51,791 bases of DNA from an uncultured Clostridia bacterium (GTDB lineage Bacteria > Bacillota > Clostridia > Christensenellales > Borkfalkiaceae). Location of the stretch: assembly GCA_944354265.1 (NCBI GenBank), contig CALVPX010000008.1, positions 1 to 51,791 of the forward strand, written 5' to 3'. Positions 1 to 51,791 of this stretch are shown in pieces (within the stretch, counting starts at the first letter, position 1; every line of letters begins with the position of its first letter). The notes under the pieces are model-generated. The model had not been told where the DNA came from, searched no databases, and was given only the letters and a program-made list of their open reading frames with translations. The translations under genes and the position numbers were made by a program.

Positions 1-398
1 TCTGACAAGATACGTTCGACTCCGCCTTCGGCTCCGCTCAGTATGACGGGTGCGGGACTCACTTAGTCGAAATGACAAATACATCAGTGTCATTTCGACC
101 GAAGAGAGGAGGAGAAGCCGACGACCGGAGCGGAGAAATCCCCCAAACGAAGTGTTATTAACGCCCCTTTTGTTTACCGTCGTTATCAAGTTGAGCAAAT
201 GCACCTCTCACCGTCATCTTGAGCGAAGGGCGCAAGCCCGTAGTCGAAAGATCTTGTTGAGATAAAATCATGCATGTTAATGCTGCATAGACTCGGTTTT
301 ATTCTGACAAGATACGTTCGACTCCGCCTTCGGCTCCGCTCAGTATGACGGGTGCGGGACTCACTTAGTCGAAATGACAGAAAGTAAATTTTCGTTAA
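1..398. repeat. Intergenic repeat block at the left edge
   Basis: No gene is credible here. A 77-bp segment at 1-77 recurs without mismatch at 303-379; both copies hold a reverse-oriented element running from CAAGATACGTTCGACT to GCTCAGTATGAC. Between them lie a forward element starting GTCATTTCGACC (about 91) and another starting GTCATCTTGAGC at 213. Each element has a variable GC-rich inner hairpin and complementary ends. The block directly follows the stop of the minus-strand EF-G-like gene, and no typical T-tract terminator is seen there. Confidence 0.85.
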
Positions 399-2441
399 TT
401 ATTTTATTAGTTGCTGAATAATGTTTTCAGGAGCCTGTTCGTACCTGTCGAATGTGGCGGTGAACTTGCCCCTGCCCTGCGTCATGGAGCGCAGCGAAGT
501 GGCGTAAGTCAAAATTTCCGCCTGCGGCGCGTCGGCCGTTATTATCTGCATGTCGTCTTTGGCATCCATGACAATAATTCTGCCTCTGCGCTTGGTCAAA
601 TCGCCCAAAACGTCGCCGAGGTACTTTTCGGGCACGGCTATCCTCATCTTGCATATGGGTTCAAGTATGGTGGGGCTTGCCTTCTTCATGCCCTCTTTAA
701 AGGCTATTTCGGCCGCCGCCTTGAATGCCGCCTCGCTGCTGTCTACGTCGTGGTAGCTGCCGTCGTACAGCACGGCCTTTATGTTCATAACGGGGTAGCC
801 CGCAAGTACGCCGTTTGAAAGGCACTCGGTAATGCCCTTTTCAACTGCGGGTATGTACTGCTTGGGTACGGCGCCGCCCACGACCTCTTCGGCAAATTCA
901 AAGGGCTGTTCGCTCGGCTCAAACCTCATCTTGCAGTGGCCGTACTGCCCGTGGCCGCCCGTCTGCTTTTTATATTTGCCCTCGGCGGTGGAGGTGGCAA
1001 GTATGGTCTCGCGGTAGGCTATCTTGGGCGCCTTTAAAACTGCGTCGGCACCGAATTTAGATTTAAGCTTTTTGACAATTATGTCAAGGTGCACTTCGCC
1101 CTGACCGCCCAAGAGCGATTCGCCCGTCTCTGCGGCCTTTGTCACCACAAAGCTCTTGTCCTCTTCGGCAAGGCGGTTGAGGCCGTTAAAAACTTTGTCC
1201 TCGGTGCCCTGCGTCTTGGCGTATACCGCCATGTAAAGGTTGGGGCGGGGGAAGGGTATGGCGTCAAACTTTACCTGCGCATTTTCGTCGCACAGCGTGT
1301 CGCCCGTGCCCGTGTTGGTCAGTTTTGCCACGGCGCCAATGTCGCCCGCGGTCAGCTCGGCAACAGCTTCCTGCTTCTTGCCGTTGGTTACGTACAGCGC
1401 GGCTATCCTTTCGCTAGTGCCCGTGTTGGGGTTGTACAGGGTGGAGCCCGCCTTCAGCACGCCGCGGTTTACCCTTAAATAGTTGAGCTTGCCCACAAAG
1501 GGGTCAACGGTAGTCTTGAATACCTGCGCGGCAACGGGGCCGTCCTCTTCACATTCAACGTTTATAACCTTGCCCGTGGCAACGTCGGTCGCAAGCAGAT
1601 CTCTGCGCTCTGCGGCCTGCGGAACGTACTTTACGATTTCGCTCATCAGATTGATTACGCCGCGGTTGTTGAGTGCGCTGCCCGCCATAACGGGTATTAC
1701 GTTCATGTTGGCAATGCCCTTGCGTATGCCGTGTATGCACTCGTCGCGCGTCAGCGTGCCCGTCTCAAAATATTTCTCCAACAGCACGTCGTCGTTTTCG
1801 GCGGCCGTCTCGGTCAGGGCAAGCTTCATCGCTTCGAATTCTTCCATCATGTCGTCGGGAATGGCAATCTCTTCGGTGCCCGTCTGCGAAAATTTAAACG
1901 CCCTCTCGGTCAGTGCGTTGATTATGCCCTCCATCTTGCCGCCACGCATAATGGGCAGCTGAATGGGCGCAATCTTTGCCGGATATGCCTGCCTCAGGGC
2001 CTCAACCGTGCCGTGGTAGTCGGCGTTGTCCTTGTCCATGCCGTTTATGAATATGACCATGGGCTTTTCGCTCTTCATGCAAAGGTTAATCGCCTTTTCT
2101 GTTCCCACGGTCACCGTGCCTGTGGGGCCCATAACGATGAGTGCAGCGCCGCATGCGCGCATTGCCTCGTTGAGTTCGCCCTCAAAATCCAAAAATCCGG
2201 GCACGTCCAAAATGTTTATCTTTGTCTCGCGCCAATAGGTGTGGCATACCGTGAGGGAGATGGACATCTTCCTTGCAATTTCCTGTTCGTCGTAGTCCGA
2301 AACGGTGGTGCCGTTTTCAATCTTGCCCATGCGCGAAAGCGAATGGCCGTTGAACAGCATGGCCTCGCACAGCGTGGTCTTGCCCTCGCCGCTGTGCCCT
2401 ATAATTGCAACGTTGCGGATGTCCTGTGCAGAAATAGACAT
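399..2441 (-). CDS. EF-G-like translational GTPase (EF-G2 type paralogue)
   Basis: A 680-aa protein with the full EF-G layout: an N-terminal G domain, domain II and C-terminal domains ending in the EF-G fold (TKRRGRIIVMD near residue 610). The GTPase motifs deviate from canonical EF-G. G1 is GHSGEGKTT at residues 15-23 (canonical AHIDAGKTT). G2 lacks the RGITI threonine and reads KMSIS. G3 is DVPGF at 79-83 instead of DTPGH, losing the catalytic histidine. G4 is NGMD at 133-136 instead of NKMD. The first two changes resemble the EF-G2 paralogue family, whose role is unclear and which is generally not the main translocase; the missing lysine of NKxD is less usual. The start has a strong AAGGAGG upstream. 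The gene has its own promoter and diverges from the lipoprotein gene. Confidence 0.9.
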   Translation of the reverse strand: MSISAQDIRNVAIIGHSGEGKTTLCEAMLFNGHSLSRMGKIENGTTVSDYDEQEIARKMSISLTVCHTYWRETKINILDVPGFLDFEGELNEAMRACGAALIVMGPTGTVTVGTEKAINLCMKSEKPMVIFINGMDKDNADYHGTVEALRQAYPAKIAPIQLPIMRGGKMEGIINALTERAFKFSQTGTEEIAIPDDMMEEFEAMKLALTETAAENDDVLLEKYFETGTLTRDECIHGIRKGIANMNVIPVMAGSALNNRGVINLMSEIVKYVPQAAERRDLLATDVATGKVINVECEEDGPVAAQVFKTTVDPFVGKLNYLRVNRGVLKAGSTLYNPNTGTSERIAALYVTNGKKQEAVAELTAGDIGAVAKLTNTGTGDTLCDENAQVKFDAIPFPRPNLYMAVYAKTQGTEDKVFNGLNRLAEEDKSFVVTKAAETGESLLGGQGEVHLDIIVKKLKSKFGADAVLKAPKIAYRETILATSTAEGKYKKQTGGHGQYGHCKMRFEPSEQPFEFAEEVVGGAVPKQYIPAVEKGITECLSNGVLAGYPVMNIKAVLYDGSYHDVDSSEAAFKAAAEIAFKEGMKKASPTILEPICKMRIAVPEKYLGDVLGDLTKRRGRIIVMDAKDDMQIITADAPQAEILTYATSLRSMTQGRGKFTATFDRYEQAPENIIQQLIK

Positions 2442-2497
2442 ATCTAAATTTCCTCCTTAAACTTTACCTATAGAAAACTATAGCTCATCATATATCC

Positions 2498-2526
2498 ATT
2501 ATAAATTAAAATCGTCAAGAAATCAA
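2498..2526 (-). promoter_or_regulatory. Promoter of the EF-G-like gene
   Basis: On the minus strand, TTGATT (2521-2526) and TATAAT (2498-2503) are separated by exactly 17 bp. The predicted leader carries a small hairpin, CTATAG-AAAA-CTATAG (2468-2483), ahead of the ribosome binding site. Confidence 0.6.
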
Positions 2527-2545
2527 TACCCAATTTAAAAATAAT

Positions 2546-2625
2546 TATATTGCGCGTGTCGGGGCGCAATATAAGTGCCCTTTGTAAAGCCCGATGCTAA
2601 GTAAATTTTACAAATGTAAAGCTGA
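2546..2625. promoter_or_regulatory. Dyad-rich segment between divergent promoters
   Basis: A perfect 10-bp inverted repeat, TATATTGCGC / GCGCAATATA (2546-2555 and 2564-2573), is followed by a second dyad around TTTGTAA...TTACAAA (about 2581-2614). It lies between two predicted divergent promoters and outside both predicted transcripts, so a protein-binding operator is more likely than an RNA. The bound factor is unknown. Confidence 0.35.
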
Positions 2626-2630
2626 AAAAT

Positions 2631-2659
2631 TTGCTTTTCTGCCTGCAAAGGATTAAAAT
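2631..2659 (+). promoter_or_regulatory. Promoter of the small lipoprotein gene
   Basis: TTGCTT (2631-2636), a 17-bp spacer and TAAAAT (2654-2659). A strong TAAGGAGGT site follows just before the ATG at 2690. Confidence 0.5.
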
Positions 2660-2689
2660 ATATCTGATCTAAATTAAGGAGGTCAGCGT

Positions 2690-3190
2690 ATGCTTAAAAG
2701 AAAAGCTATTGCACTGTGCACTTTTGTGCTCATTTTGTGTCTTGGAACTTTTTTGCCCGCCTGCAGCGATGAGCAGGCGCAGAGCGAGCCCGAAAATCCG
2801 TGGGAGGACTACACCCCCGCAGGATTGTTCTTTTACCTTGAGGACGCCTACGAATACGGCATGTTTACTCATGAGCAGCTCGAACAGATAGCGTATAATT
2901 ACAATAACAATATTTACCCTACCGAAGGTTTCAGCGACGAGCTCGACTATCAGATGCGTTCAGACGTCGCCTATTACAGCTACATATACAACCCGTCATT
3001 CAGAACGCAGTATCCTGAAGATTATTCATTAATTTATTATGGTTGCTATAACGATTGCTACACAATACTGATGGACAATGAAAATGCAACCTGTCCCGCA
3101 GATATTGTCGATGATTGGGAGGATATCGGCGGCGTGCAATTTCATCGCCGCTCATACGCAGATTTGCTGATATGGAAACGATTGTATTAA
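2690..3190 (+). CDS. Small lipoprotein of unknown function
   Basis: A 166-aa protein that I do not recognise. It has a classical lipoprotein signal: a basic start (MLKRK), a hydrophobic stretch to about residue 20 and the lipobox LPAC, which predicts a lipidated cysteine near residue 24 and attachment to the outer face of the membrane. The mature part is acidic and very rich in Tyr, Asp and Asn, with no catalytic motif I can identify. The start is supported by TAAGGAGGT. It stands alone, divergent from the EF-G-like gene. A GC hairpin at about 3266-3294 may end the transcript. Confidence 0.75.
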   Translation: MLKRKAIALCTFVLILCLGTFLPACSDEQAQSEPENPWEDYTPAGLFFYLEDAYEYGMFTHEQLEQIAYNYNNNIYPTEGFSDELDYQMRSDVAYYSYIYNPSFRTQYPEDYSLIYYGCYNDCYTILMDNENATCPADIVDDWEDIGGVQFHRRSYADLLIWKRLY

Positions 3191-3265
3191 AGGGGGTTTA
3201 ATCGACCTGAAAAATAGGTACGTTAGCCGCGATTGCAAACAATGCTAAAGATCTATAAAAATTAG

Positions 3266-3294
3266 GCGCCCGCGCTTTTTAAAAGCACGGGCGC
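3266..3294. terminator. Probable terminator after the small lipoprotein gene
   Basis: GCGCCCG, one C/A mismatch and GCTTTT pair with AAAAGC and CGGGCGC, followed by TATTTT. The T-tract is short, so strength is uncertain. Confidence 0.45.
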
Positions 3295-3313
3295 TATTTT
3301 GCATAAAAATTAA

Positions 3314-3342
3314 TTTACTTTTCGCTGACTTTTTTATATAAT
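3314..3342 (+). promoter_or_regulatory. Candidate lepA promoter
   Basis: TTTACT (3314-3319), a 17-bp spacer and TATAAT (3337-3342). If it is used, the lepA leader is about 220 nt long and contains the inverted repeat pair at 3411-3522. Confidence 0.4.
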
Positions 3343-3410
3343 TGTATAAATAGGAATTATTAATTACGGAGAGGTATTGTGCAGGGGACAAAGCTATATT
3401 GCTCCGCAAT

Positions 3411-3522
3411 GTCATACTGAGCGGAGTGAGGAGCATTGCGACGAACGCAGTCGAATGTATCTTGTTCGGTTTCATATAAGGCAAGATCTTTCGACTTCGC
3501 CTTCGGCTTCGCTCAAGATGAC
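3411..3522. repeat. Inverted pair of GTCAT-type intergenic elements
   Basis: A forward element (GTCATACTGAGCGG to GTATCTTG, 3411-3464) faces a reverse element (CAAGATCTTTCGACTT to CAAGATGAC, 3482-3522). Together they could form a long imperfect hairpin. The pair lies between the candidate lepA promoter and the lepA start. Confidence 0.75.
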
Positions 3523-3571
3523 ATGAAACACCCCCTACCTCCTAACCCCTAATATTTAAAATATAAAATTT

Positions 3572-5380
3572 ATGAAAAAACCCAACGCCAACATACGCAA
3601 CTTTTGCATAATCGCCCACATAGACCACGGCAAATCCACCCTCGCCGACAGGCTGATAGAGATGACGGGTCAGGTCTCCAAGCGCGAAATGGAGGCTCAG
3701 CTTTTAGACTCCATGGATATCGAAAGGGAGAGGGGCATAACCATCAAGCTCGCCCCCGTGCGCATGTTCTACACCGCCGACGACGGCGAGGAATATATCT
3801 TCAACCTCATCGACACGCCCGGCCACGTCGACTTCACTTACGAAGTCTCCCGTTCATTGGCAGCGTGCGAGGGCGCAATCCTCGTTGTCGATGCCTCGCA
3901 GGGCATCGAGGCGCAGACTCTCGCAAACGTCTACCTCGCCCTTGAAAACAACCTCGAAATTCTGCCCGTCATAAATAAGATAGACCTTCCCTCCGCCCGC
4001 CCGGACGAGGCCAAAAAGGAGATAGAGGAGGTAATCGGCCTCGACGCGTCCTATGCTCCCCTCGTCTCTGCAAAGGAGGGCACCAAGATAAAGGAGGTGT
4101 TGGAGGACATAGTAAAGTACTTCCCCGCTCCCTCGGGCGATGAGGACGCTCCCTTGAAGGCGCTCATCTTCGACAGCTATTACGACAACTACAAGGGCGT
4201 AATTCTCTTCGTCCGCGTCAAGGACGGCAAGGTCAACGTGGGCGACAGAATAAAGGGCTTCCGCTCGGACAAGGTTTACGACGTGGTGGAGGTGGGCGTA
4301 TTCGCCCCCCACACTGTCCCCAAGGACGGCCTGTTTGCGGGCGAAGTCGGCTACATCGCCGCGTCAATCAAGTCCATTCAGGACGTCGCCGTCGGCGACA
4401 CCGTAACCAATGCCGACAATCCCGCCTCCGAACCTCTTCCCGGCTACAAAAAGGTGCAGTCGGTCGTGTTCTGCGGCATCTATCCCCTCGACGGCTCCAA
4501 ATTCAACGACTTAAAGGAGGCGCTCTTAAAGCTGCAGCTCAACGACGCCTCCCTCATATTCGAACCCGACACGTCGGTCGCCTTGGGCTTCGGCTTCCGC
4601 TGCGGCTTTTTGGGGCTTCTGCACATGGAGATCATTCAGGAGCGCGTCGAGCGCGAATTCGGGCTCGACATAATAACCACCGCCCCGTCGGTCAGCTATA
4701 AGGTCGTAAAGACAAATGGCGAGGAACTGTTTGTCGACAATCCCTCGCACCTGCCTCCTCAGTCAGAGATTGACTACATGGAGGAGCCAATAGTCAAGTG
4801 CGATATCTATTCCCCGCCCGACTACTTGGGGCAGATAATGGACCTCTGCCGCGACAAGCGCGGTGTGTTCATCTCCATGAACTATCTCGACGCCAACCGC
4901 GTTCAGCTCATCTACAAACTGCCCCTCAACGAAATCATCTTTGACTTCTTCGACCAAATAAAGTCCCGCACCCGCGGCTATGCCTCATTCGACTACGAGT
5001 TGGAGGGGTACGAGCGCAGCAAACTCGTCAAGCTCGACATTTTATTGAACGGCGAAGTGTGCGACGCGCTGTCCATGATAGTGCACGAGGATTCGGCCTA
5101 CTCTCGCGGCCGCACGCTGTGCGAAAACTTAAAGGAGGCCATCCCCCGTCAATTGTTCGAAGTGCCCGTTCAGGCGGCAATCGGCGGCAAAATAATCGCA
5201 AGGGAGACCGTAAAGGCCGTCCGCAAGGACGTCTTGGCCAAGTGCTACGGCGGCGACATAACCCGCAAAAAGAAACTTCTTGAAAAGCAAAAAGAGGGCA
5301 AAAAGCGCATGCGCTCCATCGGCTCGGTTGAAGTGCCGTCGGAGGTGTTTATGGAGATCTTGAAAACCAACAAAGACTAG
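3572..5380 (+). CDS. lepA: Elongation factor 4 (LepA), ribosome-associated GTPase
   Basis: A 602-aa protein of normal LepA length. It has the intact P-loop AHIDHGKST (residues 15-23), RGITIK in switch I, DTPGH near 82 and NKID near 136. The C-terminal LepA-specific domain is present and ends in [16 protein letters not shown], a hallmark of EF4. LepA acts on stalled or assembling ribosomes in the cytoplasm. The ATG at 3572 fits the family N-terminus, but it is preceded by an A/T-rich stretch with no Shine-Dalgarno sequence, so initiation may rely on the unstructured leader. hemW lies two genes downstream, an association common in Bacillota. Confidence 0.97.
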
Positions 5381-5843
5381 TTTTGTTTCGCACAATATCT
5401 GCGTCGCAATACTTTGTTGAGCTTGCGTTTGCCCTCGGTCACATACGTCATTGTATGCTCCCGTCGGGACAATCCGCGCTCGCCTCGTCTTGCTCGCATC
5501 TCTTGCACGAAACCCGCCGACCGGGGTTGGTCTTAATTCCGTGCCCCCTTTTCCCTATGTCATTTCGACCAAGCCCGCCAAAGGCGGGCGCGCGGAGAAA
5601 TCTCCATAAACGAAGTGGCGTAAAGCGTTGCTCCGTACCCTGTCATCTTGAGCGGAGGGCGTTAGCCCGTAGTCGAAAGATCTTGCGGGGCGCAAATCGA
5701 ACAAGATGTTTCGACTGCGATGCCGCTATCGCTTGCATCTTCGCTCAACATGACAAAGGTACCCGCCCACCCGCCCTTATATCCCATTTCCCCACAAAAT
5801 AAACTGCGTAGAGCAGATAAAATAAACATTTCAAGGTAAAATT
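5381..5843. repeat. Repeat-filled gap between lepA and the alkyltransferase gene
   Basis: Just after the lepA stop is a stretch reading GCGTCGCAATACTTTGT with CGTCTTGCTCGCATCTC further on; related text follows the guaA and cdaA stops. Then come a forward GTCATTTCGACC element (5559-5616), a forward GTCATCTTGAGC element (5642-5685) and a reverse CAAGATGTTTCGACT element (5702-5754). No gene or clear intrinsic terminator is seen. Confidence 0.75.
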
Positions 5844-6176
5844 ATGGAAGGATTTTTTGAAAATGTCTACAAAATAGTGTGCTCCATCCCCCGCGGCAAG
5901 GTGCTGTCTTATGGCGACGTCGCCCGCGCCGCAGGCAGACCCAAAATGTCCCGTCAGGTCGGTTGGGCGCTGCACTCAAACCCCCGCCCCGGCGAAATCC
6001 CCTGCCACAGGGTGGTGTTCAACGACGGCTGTTTAAGCTCCGGCTTTGCCTTCGGCGGCCCCGAAGTTCAGGCCGCGCTCCTTCAGGAGGAGGGAGTGGA
6101 GGTCGTCGACTTGAAGGTAGACATGTCCAAATACCGTTGGGACATGTCCGGTCTGACAAACTCTTCCGTCGGTTGA
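5844..6176 (+). CDS. O6-alkylguanine-DNA alkyltransferase domain protein (MGMT/ATL-like)
   Basis: A 110-aa protein made only of the C-terminal DNA-binding/active-site domain of O6-methylguanine-DNA methyltransferases. It has the helix-turn-helix region (GKVLSYGDVARAAGRP), an asparagine-hinge-like segment (ALHSNPRP) and the active-site motif PCHRVV with Cys54. Full MGMTs are about 160-180 aa and have an extra N-terminal domain, absent here. Alkyltransferase-like (ATL) proteins have this short form but replace the cysteine, usually giving PWHR. This protein keeps the cysteine, so direct dealkylation is possible; otherwise it would flag lesions for excision repair. A weak AAGG precedes the ATG. 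It lies 16 bp upstream of hemW. Confidence 0.88.
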   Translation: MEGFFENVYKIVCSIPRGKVLSYGDVARAAGRPKMSRQVGWALHSNPRPGEIPCHRVVFNDGCLSSGFAFGGPEVQAALLQEEGVEVVDLKVDMSKYRWDMSGLTNSSVG

Positions 6177-6192
6177 TAATTCAGGAGCATAA

Positions 6193-7305
6193 ATGGCAGG
6201 CATCTACGTTCACGTTCCCTTCTGCAAGCAAAAGTGCCGCTATTGCGACTTTGTGTCCTTCCCCGAAAAGATAGGCCTTTCGGAGAGCTACATGGCGTGC
6301 GTCTACCGCGAAATGGCAATGCGCGCCCCCGAGCTCAAGGACTACAAGTTTGACACGCTCTACATAGGCGGCGGCACGCCATCCGTCATCGACGAAAGTT
6401 ACATCGCAATGCTCGTTGCCGCGGCCAAAAAGCACTACAATCTTTCCAAGGACGCGGAGATAACCATAGAGATGAACCCCGGCACGGTGTCCGCCTCTAA
6501 AATCGACCTGTATAAAAAGGTGGGCATCAACCGCTTTTCGGTGGGGTTGCAGTCTGCAAACGATAAAATTCTTGCCGACCTCGGCAGGGTGCATACCTTG
6601 AATCAGTTCATAACGTGCGCCAAACTCTTAAAGGGCTGCAACTTCTCCGTCGACATAATGATAGGCTTAAAGGGGCAGACCCTCGAAGATATATCGCAGG
6701 CAATCGATGTCGCCGCCCTGTACGGGGCAAGTCACATCTCCATGTATGCCCTCACGCCCGAGGACGGCACTCCCATCTATACCGACTACCTCAACGGCGA
6801 ACTTCCCGACTCCGACGAGGTTGCCGAACAGTACGCCTTCGGCGTCAAAAAGCTCAAGGAACTTGGCTTTGAGCGGTATGAAGTGTCCAACTTCTGCAAA
6901 AAGGGCAGGGAGAGCCGCCACAATTTAAACTATTGGCGCCGCGGCGAATATATCGGCTTCGGCGTGTCGGCTTCAAGTCACATAAACAACGTGCGCTTTA
7001 CAAACACGTTCGACCTCGACGAATATTTCAAGTGCATAATTTCCAACCACTTCGCCATAATCGACAGGACGGAGATAACCCCTCCCGAACAGCGCGACGA
7101 ATATGTAATGCTCGCCATGCGCACGGCGGCGGGAGTGGACACCGTCGAGTATGAGCGGCTGTTCAACCTGTCGTTCATGCAGGAATATGCCGCAGCCATC
7201 GCAAAAAACAGGGACTATCTCAACATTTCCGACGGCAGGGTGAGCATAAAGGACGAGTATCTCTTTGTGCAGAACACCATAATCGTCGATTTCTTAAAGG
7301 CGTGA
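6193..7305 (+). CDS. hemW: HemW-type radical SAM heme chaperone
   Basis: A 370-aa protein. The radical-SAM cluster motif CKQKCRYC places Cys11, Cys15 and Cys18 in the CX3CX2C spacing of the HemN/HemW branch. IGGGTPS near residue 57, the glutamate region EMNPGT and SVGLQS are the usual SAM-binding and barrel motifs. HemW proteins bind heme and deliver it to membrane targets, whereas true HemN oxidises coproporphyrinogen; the length and N-terminus favour HemW. No other heme gene is visible in the window. A weak AGGAG precedes the ATG. The acetyltransferase gene begins right after its stop. Confidence 0.92.
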   Translation: MAGIYVHVPFCKQKCRYCDFVSFPEKIGLSESYMACVYREMAMRAPELKDYKFDTLYIGGGTPSVIDESYIAMLVAAAKKHYNLSKDAEITIEMNPGTVSASKIDLYKKVGINRFSVGLQSANDKILADLGRVHTLNQFITCAKLLKGCNFSVDIMIGLKGQTLEDISQAIDVAALYGASHISMYALTPEDGTPIYTDYLNGELPDSDEVAEQYAFGVKKLKELGFERYEVSNFCKKGRESRHNLNYWRRGEYIGFGVSASSHINNVRFTNTFDLDEYFKCIISNHFAIIDRTEITPPEQRDEYVMLAMRTAAGVDTVEYERLFNLSFMQEYAAAIAKNRDYLNISDGRVSIKDEYLFVQNTIIVDFLKA

Positions 7306-7307
7306 TA

Positions 7308-7814
7308 ATGAATGAATATACGGTCGAGCCCGCAGCCATGGGCGACCTTGAAAAGATAACTGAAATCTTCGCTGCAGCCCGCGCCTTCATGGCGGAGCAG
7401 GGCAATCCGCAGTGGTCTGACGGCTTTCCGGACGGCGCGTTTTTAAGCAAAAAAATTGCCGACGGCGACATGTACAAGCTTACCTGCGGCGGGTGCATTG
7501 CCGCCGCGTTCTCCGTCCTTGAGCATGATGAAGAATATGAACGCATAGACGGCGCGTGGCTTACAGACGGCAACTATTTTGCCGTGCAAACTATAGCCGT
7601 TTCGCCTTCGTTTCGCGGAAAGGGCTGTGCCCGCTATATCTTTTCAGCCGCCCAAACAATGGCAAGCAAAAGGCAAAAGGTCAGCATAAGAATGTCTACG
7701 CACGAAAAAAATATCCCCATGCGCACCCTCGTTCAGTCGCTCGGCTTTACCTGCTGCGGAACCATAAAGGTGGGCGGCAATCAGCCGCGGATTGCATACG
7801 AAAAACTCATTTAA
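7308..7814 (+). CDS. GNAT family N-acetyltransferase
   Basis: A cytoplasmic acetyltransferase of about 168 aa. The GNAT core is visible: a beta-strand with VQTIAVSPSFRGKGCARYI (motif A, acetyl-CoA pyrophosphate loop R/Q-x-x-G-x-G/A), followed by a helix and a C-terminal strand (SLGFTCCGTIKVGG). The substrate cannot be told; the C-terminus resembles small-molecule or protein N-acetyltransferases. I chose the ATG at 7308, which has AAGG at a good distance. A GTG at 7302 in the same frame would overlap the hemW stop. It is probably co-transcribed with hemW and is followed by a strong terminator. Confidence 0.85.
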   Translation: MNEYTVEPAAMGDLEKITEIFAAARAFMAEQGNPQWSDGFPDGAFLSKKIADGDMYKLTCGGCIAAAFSVLEHDEEYERIDGAWLTDGNYFAVQTIAVSPSFRGKGCARYIFSAAQTMASKRQKVSIRMSTHEKNIPMRTLVQSLGFTCCGTIKVGGNQPRIAYEKLI

Positions 7815-7827
7815 TTGAAAAAAATAG

Positions 7828-7857
7828 GGCCGCCCGTGCTGTGCACGGGCGGCCTTT
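7828..7857. terminator. Terminator between convergent genes
   Basis: A perfect 12-bp stem, GGCCGCCCGTGC / GCACGGGCGGCC (7828-7839 and 7843-7854), with loop TGT, then TTT. An A-rich stretch lies on the left, so it may act for both converging transcripts. Confidence 0.8.
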
Positions 7858-7900
7858 AATCATCGTTCGCTGCGGCATATCCCGCACCCAACCAAAATTT

Positions 7901-8551
7901 TTACAGCTTTCTCTCGGCTATTACGTTGCCGTTTTCGCCGTCCACAAGGTAGGCGCTCGTGTTGCCGTCGCGGTCGATTACGCCCACATAGTAGTAGCAC
8001 TTTCCCTCGTCTGCAAGCAGGCGCACATAAATTTCGCCCTCAAAATTTTTGCCGTCGGTAAGAGCTGCAAAGGTGTCGCCGTCGTAGCTCACAACGCCTG
8101 TCAGGGCGTCCTCGGGCGATATCACGCCGCCGTAAAGCACGCTAGGCGCCTCAACCTGCCTCTCTTCGCCGTCGCAGGTCAGGGTCAGCTTAGCACTGTC
8201 GCCCGAGTCACCGCCCGTAAAACTTATGTAAAAGCTGTCTGTTACGGACATATAGATCATCTCGCCGCCGCTTTCGCCCAACCTCACAGTCACGTTGTCG
8301 GGGTTTTGGGAAAATTTAACAAAAATTTCGCACAAATCGCCCATCTCGCCCTTGTATCCGTCCGAAAGGTATGGGGTCTCGCGTGAGGATATGTGCACCT
8401 TAACAGTTAAATTGTCGTCCTCGTACAGGTACACCTGCGCCCTGCGCTCAGAGATGAAGTCGGCATAATTTATGCCCCCGCCCGTGCAGGCGCAAAGCCC
8501 CATGGCAGTCACGGCAAAAATCAAAATTACAGCACTCAAAAATTTCTTCAT
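7901..8551 (-). CDS. Lipoprotein of unknown function
   Basis: About 216 aa from the chosen start. The start at 8551 (MKKFLSAVILIFAV) gives a clean lipoprotein signal with lipobox LCAC; the longer in-frame opening would put 26 unlikely residues in front of it. The mature part appears rich in beta strands. Its end (YYYVGVIDRDGN then YLVDGENGNVIAERK) resembles the tail of PepSY-like domains, but this is only a similarity of pattern. It probably faces the outside of the membrane. It converges with the acetyltransferase gene and shares the terminator at 7828-7857. The function is unknown. Confidence 0.7.
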   Translation of the reverse strand: MKKFLSAVILIFAVTAMGLCACTGGGINYADFISERRAQVYLYEDDNLTVKVHISSRETPYLSDGYKGEMGDLCEIFVKFSQNPDNVTVRLGESGGEMIYMSVTDSFYISFTGGDSGDSAKLTLTCDGEERQVEAPSVLYGGVISPEDALTGVVSYDGDTFAALTDGKNFEGEIYVRLLADEGKCYYYVGVIDRDGNTSAYLVDGENGNVIAERKL

Positions 8552-8853
8552 ACTTAAAAGATATTTTGCCCGCGCAATAATATTCCACATTTTGCCAAAG
8601 TTTTCAAAAAAACAGTGGTGCGCACGCACCCGACCCGCCGGCTGTCATTTCGACCAAGCCCGCCAAAGGCTGGCGCGTGGAGAAATCTGCGTGAACGAAG
8701 TCTATCCTTATAATTAAAAAATTAAACGGCTTTCAGATACTGCCTAATCAACAATTTCTCTTGCTTTTTGCAATGACATATGCTAAAATTGAAATACACT
8801 ATTATAATGTGCGCCTACCATCTGTGCGTGCATTAAAAAAACGGCGGTACAAA
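8552..8853. repeat. Gap with one GTCATTTCGACC element and a candidate promoter
   Basis: A single forward element lies at 8643-8702 (GTCATTTCGACCAAGCCCGC to GAACGAAGTC). A good TATAAT at 8803-8808 has only a poor -35. It is the likely promoter of the next gene and lies inside the upstream part of that open frame, arguing against any start before about 8810. Confidence 0.6.
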
Positions 8854-9453
8854 TTGAAAAATTTTGTTGTAAAAACTGCGGTAAAAACTCTCTTGATAGT
8901 TTTGGCAGTACTTGTGGTGGCCTTCGTCATCTTCAACTTTGCATTTCCCCAACACATGGCTTCCTTTGCCGAAAAAATAGGCAATTACGACATGGCGGTA
9001 AGGTACGCCTCTCTCCGTTATTCCTACACGGGCGACACTGACGACCTCGCCCGCTGCTTTGAGGACGCCATCCTCGCCGACGACAATGAACTCATCATCG
9101 AGTACGGCGATCAGTTCTTTGAAAAGGACGACCACGCTCAGGTCATGGTAAACCTCTCCTTAGACAGGGAGATTGACTATTACGACCTCTTCGGCGGCGG
9201 CCTCACCCGTGCGCGTTACGAGACGGATAATTTTTCGGGCGCGCTCGAGCTTGCTTTGGACCTCTATGACGACACCAAATCTCTCACTTACAGCTGCCCG
9301 CTGACGTCGCTTGCGGCCTCGGTCGTCAACAATAACGACACACAGAACGCCCCCGCTCTGCTTGATGCGCTCGAAGGTATTTCGCCGACCAATGACGGCG
9401 GCGAAGAGATTCTCTCTTCCCTCGTAGGCAGCCTCGGCGAGCTTTCAAATTAA
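8854..9453 (+). CDS. Membrane-anchored hypothetical protein
   Basis: About 199 aa if translation starts at the in-frame TTG at 8854 (LKNFVVKTAVKTLLIV). The frame is open from an ATG at 8761, but a TATAAT at 8803-8808 suggests that part is untranscribed. A short basic N-terminus is followed by one transmembrane helix (LLIVLAVLVVAFVIFNFAF). The rest is acidic and appears alpha-helical with repeat-like units (MAVRYASLRYSYTGDTDDLARC), reminiscent of TPR-type helical repeats, so the soluble part probably faces outward and binds a partner. I do not recognise the family. It precedes guaA by about 77 bp. Confidence 0.65.
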   Translation: MKNFVVKTAVKTLLIVLAVLVVAFVIFNFAFPQHMASFAEKIGNYDMAVRYASLRYSYTGDTDDLARCFEDAILADDNELIIEYGDQFFEKDDHAQVMVNLSLDREIDYYDLFGGGLTRARYETDNFSGALELALDLYDDTKSLTYSCPLTSLAASVVNNNDTQNAPALLDALEGISPTNDGGEEILSSLVGSLGELSN

Positions 9454-9475
9454 AGGTAAATAGAAAACTATCTTT

Positions 9476-9508
9476 GCGCCGCTTATGCGGCGCGCTTAAG
9501 TTTTAAAT
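9476..9508 (+). terminator. Weak hairpin before guaA
   Basis: GCGCCGC-TTAT-GCGGCGC followed, after a few bases, by TTTT. It may partly terminate the upstream transcript. The T-tract is interrupted. Confidence 0.35.
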
Positions 9509-9530
9509 AAATTTATAAAGGACACATAAT

Positions 9531-11063
9531 ATGCAGCACCAAAGAGTACTTATCCTCGATTTCGGCGGACAATACAATCAGCTCATAGCGCGCCGCGTGC
9601 GCGAGCTCAACGTCTTTTGCGACCTTCTGCCCTCGGACATGAGTCTGCAAAAGATTAAGGAATACAACCCCATAGGCATAATCTTCACGGGCGGCCCCAA
9701 TTCCGTCTACGACGAGGGTTCCCCCAAGATAGATAAGGGTGTGTTTGACCTCGGAATTCCCGTCCTCGGCATATGCTACGGCTGTCAGCTCATGGCCTAC
9801 ACCCTCGGCGGCGAAGTTCAGCGCGCCTCAACTTCCGAGTACGGCAAGGCAGAGGTGGAGTATGTGTCCTCCCACCTTACGGTGGATATGCCATCCACGG
9901 CGGTCTGTTGGATGAGCCATACCGACAGGATAACCCGCCTGCCCGAAGGCTTCAAAATGCTCGCCAAGAGTGCAAACTGCCCCTATGCCGCCTTCGGCGA
10001 CGAGCAGAGAAAGCTCTACGGCGTGCAGTTCCACCCCGAAGTAAACCACACCTTCAAGGGCACTGTAATCCTCAAAAACTTCCTCTACAACATCTGCGGC
10101 GCCACGGGCGATTGGACAATGTCCAACTTCGTCGCCAATCAGATTGCTGCCCTGAAGGAGAAGATAGGCGACAAAAAGGTGCTCTGCGCCATGTCGGGCG
10201 GGGTGGACTCCGCCGTCGCCGCAACGCTCATTCACAAGGCCGTCGGCGATCAGCTCACATGCGTGTTTGTCGACCACGGCCTTCTCAGAAAGTATGAAGC
10301 CGACGAGGTCATGTCCGTGTTCAAAGACGGCCTCGGCATGAATCTGATAAAGGCCGACGACGGCGCAATCTTCCTTGAAAAGCTCAAGGGCGTCACCGAA
10401 CCCGAAACCAAGCGCAAGATAATAGGCGAGCAGTTCATTCGCTCGTTCGAAAAGCAGGCAAAGGCCATCGGCAAGGTCGATTTCCTCGTTCAGGGCACAA
10501 TATATCCGGACGTAATCGAAAGCGGCAAGGGCAAGTCGGCAGTTATCAAGTCCCACCACAATGTGGGCGGCCTGCCCTCGGTCGTCGACTTCAAGGAGAT
10601 AATAGAGCCTTTGCGCGACCTGTTCAAGGACGAGGTGAGAAAGGTTGGCTTCGAACTCGGCCTTCCCAAAAACGTGGTAATGCGTCAGCCCTTCCCCGGC
10701 CCCGGCCTCGCCATAAGAATTATGGGCGAAGTGACCGAAGAAAAGCTTGAAACTCTGCGCGATTCAGACTATATCCTGCGCGACGAAATTGCCAAGGCCG
10801 GCTTGGACGACAAAATCTGGCAGTACTTCACCGTAATAACCAACTCCAAAACTGTCGGCGTTCAGGGCGACTTCAGAACTTACGAAAACGTAATCGCCAT
10901 CCGCGCCGTCACCTCTCTCGACGCCATGACGGCCGATTGGGCGCGCATCCCCTACGACGTGTTGGAAAAAATTTCCACCCGCATAGTCAACGAAGTCAAG
11001 CACGCCAACAGAATTGTGTATGATATAACCTCCAAGCCCCCTGCAACCATAGAGTGGGAATGA
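9531..11063 (+). CDS. guaA: GMP synthase (glutamine-hydrolysing)
   Basis: A 510-aa protein of standard length that converts XMP to GMP in purine synthesis, using glutamine as nitrogen donor. The N-terminal class I amidotransferase has the nucleophile motif GICYGCQ (Cys82) and the later histidine/glutamate motif GVQFHPEV. The ATP-pyrophosphatase domain has SGGVDS at residues 222-227. The C-terminal dimerisation domain ends in the conserved KPPATIEWE. The start has AAAGGA upstream. The gene is flanked by non-coding DNA on both sides and appears monocistronic; I saw no purine riboswitch ahead of it. Confidence 0.98.
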
Positions 11064-11398
11064 TAAACGCATATATGCTTCGCAATACCATGTCGCGCTG
11101 CGGCAACCTTCAGTCACTTACTTCTTTGTAAGCTCCTTCAGGTTTTCCTCGCGCTCCTCGTCTTGCTCGCATCTCTGCGTTTATCAGACCGCGCATTGCG
11201 CGGAAACAATAATGTGAACTGCTTCTTGCCCCCCTTGTGTAAAGGGGGAATTAAGGGGGGATTGTGTTACTATATTGGTAATATACCCGTTATCATTTCG
11301 ACCGAAGTGAGCGACAGCGAACGCAGCGGAGAAATCCCCCGAACGCAGTCAAGAATATAACAAAAGTAAGTAATTCCTTACAAGTAAGGCAGTAAAAT
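11064..11398. repeat. Gap with three repeat types
   Basis: After the guaA stop: a stretch with CTTCGCAATACCATGTCG and TCTTGCTCGCATCTC, related to the text after lepA; then a CCCCCCTTGTGTAAAGGGGG element (11228-11266); then a forward ATCATTTCGACCGAAG element (11292-11350). No gene is seen. Confidence 0.7.
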
Positions 11399-11818
11399 AT
11401 GCAGTATAAAAGATTCAACAACAAAATAATCGCGCGGATTGACAGGGGAGAGGAGATTGTCTCCTCCCTCGAGGCCATATGCGAAGGGGAGGGGGTTAAG
11501 CTCGCCTCGGTTTCGGCAATAGGTGCGGTCAACAACTTCACGGTCGGCGTGTTCTCGCCCGCTGCTAAGACCTACAAGGCCAACCTCTTTACGGGCGACT
11601 ACGAAATCGTCTCCCTGCTCGGCACGGTAACCACCAAGGACGGCGCCTTCTATGCTCACCTGCACATGTCCGCAGGCGACAGCGATGGCAAGGTTTTCGG
11701 CGGCCACCTCAACGAGGCGCACGTCTCCGCCACCTGCGAAATGGTCATCGACGTGATAGAAGGCTCGGTCGAGCGCCTGTTCAGCGAGGAGATAGGTTTA
11801 AACCTCTTTAAATTTTAA
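11399..11818 (+). CDS. PPC-domain (DUF296) protein
   Basis: A 139-aa protein that is a single PPC domain (plant and prokaryote conserved, DUF296). The family features are visible: an N-terminal strand with IARIDRGEEIVSSL, GAVNN in the core, and the histidine-rich metal-site motif HLHMSAGDSDGKVFGGHL followed by TCEMVI. Bacterial members form trimers and are often called DNA-binding because of the plant AT-hook relatives, but here there is no AT-hook and the biochemical role is unknown. It lies 32 bp upstream of the SpoU methyltransferase gene, with a UUCG-loop hairpin between them. Confidence 0.88.
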   Translation: MQYKRFNNKIIARIDRGEEIVSSLEAICEGEGVKLASVSAIGAVNNFTVGVFSPAAKTYKANLFTGDYEIVSLLGTVTTKDGAFYAHLHMSAGDSDGKVFGGHLNEAHVSATCEMVIDVIEGSVERLFSEEIGLNLFKF

Positions 11819-11823
11819 ATTAC

Positions 11824-11841
11824 AGCCGCGGTTCGCCGCGG
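11824..11841 (+). other. UUCG tetraloop hairpin in front of the SpoU gene
   Basis: GCCGCGG-TTCG-CCGCGGC, a 7-bp GC stem with a UUCG loop, ending about 10 bases before the ATG at 11851. No Shine-Dalgarno sequence lies between. It could stabilise the upstream message end or lower translation of the methyltransferase. Confidence 0.6.
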
Positions 11842-11850
11842 CATTTGCTT

Positions 11851-12696
11851 ATGGATATAAATCAGCTTTTAACGCAACTTAATTTTCAGCCGATAGGCGA
11901 AAGTAACGGCAGAATAAAGCGGGTGAAGGGCATAATTTCAAACTCCAAGCCCAATCCCGAAAAACTGTTCGTGGCCGAGGGCATATGGCTTGCCTCCATG
12001 TGCCTCAAGTTCGGCACGCGTATCGACAGTTTAATCGTCTGCCCCGACCATGTCCGCACTCCCGAGGTCATTAAGCTCATCCAAGACCTTTCAGAGCGCA
12101 CGCAGGACAGGTTCTCGGTTTCGGCTAAGACGTACGAAAAGATATCAGAAAAGGGTCAGCCGGACGGCATAATGGCGCTCGCCGCCCTACCGCAGAGGGA
12201 CATTGTAAACTTCATTCCGCCCCAAAAGGCCGTCGTGCTCATAATCGACGGCGTGGAGATTCCCGGCAACGCCGGCACAATGTTGCGCATGGCCGACGGC
12301 GCGGGTGCGGACGCCGTGTTCTTCTGCAACCGCAAGGTGCGCATGACCCACCCCAAACTCATAAAATCAAGTCAGGGCGCAATTCTCACCGTGCCCACAT
12401 ATGAATTTTCCTCGGTCGCGGAGTGCAGGCAGTGGCTCAAAAAATTTGGCTTCACCGTCTATCTTGCCGATACACGCGCAGAAAGGTATTACTACGACGA
12501 GCCCTTCGGCACAAACTGTGCCCTCGTCGTCGGCAGCGAGCGCTACGGCATAGCAAGGGAGTGGTACGACGATGATTACTCCATGATCGCCATTCCCATG
12601 CTCGGCAAGTGCGACTCCTTAAACGTCGGCGTCGCCGCCACCGTGCTTACATACGAAGCCTGCATTAAAAATAAGCTTAAAGGAGGCAGACCATGA
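11851..12696 (+). CDS. SpoU/TrmH family RNA 2'-O-methyltransferase
   Basis: About 281 aa. It has an N-terminal substrate-binding domain of the SpoU type (residues 1-110), then the knotted SPOUT methyltransferase domain. Motif 1 is EIPGNAGTMLR, motif 2 is LVVGSERYGI and motif 3 is IPMLGKCDSLNVGVAATVL, together forming the SAM-binding trefoil knot. Family members methylate ribose 2'-OH in 23S rRNA or tRNA; the exact nucleotide cannot be told. I chose the ATG at 11851 rather than an in-frame TTG at 11845. The stop overlaps the ppa start by four bases, so the two are probably translationally coupled. Confidence 0.92.
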   Translation: MDINQLLTQLNFQPIGESNGRIKRVKGIISNSKPNPEKLFVAEGIWLASMCLKFGTRIDSLIVCPDHVRTPEVIKLIQDLSERTQDRFSVSAKTYEKISEKGQPDGIMALAALPQRDIVNFIPPQKAVVLIIDGVEIPGNAGTMLRMADGAGADAVFFCNRKVRMTHPKLIKSSQGAILTVPTYEFSSVAECRQWLKKFGFTVYLADTRAERYYYDEPFGTNCALVVGSERYGIAREWYDDDYSMIAIPMLGKCDSLNVGVAATVLTYEACIKNKLKGGRP

Positions 12697-13223
12697 ACAT
12701 TTGGCACGACATGCAAAAATCGCGCATAACGCCCCAAAAATTCGAGGCCCTCATAGAAATTCCCAAGGGCTGCAAGACCAAGTACGAGCTTGATAAATCC
12801 ACGGGCATGCTCAAGATGGACAGGGTGCTCTACACCTCAACCGTCTATCCCGCCAATTACGGCTTCATTCCCCTCACCTATGCCGAGGACGGCGACCCGC
12901 TCGACGTTCTTGTGCTCTGCTCAGATTCGATATATCCCATGACCCTCGTCACCTGCACGCCCATAGGCGTCATAAAGATGATAGATAACGGCGAATACGA
13001 CGAAAAGATAATCGCCGTGCCAACGGGCGACCCCACCTACAAGGACTATTCCGACATCCGCGACCTCCCCAAACATATCTTCGAGGAGATGATGCACTTC
13101 TTTTCGGTCTACAAGTTCCTCGAACAGAAGGTGACAGAGGTAAAGGAAATCTGCGGCCAAGGCGAAGCTGTGCAAATAATTCAAAAGTGCATAACCGCCT
13201 ACTCCCAAAAATTTGATAAATAG
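12693..13223 (+). CDS. ppa: Inorganic pyrophosphatase, family I
   Basis: A 176-aa cytoplasmic enzyme that hydrolyses pyrophosphate to two phosphates. The metal-binding signature DGDPLD lies at residues 66-71, with further conserved parts (EIPKGCKTKYE near the N-terminus, YPANYGFIP and GDPTYKDYSDI). Many Clostridia use the unrelated family II enzyme, so this soluble family I form is worth noting but not rare. A strong AAAGGAGG sits inside the end of the SpoU gene. It is followed by a clear terminator. Confidence 0.95.
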   Translation: MNIWHDMQKSRITPQKFEALIEIPKGCKTKYELDKSTGMLKMDRVLYTSTVYPANYGFIPLTYAEDGDPLDVLVLCSDSIYPMTLVTCTPIGVIKMIDNGEYDEKIIAVPTGDPTYKDYSDIRDLPKHIFEEMMHFFSVYKFLEQKVTEVKEICGQGEAVQIIQKCITAYSQKFDK

Positions 13224-13239
13224 TGTAATTAAAAGCGGC

Positions 13240-13276
13240 GCGGCGGGCTTAAAAGCCCGCCGCTCCAATTTTTGTA
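13240..13276 (+). terminator. Terminator after ppa
   Basis: A perfect 10-bp stem, GCGGCGGGCT / AGCCCGCCGC (13240-13249 and 13254-13263), followed by TCCAATTTTTG. Confidence 0.8.
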
Positions 13277-13382
13277 TAGCGAAAACCACGTGTAAGCCTG
13301 CGTGGTTCTAAAGAGGCTAAAGTCGATGAGTTGGTCACATCATTTTGCTCAATTGTGTAATGGTGCGCCGAATTCTACTCAA

Positions 13383-13504
13383 GCCCCCCTTGTGTAAAGG
13401 GGGGATCAAAGGGGGGATTGTAGGCGCGTAAGCGCCGTAGTAAATAATATAAAGTAACAATCCCTCAGGCGCATACGCGCCAGCTCCCTTTACACAAGGG
13501 AGCC
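13383..13504. repeat. Inverted pair of CCCCCCTTGTGTAAAGGGG elements
   Basis: A forward copy (13383-13440: GCCCCCCTTGTGTAAAGG to AAGCGCCGTAG) faces a reverse copy (13458-13504: CAATCCCTCAGGCGC to TACACAAGGGAGCC). Related copies occur at 11228-11266 and 47518-47576, and a partial one near 13656-13680. The rest of the 13264-13748 gap holds a 10-bp hairpin, AAAACAGCAG-GTGA-CTGCTGTTTT (13619-13642), and no gene. Confidence 0.8.
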
Positions 13505-13748
13505 TGAATAGCGACACAATATCTCAGGCTATACGCGCCATTTCGCGCAATGCGCAAGGAAAACGCATTGCTTAGTCGCCGCTCGCGCCAATAATGCGCT
13601 CACTTTATCTCGTGTGGTAAAACAGCAGGTGACTGCTGTTTTAAAAAATCCACACTCGCCCCTTTGCACAAGGGAGCCCATGATGCGGTAAACTTCTCTT
13701 GTCATTTCTGCCTATTTACACCAAAAATATCCCTGCCAAAAATAGGTA

Positions 13749-13777
13749 TTGATTTTTTTAATGGTATGTGCTATAAT
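13749..13777 (+). promoter_or_regulatory. Promoter of the HelD-like gene
   Basis: TTGATT (13749-13754), a 17-bp spacer and TATAAT (13772-13777). The predicted transcript start, near 13784, coincides with an in-frame ATG at 13785. Confidence 0.7.
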
Positions 13778-13820
13778 CAATTGAATGGCAACGCCGCTTT
13801 TGCGGCGGCATGGTATTTTT

Positions 13821-16193
13821 ATGGCAGATATCAAGGATATCAAAAAAATTTTATCCCCCTCAAAGCAGCCCGACAAGCAGTTTTATCTCGACCTTTTGGA
13901 CGCGGATAAACAGCGGGCATATGAGGAGGAGCATTTAAAGGCGGTGCTCCTGATGCTCAAGGCAATTTACGTCAAAAAATTGCTCGACGGCATAAAGGCC
14001 TCCGCAGCCGAAAGGGACGCGCTCATGCACGGCCCCGATTACAATGCCGAAAAATACCGCCGCGTCTTGGAGCTCAACGCCAAAATTGCCGAGGATAGGC
14101 AAAAGGTCGACAGCTACAAGTGCTTTTTTGTCGAGCCGTACTTCGCCCGCATGGACTTATACGACGAAAAGGACGGCTACAACAGCTACTATATCGGCAA
14201 AAAGGGGGACTACGGGTTAGAAATTGTCGATTGGCGCGCCCCCCTCGCCCGCAAGTATTATCAGAAGAGTCAGCTCAAATTTTCAATCAACCAATTCGAC
14301 TACAAACTCATCTTGCGCCGCGCCCTCCGCGTGCACAACGGCAAACTTTTGGACTTTCAGAACGAATATCTGCGCCTCGACGACTATCTCACCAAGGAGG
14401 AGATAGGCGGCCGCGACGAATCGGTGATATTCGACCCCTTCTTAAAGGACATATTGAAGAGTCGCAAGGAGAAGCAGGAAATCTGCGACATAATAGAGAC
14501 CATTCAGGAGCAGCAGTACGACATAATAACCGCGCCCGAACGCTCGCAGTTTGTCGTTCAGGGCGTCGCAGGCTCGGGCAAGACCATGATAATGCTGCAC
14601 AGGCTGTCCTACCTCATGTACAACGACGAGAGCATAAAGCCCTCGAACGTGCTCGTCATCACCCCGTCAGACTCGTTCAACGCCTTCATAGACGAGCTTG
14701 CGCAGGTTTTAGAACTCGAAAAGGTAAAGACCTCCACTTTAGACAGCTATTTTCTTGCCCTTCTCAAAAATCAGGGCATCAATTTAGAGGGCAAGGTCAA
14801 TTACCACGCGCAGATAAACGCAGACTACCTTGAGTATGTATACTCAAGCAGGTTTTCCGACGACGTAAAAAAGAAGCTCAAAAAAATATACTCGGCCGTG
14901 CGCTCCATGCTCTCCCGCGAGATGGGCGGGGAGCTCATTGACAGCGTAATATCCTGCGCTCAATCGCAGATTGCCGAGTACGAGCGCATAAAGAACGCAT
15001 CCCTTCGCGTGCGCAGATGCGTCCTCGGCGAAATAAAGGAAAAGCCGGACGGCGGCCTGTATTACACCAAGCAGATGCGCGCCCTCTTCAACGGCCTTGC
15101 CGATGTGAAGGAGTTTTTAGAGCTCAACGACACCGACAAGCGCATGGACGACTACTTTTATTTCTACCGTCAGCTGCTCTCGTTCTACAAGTCGCTGCGC
15201 TTCATCCGCCGCTACGGCGAAAAAATCTGCCTCAACGCCATAGAAGATTTAAAGGCGCTTTCAACCACCGTCGAAAAGGAAATTTTCGACCTCAGGCGGT
15301 ATAAAATAAATATTAGCGGCACCGAGGAGTATACCTACCCCGACAGGATTGCCAAGCGCATAGAGCTTAAAAAGGAGATTGAGGCCACAATATCCCGCGT
15401 TGAAAGCATTTTGTCCGACTTTGCCGCCGTGTTTGACTTTGCCGAAGTCGCCAAGGGCGAGGGCTACCTCGTCCACATAGGCAAGTGCGAGGATATAGTC
15501 GATTTAATCCGCTTTTTCTACCGCGAAACGGTAAAGACGGTCAAGACCCGGTACGGCGTGTCAAATAAATTCATGTCGCGGGCAGACGTGTTCGCCCTGT
15601 GCTCGGTGCTCGCCGACCTCGGCTTTGACCTCACCCCCAAATACGCCTTCGTGTTTGTCGACGAAGCGCAGGACATATCCCCCGCCGAATACGCCCTGAT
15701 TAAGTACGTCAACGGTCAGGCCTGCTTCAACGTGTTCGGCGATTTAAAGCAGAACATAACTCCCTTCCGCGGCGTAAAGGATTGGTCGGAGCTCGGCTAC
15801 GAGGTCTACAACTTAAACCGCAACTACCGCAACACAAATCAGATAGTCGAGTACGTTTCGCAAAACCTCGGCATAGACATGCAGCCCATAGGTCTGCCCG
15901 GAGAGGAGGTGGAGCGCATCGCTCCCAAGAGCATAGGCAGGTACCTTTCCGATAAAAAGGGGCTGCGCGCCGTAATAACTTCTGAGGCAAACCTTGAAAA
16001 ATTTACCCGCAAGGCGTATAATGTCGTCAGGGAGAGCGGCGTCATCTCCAAATCCAAAATCAATATCATGACGGTGTACGAGAGCAAGGGGCTCGAATTC
16101 ACCGCAGTGGCGGTGGTGGACGGCGACCTGTCGCTCAACGAAAAATATATCGCCTATACAAGGGCGTTAAAGGAGCTCGCCGTCGTTCACTGA
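13821..16193 (+). CDS. helD: HelD-like UvrD/Rep superfamily 1 helicase
   Basis: About 790 aa. A long N-terminal part (including coiled-coil-rich YLDLLDADKQRAYEEEHLKA) precedes an SF1 motor: Walker A GVAGSGKT near residue 248, Walker B FVDEAQD near 610, motif IV-like LNRNYRN, motif V ESKGLEF and motif VI YIAYTRA. This arrangement, with a large insertion between the two motor halves, fits HelD, which removes stalled RNA polymerase from DNA in Bacillota; a repair helicase is the alternative. The start is uncertain: ATG 13821 follows a small GC hairpin, while ATG 13785 sits at the predicted transcript start. Neither has a Shine-Dalgarno sequence. Confidence 0.88.
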   Translation: MADIKDIKKILSPSKQPDKQFYLDLLDADKQRAYEEEHLKAVLLMLKAIYVKKLLDGIKASAAERDALMHGPDYNAEKYRRVLELNAKIAEDRQKVDSYKCFFVEPYFARMDLYDEKDGYNSYYIGKKGDYGLEIVDWRAPLARKYYQKSQLKFSINQFDYKLILRRALRVHNGKLLDFQNEYLRLDDYLTKEEIGGRDESVIFDPFLKDILKSRKEKQEICDIIETIQEQQYDIITAPERSQFVVQGVAGSGKTMIMLHRLSYLMYNDESIKPSNVLVITPSDSFNAFIDELAQVLELEKVKTSTLDSYFLALLKNQGINLEGKVNYHAQINADYLEYVYSSRFSDDVKKKLKKIYSAVRSMLSREMGGELIDSVISCAQSQIAEYERIKNASLRVRRCVLGEIKEKPDGGLYYTKQMRALFNGLADVKEFLELNDTDKRMDDYFYFYRQLLSFYKSLRFIRRYGEKICLNAIEDLKALSTTVEKEIFDLRRYKINISGTEEYTYPDRIAKRIELKKEIEATISRVESILSDFAAVFDFAEVAKGEGYLVHIGKCEDIVDLIRFFYRETVKTVKTRYGVSNKFMSRADVFALCSVLADLGFDLTPKYAFVFVDEAQDISPAEYALIKYVNGQACFNVFGDLKQNITPFRGVKDWSELGYEVYNLNRNYRNTNQIVEYVSQNLGIDMQPIGLPGEEVERIAPKSIGRYLSDKKGLRAVITSEANLEKFTRKAYNVVRESGVISKSKINIMTVYESKGLEFTAVAVVDGDLSLNEKYIAYTRALKELAVVH

Positions 16194-16305
16194 TTTTTCA
16201 CCTGCCTTTATTCGACAAACTGCCTAAAAAAAGTAGACTAAAAAGCAAACAGATGTTAAAATAAGTAAGCATATACTAACGATAAAGTATCAAAGAGAAA
16301 GTGTT

Positions 16306-17163
16306 ATGAAAAGTCTTATGAACAAGAATTGCGAACAGCCCGTGCAAATTTGTTACTGCGGCAATAAAAAGGTTTTTCCGCAAATACTTCTCTCTGTGCT
16401 CTCCGTCGCCAAAAACACAGAGAGCGCTGTAGTAGTGCGTATTTTTACCATGGATCTGCACGAGGTCGACCCGCGCTTCGTCCCCATAACCGATGGTCAG
16501 CGCGCCATACTCGAAGAGGTGCTGCGAAGTAAAAATGAGTTGAGCCGCGTTTACCTCGTCGACGCGGGGGAGGAGTACTGCCGCAATCTTACGGGCGGCA
16601 AGAACGAAAAGGGCTTTTACACCCCGTATGCCCTTCTGCGCCTGCTGTTCGACAAGTTCGACCTCCCCGATAAGCTCATCTACCTCGATACCGACACCAT
16701 GTGCTGCGGCGACATTGCAAAGCTGTGGGCGTACGACATAGAGGGGTACGAGTTCGGCGCCGTCAAGGACTACGAGGGGTCGTTTTGGATAAACCGCCAT
16801 TATTGCAACTCGGGCGTGTTGCTCATGAACATGAAGGAGTGCCGCCGCACAGACCTCTTGGGCCGCGTCCGCAAGCGGGTGATGAACAGGCGCATGTTCA
16901 TGCCCGACCAAAGCTCACTCAATAAACTTGCAAAAAATAAGCTCTACCTTCCGCGGGCGTTCAACGAACAGCGCGGCATAAGGAAGGATACGGTGATAAA
17001 GCATTTCTGCCGCGGCATGAAGTGGTACGGCCCCTTCTTCAAGCTGTACAACTACAAGCAGACCGACAGGGATAACGTGCACGAAAAGTTACATATCTAT
17101 TGTTTCGACGACATATACGCGCAGTACGATGAGCTGCAGAAAAAATATGATTTTGAGATATAA
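16306..17163 (+). CDS. Glycosyltransferase family 8 protein
   Basis: A 285-aa protein. It has the GT8 features: an N-terminal nucleotide-binding region (VQICYCGNKKVFPQ), the DXD metal/nucleotide motif in IYLDTDTMCCGD (near residue 128), NSGVLLMNM and the late histidine motif VIKHFCRGMKWYGPF. GT8 enzymes transfer glucose or galactose from UDP-sugars with retention of configuration, often for surface polysaccharide or lipopolysaccharide-like glycans. It has no signal or membrane segment, so it is cytoplasmic. It lies 3 bp upstream of an ABC exporter, so its product might be exported or the link may be only positional. AAAGAGAAAG precedes the ATG. Confidence 0.9.
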   Translation: MKSLMNKNCEQPVQICYCGNKKVFPQILLSVLSVAKNTESAVVVRIFTMDLHEVDPRFVPITDGQRAILEEVLRSKNELSRVYLVDAGEEYCRNLTGGKNEKGFYTPYALLRLLFDKFDLPDKLIYLDTDTMCCGDIAKLWAYDIEGYEFGAVKDYEGSFWINRHYCNSGVLLMNMKECRRTDLLGRVRKRVMNRRMFMPDQSSLNKLAKNKLYLPRAFNEQRGIRKDTVIKHFCRGMKWYGPFFKLYNYKQTDRDNVHEKLHIYCFDDIYAQYDELQKKYDFEI

Positions 17164-17166
17164 GGC

Positions 17167-18123
17167 ATGATGGGAAATAATTACGCGGTGGAGATAAAAA
17201 ATCTCACCAAATCTTACGGCAAAGTCAAAGCCGTAAACGATATATCTTTTTCTGTGACGAGCGGCAGCCTGTTCGCCTTTCTCGGCGTAAACGGCGCGGG
17301 CAAGTCGACTACTATAAATATAATCTGCTCCATTCTCGACAAGGATTCGGGCAAAATTTACGTCGGCGGAATGGATTTGGACGACAACCCGCGCGAAATA
17401 AAGAAGAATATAGGCATAGTCTTTCAGACCTCGGTGTTAGACAAGGAGCTCACCGTCCTTCAGAACCTCGAAATCCGCACGGCCTTCTACGGCCTTAAAA
17501 AGGAGGAGAAGAGGGAGAACATAAAAAATATCATAGACCTTTTGGAGCTTGAACCCATCTTAAAGCGTCCCGTAAAGAACCTTTCGGGCGGGCAGATGAG
17601 GAGGGTGGATATCGCCCGCGCCATGGTGCACCGCCCCAAACTGCTCATCTTGGACGAGCCCACAACCGGCCTCGACCCTAAAAACCGCCGCATAGTGTGG
17701 TCGCTGATAGACAAAATCCGCACCGAAACGGGCATGACCGTCTTTCTGACCACCCATTATTTGGAGGAGGCGGAACTCGCCACCGACGTGGTAATCATGG
17801 ACAAGGGCAAAATAATCGCCCGCGGCACCCCCAACGAACTCAAAAATGCCTACTCGTCCGACGTGCTCGTCAGCTACATGCGCGCCGATGATAATTTTGA
17901 AAGCGCCCTTAAAGGTGACGGCTACACATTTACTTACGACGATGAAAAGGGCGCCTACCGCATAAACATTGCCGATACGGCCGCCGCCCGCAGGCTTATG
18001 GAACTCTATCCCCAATATACATCGGATATTGAAATTTTAAAGGGCAAGATGGACGACGTGTTCCTGAACGTCACGGGCAGGGACATATCCGTTACGGAGG
18101 AAGAAGATGCACACAAAAAATAA
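17167..18123 (+). CDS. ABC exporter ATP-binding protein (DrrA/ABC-2 type)
   Basis: A 318-aa ATPase with all motifs: Walker A GVNGAGKST, Q-loop VFQTSVLDKELT, signature LSGGQMRR, Walker B LLILDEPTTGLDP and H-loop TTHYLEEAE. The C-terminal 80 residues form the accessory domain typical of drug/polysaccharide ABC-2 exporters (GTPNELKNAYSSDV). It would power the permease encoded next, whose start it overlaps by 17 bases. The start could also be the ATG three bases later, which has better spacing to AAGG. The transported substrate is unknown; the preceding GT8 gene hints at a glycan or glycolipid, but this is inference. Confidence 0.93.
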   Translation: MMGNNYAVEIKNLTKSYGKVKAVNDISFSVTSGSLFAFLGVNGAGKSTTINIICSILDKDSGKIYVGGMDLDDNPREIKKNIGIVFQTSVLDKELTVLQNLEIRTAFYGLKKEEKRENIKNIIDLLELEPILKRPVKNLSGGQMRRVDIARAMVHRPKLLILDEPTTGLDPKNRRIVWSLIDKIRTETGMTVFLTTHYLEEAELATDVVIMDKGKIIARGTPNELKNAYSSDVLVSYMRADDNFESALKGDGYTFTYDDEKGAYRINIADTAAARRLMELYPQYTSDIEILKGKMDDVFLNVTGRDISVTEEEDAHKK

Positions 18124-19093
18124 AGTCAACTACCTCGAACAGCTCTTAAGCCTCACCAAGCGGCACCTGATGGTCTTTGTCAACAGCCGCATGCGCATGT
18201 TCTTCACCTTCATGGTGCCCTTCATAATCTTTGTAATCTACATCTTTTTCCTGCGCGATCTCGAGCTAATGACCATAACGCCCACCCTCGCCGATTACGG
18301 CCTCAATATGGATGGCGACCCTCAGCTTCGCAGGTATGTATACACGCTCATAGATTCGTGGATGCTCTCGGGCATAGTGGCAATGTCCACAATAACCGTG
18401 TCGCTGCAGATAAACACCATAACCGTCAGCGACAAGGAAAACGGCATCAACCGCGACTTTGCCTCCTCGCCCGTCTCCTCAAACATACTCATCTTCAGCT
18501 ATTTCTTGGCCAACTTCATAATAACTTTCGTCGTGTGCATGGTGTTCCTCGTGGCGTGCTTCATCTATCTCGCCGCCCTCGGCGAGCTCATAATGACCTT
18601 CACGTCCATAGTCACCATAATCTGCGTGCTCATCTTCGCATCAATCACGGGCGTGCTGTTCACCGTGTTCATCTGCTCGTTCATCTCGCACGACTCTACA
18701 ATGGCCTCTGTCATAACCATCTTCTCCACGGCAATCGGCTTCCTCATCGGCGCATATATGCCCCTCTTTATGATGCCCGAAGCCGTTCAGTACGTCTGCG
18801 GCTTTGTGCCAGGCACATATGCCTGCGCGCTCTTCAGGTACGCCTTCATGAGCGACGGCATAAACGCCATGTCGGCCTATGTCGGCAACGAGGCACTCAT
18901 GGAGGAGCTCACGGGCAGCTTCGGCTACAACTTAAATTTCTTCGGCTATGTCGTCACACCCGGCTATCAGGCGCTCGCGCTCGTGCTGTTCACGGTGCTG
19001 TTGCTCATCTTGAACGTTGTGTTTGCCAAAAAGCTGACGGCCGTCATGGGCGGCCTCCCCAAAAAAATCTTCGGCAAAAAGAAGAAAAACTAA
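18107..19093 (+). CDS. ABC-2 type exporter permease
   Basis: A 328-aa integral membrane protein with about six transmembrane helices. The first is near residues 25-47 (FFTFMVPFIIFVIYIFF), then a large external loop, then a cluster of helices from about 85 to 235 and a last one near 285-305 (ALVLFTVLLLILNVVF). The C-terminus is basic (KKIFGKKKKN). This is the usual ABC-2 permease plan that pairs with the ATPase just upstream; the 17-base overlap suggests coupled translation. A strong terminator follows. Confidence 0.9.
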   Translation: MHTKNKVNYLEQLLSLTKRHLMVFVNSRMRMFFTFMVPFIIFVIYIFFLRDLELMTITPTLADYGLNMDGDPQLRRYVYTLIDSWMLSGIVAMSTITVSLQINTITVSDKENGINRDFASSPVSSNILIFSYFLANFIITFVVCMVFLVACFIYLAALGELIMTFTSIVTIICVLIFASITGVLFTVFICSFISHDSTMASVITIFSTAIGFLIGAYMPLFMMPEAVQYVCGFVPGTYACALFRYAFMSDGINAMSAYVGNEALMEELTGSFGYNLNFFGYVVTPGYQALALVLFTVLLLILNVVFAKKLTAVMGGLPKKIFGKKKKN

Positions 19094-19113
19094 AAATTTC
19101 AAGCAAAATATAT

Positions 19114-19147
19114 AAAAGCCTCCCTTTCCCGGGAGGCTTTTAAATTT
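19114..19147 (+). terminator. Terminator after the ABC exporter
   Basis: An 11-bp stem, AAAAGCCTCCC / GGGAGGCTTTT (19114-19124 and 19131-19141), followed by AAATTTTG. Confidence 0.85.
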
Positions 19148-19263
19148 TGTCTCATCGTTAAAAACTTGTCTTTTTCGCAAAAAAGACAATCATAACGTTG
19201 CGGCAGCAACTCATAACAGTAAACGCGCCGCGCTAAAGCGCGGCGCTCATAACTTGCCGAAGT

Positions 19264-19468
19264 GACTGCGTTCACGCAGATTTCTCGACTGCGCTCGAAA
19301 TGACAAAAGGGGCGTCATCTTGAGCGAAAGGCAGAGCGCAGCGACGCCTGAAGTCGAAAGATCTTGTTTGGATTGAAACCGTGCATGTTAATGTTACATA
19401 GACTCGGTATTCACCCAACAAGATACATTCGACTGCGCAGGGCTTTGCCCTGCTTCGCTCAGTATGAC
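19264..19468. repeat. Composite GTCAT-type repeat array
   Basis: A reverse GTCATTTCGA element (19264-19304) is followed by a composite at 19314-19468: a forward GTCATCTTGAGC element, a linker with TGCATGTTAATG and CATAGACTCGGT, then a reverse element ending CAGTATGAC. The same order and linker occur at 213-349. The rest of the 19094-19688 gap holds a GC hairpin (19225-19246) and no gene. Confidence 0.8.
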
Positions 19469-19688
19469 GCGGCGTAGCCGCGTACGCCGCAGGCGCATGA
19501 TTTTACCATAACTTGCCCGCCGAAGGGAGTGCAAACTTCACAAAAGCCGAAAGGCTTTTACTTTACAGCGCGAAAGCGCTACTTCACGCGCAGGCGAAGC
19601 CTGCGTACTTCACTCACTCATATAGGCGCAAAATTTCGGCGCTATAAAATAAAGATAACACTTCGCCAATATTTTTTTGTTTCAGCTG

Positions 19689-19739
19689 TTGAATATTCAA
19701 ATGCTTTGTGGTATAATTGAAGAGTAATAATTTACTCTT
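19689..19739 (+). promoter_or_regulatory. Promoter and leader hairpin of the giant helicase gene
   Basis: TTGAAT (19689-19694), 17 bp and TATAAT (19712-19717). An 8-bp hairpin, AAGAGTAA-TAAT-TTACTCTT (19720-19739), begins near the expected transcript start and is followed by the AAGGA ribosome binding site. The hairpin would form the 5' end of the mRNA and could protect it from 5' decay. Confidence 0.65.
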
Positions 19740-19752
19740 TTAAGGATTTGGT

Positions 19753-22700
19753 ATGCCAGCGAACACTAAAAAGAAACCCCAACAACTCGATCTCATCGAA
19801 CTCGACGGCGAACTTTTAAACTTCGTCTCGTATGCGACTTACTTTAACCGCATACCCCTTTTTACAACGCTCCGCGTGTACAATAACGGAGAGGAGAACA
19901 TAGAGAGCGTATCAATCGCCCTTTCGGACGACAACTCTCTCGTCATGCCCGCAAATATCGATTTGCCCCTGCTCCCCGCGCAGAGCAGTACGGAGGTAAA
20001 GGCTCCCGCGCTCTTAAACCCCAAATTCCTCGCCGATTTAAAGGAATTGCAGGTCTGCAAGGTGTTTGTAAAGGTCAGCTGCGGCAAAAAGGAAATATGT
20101 TCGCTCTCCGCCGACGTAACCGCCCTGCCCATGGATATGTGGAGCGGCATGTCGGGCAGCGTGGAGATGCTCTCCGCACACGTCCGCCCCAAAATTTCCG
20201 ACTGCCAAAAGGTGCTTGCTGAAGCGGGGCTTCAGCTCAAGACGTGGGGCTTTTCGCAGGAGTGGTCGGGCTACGCCGGCAACGACAAAAACGCCGTCCG
20301 CGGCGGAATAGCCTCAATCTATTCGGCCATCCGCAATTTAAACATAGAGCGGGGGGAGGATGCCGACATATCCCAACCCGTGTCAGTCGGCAACGTCTCT
20401 GACATAGTTGAAGAGCGCACCGCCACACCCATAGGCATGGCCTGCTTTGCGGCATCCTGCCTCGAGGCGGCAAAACTCAACCCCGTAATTGTCCTCGGCA
20501 AAAACAAGATTGGCGTGGGAGTATGGCTGTACGAAAGCTGTTTCACCACCACCTTGCAGGACGACATGTCGGTCATCGAGCGCTATATAGCCGACGGCGT
20601 AAACAACCTCGCCATAGTCGACGTGGACGACCTCTTCGCCCACAAAAACGCAAGCTACACCACTGCGGCCGCTCATTTCTCCTCCGCACTCGCGGCGGGC
20701 AGGTTCGAAATGTGCCTCGATATCAAGCGTTGCCGAATAGGCGGCGTATATCCCATGCCCATCAAGGTCAAGAGCGGCTCCTCCTACGAAATTTTGGAGG
20801 ACAGTCAGTTCTCCTACGACGCCCGCCCCAAGGACATAATCGACGCCGATAAGCTCAACTTGGGTCGCACCGAGTCCAAGGATAAAAATTGGCAGAGGCG
20901 CCTTCTCGACCTGTCGCTGCGCAACAACCTGCTCGCATTCAGGTTCAGGCGGGACGCAATACATCTCTTGACCTACGAAGCAGCCGCCTTCCTCGAAAAG
21001 GTGGGCGACCGCGAAAAACTGACCATACGCGGCAACGCCAACCCCATTGACGGCGCCCTGTACTTCGGCGGCGGGCAAAAGCTCAAGCCCCTCGGCGAGC
21101 TCATAGATATCGAGCTCGGTCAGGGCATAGTCCGCTCATATTCCCGCGCCGAAACGCTCAATGACAGCGCAAACACCCTCATTCGCAAGGCGCGCTCCAC
21201 GCAGGAGGAGGTGGGGGCAAACACCCTCTTTTTGGCAATAGGCTTTTTGAAGTGGAAGGCCAACGGCGACAAGGAATTCAAATACGCTCCCCTCGTGCTG
21301 CTGCCCGTCAGCTTAAAGAAGACCAAGACGCAGGGCATAGAGATGGATCTGTCGGACGAGTTTCAGGTCAACACCACCCTGTTGGAGTATTTAAAGGTGG
21401 AGTTCGGCATAGACGTGCGCGGCATAGAGGGCACAAACCTCACCCCCGTGGAGATACTCGCCGTCATCCGCTCAAAGACGGCCAACATGGCGGGTTGGCT
21501 CGTTCACGACGACATATATATCGCCCAATTTACATTCACGCGCTATGCAATGTGGGCGGACGTAAGGGCAAATATGCCCGTCTACAAGAACAACGCCCTC
21601 ATTGCAAGCCTGCTTTCAAACACCAACAAGCTTGGAGAAAATAAGCTTGAAGGCGACGACGAGGACGACAGCGACCCCGAAAGCGTGCTCACGCCCCTTT
21701 CGTGCGATTCCTCGCAGTACGCCGCCATTTCAGAGTCGGCAAAGGGCACAACCTTCGTCCTCCACGGTCCTCCCGGCACGGGCAAGAGTCAGACCATCAC
21801 AAACATAATAGCCAACGCCGTAAATTCGGGCAAGCGCGTGCTGTTCGTCGCCGAAAAGCAGGCCGCCCTTCAGGTCGTCAAAAAGAGGCTTGATGAAATT
21901 GGCATAGGCGAATTCTGCTTGGAGCTGCACTCGGGCAAGTCTGCGCAGAAGGCGGACATCGTCCGCTCGATAGAGAATACTCTGTCCTTAAAGGACGACT
22001 ACACCGAGGGCGAAAAGTTCGACGCCGACGCCCACAAGATAGTCGAGGACAGGGACAAATTAAAGGCTCCCTTGATGGCGCTGCACAAAAAGCGCCGCAT
22101 AGGCGTGTCCGTCTATGAGGGCATACTGTACTATCTTCAGAACAAAAACGCGCCCGAGCTTGTAAATATCGAGTCGACCTTCTACGACGGCCTTACCGCC
22201 AAAAAGCTCTCCGAATACGAAAACATGCTGCTCACGGCGCAGGTCGCCGCCAAGGAGTGCGGAGGCGTGTACCGCTCGCCCTTTGCAGGCGTCAATCTCG
22301 TCGAGTGCGACGAAAAAATTCAGGCCTCCGTTCTGTGCGCGGCGGAGGTGGTGCTTGCCGAGCTAAGGCACCTCAAAAACTATCTCGGGCTCTTTCTCGA
22401 CACCTTCAACCAAAAAATTTCGGCGTTCACGCCCAAAAAGCTCGAAAGCCTCATCGAAATATGCACCGTCCTCAAGGAGGACAAGCTCAAAAACTTCTTC
22501 AGCTGCGACGAGAGCGACTTCTATGTGTTCTTCAACGCCAACCTTCGCTACGACGCCGAAGTGCGCAATTGGATGACCCGCTTCAAGAGCCTGCCCGAAC
22601 TCGGCAAGCTCGCCGACGGCATAGAGAGCGAAATTGAAAATTGGGGCGAAAATTACCGCTCGTCCCGCCTTCTCATCAACGTCATCAAGCGCATAAACCG

Positions 22701-25389
22701 CTGCGCCCGCACTCCCATGAAGGAGAGCGAGGAGTTGGAGTGGATAAAGCGCGCGTACGAGATAGAACAGGCGCGTGAAAAGATTTTGGGCTTCACAAAT
22801 CTTTCCTCGGCCTTCCTCGGCCTCGGCAACACCATAAACGACAAAAAGCGCGACGAATACATGCGCCCCATATATTCCCTGCACGAAAGCTGCGCCTCGG
22901 TATTCATGGACTACAACGGCGACGCCTTCAACAGCGTGTGCGCCCGTGCGGCCGACGGCTATTTAAAGCCGCTCCTGACGGGCTTCATCACCGCCGCCGT
23001 CGCCTTCGTAAAGTCGTGCGACTACTTCAACAAGGTAATCAAGTGCGACAAAAACGTCGTCGGCGACGAGGACTTGTTCGACTACTACAACTCCAAGTGC
23101 TCTGCACTCATAGACAATATCGACATGCTCCCCGCGTGGTGCATGTACAAGGCCACGGCCAAAAAACTCAACGACAGCGGCCTCACCTTCATAACCGACG
23201 CAATGGAGTCGGGGCAGATAAGCGGCGAAAGAATTCTTTCTGCCTTCCGCAAAAACGTCTACCGCAACTTCATTCAGACCAACATACCCGCGGACGAAAA
23301 CCTTTCGTCCTTCTCGGCGGCGCTGCTCGATGAGACCGCCCGCGATTTTTCGCAGGTGCTCGACGAATTTGCCGTCCTCACCCGCAACCGCATCCGCCAC
23401 GACCTCATTTCCCGCCTGCCCTCATCGCAGACGGAGGGTCCCCTCGCCCTCGAACTCATGGCTTTCAACCGTCAGATCAAGGGCAACATGCGCGGCTTCA
23501 ACTTAAGGGATCTGTTCACCGACTTCCCCGAACTCTTAAAGGTGGTGGCGCCCTGCATGCTCATGAGCCCTTCAACCGTCTCGCAGTATCTGCCGCCCGA
23601 CCCCAACCTCTTCGATATGGTCATCTTCGACGAAGCTTCGCAGATGCCCACCTGCGAGGCTGTGCCCTCGCTCGCGCGCGCCAAGAGCGCGATAATCGTC
23701 GGCGACCCCAAGCAGATGCCGCCCACGTCCTTCTTCGTCAACATGGAGACGGACGAGGAAAATTTAGAGACGGAGGACCTCGAATCCGTCCTCGACGACT
23801 GCCTCGCCTTGGGCATACCCGAAAAGCATTTGAATTGGCACTACCGCTCCAAGCACGAAAGTCTCATTGCCTTCTCGAATATCATGTACTATTCGTCAAA
23901 GCTGTGCACTTTCCCCTCGCCGGATGCAATGGACAGCCGCGTAAAGCTGCGCTATATCCAAAACGGCGTGTACGAGCGCGGCGGCGCAAAGATAAACAAG
24001 CAGGAGGCCGACGCCCTCATCGACGAGGTGGTCGCCCGCCTGAAGGATCCCGCCCGCAACCGCTCGTCCATAGGTGTGGTCACATTCTCCACGCCACAGC
24101 AGGTGTACATCGAAAAACTGCTCTCCAAGCGCATAATCGCGCTCGGCCTCGAGGAGATCGCTTACGAGCGCGACGAACCCATCTTCGTCAAAAATCTTGA
24201 AAACGTTCAGGGCGACGAGAGGGATGTAATCCTCTTCTCGGTGTGCTACGGCCCCGATATGGCGGGCAGAATCTCCCTGAACTTCGGCCCTTTAAATCAG
24301 CTCGGCGGATGGCGCCGCCTCAACGTCGCCGTGTCGAGGGCGAGGGAGGAGATGATAATCTTCTCGTCCATGCGCTATTCCATGATAGACCTGTCGCGCA
24401 CAACCTCCCGCGGCGTTGCGGGCTTAAAGGCCTTCCTTGAATTTGCCGAAAAGGGCAGGACGACCATAGCCCAGCCCTCGGATGAGCTGATAATCAACAG
24501 GACGGGCATAGGCCGCTATGTTGCGGCGGAGCTCGCCCCCTACGGCTACGAGTGCCGCACGGACGTAGGCGTGTCCGACTTCAAGATAGACGTCGCCGTC
24601 GTCGACCCCAAGAACAAGCACAACTTCATTCTCGCCATTCTGTGCGACGGCACAACCGAATTTTCGGTAAAGGACCGCTCGGTCATGCAGGTTCAGACCT
24701 TAAAGCGCAACAATTGGAACGTCATAAGGCTGTATTCCATCAACTTCTTCAACAACCCCAAGCGCGAGATAAAGAAGATAAAGGAATACCTCGACAAGCT
24801 GACCTCAACACAGAAGGTGACGGCCAACACCTACAAAAAGAATTACCGCTTTGCAAAGGTAGAGGAGCGCTCCTTAGACGCCAACGCAATACTCAGCGGC
24901 GAAAACGACGGCGACATAATAAAGGTCATCCGCTCCGTAGTCACGGCGGAAGAGCCCATCTCCGCGCAGTTCCTCGCAAAGAGGGTGCTGTCAATTTACG
25001 GCATAACCAAGTACGGCACCAAGCTCGAAAATAAAATTGCCTCCTTAATTGCGGCATGCTCCTTCAAGAGCGTCAACGCCGCGGGCTATACCTACTATTA
25101 CAAGAGCGAAAAGGCCGTCGGCTACGACCGTTACCGCGTTGAAAACGGCACTCAGGTGCGCACGTCCGATACCGACTTCACGCCCTTCGACGTCATTTCG
25201 GTCATCAAGGCCATTCTGCTCGACAAGGTCAGCATGTACTCTGACGAGCTCTTAAACGCCGTAATAAAACAGCTCGGCATACCCCGCGCCTCAGATAAAA
25301 TGAACGCCTTCATCAACGCCTGCATAGATCAGGGCGTAAACGAGGGTCTGTTCATTCGCAGCATATCCGACAGGATATCCTTAAGCTAA
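19753..25389 (+). CDS. Giant DUF4011-type SF1 helicase with transglutaminase-like and nuclease-fold domains
   Basis: A 1878-aa protein. Apparent domains: a beta-sandwich (1-150); a transglutaminase-like fold (about 215-290); DUF4011 starting NWQRRLLDLSLRNNLL near 376; a split SF1 helicase with Walker A GPPGTGKSQT near 674, Walker B VIFDEASQMPT near 1291, WHYRSKH near 1360 and NVAVSRARE near 1530; a Vsr/DUF559-like endonuclease fold (about 1595-1690); and DUF3320-like winged helices at the end. In homologues as I know them, the second domain has Cys and His in GTCLDLA and GHAFVG; here the aligned text is ATPIGMA and NKIGVG. The nuclease core reads AILCDG where relatives have IECDG. Both sites look inactivated. 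The gene lies 5 bp before comEC. The function is unknown; relatives are suspected in defence or DNA repair. Confidence 0.9.
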   Translation: MPANTKKKPQQLDLIELDGELLNFVSYATYFNRIPLFTTLRVYNNGEENIESVSIALSDDNSLVMPANIDLPLLPAQSSTEVKAPALLNPKFLADLKELQVCKVFVKVSCGKKEICSLSADVTALPMDMWSGMSGSVEMLSAHVRPKISDCQKVLAEAGLQLKTWGFSQEWSGYAGNDKNAVRGGIASIYSAIRNLNIERGEDADISQPVSVGNVSDIVEERTATPIGMACFAASCLEAAKLNPVIVLGKNKIGVGVWLYESCFTTTLQDDMSVIERYIADGVNNLAIVDVDDLFAHKNASYTTAAAHFSSALAAGRFEMCLDIKRCRIGGVYPMPIKVKSGSSYEILEDSQFSYDARPKDIIDADKLNLGRTESKDKNWQRRLLDLSLRNNLLAFRFRRDAIHLLTYEAAAFLEKVGDREKLTIRGNANPIDGALYFGGGQKLKPLGELIDIELGQGIVRSYSRAETLNDSANTLIRKARSTQEEVGANTLFLAIGFLKWKANGDKEFKYAPLVLLPVSLKKTKTQGIEMDLSDEFQVNTTLLEYLKVEFGIDVRGIEGTNLTPVEILAVIRSKTANMAGWLVHDDIYIAQFTFTRYAMWADVRANMPVYKNNALIASLLSNTNKLGENKLEGDDEDDSDPESVLTPLSCDSSQYAAISESAKGTTFVLHGPPGTGKSQTITNIIANAVNSGKRVLFVAEKQAALQVVKKRLDEIGIGEFCLELHSGKSAQKADIVRSIENTLSLKDDYTEGEKFDADAHKIVEDRDKLKAPLMALHKKRRIGVSVYEGILYYLQNKNAPELVNIESTFYDGLTAKKLSEYENMLLTAQVAAKECGGVYRSPFAGVNLVECDEKIQASVLCAAEVVLAELRHLKNYLGLFLDTFNQKISAFTPKKLESLIEICTVLKEDKLKNFFSCDESDFYVFFNANLRYDAEVRNWMTRFKSLPELGKLADGIESEIENWGENYRSSRLLINVIKRINRCARTPMKESEELEWIKRAYEIEQAREKILGFTNLSSAFLGLGNTINDKKRDEYMRPIYSLHESCASVFMDYNGDAFNSVCARAADGYLKPLLTGFITAAVAFVKSCDYFNKVIKCDKNVVGDEDLFDYYNSKCSALIDNIDMLPAWCMYKATAKKLNDSGLTFITDAMESGQISGERILSAFRKNVYRNFIQTNIPADENLSSFSAALLDETARDFSQVLDEFAVLTRNRIRHDLISRLPSSQTEGPLALELMAFNRQIKGNMRGFNLRDLFTDFPELLKVVAPCMLMSPSTVSQYLPPDPNLFDMVIFDEASQMPTCEAVPSLARAKSAIIVGDPKQMPPTSFFVNMETDEENLETEDLESVLDDCLALGIPEKHLNWHYRSKHESLIAFSNIMYYSSKLCTFPSPDAMDSRVKLRYIQNGVYERGGAKINKQEADALIDEVVARLKDPARNRSSIGVVTFSTPQQVYIEKLLSKRIIALGLEEIAYERDEPIFVKNLENVQGDERDVILFSVCYGPDMAGRISLNFGPLNQLGGWRRLNVAVSRAREEMIIFSSMRYSMIDLSRTTSRGVAGLKAFLEFAEKGRTTIAQPSDELIINRTGIGRYVAAELAPYGYECRTDVGVSDFKIDVAVVDPKNKHNFILAILCDGTTEFSVKDRSVMQVQTLKRNNWNVIRLYSINFFNNPKREIKKIKEYLDKLTSTQKVTANTYKKNYRFAKVEERSLDANAILSGENDGDIIKVIRSVVTAEEPISAQFLAKRVLSIYGITKYGTKLENKIASLIAACSFKSVNAAGYTYYYKSEKAVGYDRYRVENGTQVRTSDTDFTPFDVISVIKAILLDKVSMYSDELLNAVIKQLGIPRASDKMNAFINACIDQGVNEGLFIRSISDRISLS

Positions 25390-25394
25390 GGGCC

Positions 25395-27482
25395 ATGCAC
25401 AGGGCAAAGCGGCTGTTCAATTTCAGATTGCCATTTGCTGCCGCGCTCGCACTTTCGTGCGGCGCGGCTTTGGCATACCTTTTTGCAGCCTGCGGGTGGG
25501 ACTATTTTTATCTCCTCTCCATTGTCCCCGCTGCGGCGCTCGCCCTCATCGTCATTCTGATATTTGCCCGCCGCCCCGCCGTCATAATTTACTTTGCAAT
25601 AATCGCCGCCTTCTTCGCGCTGGGCGCGGCATATGCCGCAGTCATCTTTTCGGCCTATGTGCAGCCTCCCGCAATTTCAGGGCGGCTGTCCTATGTCACG
25701 GGCAGGGTGGAGGAGGTGCGCTACACCTCCGCGGGCGAACCCTATCTCATTCTGTCAAACGCCTCGGCGGACGGACTGTCGCTTGGCAGAAGGGTGATAG
25801 CCTATCTCGACGGCAACGCCGGCGGCGCCGTATATCCGGGCTACACCGTAACGGTGTTCGGCTATGTGGGGCACTACGACCTCTTTTCCTACGGCTCGCT
25901 CAACTACCGCGCCGTCAACGGTATAGTCTACTATGTCGACTGCTACGGTCAGATGGAATATTCCTACGGATTCTCCTTCTTCGGCACCCTTCGTTCGGGC
26001 ATACATGACATTCTGTACGACAATCTCGACGGCCAAACGGCCGCCGTCGCCTACGCCATGATAACGGGCAGCACTGCAGACATGTCCTCGCGCACCCTTC
26101 AGGCCTTCCGCTACGGCGGTGTGGCGCACATCTTCGCCGTGTCGGGGCTCAATATCACCATTCTCTACACATCCGTCACCGCAATATTTAAAAAATGCCG
26201 TGCCAACAAGTGGTTGACTGCCGTCGTCAGCCTTGCAATAATCTTTGTCTACACGGGCATGTGCGGCTTCACGCTGTCGGCCGTAAGGGCAGCCATAATG
26301 TGCGCCGTCGCCTGCATATCCTCGCTTACATACAACAAGTACGACGGCCTCAATTCGCTGTCGCTCGCCGTCATAATAATTTTGCTAATAAATCCCCTCA
26401 ACCTGTTCGACGTCGGCTTCATTCTCTCCGTCTCGGCAATGCTCGGCATAGTCTTTCTTGCGCCCGGCATAGGCCGCCGTCTGCGCCGCCTGCCCCATTG
26501 GCTTAAGAGCAACATATCCATGAGCGTAAGCTCGCAAATTTCCACCTTCCCCGCGCTGCTCTTAACCTTCGGCTACATCTCGGGAGCGGGGCTCATACTC
26601 AACATAGTCGTCCTGCCTCTCTTGTCCTTTTTATATGTGTTCATGTTTGCATGCGTGGTCATATGCGCAATAGTTCCTCCCGCCGCATATCTTCTGCCCT
26701 ATGCGGCCCTGCCCCTGCAGGCGGTCATCAACTTCTTCGTCGCCTGCGGGTTCGAAAATTCTCTAATTTCAGGCTTCGGCGGGTGGTGGCTTGCAATCGT
26801 AATCTTTATAGGCATTGCCGCCCTGTCGGATAAGTTCAACTTCACAAAGAGTATCCGCGCCGCAGTCGGCGGCGCCTGCGCCCTCTGTCTCGTCCTCGGC
26901 TGCACCCTCGGCGGCATGGTTTTCGGCGGTGAAACGCGCATAGTCGCGGGCGGTTACTACGGCGGCGGCATGGTCGCCGTGCGCTCGCAGTCGGGCACGA
27001 CCCTCATTGTCATATGCGACACCTATTCGGGCGGCATAACCTCATTCGTCAACACATATGCGCCGGAGGGAGTGGACGACCTCATAATAATCGGCGGGGA
27101 GGAGTGCGCCTCATATTACTACAGCTGCGGAGTGGAGGCGCAAGACGTATGGCTGCCGCCGTCGTCGATAAATGTCGGTTTGGACGGCACAACCGTCCAC
27201 TATCAGTCGCAGTTCAGTCTGCACGGCACGCAGTATTCCTTTGTCGACGCCTACACGCTCTCGGCGTCCTCAAACGGCGTGTCCTTTGCCGTCTGCTCGG
27301 GGCAGTATATCAATATCGACTTCACCGACCTGCTCTTTACCATGGAGCGCAACCGCAGCTGCGATGCCAACACAACAGTTTACTTCAACGATTATTCGGG
27401 TCATTTTAACCTGTATTCGCAGGGATGCTTGCAATTTATCGCAAACGGTGGTACACTTGTACTGACGGGCACTGCCCCGTAA
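25395..27482 (+). CDS. comEC: ComEC/Rec2-type DNA uptake channel with a degenerate C-terminal domain
   Basis: A 695-aa polytopic membrane protein. The N-terminus has two to three helices and an OB-like DUF4131 domain (GRLSYVTGRVEEV to TVTVFGYVGHY). The central Competence domain carries AVSGLNITIL, the conserved start of the channel region, and about eight further helices. The C-terminal part begins like the metallo-beta-lactamase domain of ComEC (VAGGYYGGGMVAVRSQSG, LIVICDTYSGG) but has no HxHxDH motif: the aligned segment reads VDDLIIIGGEECASYYYS. So the channel is retained while the putative nuclease is probably inactive. It starts 5 bp after the giant helicase stop without a clear Shine-Dalgarno sequence, suggesting coupling, and precedes holA by 13 bp. 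Confidence 0.9.
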   Translation: MHRAKRLFNFRLPFAAALALSCGAALAYLFAACGWDYFYLLSIVPAAALALIVILIFARRPAVIIYFAIIAAFFALGAAYAAVIFSAYVQPPAISGRLSYVTGRVEEVRYTSAGEPYLILSNASADGLSLGRRVIAYLDGNAGGAVYPGYTVTVFGYVGHYDLFSYGSLNYRAVNGIVYYVDCYGQMEYSYGFSFFGTLRSGIHDILYDNLDGQTAAVAYAMITGSTADMSSRTLQAFRYGGVAHIFAVSGLNITILYTSVTAIFKKCRANKWLTAVVSLAIIFVYTGMCGFTLSAVRAAIMCAVACISSLTYNKYDGLNSLSLAVIIILLINPLNLFDVGFILSVSAMLGIVFLAPGIGRRLRRLPHWLKSNISMSVSSQISTFPALLLTFGYISGAGLILNIVVLPLLSFLYVFMFACVVICAIVPPAAYLLPYAALPLQAVINFFVACGFENSLISGFGGWWLAIVIFIGIAALSDKFNFTKSIRAAVGGACALCLVLGCTLGGMVFGGETRIVAGGYYGGGMVAVRSQSGTTLIVICDTYSGGITSFVNTYAPEGVDDLIIIGGEECASYYYSCGVEAQDVWLPPSSINVGLDGTTVHYQSQFSLHGTQYSFVDAYTLSASSNGVSFAVCSGQYINIDFTDLLFTMERNRSCDANTTVYFNDYSGHFNLYSQGCLQFIANGGTLVLTGTAP

Positions 27483-27495
27483 TACAGAGGCGCAA

Positions 27496-28467
27496 ATGAA
27501 ATATACCGAGCTTAAAAACGACATAGCGCAGGGCGACCGCAGAATATACCTCTTCGAGGGGGAGGACGCCTATTTCCGCACACACGGCGAGGAGCAGGTC
27601 AAGCGGGCGTTTTTACAGATGCCCGAACTCAACTTCACCTCGTTTGAAGGCTCTTCCCTCAAGGGCAAGGCCCTCACCGATCTGACTTCGGCCATGGCGG
27701 CGTATCCTTTTATGGCGCAAAAGCGCATAATAAGGGTGGAGGAGTTCTATCCCGCCGAATCCGACTACGAAAAGTATCTGAAGTCCGCCTTTGAAAACTG
27801 CCCCGATACCACCATACTCATAATCGTCAACAGCGGCGCGGGCAAGGGTGCGGCTCTCAAGCGCAAGAAGTGCATAACCTTTGTCGACTGCTCGCATGCC
27901 GACGAGGACACCGTCACCCGTTGGGCATATGCCACATTGAAGCGTGCGGGCTTCTCTTCAGAGGTTCAGGCCTGCCGCAACATTGCCGCCTACTGCCTGT
28001 GCGACATGTCCCGCGTGGCGGGGGAGGTTCAAAAGCTCATAGAGTACGGCAAAAATCCCGTCACCGTCGCCGAAGTGGACGAGGTCGTCTACAAGGACGC
28101 CGACTACCGCATCTATGAGATGACCGACGCCATAGCCTACAAAAATTATTCGCACTTTCTCGACATCTGTCTCAAACTCTCCCAAAAATCGGCCGACCGC
28201 GCCGCTTTAATCTCCGCCCTGCACAGGTATTTCAAAAACCTCTTAATAATTTTAACTTCCTCTCAGCCCGCGTCGGCGTTGGCCACGCAGCTAAAAATGC
28301 CGGAGTTCGCCGTCCGCAAATCGGCCGAGCGCGCCCGCGCCTTCGGGCAGCAAAAGCTTGTGCACTACACGTCCGTCCTCTACGATCTCTCTGCCCGCAT
28401 GCGCTCGGGCAGGCTGACGCCCGACGGCGCCTTCTACACCTCGCTTGCCGACGTGCTGTTTGCTTAG
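27496..28467 (+). CDS. holA: DNA polymerase III delta subunit
   Basis: A 323-aa protein of normal size for HolA, the clamp-loader subunit that opens the sliding clamp during replication. The N-terminus IYLFEGEDAYFRTHGEEQVK is the family's modified P-loop region; the mid-part (ILIIVNSGAGKGAALKRKK, RNIAAYCLCDMSRVAGEVQKLIEYG) and the C-terminal collar domain (RAALISALHRYFKNLL) fit. The comEC-holA order is common in Bacillota. It is the last gene of the helicase-comEC-holA group; a new promoter appears about 100 bp downstream for cdaA. Confidence 0.92.
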   Translation: MKYTELKNDIAQGDRRIYLFEGEDAYFRTHGEEQVKRAFLQMPELNFTSFEGSSLKGKALTDLTSAMAAYPFMAQKRIIRVEEFYPAESDYEKYLKSAFENCPDTTILIIVNSGAGKGAALKRKKCITFVDCSHADEDTVTRWAYATLKRAGFSSEVQACRNIAAYCLCDMSRVAGEVQKLIEYGKNPVTVAEVDEVVYKDADYRIYEMTDAIAYKNYSHFLDICLKLSQKSADRAALISALHRYFKNLLIILTSSQPASALATQLKMPEFAVRKSAERARAFGQQKLVHYTSVLYDLSARMRSGRLTPDGAFYTSLADVLFA

Positions 28468-28555
28468 TTGCGGGATAAAATTGCCGCGTATGGCAAATGG
28501 CAGTATTTTACGGTAAATTTTGCCGCGCATGCGCAAAATAAATGCGGAAAACGCT

Positions 28556-28584
28556 TTATTTTTGTAAAAAAAAATAATATAATA
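28556..28584 (+). promoter_or_regulatory. Candidate cdaA promoter
   Basis: TTTATT, a 17-bp A-rich spacer and TATAAT (near 28579-28584). A weak CGGAG lies before the ATG at 28659. Confidence 0.4.
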
Positions 28585-28658
28585 CTTAGTAAGTATTGCG
28601 CTCAAAATTCCAAAAAAGGGGCGCAATGCCCTCTACAAGAATATACGGAGTTGTCTAT

Positions 28659-29468
28659 ATGAATTCTTGGCAGGCAATAGTTCAAAAACTTACCGATATG
28701 TGGAACGGTATGGATTGGACGTACGCGGTACAATTTGTCGCGTTCGCCGTTCTCTTTTACCTCGCATTCAAAATCCTCAAGGAAAACAAGGGCGGCAAGT
28801 TCATCGCCCTGCTCTGCGCGGCTGTCGTCGTGTTCGGCATCGCCTGCTCTTTTTCAGAAAATATCAGCTCTCAGACGCTGCTCATCTTAATCTTTATCAC
28901 CGTCATCGTCGTTGTCACCATGTTCAACGTCGAAATCAAGCGCGGCCTTCTCGATGCCGGCGCCCGCAAGCATGTCGGCCATTCCGATATGACGGTCAGC
29001 CACATAGAGGGCATAATCCAACAGATTATCCGCGCCATTCAGGACATGTCAAAGACCAACACGGGCGCGCTCATCGTCCTTTCCAACCAAAACCTTCCCG
29101 AGGGCATAATCTCCTCGGGCACGGTAGTCAATGCCGATATAACCGCCCCCATGATAGAGGCCGTGTTCTATCCCAAGGCTCCCCTGCACGACGGCGCAAT
29201 GATAATCGAAGGCGACAAAATCCACGCGGCAGGGTGCTTCCTTCCCATCATTCAGAACGACAATCTCCCTCAGGAGCTCGGCTCCCGTCACCGCGCCGCC
29301 CTCGGCGTAACCTCCGTCGCCTCCGTCACCGCCTTGGTCGTCTCCGAGGAGACGGGCATAATCTCCATCGTCAAAAACGGCGAAGTGCGCAAGCGCTATG
29401 CCTCCGATGCCGACTTAAAGAATGCGCTGTCGCAGTATTATTGGTCGGATCTCACCGCCGAAAGCTAA
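28659..29468 (+). CDS. cdaA: Diadenylate cyclase CdaA (c-di-AMP synthase)
   Basis: About 269 aa from the start chosen at 28659 (MNSWQAIVQKL), which has CGGAG upstream and gives the normal CdaA N-terminus. Three transmembrane helices (about residues 20-40, 47-65 and 70-90) precede the cytoplasmic DAC domain, with the catalytic DGA motif in PLHDGAMII near 177 and RHRAALG near 210. It makes cyclic di-AMP from two ATP, a signal for potassium, osmotic and wall control in Bacillota. CdaA is normally followed by its regulator cdaR; here the following gene is only a 38-aa CdaR-like peptide, separated by a 159-bp gap with repeat elements. Confidence 0.95.
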   Translation: MNSWQAIVQKLTDMWNGMDWTYAVQFVAFAVLFYLAFKILKENKGGKFIALLCAAVVVFGIACSFSENISSQTLLILIFITVIVVVTMFNVEIKRGLLDAGARKHVGHSDMTVSHIEGIIQQIIRAIQDMSKTNTGALIVLSNQNLPEGIISSGTVVNADITAPMIEAVFYPKAPLHDGAMIIEGDKIHAAGCFLPIIQNDNLPQELGSRHRAALGVTSVASVTALVVSEETGIISIVKNGEVRKRYASDADLKNALSQYYWSDLTAES

Positions 29469-29627
29469 GTTTCGCAAAAAATTCGCGTCGCAATACTTTG
29501 TCGCGCTTTAGCGCGTCGCGGCAGGCTTTTATTACAGCAATGCGCCGCCGCTCCTTTTCGCGCAAATACTACAGTTTTGCGCGAGTGCTAAGGAATATAA
29601 GCTTTTAATCTAAGGAGGTAATCTCCC
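29469..29627. repeat. Repeat elements inserted between cdaA and the CdaR-like gene
   Basis: The gap starts with a post-stop stretch containing GCGTCGCAATACTTTGT, shared with the text after lepA. It then holds a 43-bp element (29551-29593) with the hairpin GCGCAAAT / GTTTTGCGC. The same 43 bp with one mismatch occurs in reverse at 34152-34194. Confidence 0.8.
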
Positions 29628-29744
29628 ATGAAAAAATTTAAAAAGGTCTTAAAGTATATCTTCACAAAGAATATCGATATCAAGCTCCTCGCCCTCGTCA
29701 TCGCGGCGATCGCCGTGGTGTTCATCAACATACCAAGCGTATAA
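29628..29744 (+). CDS. 38-aa CdaR-like membrane microprotein
   Basis: A short frame below usual size cut-offs: a basic N-terminus (MKKFKKVLKYIF), then TKNIDIKLLALVIAAIAVV, a single membrane helix, then FINIPSV and a stop. The ribosome binding site TAAGGAGGT is excellent, and the frame ends 12 bp before the DUF1015 start. Its sequence pattern matches the N-terminal anchor of CdaR/YbbR proteins (basic start, then a lysine/aspartate-flanked helix), and it sits where cdaR usually lies, after cdaA. All YbbR repeat domains are missing. The stop is followed at once by the next gene's AAGGAGG, so it does not look like a fresh frameshift. It may still bind or tune CdaA in the membrane. Confidence 0.7.
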   Translation: MKKFKKVLKYIFTKNIDIKLLALVIAAIAVVFINIPSV

Positions 29745-29756
29745 GGAGGGGGAGCA

Positions 29757-30950
29757 ATGGCCACCGTTAAAATACCCAAAATTCTTCTGCCTGATGTCGA
29801 GGATCTCTCCGCATGGTCAGTTATTGCGTGCGATCAATTTACTTCCGACGAAGAATATTGGCGCAACCTGCAGGCGTTTGTCGGTGACAAGCCCTCAACA
29901 CTCAACCTCATCTATCCCGAAATTTACTTGGGTTACGACACTCAGGAGCATATCGAGCGCATCAACCGCAACATGCGCCAATACCTTTCAGACGGCATGT
30001 TCAGGGAGATGGAGGGGCTTATCATCGTCGAGCGCACAACGCAATCGGGCACGCGCACGGGCATCGTTCTTGCAATTGACCTTGAAGATTACTCCTTCCA
30101 AAAGGGCTCAAAGGCGCTCATCCGCTCCACCGAGGCCACCATCTTAGAGCGTATCCCGCCCCGCGTGCAGATAAGGCAAAACGCCCCCGTCGAGCTTCCG
30201 CATATAATGTTATTGTACGACGACCGCGACGGCCGCGTGCTCTCATCCGTCAGGCGCGGAAACACGCTCTACGACTTAGATTTAAACATGGGCGGCGGAC
30301 ACGTCGTCGGTACTCAGATACAAAATCCCGAAGAGGTCGTCCAAAGCTTAATGTCGCTGTCGGATATCTCCGAATGCAGGGCAAAATACGGCTGTGAGGA
30401 GCGCCTCCTGTTCGCTGTGGGCGACGGCAACCATTCCCTCGCCACGGCCAAGACCTGTTGGGACAATTTAAAGACAACCTTATCGGACGAACAGCGGCAA
30501 AATCACCCCGCCCGCTACGCCTTGGTGGAGGTCGTCAACCTGCACGACAAGGCCTTGAAGTTCGAACCCATTCACCGCCTCATAAAGACGGATAAGCCCA
30601 ACCTCTTCGCCCGCGGCCTCAACCTCGGCGGCGAAGGCAGGGCGGTAATAACTTCGGGCGGCAGGCGCGCCGCCATTCGTTTTCCTTCAAATATACCCGA
30701 GGGCATACGCGCCCTCGATGAATACATATCCTCGTTCCTTAAAAAATACGGCGGCACTGTGGACTATGTCCACGGCGACGACGAGCTCGTCGAACTTTCC
30801 CGCCGCGGCGTGGGCGTAATGCTCCCTGCAATCTCCAAAAATCATTTATTCCGCCTCGTCATCGAGGGCGGCAACCTGCCCCGCAAAACCTTCTCCATGG
30901 GCGATGGCAACGAAAAGAGATATTATATAGAAGCAAAGGCAATCAGATAA
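29757..30950 (+). CDS. DUF1015 family protein
   Basis: A 397-aa cytoplasmic protein that matches the DUF1015 family along its length: an N-terminal WSVIACDQFTSDEEYW, the central region ILERIPPRVQIRQNAPVELPH, the highly conserved VGDGNHSLATAK motif near residue 222 and a C-terminal GVGVMLPAI. The biochemical function is not established; the family is often encoded next to serine or amino acid biosynthesis genes. Here it lies 12 bp after the CdaR-like peptide and 4 bp before aspartate kinase, suggesting one transcript with cdaA. AAGGAGGGGG precedes the ATG. Confidence 0.88.
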   Translation: MATVKIPKILLPDVEDLSAWSVIACDQFTSDEEYWRNLQAFVGDKPSTLNLIYPEIYLGYDTQEHIERINRNMRQYLSDGMFREMEGLIIVERTTQSGTRTGIVLAIDLEDYSFQKGSKALIRSTEATILERIPPRVQIRQNAPVELPHIMLLYDDRDGRVLSSVRRGNTLYDLDLNMGGGHVVGTQIQNPEEVVQSLMSLSDISECRAKYGCEERLLFAVGDGNHSLATAKTCWDNLKTTLSDEQRQNHPARYALVEVVNLHDKALKFEPIHRLIKTDKPNLFARGLNLGGEGRAVITSGGRRAAIRFPSNIPEGIRALDEYISSFLKKYGGTVDYVHGDDELVELSRRGVGVMLPAISKNHLFRLVIEGGNLPRKTFSMGDGNEKRYYIEAKAIR

Positions 30951-30954
30951 AATT

Positions 30955-32280
30955 ATGGCGTTAAAAGTATGTAAATTCGGCGGCACGTCCATGGCGGACG
31001 GCCACACCATGACCAAGGTAAAAAAGATAGTTGAAAGCGACCCTGACAGAAGGTTCGTCGTCGTCTCCGCCCCCGGCAAGCGCTTTTCGGGCGACACCAA
31101 GGTCACCGACCTGTTGTATAAATGTTATGCCGAGCTCATGGAGCACGGCGACTGCAAGCGTGCCTTCGCCGACGTGCGCAAGCGCTTCGAAGGCATCGTG
31201 CGCGAACTCAACTTAAATTACGACATGACCCCCGTATTGGACCAAACCGAAAGGCGCATGGATGAGGAGCGCAGCGAGGACTTCACCGCCTCGCGCGGCG
31301 AATATCTCGCCGCCGTCGTCATGGCTCAGCTGCTCGGCGCGCAGTTTATCGACGCCGAAGACGTAATCTTCTTCGACGAAAACGGCGTGTTTGACGACAA
31401 AAAGAGCTATTCCGCAATCGCCTCGGCAGTGGAGGGGGTAAAGCTTGCCGTGTTCCCCGGCTTCTACGGCAGGGGTGCAGATGGCAAAATTAAGACCTTC
31501 TCCCGCGGCGGTTCAGATATTTCGGGCGCAATCGTCGCCCGCGCCGTGGGCGCAAGCGTGTACGAAAATTGGACGGATGTCTCAGGCTTCCTCGCCTGCG
31601 ACCCCCGCATAGTCGACAGCCCCAAGCGCATAAAGTCGCTGTCCTATAAGGAACTGCGCGAACTCTCCTACATGGGCGCCAACGTTCTCCATTCCGAAAG
31701 TATCTTCCCCGTGCGCAAGGCAAACATTCCCATCGTAATAAAAAATACCTTCCGTCCCGAGGACGAAGGCACATCCATTCTGCCCATCGCGCAGTATAAA
31801 CCGAGCGGCAACATAGTCACGGGCATCGCCGGCAAAAAGAACTTCACCGTCATCTTTATCGAAAAGTCGCACATGAATTCAGAGGTCGGCTTCGTCCGCA
31901 AGGTGCTCTCCGTCTTGGAGCGCTACGGCGTCTCGGTCGAGCATATCCCCTCGGGTATAGACACCATGTCCGTCGTAATCGACAGCGCAAGTGTCGATAA
32001 CTTCAAGCTCGAACAGATTTTAGAGAGCATAAAGGCGGAGGTCGAGCCCGACTTCATGCGCGTCAGCGAAAACATAGCGCTCATCGCCACCGTCGGTCAC
32101 GGCATGTCGTCGTCCGTCGGCACCTCGGCGCGCCTCTTCAAGGCCCTCGCCGATGCAGGCGTCAACGTCAAGATGATAGATCAGGGCTCGTCAGAGCTCA
32201 ACATAATCGTCGCCGTCAAGAACGAGGACATGGAAAAGTGCATCGCTGCCATCTACCGCGAATTCTTCGGGAACAACTGA
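30955..32280 (+). CDS. Aspartate kinase
   Basis: A 441-aa monofunctional aspartokinase, the first step of lysine, threonine, methionine and diaminopimelate synthesis. The kinase domain has KFGGTSMADG at residues 5-14, FSRGGSDISG and TDVSGFLACDPR. Two ACT-type regulatory domains follow (VTGIAGKKNFTVIFI and IALIATVGHGMSSSVG), the sites where amino acids usually give feedback inhibition. The 4-bp gap to the DUF1015 stop and the lack of a separate promoter or lysine riboswitch suggest it is expressed with the upstream genes. Confidence 0.95.
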   Translation: MALKVCKFGGTSMADGHTMTKVKKIVESDPDRRFVVVSAPGKRFSGDTKVTDLLYKCYAELMEHGDCKRAFADVRKRFEGIVRELNLNYDMTPVLDQTERRMDEERSEDFTASRGEYLAAVVMAQLLGAQFIDAEDVIFFDENGVFDDKKSYSAIASAVEGVKLAVFPGFYGRGADGKIKTFSRGGSDISGAIVARAVGASVYENWTDVSGFLACDPRIVDSPKRIKSLSYKELRELSYMGANVLHSESIFPVRKANIPIVIKNTFRPEDEGTSILPIAQYKPSGNIVTGIAGKKNFTVIFIEKSHMNSEVGFVRKVLSVLERYGVSVEHIPSGIDTMSVVIDSASVDNFKLEQILESIKAEVEPDFMRVSENIALIATVGHGMSSSVGTSARLFKALADAGVNVKMIDQGSSELNIIVAVKNEDMEKCIAAIYREFFGNN

Positions 32281-32310
32281 ATACATAAATTTGTAAATCC
32301 CTTTTCTCCT

Positions 32311-32369
32311 GTCATTTCGACCAAGCCCGCCGCAGGCGGGCGCGTGGAGAAATCTCCCCCAACGCAGTC
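32311..32369 (+). repeat. GTCATTTCGACC intergenic element
   Basis: Begins GTCATTTCGACCAAGCCCGC and ends CCAACGCAGTC. The inner hairpin is GCCCGCC-GCA-GGCGGGC. Copies at 5559 and 8643 share the GCCCGCC inner arm. Confidence 0.85.
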
Positions 32370-32381
32370 AAATTCATAAAC

Positions 32382-32410
32382 AGTGCGCCGCCTTTTTAAG
32401 GCGGCGCACT
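32382..32410. terminator. Bidirectional terminator between aspartate kinase and the flavoprotein gene
   Basis: A perfect 13-bp stem, AGTGCGCCGCCTT / AAGGCGGCGCACT (32382-32394 and 32398-32410), with loop TTT, between converging genes. Flanking T-tracts are short. Confidence 0.7.
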
Positions 32411-32416
32411 ACTTCA

Positions 32417-32884
32417 TTACTTATTAAACCGCTTCTTGCCCGTCACCCCGTCGCATACAACCTTGTATACGGCAACAATGGGCAGGGCGGCGCACTCCTC
32501 GGCGGAATATTGAGTGTATCCCGTGTGCTCAAGCAGCAGGCGTATGCCCTCAATTTTTTCCCCGCCCTCGCAGCGTTCGGCATGGCCGAAGGCCATAACG
32601 CTCTCATAGTCGGCGGTTACGGAGTGTCCCGTCTCGGCATATCCGTGAAGAATATCCCATTCAAGGCATACCCGCCCGTCGGCAGCAATCAGGTCAATCT
32701 TTTTGCCCTCGGTGGCGCAGTGGAAGTACACCGTCAGCCTTCCGTCCCCGGCCTTATAGCCGAATGAAAGGGGCACTATGTAGGGGTAGTCCCCGCCGTT
32801 CAACCCAAGCCGCACCGTCTGACAGCGCTCTATAATGTCAATAATTTTGTCAAAGTCTTTAACTTCCCGCTGTGCCTTTCTCAT
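32417..32884 (-). CDS. Pyridoxamine 5'-phosphate oxidase-like flavin-binding protein
   Basis: A 155-aa protein of the NimA/PNPOx-like split-barrel family. The pattern fits throughout: MRKAQREVKDFDKIIDII, then RLGLNGGDYPYIVPLSFGY, LTVYFHCATEGKKIDLI and the closing LPIVAVYKVVCDGVTGKKR. Members bind FMN or heme and several reduce nitro compounds or act as general oxidoreductases; the substrate is unknown here. A strong AAAAGGAGG precedes the start, with a good promoter at 32908-32936. It shares a promoter region with the divergent GT2 gene. Confidence 0.9.
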   Translation of the reverse strand: MRKAQREVKDFDKIIDIIERCQTVRLGLNGGDYPYIVPLSFGYKAGDGRLTVYFHCATEGKKIDLIAADGRVCLEWDILHGYAETGHSVTADYESVMAFGHAERCEGGEKIEGIRLLLEHTGYTQYSAEECAALPIVAVYKVVCDGVTGKKRFNK

Positions 32885-32907
32885 AAAAGCCTCCTTTTAA
32901 CACCAAT

Positions 32908-32936
32908 ATTATACTATCTGTTGGCACGCAGGTCAA
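32908..32936 (-). promoter_or_regulatory. Promoter of the PNPOx-like gene
   Basis: On the minus strand, TTGACC (32931-32936), 17 bp and TATAAT (32908-32913). Confidence 0.7.
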
Positions 32937-33000
32937 TTAATTTTATCGTCGGGCGCGCCGCCGCGTGTCGCGTAAGGGTTCGCCTTCATAAACTGATAAT

Positions 33001-34059
33001 ATGACTCTTTCGGTTTGTATGATAGTTAAGGACGAGGAGGACGTCATCGCCCGCAGCATAAACTGCGCCCTTACCGTCGCCGACGAGGTGATAGTGGTGG
33101 ACACGGGCTCTTCGGACGGCAGCAAAAAGATTGCCGCAGACCTCGGCGCAAAGGTGTACGATTTTGAGTGGTGCGACGATTTTTCCGCCGCCCGCAACTA
33201 TAGTTTTTCCCTCGCCTCGGGCGACTATGTCATGTGGCTCGACGCCGACGATATAATAGAAGAACAGTCCGCACAGATCATAAAGGAACTTGTGTCGGCG
33301 GGGAATTTCGACGTCGCCATGCTAAAATACGTCAGCGGCAACCTGACTTACTACCGCGAGCGCATCTTGCGCTGCGCCATGGATTTTGTGTGGCAGGGCG
33401 CCGTGCACGAGGTGATAGCTCCCCGCGGCAAGGTAATCTACAGTCCCGCCCGCATCGTCCACGACAAGAAAAAACTTGGCGACCCCTTGCGCAACCTTTT
33501 CATCTACCAAAGGCTCATCGCCCGCGGAGTATCCCTCGACGAACGCCAAAAGTTCTATTACGGCAGGGAACTCTTTTATAACTCCATGTACAGTCAGGCG
33601 ATAGCCGTACTGCAGGAATTCTTAAATGGGGACGGTTGGGCGGTCAACAAGGCCGAAGCCTGCCGCACTCTGTATTTTTGCTACATGCAGCTTGGTAACC
33701 AATCCGCCGCGCTAGGCTGCCTCGCCCGCGCCTTTGTATACCTTCCTCCCCGCGCGCAGGACTGCTGTATTCTCGGCGCCCACTTTCTCGCAGGCGACAA
33801 TTTAAGCGGTGCCGAGTATTGGTACAGGCGCGCCTTGGACTGCCCTGAAAGCGAGGAGGAAGGGGGATTTGTCGACGGCGATTTCTCGGGCTTTATCCCC
33901 GCCATAAACCTCGCCGTCGTCTGCGATAAGCGGGGCGACTACACCGCCGCGCAGAGGTGGAACGAACTCGCCGGCTCCTATAAGCCGTCGGACGAGGCTT
34001 ACCTTCACAACAAACAATATTTTTTGCAAAAACTTGACGGCAGTCGTACCTCTCCTTGA
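33001..34059 (+). CDS. Glycosyltransferase family 2 with C-terminal helical repeats
   Basis: A 352-aa protein. The GT2 (GT-A) domain covers about residues 1-165: LSVCMIVKDEEDVI, VVDTGSSDGS, the donor-site WLDADDII and DFVWQGAVHEVI. The remaining part (YYGRELFYNSMYSQAIAVLQ, EACRTLYFCYMQLGNQSAAL) looks like TPR helical repeats, a combination seen in SunS-like and other cytoplasmic glycosyltransferases. The acceptor is unknown; peptide, protein or glycan are all possible. No Shine-Dalgarno sequence or clear promoter precedes the ATG. The family N-terminus MTLSVCMIVK supports this start. Confidence 0.88.
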   Translation: MTLSVCMIVKDEEDVIARSINCALTVADEVIVVDTGSSDGSKKIAADLGAKVYDFEWCDDFSAARNYSFSLASGDYVMWLDADDIIEEQSAQIIKELVSAGNFDVAMLKYVSGNLTYYRERILRCAMDFVWQGAVHEVIAPRGKVIYSPARIVHDKKKLGDPLRNLFIYQRLIARGVSLDERQKFYYGRELFYNSMYSQAIAVLQEFLNGDGWAVNKAEACRTLYFCYMQLGNQSAALGCLARAFVYLPPRAQDCCILGAHFLAGDNLSGAEYWYRRALDCPESEEEGGFVDGDFSGFIPAINLAVVCDKRGDYTAAQRWNELAGSYKPSDEAYLHNKQYFLQKLDGSRTSP

Positions 34060-34476
34060 TGGTAGTCATTTCTACCATATGTCATGTTGAGCCTGTCCGA
34101 TGTTTATGCAATTTCAAGCTCTCCGTCATTTCGACCAAAGAAAAAAATAAGCCTTAGCACTCGCGCAAAACTGTAGTATTTGCGCGAAGAGGAGGGGCAA
34201 CGTAGCATAGTTGCAAGGCGTGCATTCATGCCTTGCATAGAGCGATGTTTGCCCCGACGAGGAGAAATCCCCCAAACGCAGTCGCGATGTACACCCTTTT
34301 GTCTGTCGCCGCCCATTGTCATACTGAGCGAAGCCGAAGGCGCAGTCGAACGTATCTTGCGCAGTTTCTGCGCGGACAATGGGCGGCTCCGAGATTTCTC
34401 AACTATGCTCGAAATGACAAAAGGGGGTCATAAAAAAATAAGCAATAATCGTGAGCACCTTTTTGTCCTACGCCTG
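34060..34476. repeat. Repeat-dense gap before the starch island
   Basis: Contains a forward GTCATTTCGACC element (34125-34283) that is interrupted by extra DNA including the 43-bp element (34152-34194); a forward GTCATACTGAGCG element (34318-34359) flanked by a 12-bp inverted repeat, CCGCCCATTGTC / GACAATGGGCGG (34309-34320 and 34375-34386); and a reverse GTCATTTCGAGC element (34391-34418). No gene is seen. Confidence 0.8.
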
Positions 34477-34533
34477 TTGACAATTTACGAAAATATGGTA
34501 TAATATTTTCGAAAATATTTTTATTAATTTTCG
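34477..34533 (+). promoter_or_regulatory. Promoter with overlapping operator for the HAD-pullulanase operon
   Basis: Perfect TTGACA (34477-34482), 16 bp and perfect TATAAT (34499-34504). The core ACGAAAATATGGTATAATA overlaps the -10 box and forms a dyad with ATTTTCG; the 10-bp palindrome TTTTCGAAAA (34506-34515) follows, with another ATTTTCG at 34527-34533. Almost the same block precedes malQ (38341-38398). This is a likely binding site of the LacI repressor encoded at 37220. Confidence 0.75.
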
Positions 34534-34595
34534 GTGCTTCGGCTGCGCAGGGCTGCGGTCTCTGCCGCGCTGTATCCGAAAGGGGGGGTAAGGAT

Positions 34596-35312
34596 ATGAA
34601 AAATTTTATTTTTGACCTCTACGGAACTCTCGCCGATGTGCGCACCGATGAGAGCTCGGTGCGGTTTAGAAAAAAATTTTCGCTGTATCTCTCGTCCGAG
34701 TGCGGCAAAGAGGTGGAGTTTTGGAAGTATTACGACAAGCTCTGCGCCGATTACTCTTCTGGCGACAACCGCGAGTTTGACATTAAGGAGCACATCGTTA
34801 AGGCATGCACAGAAGAGGGCGCCGTCATAAGCGACAGCGGTGCCGCTCGCGCGGCAGTCGTGTTCCGCAGGCTTTCGCTCAAAAAACTCAAACTCTACCG
34901 CGGCGTCACGCAGATGCTCGCCTCCCTCAAAAACGGCGGGGCAAAAATCTATCTGCTGTCCAACGCGCAGAGCGCCTTCACCCGCGGCGAGATAGACAGC
35001 CTCGGCCTCACGCCCTTTTTCGACGGAATGGAGCTGTCCTCCGATTTCGGCTATAAAAAGCCCTCGCCCCTGTTCTTCAATCATCTCATAACAAAGTACA
35101 ACCTCGACCCCGCGCAGTCGGTTTTTGTCGGCAACGACATAGGCAGCGACATCGTGCCCGCCAAGGCCGCCGGCATGAGCGCGGCGTACATACTGTCGGA
35201 CATCTCTCCTGCGGGCGATGACCTGTACAGGGCGCAGCAGGTAGCCGACTTTGCAGTCAAGGGCGATGTAAAGACACTTTCGGAATATCTTTTACAATTG
35301 TTAAAGGGGTAA
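34596..35312 (+). CDS. HAD superfamily hydrolase (subfamily IA phosphatase)
   Basis: A 238-aa cytoplasmic protein. HAD motifs: FIFDLYGT (motif I, in which the usual second aspartate is replaced, as in haloacid-dehalogenase-like members), LLSNAQ (II), the lysine of YKKPSP (III) and VGNDIGSDIVPAKAAG (IV). The long helical cap between residues 15 and 90 marks subfamily I. Because DLYGT lacks the second Asp of DxDGT, phosphatase activity is less certain and dehalogenase-like or other activity is possible, although several DLYGT members are phosphatases. A strong GTAAGG precedes the ATG. It is the first gene of the LacI-type promoter unit with pullulanase, so a sugar-phosphate substrate is a reasonable guess. 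Confidence 0.88.
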   Translation: MKNFIFDLYGTLADVRTDESSVRFRKKFSLYLSSECGKEVEFWKYYDKLCADYSSGDNREFDIKEHIVKACTEEGAVISDSGAARAAVVFRRLSLKKLKLYRGVTQMLASLKNGGAKIYLLSNAQSAFTRGEIDSLGLTPFFDGMELSSDFGYKKPSPLFFNHLITKYNLDPAQSVFVGNDIGSDIVPAKAAGMSAAYILSDISPAGDDLYRAQQVADFAVKGDVKTLSEYLLQLLKG

Positions 35313-35317
35313 ATTAT

Positions 35318-37120
35318 ATGGTAAGACATTCTGCAGTAAAACCCGGCGCTTCCTACAGCCGTGAAGAAACTTCCTTCGCCGTCTTTGCTCCCCGTGCGGA
35401 GACGGTCACAGTCAACATCTACAGCGACGATCTGAGTCCCGAGCCTGCCATAACCAAGTCCCTTTCGGCAGACAGGGACGGCTTTTTCAGCGGCGGCATA
35501 AAGGGGGACCTCAACGGGCGCTACTACACATACACCGTCGACGGCAGGGAGACCATAGACCCTTACGCCCTCTCGGGCGGCGCAAATTCGCGCAGGGGCA
35601 TGATATTCGACCCCGCCGATACGGACCCCGAAGGGTGGGAGAGCGACTCCTTCAATTACCCCTCGCCCATAGTGTGGGAGGTGCACGTCCGCGATTTTTC
35701 CTCTTCGCCCTCACTCGGCTTAAAGGACGCGGGCAAGTTTTCTGCCTTCCGCAGCGGCGTGCAGACGCCCGCAGGTCACCCCGCGCTCATCGACTATTTA
35801 AAACACCTCGGCGTAACATTTGTTCAGCTCATGCCCGTCGCCGATTACGGCAGCGTAGACGAGCTCGCCGGGGGATATAATTGGGGCTACGACCCCCAAT
35901 GCTACTTTTCGCCCGAGGGTAGCTACTCGTCCGACCCCCGCGACGGCCTCGCCCGCGTAAGGGAATTCAAGACGCTCGTGCGCAATCTCCACTCTGCGGG
36001 CATAGGCGTAATAATGGACGTCGTATTCAACCACACCTATACCAAGGACGACAACCCCCTCGATATATGCGCGCCCGATTACTATTACCGCATGAAGGGC
36101 GGCAAGCCCTGCAACGGCTCGGGCTGCGGCAACGAGACGGCGAGCGAAAAGGAGTGGTTCCGCCGCCTGATGATAGACTGCGTCTGCCACTATGCGCGCG
36201 AATATCATATAAACGGCTTCCGCTTCGACCTCATGGGTCTGCACGACGTCGACACCATGAACGCCCTGCGCGCCGCCCTCGACGACCTCTTCCCCGACGG
36301 CAGCGGCAAAAAGATACTCACCTACGGCGAGCCGTGGTACTGCGCGCCTCCCTATAACGTCATCGGCGCCGACAAGGAGCATGTGGGGCTGCTCAACGAG
36401 CGCATAGGCGTGTTCAACGACACCTTCCGCAACGCCGTAAAGGGCAGCAGTTTCGAAGGCCTCGAAAGCGGCTTCGTTCAGGGCGAAGAGGGGCAGGCAG
36501 ATGCCATTCTCAGCGGCATATGCGGGGGTGTAAGCGATGATGAAGACTTCCTCCGCGTAAAAGCCCCTAGTCAGCAGGTGCTGTATGCCTCCTGCCACGA
36601 CGACTACACTCTCTACGACCATATAATGCTCACCGCGGGCAAGGAGGCTGATTTGGGGCGCATGTGCCGCACGGCTGCCTTCCTTACGCTTTCGGGACTC
36701 GGCATACCCTTCATGCTTGCGGGCGAAGAGTTCCTCCGCACCAAGGGCGGCGACGGCAACTCCTACAAGTCGGGCGACGGCGTAAACGCCCTCGATTGGG
36801 CGCGGGCCGACAGATATTGGAATACCGTCGAATATTACCGCGGCCTCATCGCCCTGCGCAAATCCAACCGCGCCTTCGACGACCTGTCCGCGACGTCCGC
36901 CTTTACGCTCATAAGCAAGGGCGAAAACTTCGCCGCGTACCGCATAGGCGGCGTGATATATGCCTTCAACGGAGGGGATGAGGATGTGGCCGTCTCTCTC
37001 CCGTACTCCGTGGGGCAGGTATGCGACGCCGAACGCAGCGGAACGCAGGTGTTCTCCGTGAGCGGCGGCGGTTTTGTCGTAAAGGCGCACGGCGTGTTCG
37101 CGGGCGTACAGATCAAGTGA
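35318..37120 (+). CDS. pulA: Type I pullulanase (GH13 debranching enzyme)
   Basis: A 600-aa enzyme that cleaves alpha-1,6 branches. It has an N-terminal CBM48-like domain (TSFAVFAPRAETVTVNIY) and a GH13 barrel. The type I marker YNWGYDP lies near 187. Region I is DVVFNHTY, region II GFRFDLMG with nucleophile Asp near 302, region III YGEPW with Glu near 338 and region IV SCHDDYT with Asp near 427. There is no signal peptide, so it acts inside the cell on imported branched dextrins or on glycogen. It starts 5 bp after the HAD gene, with its AAAGGGG overlapping that gene's stop, and ends before a very strong terminator. Confidence 0.93.
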   Translation: MVRHSAVKPGASYSREETSFAVFAPRAETVTVNIYSDDLSPEPAITKSLSADRDGFFSGGIKGDLNGRYYTYTVDGRETIDPYALSGGANSRRGMIFDPADTDPEGWESDSFNYPSPIVWEVHVRDFSSSPSLGLKDAGKFSAFRSGVQTPAGHPALIDYLKHLGVTFVQLMPVADYGSVDELAGGYNWGYDPQCYFSPEGSYSSDPRDGLARVREFKTLVRNLHSAGIGVIMDVVFNHTYTKDDNPLDICAPDYYYRMKGGKPCNGSGCGNETASEKEWFRRLMIDCVCHYAREYHINGFRFDLMGLHDVDTMNALRAALDDLFPDGSGKKILTYGEPWYCAPPYNVIGADKEHVGLLNERIGVFNDTFRNAVKGSSFEGLESGFVQGEEGQADAILSGICGGVSDDEDFLRVKAPSQQVLYASCHDDYTLYDHIMLTAGKEADLGRMCRTAAFLTLSGLGIPFMLAGEEFLRTKGGDGNSYKSGDGVNALDWARADRYWNTVEYYRGLIALRKSNRAFDDLSATSAFTLISKGENFAAYRIGGVIYAFNGGDEDVAVSLPYSVGQVCDAERSGTQVFSVSGGGFVVKAHGVFAGVQIK

Positions 37121-37145
37121 CACACAATACCCGATAAATATAAAA

Positions 37146-37187
37146 CCTGCGGCTGCGGAATTTGATTCCGCAGCCGCAGGTTTTTTT
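37146..37187. terminator. Strong terminator after pullulanase
   Basis: A perfect 15-bp stem, CCTGCGGCTGCGGAA / TTCCGCAGCCGCAGG (37146-37160 and 37166-37180), then seven T. A second hairpin, GGCCGCGGCAT-ATGCCGCGGCC, follows directly and may serve the converging lacI-type gene. Confidence 0.95.
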
Positions 37188-37219
37188 GTTGGCCGCGGCA
37201 TATGCCGCGGCCAACGCAC

Positions 37220-38206
37220 TCATTTACATGTTTTTTTTACCGTGCCCCTCTCTATCAGCTGACACTCAAGCACGGTGCGGCGGGCGCCGTGCCCGTCAAG
37301 CATGTCGACGAGCAGGCGGAATGCCGCCTTGCCCATGCGGTCGAAGTCCTGCTTTATTGTTGTCAGGTTATAGTTTGTGAACTTAAGAAATTCAAGGTCA
37401 TCGAAGCCCGTCACCGAAATGTCGTCCGGCACGCGTCTTCCCGCCTTTGTCAGTCCGTCTATGAGGCCTATGGCCATGTAGTCCGAACAGCATATCACGG
37501 CCGTAAAGTCCTTGGCCTTATAGTGCTCGGCGGCCGCCCTGCCCGACTCCCTCGTAAAGTTGCCGTAGAAAAGGCTGTTGCCGTTTACGTCCAAGCCCCG
37601 CCTAGCCATGCCGAGTATATACCCCGCAAGCCTCTCGGCGCTGACAAGCGATTCCCTCTCGCCGGCAACAAATCCAATTTTTTCGTGCCCCATGTCGTTG
37701 AGGTAGTACACCGCAGCCTCTATGGCGGAGATGTTGTCGCTCGAAACGGTGGCAATGTTCTTTGCGTTGGGCACATGGTTGTCTAACAGCACAATGGGTA
37801 TGGGAGAATTTACAAGCTGCCTGAAAATTCTGCTGTGCGAGTTGATGCCCACAATAAATGCCGCGCTGAAATTGTTCTGCAAAAAATATTCGGCAAGGTC
37901 AAAGTCCTCCGGCTTGGAGTCCACGCTGTCGTGCACCACTTCATACCCGTGCGAGGAGGCGTATTTGTTGAATGACAGCATGACGCTGTTTATCATCTCG
38001 TTTCTGTTTTCGCTGTCAAAGCTTTCGAAAAGCAGGCATATGCGCCTGTTTTCCTGCGGCTTTCTCCTGACGGCATAGCCAACCTTTTCGGCATAGTCAA
38101 GAATAAGTTTTCGCTTGCTTTCGGATACGTCCGTCGCGCCGTTCAGCGCTTTAGATACCGTGCTTATGGAAATATTCAGTTGTTCGGCTATCTCTTTTAT
38201 AGTCAT
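37220..38206 (-). CDS. LacI family transcriptional regulator
   Basis: A 328-aa protein from the chosen start at 38206 (MTIKEIAEQLNISISTVSKA), which gives the exact LacI N-terminal helix-turn-helix; the frame stays open further upstream, but that part lies across the promoter. The hinge helix and HTH are followed by a periplasmic-binding-protein-like sensor (RICLLFESFDSENRN, ICCSDYMAIGLIDGL, DDISVTGFDDLEF). It lies between two starch operons with near-identical operators and diverges from malQ, so it probably represses both and is released by a maltodextrin-type ligand. No Shine-Dalgarno sequence is visible. Its own promoter (38246-38274) lacks the operator, so autoregulation is not evident. 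Confidence 0.92.
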   Translation of the reverse strand: MTIKEIAEQLNISISTVSKALNGATDVSESKRKLILDYAEKVGYAVRRKPQENRRICLLFESFDSENRNEMINSVMLSFNKYASSHGYEVVHDSVDSKPEDFDLAEYFLQNNFSAAFIVGINSHSRIFRQLVNSPIPIVLLDNHVPNAKNIATVSSDNISAIEAAVYYLNDMGHEKIGFVAGERESLVSAERLAGYILGMARRGLDVNGNSLFYGNFTRESGRAAAEHYKAKDFTAVICCSDYMAIGLIDGLTKAGRRVPDDISVTGFDDLEFLKFTNYNLTTIKQDFDRMGKAAFRLLVDMLDGHGARRTVLECQLIERGTVKKTCK

Positions 38207-38245
38207 TTTAAGTGTATAATCGGCTGAATTTTTTATTTTTTTAAT

Positions 38246-38274
38246 ATTATACGACAAAACGGCGCAATCGTCAA
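38246..38274 (-). promoter_or_regulatory. Promoter of the LacI regulator gene
   Basis: On the minus strand, TTGACG (38269-38274), 17 bp and TATAAT (38246-38251). Confidence 0.7.
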
Positions 38275-38340
38275 TACCCTTGGGCAAAATACGCAAAGAA
38301 AAAAAATTACAAAAAATGAAAATTATTTTTGGAAAACCTC

Positions 38341-38398
38341 TTGACATTTTGCGAAAATATGATATAATACTTTTCGAAAATTACAAAAAATATTTTCG
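38341..38398 (+). promoter_or_regulatory. Promoter with overlapping operator for malQ
   Basis: TTGACA (38341-38346), 16 bp and TATAAT (38363-38368). GCGAAAATATGATATAATA overlaps the -10; TTTTCGAAAA is at 38371-38380 and ATTTTCG at 38392-38398. Spacing and sequence match the HAD-pullulanase promoter almost base for base. Confidence 0.75.
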
Positions 38399-38419
38399 TA
38401 ACGATTAGCGAGGAAAACA

Positions 38420-39907
38420 ATGAACGATCGCAAGCGCGGCATCTTGATGCCTATATCATCGCTTCCTTCGGCGGAGGGCATAGGTACCCTCGGCGACGGT
38501 GCGTACAAATTTGTAGATTTCTTAAGCGATAGCGATATGGACATATGGCAGGTTCTTCCCCTCAATCCCACCAACTACGGTGACAGCCCCTATCAGTCCT
38601 GTTGCGCCAACGCACTCAATTATTACTTCATAGACCTTGAAAAACTTGTCTCGGAAGGGCTCTTAACTTCAGAGGAGGTGGACTCAGCCGACCTCGGCTC
38701 GGACGAGCGCCGTGTCGACTACGGCAAACAGTTCACCAACAAAGTTGCGCTTTTAAGAAAGGCCTTTTCGCGGTTCGACAAAACTACCCCCGCTTTTGAG
38801 AAGCTTGTAAAGAGCGATAAATACGGCGATTTCGCCGTGTTCATGGCGCTCAAGTGCGCTTTCGGCCACAGGGCGTGGACGGAGTGGGACGAACCTTACC
38901 GCACTTACGACCAAGCGGTCATCAACGAATATTTATCGCGTGAGCATGACGAGTTTCTGTTCTGGCAGTTCACGCAATTTATATTTCTCCTCCAATGGAA
39001 CGCCTTAAAGGACTACGCACACGGCAAGGGCATTGAGATTATGGGCGACATTCCCCTCTATCTTGCGTACGACAGCGTCGAAATGTGGAAGTACGGCAAT
39101 CAGCTCTTCATGGTAGACGAACGCCGCCGCCCCGAGTGCGTAGCAGGCGTTCCGCCGGATGCCTTTTCCGAGGACGGACAACTTTGGGGCAACCCCGTAT
39201 ACGATTGGAAGAAGATGCGCCTTGACGGCTACAAGTGGTGGAACGACCGCATCAACGAGTGCCTCAACTTCTTCGACATCCTGAGAATAGACCATTTCCG
39301 CGGCTTCGACAGGTTTTACTGTATACCCGCCGGCAGCGCAAACGCCCGCAAGGGCGAGTGGGTGGACGGCCCCAAGGAGGAGCTGTTCGCCGACAAGCTA
39401 AACTATAAAATAGTCGCCGAGGATTTGGGCGTCATCGACGACGGCGTGAGAAGGCTGATGAAAAACGTCGGTTACCCCGGCATGAAAATTCTTGAATTCG
39501 CCTTCGACGGCTCGCCCGATAACGAGCACAAGCCCTCCAACTATACCCACAATTTTGTGTGCTACACGGGCACGCACGACAACATGCCTTTGAAGCAGTA
39601 TATCGCCGACCTTGAAGAGGAGGAGCTTGAAGTTTACAAAAAGGACTTAGCTGAGCAATGTAAGCTTGCGGGAGTGACGCCCGATTTGTCCTCGCCGGAG
39701 TCAATGTGCCTCACAGTCATAAAGCTCGCCTTCGCGTCGGTTGCCGACACTGTAATAATCCCCATGTGGGATTTGTTGTGCATGGGCGGCGAGGCTCGCA
39801 TAAATCTTCCCTCCACGGTCAGCAACAAAAATTGGAGTTGGCGCTTTGTTGCAAAAGATTTCACAAATTCGACAAAAAATTTTTTAAAAGGTATTGCAAA
39901 TAAGTAA
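38420..39907 (+). CDS. malQ: 4-alpha-glucanotransferase (amylomaltase, GH77)
   Basis: A 495-aa cytoplasmic enzyme that transfers glucan segments between maltodextrins and releases glucose. GH77 features: RGILMPISSLPSAEGIGTLG at the N-terminus, DSPYQ-like GDSPYQSCCANALN, LRIDHFRGFDRFY (nucleophile Asp near 292), AEDLGVID (acid/base Glu near 334) and YTGTHDNMP (Asp near 387). The length is standard for bacterial MalQ. Its own LacI-type promoter lies 22 bp upstream, and AGCGAGG serves as ribosome binding site. A promoter for the transporter genes may lie in its last codons. Confidence 0.95.
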   Translation: MNDRKRGILMPISSLPSAEGIGTLGDGAYKFVDFLSDSDMDIWQVLPLNPTNYGDSPYQSCCANALNYYFIDLEKLVSEGLLTSEEVDSADLGSDERRVDYGKQFTNKVALLRKAFSRFDKTTPAFEKLVKSDKYGDFAVFMALKCAFGHRAWTEWDEPYRTYDQAVINEYLSREHDEFLFWQFTQFIFLLQWNALKDYAHGKGIEIMGDIPLYLAYDSVEMWKYGNQLFMVDERRRPECVAGVPPDAFSEDGQLWGNPVYDWKKMRLDGYKWWNDRINECLNFFDILRIDHFRGFDRFYCIPAGSANARKGEWVDGPKEELFADKLNYKIVAEDLGVIDDGVRRLMKNVGYPGMKILEFAFDGSPDNEHKPSNYTHNFVCYTGTHDNMPLKQYIADLEEEELEVYKKDLAEQCKLAGVTPDLSSPESMCLTVIKLAFASVADTVIIPMWDLLCMGGEARINLPSTVSNKNWSWRFVAKDFTNSTKNFLKGIANK

Positions 39908-39925
39908 CAGATATTGTAATATAAT
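39894..39925 (+). promoter_or_regulatory. Candidate malE promoter at the end of malQ
   Basis: TTGCAA (39894-39899) with either TAATAT (39917-39922, 17-bp spacer) or TATAAT (39920-39925, 20-bp spacer). It would give a leader of about 285 nt. Confidence 0.4.
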
Positions 39926-39975
39926 AACGTAATTGTGTGAATTGATAAAATTCAAAGTTAAATAAATCAAAAAAG

Positions 39976-40192
39976 CTTTGTTGTTTACCACAACAAAGAG
40001 GGGAGGCAACCCGTGGGGTTGCCTCCCCCCGTAAAAACATTTACCTGCAAATTGCCGCCACGGCGGCAAAAAGCAAGGGTAAGGGGCCCGCAAGAATCCC
40101 CTCCAAAGTTATCGGACGGGCAATTACCCTTGCACAATTTGGTAACTTCGGGTGTAATTACCCGTTTATAAACTCATCTTATCGCAAGATAA
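39976..40192 (+). ncRNA. Structured leader RNA upstream of malE (candidate regulator)
   Basis: The gap has no gene but holds a dense series of stems. P1: CTTTGTTGT / ACAACAAAG (39976-39998). P2: a 13-bp stem, GGGGAGGCAACCC / GGGTTGCCTCCCC (40000-40028). P3: TTGCCG / CGGCAA (about 40052-40069). P4: a 10-bp stem, GCAAGGGTAA / TTACCCTTGC (40073-40082 and 40124-40133), enclosing GGGG / CCCC and a possible CCCG / CGGG pairing. P5: CGGGT / ACCCG (40149-40164). P6: TTATC-GCAA-GATAA (40179-40192). TTACCC occurs twice (40124 and 40158), so GGGTAA at 40077 can choose partners. No known riboswitch class is recognised, and no T-tract terminator is present. Confidence 0.5.
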
Positions 40193-40216
40193 AAAATAAA
40201 AACGGAGGTTAATGAG

Positions 40217-41476
40217 ATGAGAAAACGTATTCTTTCACTTGTGGCTTGCGGCGTTCTCGCTGCAGCGAGCGTCGCCGGAATGGCGGCATGCACCCCTTCA
40301 GAAGAAGGCGGTGGCGGCGGTGGCGGCGGCACCGTAGAACTTACCGTTTGGGGACCGCAGGCTCAGCAGGATACCATTAAAGAGATGGTAGAACTCTTCA
40401 AGCAGGCCAACCCCGACACCACTTATGACATCGAAGTCGGCGTATGCTCCGAAGCCGACGCTTATGCAAATGTCAGCAAGGACCCTTCGGCCGCTGCAGA
40501 CGTCTATGCCTATGCAAACGACCAGATAGTCAACCTCGTCCGCGTCGGCGGTCTTGCAAGAGTTGGCGGTTCCAATGCCGAAGCTGTTGAAAACGATAAC
40601 GGCGAGGGCGCAGTCGCAGCCGCAACCTTCCAAGGCAACCTTTACGGCTATCCTTATGCCGCAGATAACGGCTACTTCATGTATTACGACAAGTCTGTCG
40701 TCTCCGAAGAGCAGGCTCAGACTCTTGAAGGCATCATCGAAGCTTGCGAAGCTGCCGGCAAGAGAATTGCATGGGCCATCGACGACTCATGGTACGTTGC
40801 AGGCATGTTCTTCACCTTCGATTGCGGCTATGAAGTAACTTACGATGCAGCCACCGGCGCAGAATCGAGCATAACCTGCACGTTCAACAATGCGGGCGGC
40901 ATCAAGGCTTCAAAGGCAATGAAGAAGTTAACCGAAAGCTCCTCCTTCGCAGGCAAGGGTACAAATAACGATACAATAATTGCAGGTTTCAATGATGGTA
41001 CAACTGCAGTAGCTGTAACCGGTACATGGAACGCAACCGCCATCGAAGATGCGCTCGGCGAAAACTATGCCGCTTGCAAGCTGCCCACAGTCACCGTCGA
41101 CGGCGAAACCAAACAGCTTTCCTCCTTCGCAGGTTATAAGATTTACGGCGTCAATCCCACATCCGACAACCTTGCAGAAGCTCATAAACTTGCTGCCTTC
41201 CTTGCAAGCGAAGACATGCAGGAACTGCGCTTCAAAGAGCACGCAATCGGCCCTACAAACAAGGTCGTTGCCGCTTCCGATGAAGTAGCTGCAAATGTAG
41301 CTTTGGCCGCACTTGCAGATCAGAACCAATACGCAGTCGCTCAGACGGCCGTTCCCACTAACTTCTGGGATCCCGTAAGGGGCTACGGCTTAGCTATCAT
41401 CGACGGTCTTGCTGAAAGCGAGTTCCAAGCTCAGCTCGATCAGATGGTCAGCCTCATAGTTAACACAGCACAGTAA
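40217..41476 (+). CDS. malE: Maltodextrin-type ABC solute-binding lipoprotein
   Basis: A 419-aa lipoprotein: basic start, hydrophobic segment, lipobox GMAAC with lipidated Cys near residue 25, then a run of eight glycines that tethers the binding domain. The mature part is a family 1 (MalE-like) sugar-binding protein (VELTVWGPQAQQDTIKEMVE, YGYPYAADNGYFMYYDKS, AVTGTWNATAIED). It captures oligosaccharides at the outer membrane face for MalFG. Codon use is shifted to forms such as CTT, GAA and GCA relative to the neighbours, suggesting high expression. GGAGG precedes the ATG. It is preceded by the structured leader and followed by a hairpin that may limit read-through to malF. Confidence 0.93.
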   Translation: MRKRILSLVACGVLAAASVAGMAACTPSEEGGGGGGGGTVELTVWGPQAQQDTIKEMVELFKQANPDTTYDIEVGVCSEADAYANVSKDPSAAADVYAYANDQIVNLVRVGGLARVGGSNAEAVENDNGEGAVAAATFQGNLYGYPYAADNGYFMYYDKSVVSEEQAQTLEGIIEACEAAGKRIAWAIDDSWYVAGMFFTFDCGYEVTYDAATGAESSITCTFNNAGGIKASKAMKKLTESSSFAGKGTNNDTIIAGFNDGTTAVAVTGTWNATAIEDALGENYAACKLPTVTVDGETKQLSSFAGYKIYGVNPTSDNLAEAHKLAAFLASEDMQELRFKEHAIGPTNKVVAASDEVAANVALAALADQNQYAVAQTAVPTNFWDPVRGYGLAIIDGLAESEFQAQLDQMVSLIVNTAQ

Positions 41477-41493
41477 TTTTAATAAAATTAAGC

Positions 41494-41539
41494 ATAATTT
41501 GGGGCGGCAAAGCTTGCCCCAAATTATCGCTTATTTTTT
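41494..41539 (+). terminator. Partial terminator or stabilising hairpin between malE and malF
   Basis: A 12-bp stem, ATAATTTGGGGC / GCCCCAAATTAT (41494-41505 and 41516-41527), then CGCTTATTTTTTA. The T-tract starts about four bases after the stem, so partial termination is likely, giving more malE than malFG message. Confidence 0.6.
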
Positions 41540-41559
41540 AAGACCTTAAGGAGGAGAAA

Positions 41560-43068
41560 ATGGTTGATTTAGAGTATCTTAAAAAATCTCCGTGGGAAAA
41601 GTTCGCCTTCAATTTTACCAACTATTTTAAAAAACTTCCCTCAAGATTGGCGGCGTTCTTCAAGTCCATTCCCAAACTCTTCGTCGCGCTTTGGCACAAA
41701 ATTTTAAGCATGTTCGGCCTGATAGGGCACGCTGCCAAAGAGGGCGATTGGAAGACAAGGCTTTCCTTCGGCATCATGGGCTTCGGTCAGGTAACGAGAA
41801 AGCAATATCTCCGCGGTATTCTTTACTTTATCTTCGAAGTCGTATTCATCTTTTACATGGTATTCTTCGGTTGGAAATACCTCGTAAAACTCGGCAGCCT
41901 CGGCGAAACCGCCATGATAGAAGTGTGGGACGAAGCTCAGGGCATATATGTGTACGAATTTTACGACAACAGCCTTTTAATACTGCTCTATTCCATTCTT
42001 ACGATATTGATTATGTGTGCATTTGTGTGCGCATGGTATCAGAACATAAAGGGCAGTATAACCGCACAGCAAATACTCGAGGCTAAACAGCACCTCGCCG
42101 ACACCAAGGACGACATTAAGGCCCTTGCAGATTCGGCCTATCACAAAACCCTTCTGTCCGTGCCCATGCTCGGACTTACGGTGTTCACGATACTGCCCAT
42201 CATCTTCATGATCTTTATCGCGTTCACCAATTACGACACTGTTCACATGCCCCCCAAGGAGCTGTTCAGTTGGGTTGGGTTAGAAAATTTTGTAACGCTC
42301 TTCGGCGGCGGCCTTTCGGCCAACAGCAAGGTGTTTGCCAACACGTTCGGCTCCGTCCTCCTGTGGACGATAATATGGGCGTTCTTCGCAACGTTTTCTA
42401 ACTATTTCCTCGGCATGATAGTCGCCCTCATGATCAACAAAAAGGGCATAAGGTTCAAAAAACTGTGGCGCACGATACTTGTAATAACCATTGCCGTGCC
42501 TCAGTTCGTCTCCCTCATGCTCATGTCGCAGCTGCTCGCCGATCAAGGTCTCATTAACAGACTGCTGCTTTCGTGGGGATGGATAGATGATCCCATACCA
42601 TTCCTCACCAACGGCAATGCGGCTAAAGCCACCATAATTATCGTCAACATTTGGGTAGGCATACCCTTCACCATGCTCATCTGCACGGGCATACTCATGA
42701 ACATCCCCGCCGACCTGTACGAATCGGCAAGGATAGACGGCGCAAGTCCCGTCGTCGCATATATGAAGATAACCCTTCCCTATATGCTTCACGTCACCAC
42801 GCCCTATCTCATCACACAGTTCATCGGCAACCTAAATAACTTCAACGTCATCTTCCTGTTATCGGGAGGCGAACCTATAAACAACAACCTGCAGTATGCG
42901 GGCGAAACCGACCTGCTCATAACATGGCTTTACAAGCTGACAGTCAATCAGCAACAGTATGGCATAGCGTCCGTCATCGGTCTCGTGACCTTCGTCATCG
43001 TTGCGGTATTCTCGCTCATACTGTATAACCGTTCGGGTTCTGTAAAGAACGAGGAGGAGTTCATGTAA
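41560..43068 (+). CDS. malF: Sugar ABC transporter permease MalF-like
   Basis: A 502-aa membrane protein. About 75 cytoplasmic residues (rich in Phe/Lys: FNFTNYFKKLPSRL) precede a first helix near 88-110, a second near 140-165 and the six-helix permease core from about 205. The conserved ATPase-contact EAA loop is ESARIDGASPVVAYMKI near residue 387. The long N-terminal part with two extra helices is typical of MalF-type maltodextrin permeases. It pairs with MalG and the solute-binding lipoprotein. The start is supported by TTAAGGAGGAG. Its last base is the first base of the malG start. Confidence 0.93.
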   Translation: MVDLEYLKKSPWEKFAFNFTNYFKKLPSRLAAFFKSIPKLFVALWHKILSMFGLIGHAAKEGDWKTRLSFGIMGFGQVTRKQYLRGILYFIFEVVFIFYMVFFGWKYLVKLGSLGETAMIEVWDEAQGIYVYEFYDNSLLILLYSILTILIMCAFVCAWYQNIKGSITAQQILEAKQHLADTKDDIKALADSAYHKTLLSVPMLGLTVFTILPIIFMIFIAFTNYDTVHMPPKELFSWVGLENFVTLFGGGLSANSKVFANTFGSVLLWTIIWAFFATFSNYFLGMIVALMINKKGIRFKKLWRTILVITIAVPQFVSLMLMSQLLADQGLINRLLLSWGWIDDPIPFLTNGNAAKATIIIVNIWVGIPFTMLICTGILMNIPADLYESARIDGASPVVAYMKITLPYMLHVTTPYLITQFIGNLNNFNVIFLLSGGEPINNNLQYAGETDLLITWLYKLTVNQQQYGIASVIGLVTFVIVAVFSLILYNRSGSVKNEEEFM

Positions 43069-43934
43069 TGGAAAACACCAAGACCAAAAAACTCCGCAGC
43101 AAAAAGGGCGCCGAGCGCACTGCCAATACCGTCATTTACATTGTGCTCATCGTCATTTCGGTCATTTGGCTGCTGCCCTTCTTCATTCTCATAATTCAGT
43201 CGCTCCGCGGCGAGCCGGGCATGTCCACAAGTTATTTCTTCCCCAAGACGTGGACGTTCGATAACTATGTAAGACTGTTCACTGAAACGCAGTTTTTAAC
43301 ATGGTACGGCAACACGCTGCTCGTGTCCGTCGTCGTCACCATCGTGCAGACGATAATCGTACTCATGACAAGCTATGCGCTCTCGCGCCTGCGCTTCAAA
43401 ATGAGAAAGCCCCTCATGAACTTAATGCTCATCTTGGGCATGTTCCCCGGCTTCCTCTCCATGACGGCCATTTACTTCATCTTAAAGGAAATGAGCCTCA
43501 CCCAAAGCCTGTTCGGCCTCATGCTCGTGTATACGGGCAGCTCGGCCATGGGTTACTACATCTGCAAGGGCTTCTTCGACACCATTCCCAAATCGCTTGA
43601 CGAAGCCGCCCGCATTGACGGTGCAAGCCGCCACACGGTGTTCATCAAAATAATTCTCCCTCTTGCAAAACCCATAATAATTTACACCATCCTTACCTCG
43701 TTCACCGCACCTTGGGGCGAATACATGTTCTCGTCCTTCCTCATGCTCGGCGACCCTTCAAAGTTCACAGTCGCCGTTGGCATGAAGGATTGGCTGAGCG
43801 AAGAAAACGTCAACCAATATTTCACGGTATTCTGCGCGGCGGCAGTCGTCGTCTCCATTCCCATCACGGCGCTGTTCATTTGGCTGCAGAAGTACTACGT
43901 CGAAGGCGTCACCGGCGGTTCGGTAAAGGGGTGA
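43068..43934 (+). CDS. malG: Sugar ABC transporter permease MalG-like
   Basis: A 288-aa protein with six predicted helices. The first is near 22-42 (IYIVLIVISVIWLLPFFILI), and the EAA loop is LDEAARIDGASRHTVFIKI near residue 180. The end, FIWLQKYYVEGVTGGSVKG, is the standard MalG-family terminus. Together with MalF it forms the membrane channel for maltodextrins. It overlaps malF by one base (TAATG), so translation is coupled, and it is followed 4 bp later by the amylase gene. Confidence 0.94.
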   Translation: MENTKTKKLRSKKGAERTANTVIYIVLIVISVIWLLPFFILIIQSLRGEPGMSTSYFFPKTWTFDNYVRLFTETQFLTWYGNTLLVSVVVTIVQTIIVLMTSYALSRLRFKMRKPLMNLMLILGMFPGFLSMTAIYFILKEMSLTQSLFGLMLVYTGSSAMGYYICKGFFDTIPKSLDEAARIDGASRHTVFIKIILPLAKPIIIYTILTSFTAPWGEYMFSSFLMLGDPSKFTVAVGMKDWLSEENVNQYFTVFCAAAVVVSIPITALFIWLQKYYVEGVTGGSVKG

Positions 43935-43938
43935 GCCT

Positions 43939-45471
43939 ATGCGCGGCAAAAAACTTTTGGCGCTTGCCGCAGCCGCGGTTACGGCGCTGTCGGCGGGAAT
44001 GTTTGCCCCCGCCTGCAGCACCCAAACGGGCGGTTTGCTCGAGGAAAATATTATCGACGACAAGTACGATAATTACTACGAAATTTTCGTCTATTCCTTT
44101 AACGATTCGGACGGCGACGGCATCGGCGATTTAAACGGCGTCACCCAAAAGCTCGACTATATCCGCGATATGGGTTATACGGGCATATGGCTCATGCCCA
44201 TTCACAAATCGCCAAGCTATCATAAGTACGACGTAACAGATTACCGCACCGTCGACGAACAGTACGGAACCATCGAGGACTATCAAAACCTCGTCTCCGC
44301 CGCGCACGAAAGAGGAATAAAGGTCATCATTGACCTCGTTTTGAACCACACGTCGACGCGCAACTCATGGTTCCTGCAGGCCGTTTCGGCAGTCACCAAC
44401 GGCACCGAAAGCCAATACTCCGATTGGTACAACTTTGTCGATACCCCCACGCAGGGCTATGCACAGTGGGGCGGCACGGACGTCTACTACGAGGCCCGCT
44501 TCGACAGCGGCATGCCCGATTTAAACCTCGACAATCCCGAAGTAAGGGAGGAGCTGTCCTCCGTAATGGAGTTTTGGCTGAACATGGGCACTGACGGCTT
44601 CCGCCTCGACGCCTGCACGAGTTACTATACCGACAGCATGTCAAAGAGCATAGCTTTCTGCGATTGGGTCAAGAAGGAGGCTGTCTCCTACAATCCCGAC
44701 GCCTACATAGTCGGCGAGGTATGGTCGGACATCGGCACGATATCGTCCTACTATTCGGGGTCGGATGCAGACAGTTTCTTCTGCTTCCCCGCGTCGCAGG
44801 CCTCAGGTTACGTCAATCAGACCCTGCTTTCGTTTACCCCGGCAGACTATTTTTGGAACAGTGTCAAAAACGTTGCCAACAGCGCGGGCGACGGCATAGC
44901 CGCGCCCTTCCTCGGCAATCACGACACGGGCAGAATAGCAGGCACTTTGTGGAGGCGGGCAGAGAGGGTAAAGTTTGCCTACGGGCTGCTCTCGATGTAT
45001 TCGGGCAACACGTTCACCTATTACGGCGACGAAATAGGCATGGTGGGCTCCGCCAACGACCCCGACAAGCGCATCGGCATGCTTTGGGACAACGAAGGAA
45101 CCAACCTCACCAATCCGCCCCCCGGTTCAACCACTCAGGAGTATGAGTTCGACGGCGTTGCCGAACAGCTCGCAGACGAAAATTCCATACTCAACTACTA
45201 TAAAAAATGCAATAACGCCCGCAACGCATTCCCCGCGCTCATGCGCGGTCAGGCGCAGAGGGTGGACTACTCTGACGAGTATATCCTCGCATTCACCAAA
45301 ACTTACGGCGATGAAACCATAACAGTCGTCATCAACTTTGCCGAAGAGCAAAAGACGGTCTCCGGCATAGCAGGCGACCTTGCCCAAACTTTGTGTGTAG
45401 AAGGCGAAATAACTCAACAATCGGGACAGCTTACAATGCCCTCGTATTCTATAGCTATTTTAAAAAATTGA
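43939..45471 (+). CDS. Extracellular alpha-amylase family lipoprotein (GH13)
   Basis: A 510-aa protein. The N-terminal signal ends in lipobox FAPAC, so the enzyme is anchored outside the membrane. GH13 barrel motifs are complete: YTGIWLMPI, DLVLNHTS (region I), GFRLDACTS (region II, nucleophile Asp near 223), YIVGEVW (region III, Glu near 260) and FLGNHDTGR (region IV). A C-terminal beta domain follows (ITVVINFAEEQKTVSG). It probably trims surface starch or dextrin into oligosaccharides for the adjacent transporter; whether it prefers alpha-1,4 bonds (amylase or neopullulanase type) cannot be told. It sits between malG and the ATPase gene in one probable operon. Confidence 0.92.
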   Translation: MRGKKLLALAAAAVTALSAGMFAPACSTQTGGLLEENIIDDKYDNYYEIFVYSFNDSDGDGIGDLNGVTQKLDYIRDMGYTGIWLMPIHKSPSYHKYDVTDYRTVDEQYGTIEDYQNLVSAAHERGIKVIIDLVLNHTSTRNSWFLQAVSAVTNGTESQYSDWYNFVDTPTQGYAQWGGTDVYYEARFDSGMPDLNLDNPEVREELSSVMEFWLNMGTDGFRLDACTSYYTDSMSKSIAFCDWVKKEAVSYNPDAYIVGEVWSDIGTISSYYSGSDADSFFCFPASQASGYVNQTLLSFTPADYFWNSVKNVANSAGDGIAAPFLGNHDTGRIAGTLWRRAERVKFAYGLLSMYSGNTFTYYGDEIGMVGSANDPDKRIGMLWDNEGTNLTNPPPGSTTQEYEFDGVAEQLADENSILNYYKKCNNARNAFPALMRGQAQRVDYSDEYILAFTKTYGDETITVVINFAEEQKTVSGIAGDLAQTLCVEGEITQQSGQLTMPSYSIAILKN

Positions 45472-45483
45472 TAAGGTGAGATT

Positions 45484-47385
45484 ATGGCAAGTTTAAGTTT
45501 AAAGCATATATACAAAGTTTACCCCAACGGCACCAAAGCGGTAAACGACTTCAACATGGAAATTGAAGATAAGGAGTTTATCGTCTTTGTCGGCCCTTCG
45601 GGATGCGGCAAGTCGACCACTCTCCGCATGATTGCCGGCCTCGAGGATATATCCGCGGGCGAACTCATGATAGGCGACCTCGTCGTCAACGACGTCGAGC
45701 CCAAGGACAGGGATATTGCAATGGTGTTCCAAAACTATGCGCTCTATCCTCACATGACGGTCTACGAAAACATAGCCTTCGGCTTAAGGCTGCGCAAACT
45801 TCCCAAGGATGAAATTCACCGCCGCGTAACCGAAGCCGCCGAAATCCTCGGCATTACCGAATATCTCGATAAAAAGCCCAAGGAGATGTCCGGCGGTCAG
45901 AGGCAGAGGGTCTCGCTCGGCCGTGCAATCGTCCGCGAACCCAAGGTCATGCTTCTCGACGAACCTCTGTCCAACCTCGACGCAAAGCTCAGAACGCAGA
46001 TGAGGAGCGAAATTTCCAAACTGCATGCCCGCCTCAACACAACGTTCATCTACGTCACCCACGATCAGGTAGAGGCCATGACCATGGGCACGAGAATTGT
46101 CGTCATGAAGAACGGCTACGTTCAGCAGATAGACACTCCCAAGAACCTCTACAACTACCCCGGCAACAAGTTCGTTGCAGGCTTCATCGGCACTCCGCAG
46201 ATGAACTTCTTCGAGGGTACCCTCTTAAAGAAGGGGGAGGAGGTGGAAATCAAATTCGCCTACTCCGACGCGGTCATCACCGTGCCCTATTCAATGCTCT
46301 ATAAAACCCGTCCCTCCTATCTCGACGGCAAGACTACCGTCTACATAGGCCTTCGCGCAGAGGACATCTCCCTCGACCCCGAAAAGGTCAAAAATTCTAA
46401 CGCGGTCGTCAAGGTGAGAATTTCCCACAAGGAAGAGCTCGGCAGCGAAACTCTCGTCTACGGCGACATAAACATGAGCGGCGACGGCTACAGCGAAAGC
46501 TCCACCCGCGTCATAATCAAGGACGAAAGCGACCGCGACTTCAAACCCGGCGAAGTGGTGGATGTCGCCCTCGACATGGAGCATGTGCACATGTACGACA
46601 AGGAGACCGAAGTTTCCATTCTGCCCCGCATTCCCGAATACAACTATCTGCCCTGCTCGGTCAAGGGCGGCGTGCTCAGCGTGCTGACGGCAAATATCAA
46701 GCTTCCCCCCGCAATATCCTGCCCCGACGGCGACGGCGAAATGCTCATTCCCACCGACGCCATAACGCTCGGCAACGGCAACGACGCAAAAGTCGTCTCC
46801 TGCGAGGAGATAAACGGCAAGTATCTCGCCGAACTTCTCGTCGGCGAAAGGCGCCTTTACGCCGTCGTTCCTCAGGCAATACAGCCGGGCAACGTAAGCT
46901 TCAAGTTTGACATCAAAAAGATATCCATCCTCCGCGACGGCAAGGAGATCATCTCCCCCATGAACGAAATGGTCGACCTCGACGGCATGTTCCTCAAGGA
47001 AAAATATGTCGGCGAACAGGAGGTCAACGGCAAGAAGAAAAAGGTCAAGGCCGTGCGCTTCGACTACGAAATCGGCGGAGCCAAGTTTACCGCCGACGAC
47101 GAGACAAGTCAGAAGCTCATCACGGTAATGGGGCTCAAGAATGCCTTCACAACGGCTCTCGTGTTTGAGTGCAGCGTTTACGACTTCATAGTCGGCGACA
47201 GCGGCATACCCGCAACCGTAGAAGACATAGTCGATTACGGAAGCGAAAAGTTCGTCCGCTGTTCAACGCCCTGCGGCACCGTTATGATCTATGCCGATAA
47301 AGATTACTCGGGCAAGATTTATATCTCTCCCGACTTCACCAAGACGGGCATAATCGAAAAGGACCGCGACATACGCATAATATGA
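45484..47385 (+). CDS. MalK/MsmK-type ABC ATPase with a long C-terminal extension
   Basis: A 633-aa protein; family members are about 360-380 aa. Residues 1-235 are a normal sugar ABC ATPase: Walker A GPSGCGKST near 37, Q-loop VFQNYALYPHMT, signature MSGGQRQRVSLGRA, Walker B VMLLDEPLSNLD and H-loop VTHDQ. Residues 236-375 are the usual TOBE regulatory domain (VYIGLRAEDISLDPE, VVDVALDMEHVHMYD). The extra 260 residues appear to contain two more TOBE/OB-like units, one around MLIPTDAITLGN to VSFKFDIKKISIL and one around IPATVEDIVDYG to GKIYISPDF, joined by a linker with NGKKKKVKAV. It should energise MalFG and perhaps other sugar transporters. It starts 12 bp after the amylase gene, with only a weak AAGGTG. 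Confidence 0.92.
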   Translation: MASLSLKHIYKVYPNGTKAVNDFNMEIEDKEFIVFVGPSGCGKSTTLRMIAGLEDISAGELMIGDLVVNDVEPKDRDIAMVFQNYALYPHMTVYENIAFGLRLRKLPKDEIHRRVTEAAEILGITEYLDKKPKEMSGGQRQRVSLGRAIVREPKVMLLDEPLSNLDAKLRTQMRSEISKLHARLNTTFIYVTHDQVEAMTMGTRIVVMKNGYVQQIDTPKNLYNYPGNKFVAGFIGTPQMNFFEGTLLKKGEEVEIKFAYSDAVITVPYSMLYKTRPSYLDGKTTVYIGLRAEDISLDPEKVKNSNAVVKVRISHKEELGSETLVYGDINMSGDGYSESSTRVIIKDESDRDFKPGEVVDVALDMEHVHMYDKETEVSILPRIPEYNYLPCSVKGGVLSVLTANIKLPPAISCPDGDGEMLIPTDAITLGNGNDAKVVSCEEINGKYLAELLVGERRLYAVVPQAIQPGNVSFKFDIKKISILRDGKEIISPMNEMVDLDGMFLKEKYVGEQEVNGKKKKVKAVRFDYEIGGAKFTADDETSQKLITVMGLKNAFTTALVFECSVYDFIVGDSGIPATVEDIVDYGSEKFVRCSTPCGTVMIYADKDYSGKIYISPDFTKTGIIEKDRDIRII

Positions 47386-47395
47386 TTTTTAACGA

Positions 47396-47428
47396 CCGCG
47401 GCACCGGCAACCGGTGCCGCGGATTTTT
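47396..47428 (+). terminator. Terminator of the maltodextrin operon
   Basis: A 12-bp stem, CCGCGGCACCGG / CCGGTGCCGCGG (47396-47407 and 47411-47422), with loop CAA, then ATTTTTG. Confidence 0.9.
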
Positions 47429-47517
47429 GTATAACGAAAATAGCCGATAAGAAAAAATATGGTAATCCGTTGGTAAGTCCCTTTGTGCAGAGTGGCGGGG
47501 ACAATTTCCATCATCGA

Positions 47518-47576
47518 GCCCCCCTTGTGTAAAGGGGGGGAACTAAAGGGGGGATTGTAGGCGCAAAGCGCCGTAG
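47518..47576 (+). repeat. CCCCCCTTGTGTAAAGGGG intergenic element
   Basis: Reads GCCCCCCTTGTGTAAAGG to GCGCAAAGCGCCGTAG. It is nearly identical to the forward copy at 13383-13440, including the trailing GGCGC...GCGCC hairpin. Confidence 0.85.
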
Positions 47577-47654
47577 ATAATAAAATGAAACAGTATCATC
47601 TGACTGTTGAAATGCGCAATATAAAATCTTTTTGCGGAATATTCAAGCTTGGGG

Positions 47655-47683
47655 TTGCAACATTTCAAACAATGTGGTATAGT
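47655..47683 (+). promoter_or_regulatory. uraA-upp promoter
   Basis: TTGCAA (47655-47660), 17 bp and TATAGT (47678-47683). The roughly 80-nt leader has a GCAA-loop hairpin (AACGGA-GCAA-TCCGTT) but no recognisable PyrR site or terminator. Confidence 0.65.
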
Positions 47684-47768
47684 AAAAGGGTCAAAGTCTT
47701 GCGCTTTTGATTTTTCGGGGAACAAACGGAGCAATCCGTTAAAATACACAAAAGAGAGGATGTTTACA

Positions 47769-49250
47769 ATGAAGTTGATTTACGGCGTAAAAGACAGACC
47801 CAAGCCCGGGCAGCTAATCCTGTTCGCACTGCAACAGCTCTTGGCCATACTTGCAGCGACGATAGCCGTCCCCATGATTATCGGCAACGGCATGTCCATC
47901 TCTGCGGCGCTGTTCGGCGCAGGCATAGGCACGATAGTCTATCTGCTCTTTACCAAATTCAAAAGCCCCGTTTTCCTCGGCAGTTCGTTCGCGTTCATAG
48001 GCTCCATGTCGGCGGCCTTCGCGGGCGCCACGTCGTCGTCCCTGCTCGGCCATTTCGGCCTCATAATCGGCGCCCTGTTTGCCGGTCTCGTCTATGTCAT
48101 TATCGCCGTCATCATCAAATTTATCGGCGTCAAGTGGATAGATAAGGTCATGCCCGCCGTCGTCATCGGCCCCACCGTCGCGCTCATCGGCCTGTCCCTT
48201 GCGGGCAGCGCAGTCGGCAACGTCGCAGGCAACGTGGTGGATGCAAGTACCGGCGCCTACCTCATGGATGTTCACGGCATAATCTGCCTCGTCTGCGGCC
48301 TCATAACCCTCGCCGTCACTATAGTCTGCTCCATATACGGCAAAAAATTGCTCAAAATGATTCCCTTCATCATCGGCATCCTTTCGGGTTACGTCGTTGC
48401 GGCAATCTTCACGGGATTCAGCTATATCGAAGGCGCCGAAGCGCTCAGAATAATCGACTTCACTCAGTTCAACCATATGGAGTGGTATCCCCAATTCACA
48501 TTCATGAAGTTGTTCGACGTCGACTTCTCTTCTGCAGACATCGGCGCATATATCGGAACTATCGCCGTGGCATATATCCCCGTCGCCTTTGTCGTGTTTG
48601 CCGAACACCTCGCCGATCATAAGAATATCTCTTCCATAATCGGAACCGACCTGTTAAAGGATCCCGGCCTGTCGAGGACGCTCCTCGGCGACGGCGTTGG
48701 CTCGATAGTTGGTGCATTTTTCGGCGGCTGCCCCAACACCACATACGGCGAATCCATCGGCTGCGTGGCCATCTCGGGCAACGCCTCGGTCATAACAATT
48801 TTTGTAACGGCGCTGTTGGCAATCGTTGCGTCGTTCATAGCTCCCTTTGTAACCTTCCTCGCAACCATTCCCGACTGTGTAATGGGCGGCGTCTGCATAG
48901 CTCTCTACGGCTTCATCGCCGTGTCCGGTCTCAAAATGATTCAGAAGGTCGACCTCAACGACAATAAAAATCTCTTTGTCGCCTCAGTCATTTTAATTGC
49001 GGGCGTCGGCGGAATGGCTCTGCAGTTCGGCAAGGTGACCGTCACTGCCATAGCCTGCGCGCTCATACTCGGCATTCTTGCAAACATACTCGTCAATATC
49101 CGCAGCCGCAAGAGCGGCAACGACGACCAACCTGCCGCCGATGACGGTCAGACCATAAGTAAAGACGAAAGCGATGGCGCGCCTTCGCCTTCGGAGCAAC
49201 CCGTCGACGACGCCGCACAGGCAAAGGAGGACACAAATGGAGCAGTATAA
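47769..49250 (+). CDS. uraA: Uracil permease (NCS2 family)
   Basis: About 493 aa from the chosen start at 47769 ([15 protein letters not shown]), which has AGAGAGG upstream and the family N-terminus; the frame is open earlier, but that part overlaps the promoter. NCS2 features: [16 protein letters not shown], the central glutamate motif [12 protein letters not shown] and [13 protein letters not shown], plus about 12-14 membrane segments. It imports uracil with protons. The C-terminal 50 residues are acidic and disordered ([17 protein letters not shown]) and longer than usual. The end overlaps the upp start by 14 bases. Confidence 0.94.
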
Positions 49251-49875
49251 AAACGTCTTTATCTTTGACCACCCCCTCATCAAGCACAAGATATCCATTC
49301 TGCGCGACAAGAACACGAGCATGAAGGAATTCCGCGAGCTCATAGAGGAAATTACCACCATAATGACTTACGAAAGCATGAGCGACGTTGAACTCGTCCC
49401 CGTGCAGGTTGAAACTCCCTTGGAGGTGACCACCCAATACAGGGTGGCGGAGGACAGCATAGCCATTGTGCCCATTCTCCGCGCAGGCCTCGGCATGGTC
49501 AACGGCGTCCACAGGGTATTCCCCACGGCAAAAGTCGGCCACATAGGCATGTATCGCGACGAGGAAACTTTAGAGCCCCACGAATATTACTGCAAGCTCC
49601 CCGAGGGAATAGAAAATAAAACTGTCTTTCTCATCGACCCCATGCTCGCAACGGGCGGCTCCGCCTGCGATGCGCTCAACGCGCTGAAGAAGAGGGGCTG
49701 CAAAAAAATCAAGCTCATGTCTATAATAGCGGCTCCGCAGGGCATAAAGGCGGTGGCCGAAGCTCATCCCGACGTACCCGTCTATGTCTCCACGCTCGAC
49801 AGGGGCCTCAACGAACAGGGTTACATACTCCCCGGCCTCGGCGATGCAGGCGACAGGCTCTACGGCACTAAATAA
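49237..49875 (+). CDS. upp: Uracil phosphoribosyltransferase
   Basis: A 212-aa cytoplasmic enzyme converting uracil and PRPP to UMP. The start at 49237 ([18 protein letters not shown]) has AAAGGAGG upstream, inside uraA. The PRPP loop DPMLATGGS lies near residue 133, and the uracil-binding C-terminus reads [14 protein letters not shown]. Length and motifs are standard. Overlap with uraA couples uptake and salvage. A strong hairpin follows. Confidence 0.97.
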
Positions 49876-49904
49876 TATTAACATATCATATATTAATTTA
49901 AATT

Positions 49905-49936
49905 AGCCCCGCCGCGGAAAATTCCGCGGCGGGGCT
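49905..49936. terminator. Terminator between upp and the AraC gene
   Basis: A perfect 15-bp stem, AGCCCCGCCGCGGAA / TTCCGCGGCGGGGCT (49905-49919 and 49922-49936), between converging genes. It lacks a long T-tract on the + side. Confidence 0.7.
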
Positions 49937-49942
49937 AGCTGT

Positions 49943-50890
49943 TTATGTGTAATTTTTCCTGTATTTGTGCGGCGTGCAGCCATAGGTCCTTAAAAAGATG
50001 CGGTAAAAGTAGCTGTGGTTTTCATATCCCACGGCGCGGATTATCTCCTCAACGCCGAGCGCGGTGGTGCGCAACATCTCCTCCGCGGCGGCAAGCCTCT
50101 GTTCCTGCAGCATGGTCTGAAAGGTTTTGCCGAACAGGCCTTTTATGCTGCGCGAAAGATATGCCGCGGTATACCCAAGCTTGTCCGCAAGCTCGCTCAG
50201 CGTTGCCGTCGGGTATCTCTGCTGAATGTACTCAAGCACAGCCCGCTTGAGCCTTGCCTCGGGCGAGGCCACTACCAACGTGTCGGAAAGAGTGTCGCGG
50301 TAGTATGCAAGGTAGGTAAACAGCAGCGAGACAAGCCCCGCATATATGTCCTGCGTGCGGTTGACTATGGCATATATCAGGTTGTCCATAAGGTTGCGTA
50401 TGGGGAAGTTGTCCTTAGTGCGGAAGAACAGATACTGCGCCTCGCCCGCGTCGTCAAAATTGTTGGCAATAAATCCGCTCATTACGGGGTTGTTTGCCAC
50501 GCGTGGAAAAATTATCTGCAAAAAGGGCGTGGACAGTATAAAGTTAATGCCTATGTCCTCCATGCCCGCACGCTTTATGGAGTGCCTTGCATGGCGGTTG
50601 AGGAAAATTATGTCGCCCCGCTCAAGCGTAATGCACTCTTTGCCTATCACATGCGAAATTTTTCCCGCGTACACATACATGAATTCCATGTAGTCGTGCC
50701 CGTGCTCGGGGAAGTCCACAAACCTCGTGTGCAGGCGCAAATCCAATTCCCTGCCCTCAAGCAGCTTAACGCTGTTTACTATAAACCGCTCAGAGAACGA
50801 GTAGTCGTCCCTGTTTACGCTCTGACCGCGCAGAATTGTCCTCTCCTCGTCGGTCAGCTTGGTCAGGTTTTCAATAATTTTCGCGTCCAT
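49943..50890 (-). CDS. AraC family transcriptional regulator
   Basis: A 315-aa protein. An N-terminal cupin-type sensor (FPEHGHDYMEFMYVYAGKISHVI, ITLERGDIIFLNRHARHSI) binds a small ligand. The C-terminal double helix-turn-helix lies at about 215-315 (TLSELADKLGYTAAYLSRSIKGLF and IIRAVGYENHSYFYRIFLR, ending GCTPHKYRKN). It diverges from a rhamnulokinase gene, so it probably controls rhamnose use (inference). The promoter -10 box ends six bases before the ATG, so the message is predicted to be leaderless. No alternative downstream start fits the family N-terminus. Confidence 0.93.
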   Translation of the reverse strand: MDAKIIENLTKLTDEERTILRGQSVNRDDYSFSERFIVNSVKLLEGRELDLRLHTRFVDFPEHGHDYMEFMYVYAGKISHVIGKECITLERGDIIFLNRHARHSIKRAGMEDIGINFILSTPFLQIIFPRVANNPVMSGFIANNFDDAGEAQYLFFRTKDNFPIRNLMDNLIYAIVNRTQDIYAGLVSLLFTYLAYYRDTLSDTLVVASPEARLKRAVLEYIQQRYPTATLSELADKLGYTAAYLSRSIKGLFGKTFQTMLQEQRLAAAEEMLRTTALGVEEIIRAVGYENHSYFYRIFLRTYGCTPHKYRKNYT

Positions 50891-50896
50891 GACTGT

Positions 50897-50925
50897 ATTA
50901 TAACATGCCCCGCTGAAAAAATCAA
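50897..50925 (-). promoter_or_regulatory. Promoter of the AraC gene, predicted leaderless
   Basis: On the minus strand, TTGATT (50920-50925), 17 bp and TATAAT (50897-50902), then only ACAGTC before the ATG. Confidence 0.65.
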
Positions 50926-50984
50926 ATAAGGACAGTATTTTGCAAAAATTAAGTCCTTGTTTTATATATTTAAGGTGATATAAT
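50926..50984 (+). promoter_or_regulatory. rhaB promoter and candidate AraC operator
   Basis: TTGTTT (50957-50962), 16 bp and TATAAT (50979-50984). Between the two divergent promoters lies an inverted repeat, AAGGAC...GTCCTT (about 50928-50958), which could be a regulator site. Confidence 0.5.
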
Positions 50985-51009
50985 GAGTGGTGTTAAGGCA
51001 AAGAAGACC

Positions 51010-51791
51010 ATGAAAAATTATTACCTTGCAATAGATATAGGTGCCTCGTCGGGTCGCCACATCGTCGGTTGGGAAGAGGACGGGAAGATTGTAACCGACG
51101 AGGTATTCCGCTTTCCCAACGGCACAAAAAACAGCGGCGGCCACCTTGTGTGGAATGTCGATTGTCTGTTCAAAAACGTAAAGCTCGGCATAAAGCGCGC
51201 CCTCAAAAAGTATCCCGAAATCCGCTCGCTTGCCATAGATACATGGGCGGTGGACTATGTTATAATAAACGGGGACAAACCGTTCATGCCCTGCCTCTCG
51301 TACAGGGATAGCCGCACGGAGGCAGTCATTGACGAGGTGCATGGCATAGTGCCCTTTGAAGAGCTGTATAAAAGAACGGGCATTCAGTTTCAGCCGTTCA
51401 ACACAATATATCAGCTGTATGAGGATAAAAAACGCGGCAGGCTGTACGCTGCCACCGACTTTTTAATGATTCCCGAATATCTCAATTATCTTTTGACGGG
51501 CGTCATAAAAAAGGAATACACCAACGCCACCACTACGGGACTCTTGAACGCCGAAACGGGCGATTGGTGCGGGGATATCATCGAATTACTCGGTTTCCCG
51601 AAGGAAATGTTCGGTAAACTCTATGCTCCCGGCGAAAGTGTGGGAAAGTTAAAGAGTGAAGTCGCCGCCGAGGTGGGAGGGCAGATTGAAGTAGTTTTGT
51701 GCGCCTCACACGACACGGCGAGCGCGGTGGAGGGAATTCCCATGAACGGCAATCAGCCGTATATCTCCTCGGGTACATGGTCGCTTTTGGG
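51010..51791 (+). CDS. rhaB: Rhamnulokinase, cut by the window edge
   Basis: At least 260 codons with no stop before the edge. The start at 51010 (MKNYYLAIDIGASSGRH) fits the family; an earlier in-frame ATG at 50983 lies within the predicted -10 box and is unlikely. FGGY kinase features: the phosphate-binding IDIGASSGRH, LAIDTWAVDY, CLSYRDSR (the R of the rhamnulokinase group) and SHDTASAVEGIP, then SGTWSLLG at the edge. It phosphorylates L-rhamnulose in rhamnose catabolism. The C-terminal ATPase half is outside the window. Isomerase and aldolase genes would be expected to follow. Confidence 0.93.
   Translation, partial: MKNYYLAIDIGASSGRHIVGWEEDGKIVTDEVFRFPNGTKNSGGHLVWNVDCLFKNVKLGIKRALKKYPEIRSLAIDTWAVDYVIINGDKPFMPCLSYRDSRTEAVIDEVHGIVPFEELYKRTGIQFQPFNTIYQLYEDKKRGRLYAATDFLMIPEYLNYLLTGVIKKEYTNATTTGLLNAETGDWCGDIIELLGFPKEMFGKLYAPGESVGKLKSEVAAEVGGQIEVVLCASHDTASAVEGIPMNGNQPYISSGTWSLL

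Follow-up and report, generated by a model that had tools for sequence, protein, structure and literature searches.

The window analysed here, 51,791 nt of contig CALVPX010000008.1 from an uncultured Clostridia bacterium, encodes an 1,878-aa helicase that we consider, with moderate confidence, a catalysis-stripped, core-genome descendant of the ProA/Hhe-type anti-invader giant helicases, acting as a motor-driven nucleic-acid-binding machine. Judged from aligned sequences, its clade keeps the recognition and motor parts of that architecture and lacks residues for both cutting steps. The core status is the more surprising part, more so than the residue losses: one expects defence genes to move between genomes and to be patchily distributed, and yet all searched genomes of the genus carry this member of a defence-type family.

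The gene (19753..25389, +) is an intact open reading frame with an ATG start, as described in the initial annotation, and is identified as a DUF4011/SF1 helicase by the ORF list, Pfam, antiphage_ProA and PADLOC PDC-S37. All features given below lie on the + strand. An N-terminal Ig-like beta sandwich (residues about 15–125, 19795..20127; AlphaFold2 strands and a weak CARDB match, E = 0.031) is followed by a transglutaminase (TGase)-like fold without its catalytic Cys and His (residues about 137–348, 20161..20796; AlphaFold2, Foldseek and Pfam Transglut_core in relatives) and by the DUF4011 domain (residues 383–547, 20899..21393), which scores 102.2 bits (E = 3.7e-29) against PF13195, above the gathering score of 22.2. 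The SF1 motor parts AAA_11/AAA_12 have their best Pfam stretches at residues 652–738 and 1352–1539. Behind the motor lie a Vsr/MTES_1575 nuclease-like domain that has lost its Glu and kept three acids (residues 1589–1679, 24517..24789; Pfam, dN/dS and Foldseek), with 61.6 bits (E = 7.6e-17) against PF18741 (gathering score 38.2), and a C-terminal helical/winged region with DUF3320 (24895..25386; Pfam and Foldseek), the latter at residues 1715–1759 with 25.3 bits, barely over the cut-off of 25. The helicase had been read as intact, which agrees with what we find: all three SF1 motifs tested are present, and in an alignment of the window protein with 18 relatives of 30–90% identity (A1, n = 19) Walker A (GPPGTGKSQT, residues 672–681, 21766..21795) is invariant, Walker B (DEASQMPT, residues 1293–1300, 23629..23652) is invariant over DEASQ, and the columns of the motif VI region (NVAVSRARE, residues 1524–1532, 24322..24348) are mostly invariant or nearly so.

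The structure prediction proposed in the initial annotation returned both expected folds. The AlphaFold2 model of residues 1–378 is confident (mean pLDDT 91.6) and consists of the Ig-like sandwich and the TGase-like fold; that of residues 1570–1878 is fair (pLDDT 86.7, pTM 0.64) and has the nuclease-like fold followed by helical domains that look winged. Foldseek TM-scores are low over the whole query for both two-domain models. The best match of residues 1–378 is transglutaminase 2 (E = 3.1e-4, TM only 0.19), and erythrocyte protein 4.2, an inactive TGase that exemplifies non-enzyme use of this fold, is also among the matches. For residues 1570–1878 the top matches are cullin complexes and other proteins, all of which we take to be winged-helix similarities; the I-Bth0305I catalytic domain ranks below them (E = 0.04, prob 1.00, TMt 0.73). 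Transglut_core (PF01841) is matched by 20 of 62 aligned sequences and gave no match at E 0.1 for residues 1–378 of the window protein, and the Pfam RAP domain is weakly matched by 12 of the 61 sequences of alignment A3 (alignments A2 and A3 hold 61 and 60 of 80 loci, chosen by fragment length). With structure matches this low or modest, the fold names rest jointly on Pfam, TGase-intact relatives and structural matches.

The TGase-like fold has lost its catalytic pair. Where relatives carry motifs of the GTCLDLA and HAFVG type, the window protein has, in the matching columns, ATPIGMA (from residue 224) and NKIGVG (from residue 251), both as originally read. The Cys column (codon 226, 20428..20430) holds Pro in the window protein and, across 86 genus sequences, Pro in 80, Ala in 3, Ser in 2 and Leu in 1; the His column (codon 252, 20506..20508) holds Lys in the window protein and Lys in 46, Ser in 22, Arg in 11, Asp in 3, Gly in 2, Phe in 1 and Ala in 1 of the genus sequences. 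Cys and His are thus each found in 0/86. In the AlphaFold2 model a helix begins at P226, the position expected for the Cys; a solved structure, 3kd4, has the same Thr-Pro there (weak profile match, E = 0.088). Within the family, Cys, His and the nuclease Glu are all gone in 10/10 copies read from genus g276, and Cys and the nuclease Glu in 12/12 readable copies from genus g55 (3 + 9 from two readings; G695, a longer frame that is not the helicase gene, was dropped from the 20 loci of the two genera). In G378, a g55 copy, a His lies on the His column or beside it according to the alignment used. The same TGase residues are gone in seven copies from other families of the order. The loss of Cys and His is real and lineage-wide, and the alignment proposed in the initial annotation bears out its claim that this fold is inactivated; TGase-like activity has very probably gone.

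Both residues are kept in 49 sequences of a 132-sequence panel (from which four of 80 relatives' loci, with frames under 1,000 aa, were left out), and these TGase-intact relatives span Clostridia, Bacteroidota, Proteobacteria, Actinobacteria and others; those relatives of the clade that carry a name are uncultured Clostridia. The clade members that the helicase tree includes fall into a single branch. Outside the clade, Cys or both residues are lost in six further panel sequences, of which L255 branches beside the TGase-lost clade and L218, L232, L240, L271 and L275 branch elsewhere, so that on this tree (a single FastTree run rooted at the midpoint, support values not read) TGase loss occurred several times.

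In the nuclease-like domain, AILCDG was correctly located and begins at residue 1628 (longer context AILCDGTTEF), which places Leu in the Glu column (codon 1630, 24640..24642). The motif it had been set against, IECDG, was taken as usual for the relatives; it is present in Hhe-like relatives and in only a few TGase-bearing ones. The claim that the nuclease is inactivated stands as far as the Glu goes, which is absent from 82/82 genus sequences (Leu 81, Ile 1), but was over-read for the rest of the site, since D1613, D1632 and D1641 are each kept in 82/82 and could form a rearranged metal site in the genus. Loss of nuclease activity is, in our judgement, probable. It is not part of one unusual double inactivation, as had been suggested: of the 47 panel sequences that are TGase-intact and whose nuclease could be read, 40 are without the Glu (Leu 27, Met 7, Val 3, Asn 2, Ile 1) and 7 keep it. 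On the helicase tree a large Glu-lost group includes the TGase-lost clade; the Glu-keeping lineages fall outside this group, with a few Glu-lost sequences scattered among those lineages. A single event for both losses was rejected because Glu loss is the wider of the two, and the 40 Glu-less TGase-intact sequences indicate that it most likely came first. As far as sequences tell, the nuclease change is most likely the older and ordinary for the family, and the TGase change the younger.

All 93 searched genomes of the genus carry the helicase gene. The protein search found 90; in G789, G790 and G791 the family search found it in frames of 1,884, 1,918 and 1,874 aa (identity not measured). Several genus copies are split by contig ends, and no internal stops occur among the copies listed. 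One related genus of the family has a strong match in 61/61 genomes, nine with a best piece only 37–41% identical, and a second in 38/40, the two misses being genomes of 74% and 77% completeness. Genus g54 has the helicase in 1/44 genomes. Some match is found in 183 of 251 genomes drawn from the family, and several other family genera have no strong match among the matches listed for that draw. Pairwise identities of the helicase track those of the HelD-like protein, ComEC, HolA and AspK (Spearman 0.79–0.83), and the best reading is that the gene has probably been inherited mainly vertically and fixed in the genus. Second DUF4011 matches occur in 15/89 genus relatives, some perhaps pieces of one gene. 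A strong Hhe-like second copy is present in 6/93 genus genomes, and all six keep [IV]ECDG..YHS, so that the nuclease residues are found in the patchily distributed Hhe-like copies and not in the universal one; second copies of other types (G024b and G060b) lack the nuclease Glu. Core DUF4011 genes exist elsewhere: PMC10250203 reports one in every Pseudomonas aeruginosa isolate, flanking core defence hotspot 1 on its right.

Upstream in the window lies a gene for a HelD-like SF1 protein (13785..16193), characterized by structure, NCBIfam, neighbourhood and presence. Its nearest solved structure is PDB 6wvk (E = 9.9e-24), and it reaches 109.4 bits against the NCBIfam HelD model (NF041464), below the cut-off of 419. 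A glycosyltransferase gene and an ABC transporter pair separate it from the helicase. Among 89 genus loci (window excluded) the HelD-like gene is directly upstream of the helicase in 51 and 3.2–4.4 kb upstream, the spacing of the window, in 14; it was not found in the fetched flank at 18, and the flank was too short at 6. It is present in 93/93 genus genomes and strongly matched in 59/61 g55 genomes, with no strong match in the 44 genomes of g54, the genus with the helicase in a single genome; the three g55 loci looked at have no HelD-like gene near the helicase. Presence of the two genes thus runs parallel in the three genera tested, a co-occurrence that comprises few independent events. The searched neighbours in the window are mostly housekeeping genes (guaA, pyrophosphatase, comEC, holA, cdaA, aspartate kinase and lepA), with comEC, holA, a cdaA-like gene and aspartate kinase downstream of the helicase. 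A comEC operon as the general context was considered and dropped: comEC is directly downstream at 31/89 loci and not at 41, the flank being too short at 17.

Both altered domains are under purifying selection among close species. By NG86 over 11 close species (at most 55 non-independent pairs, those with dS ≥ 3 dropped), dN/dS is 0.041 in the nuclease-like domain (residues 1586–1680), the lowest of the protein, and 0.087 in the TGase-like domain, compared with 0.120 (651–770) and 0.090 (1241–1545) in the motor, 0.091 in the insert, 0.111 in the linker, 0.114 in DUF4011, 0.127 in the Ig-like domain, 0.139 in residues 548–650 and 0.165 at the C-terminus. The nuclease-like domain also has the highest mean identity (0.84 versus 0.80 for the motor; 600 random pairs from 76 full-length genus sequences), and the motor has the higher fraction of near-invariant columns (0.46 versus 0.40). 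We also compared identities at matched divergence of the motor, with 42 clade sequences (G117, L205, L210, L214 and L223 left out). At motor identity 0.60–0.70, identity of the nuclease-like domain is 0.57 in the clade versus 0.42 in TGase-intact Glu-lost proteins, 0.49 in TGase-intact Glu-kept proteins (9 pairs) and 0.60 in Hhe-like Glu-kept proteins (9 pairs), and that of the insert (771–1240) is 0.33 in the clade versus 0.21 in the Glu-lost proteins. For the TGase-like domain the values are 0.28 in the clade versus 0.38 in TGase-intact Glu-lost proteins at motor identity 0.50–0.60, 0.35 versus 0.44 at 0.60–0.70, and about equal values, 0.52 and 0.51, at 0.70–0.80. These values indicate a constraint on the nuclease-like fold that roughly equals the one in Glu-keeping proteins and exceeds the one in Glu-lost proteins, and a TGase-like fold that is looser at depth.

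The clade also differs in charge (46 sequences, excluding L214; the number is smaller for domains that some copies lack). Mean net charge of the nuclease-like domain is +4.8 versus −1.7 in TGase-intact Glu-lost proteins and −0.8 in Glu-kept proteins; relative to the TGase-intact Glu-lost group the C-terminus stands at +3.4 versus −5.0 and the TGase-like domain at 0.0 versus −5.4. The motor differs as well, at −7.7 versus −9.4 (p = 0.0085), and the p-values ignore relatedness. The basic end of the nuclease-like domain lies at residues 1670–1677. The shift would suit a change from cutting nucleic acid to gripping it, and the positive charge and low dN/dS would be consistent with both folds now serving as binding modules.

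Taken as a mechanism, the reading we favour is as follows. An intact SF1 motor of the Upf1/SMUBP2-like type would move along nucleic acid using ATP; protein cleavage by the TGase-like fold would have ended, and the Vsr-like fold, most likely without DNA cleavage, would join the C-terminal winged helices in a basic, nucleic-acid-gripping surface. The nuclease Glu would have been lost in an ancestor that the clade has in common with TGase-intact ProA-like proteins, the TGase Cys and His would have followed, and the gene would then have become fixed and been inherited mainly vertically. The helicase may have the HelD-like protein, a remodeller of RNA polymerase, as a partner, with transcribed or stalled nucleic acid as their target; such a HelD-linked role we judge possible rather than likely. 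More specific and rather doubtful is the proposal that a domesticated phage-defence helicase and the HelD-like protein form a two-protein housekeeping system that clears stalled transcription complexes or R-loops, with the dead nuclease fold re-made as a nucleic-acid clamp.

The protein might instead still serve defence, now fixed, as a constitutive anti-phage sensor that relies on its motor to block or displace invaders and does not cut them. We regard this as possible, though not what we expect: the nearest named model is antiphage_ProA, at 1476.2 bits (cut-off 1500), with PDC-S37 at 953.9 bits, and the P. aeruginosa hotspot 1 gene (PMC10250203) gives a precedent for a core DUF4011 gene, but the searched neighbours are mostly housekeeping and the gene is in every genus genome, unlike the strong Hhe-like second copies. 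That the two altered domains are decaying relics without a role is close to refuted for the genus. The sister species G035 and G053 do lack residues 1 to about 370, and divergent g55 copies are more variable in both domains, yet the low dN/dS of both domains and the stop-free copies among those listed led us to reject decay within the genus.

Two further readings would restore a catalytic site. It is unlikely that the nuclease-like domain is still active through an altered site made of D1613, D1632 and D1641. Invariance of the three acids in the genus and the lowest dN/dS of the protein agree with such a site, as does E. coli Vsr, which is active and is not known to have a Glu at the column lost here. 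On our putative placement of Vsr His69 and Glu25 in the clade columns, these positions are however Phe in 34/46 and Gly in 41/46 clade sequences, and the domain has become basic instead. The acids are also replaced by Glu in g55 copies (D1613 in G766, D1632 in G741, D1641 in G745, G719 and G770), which makes this reading less likely, and the looser nuclease-like domain of the divergent g55 copies means that strong constraint is not clade-wide. FASTKD4 points the same way: an Asp51-like residue is kept, and the authors conclude that there is no nuclease activity (PMC11879112). For the TGase-like fold, a new Cys-based site in which Cys263 (codon 263, 20539..20541) and His297 replace the lost pair is very improbable. 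Cys263 is invariant in the genus (86/86) and not ancestral, since the 8 TGase-intact relatives shown have Thr, Ser or Ala at that position; His297 and Asp290 are each kept in 84/86, and His297 is likewise absent from the TGase-intact relatives shown. Cys263 nevertheless sits in a loop after the former His strand and not at the helix start in the AlphaFold2 model, it is lost in G745, G719, G741 and G770, and His297 differs in G140, G102, G464 and g276 copies.

If the reading as a catalysis-stripped core helicase is correct, the clade would be a clear case of an immune effector turned core machine, and within the ProA/Hhe family nature itself would have uncoupled the motor from the killing steps. 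It would also warn against calling every DUF4011 helicase an active defence system. The open literature searched gave no paper on the ProA name, PDC-S37 or the transglutaminase-helicase-Vsr combination, and none on the Vsr active site; a Mycoplasma bovis secretome listing contains a DUF4011 protein and gives it no function.

Among known systems, the nearest named families are antiphage_ProA and PADLOC PDC-S37. The window protein has the full ProA domain order (Ig/TGase-like, DUF4011, SF1, MTES_1575, DUF3320), its best stretch against NF058533 covers residues 26–1692, and most TGase-intact relatives share its lack of the nuclease Glu. It differs from ProA in falling just under a cut-off that is reached in 10 of the 391 genomes of a draw from the class, in being universal in its genus, and in having Pro and Lys in place of the TGase Cys and His, a pair seen in the 8 aligned above-cut-off sequences with an N-terminus and not a stated rule of the ProA model. 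Hhe (PADLOC Hhe) shares DUF4011, the SF1 motor and the MTES_1575 nuclease, but the window protein scores 673.4 bits against NF042953 (cut-off 2000) and has AILCDGTTEF where Hhe-like nucleases have IECDG then YH, unlike the six Hhe-like copies of its own genus. The giant proteins of HEPN-TGase-SF1 helicase-Vsr-wHTH architecture were proposed as an anti-invader machine with recognition by the wHTH, DNase action by Vsr and peptidase action by TGase, and in the MTES_1575 architecture the wHTH and DUF3320 overlap (PMC3710099). The window protein shares the TGase, SF1, Vsr and wHTH domains of these giants and lacks the residues for the proposed DNase and peptidase steps; no HEPN is among the 25 Pfam families listed for it at E 1. 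FASTKD4, with its RAP domain, is alike in having a Vsr-like fold that keeps the Asp51-like residue and lacks the His69-like one (Asn at that place), and is a known precedent, by analogy, for non-enzyme use of this fold (PMC11879112). As a eukaryotic mitochondrial RNA-binding protein, it offers a likeness of principle and not of membership.

The HelD-like protein (13785–16193, + strand), an SF1 protein encoded upstream of the giant helicase (19753–25389, + strand), is found together with the helicase in both the window's own genus and the related genus g55. Among the 44 genomes searched from a second related genus, g54, the HelD-like protein has no strong match, and the giant helicase is missing too, save in one genome (G730) that is 70% complete and split into approximately 250 contigs, for which either contamination or transfer is a candidate origin of the helicase copy. 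The two genes are not linked in any of the three g55 loci checked. In the window's genus, the HelD-like gene adjoins the helicase in 51 relatives and lies 3.2–4.4 kb upstream of it in 14, as in the window, where a glycosyltransferase and an ABC transporter pair (16306–19093) occupy the interval.

One helicase copy from a genome of another family in the same order (L140 in G094) branches within the genus on the helicase tree, and none of the 12 tested neighbour genes was found in its flank, together suggesting that the core version of the helicase was passed horizontally to this genome.

Within the genus, the transglutaminase-like domain carries a cysteine (Cys263, codon at 20539–20541) conserved in 86 of 86 copies and a histidine (His297, codon at 20641–20643) conserved in 84 of 86, neither of which is ancestral. 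In two sister species (L138 in G035 and L139 in G053), residues 1 to approximately 370 are wholly gone from the helicase; given that the HelD-like gene ends 160–172 bp before the start of the helicase match, the N-terminal domain has been deleted rather than split off.

Seven divergent helicase copies in g55 (L307–L313; frames of 1,767–1,925 aa, 38–41% identity to the window protein), in which the transglutaminase-like and nuclease-like domains are both looser, possibly represent a second, faster-evolving lineage. Second DUF4011 genes resembling the Hhe anti-phage protein (L285–L290) occur in 6 of the 93 genus genomes, with the nuclease motif [IV]ECDG..YHS intact. Finally, proteins of 882 and 909 aa (L203 in G394 and L204 in G497, respectively) match the NCBIfam antiphage_ProA model (NF058533) at its N-terminal, transglutaminase part and at its extreme C-terminal part, with no match to its helicase part, and therefore these end modules may exist without the motor.
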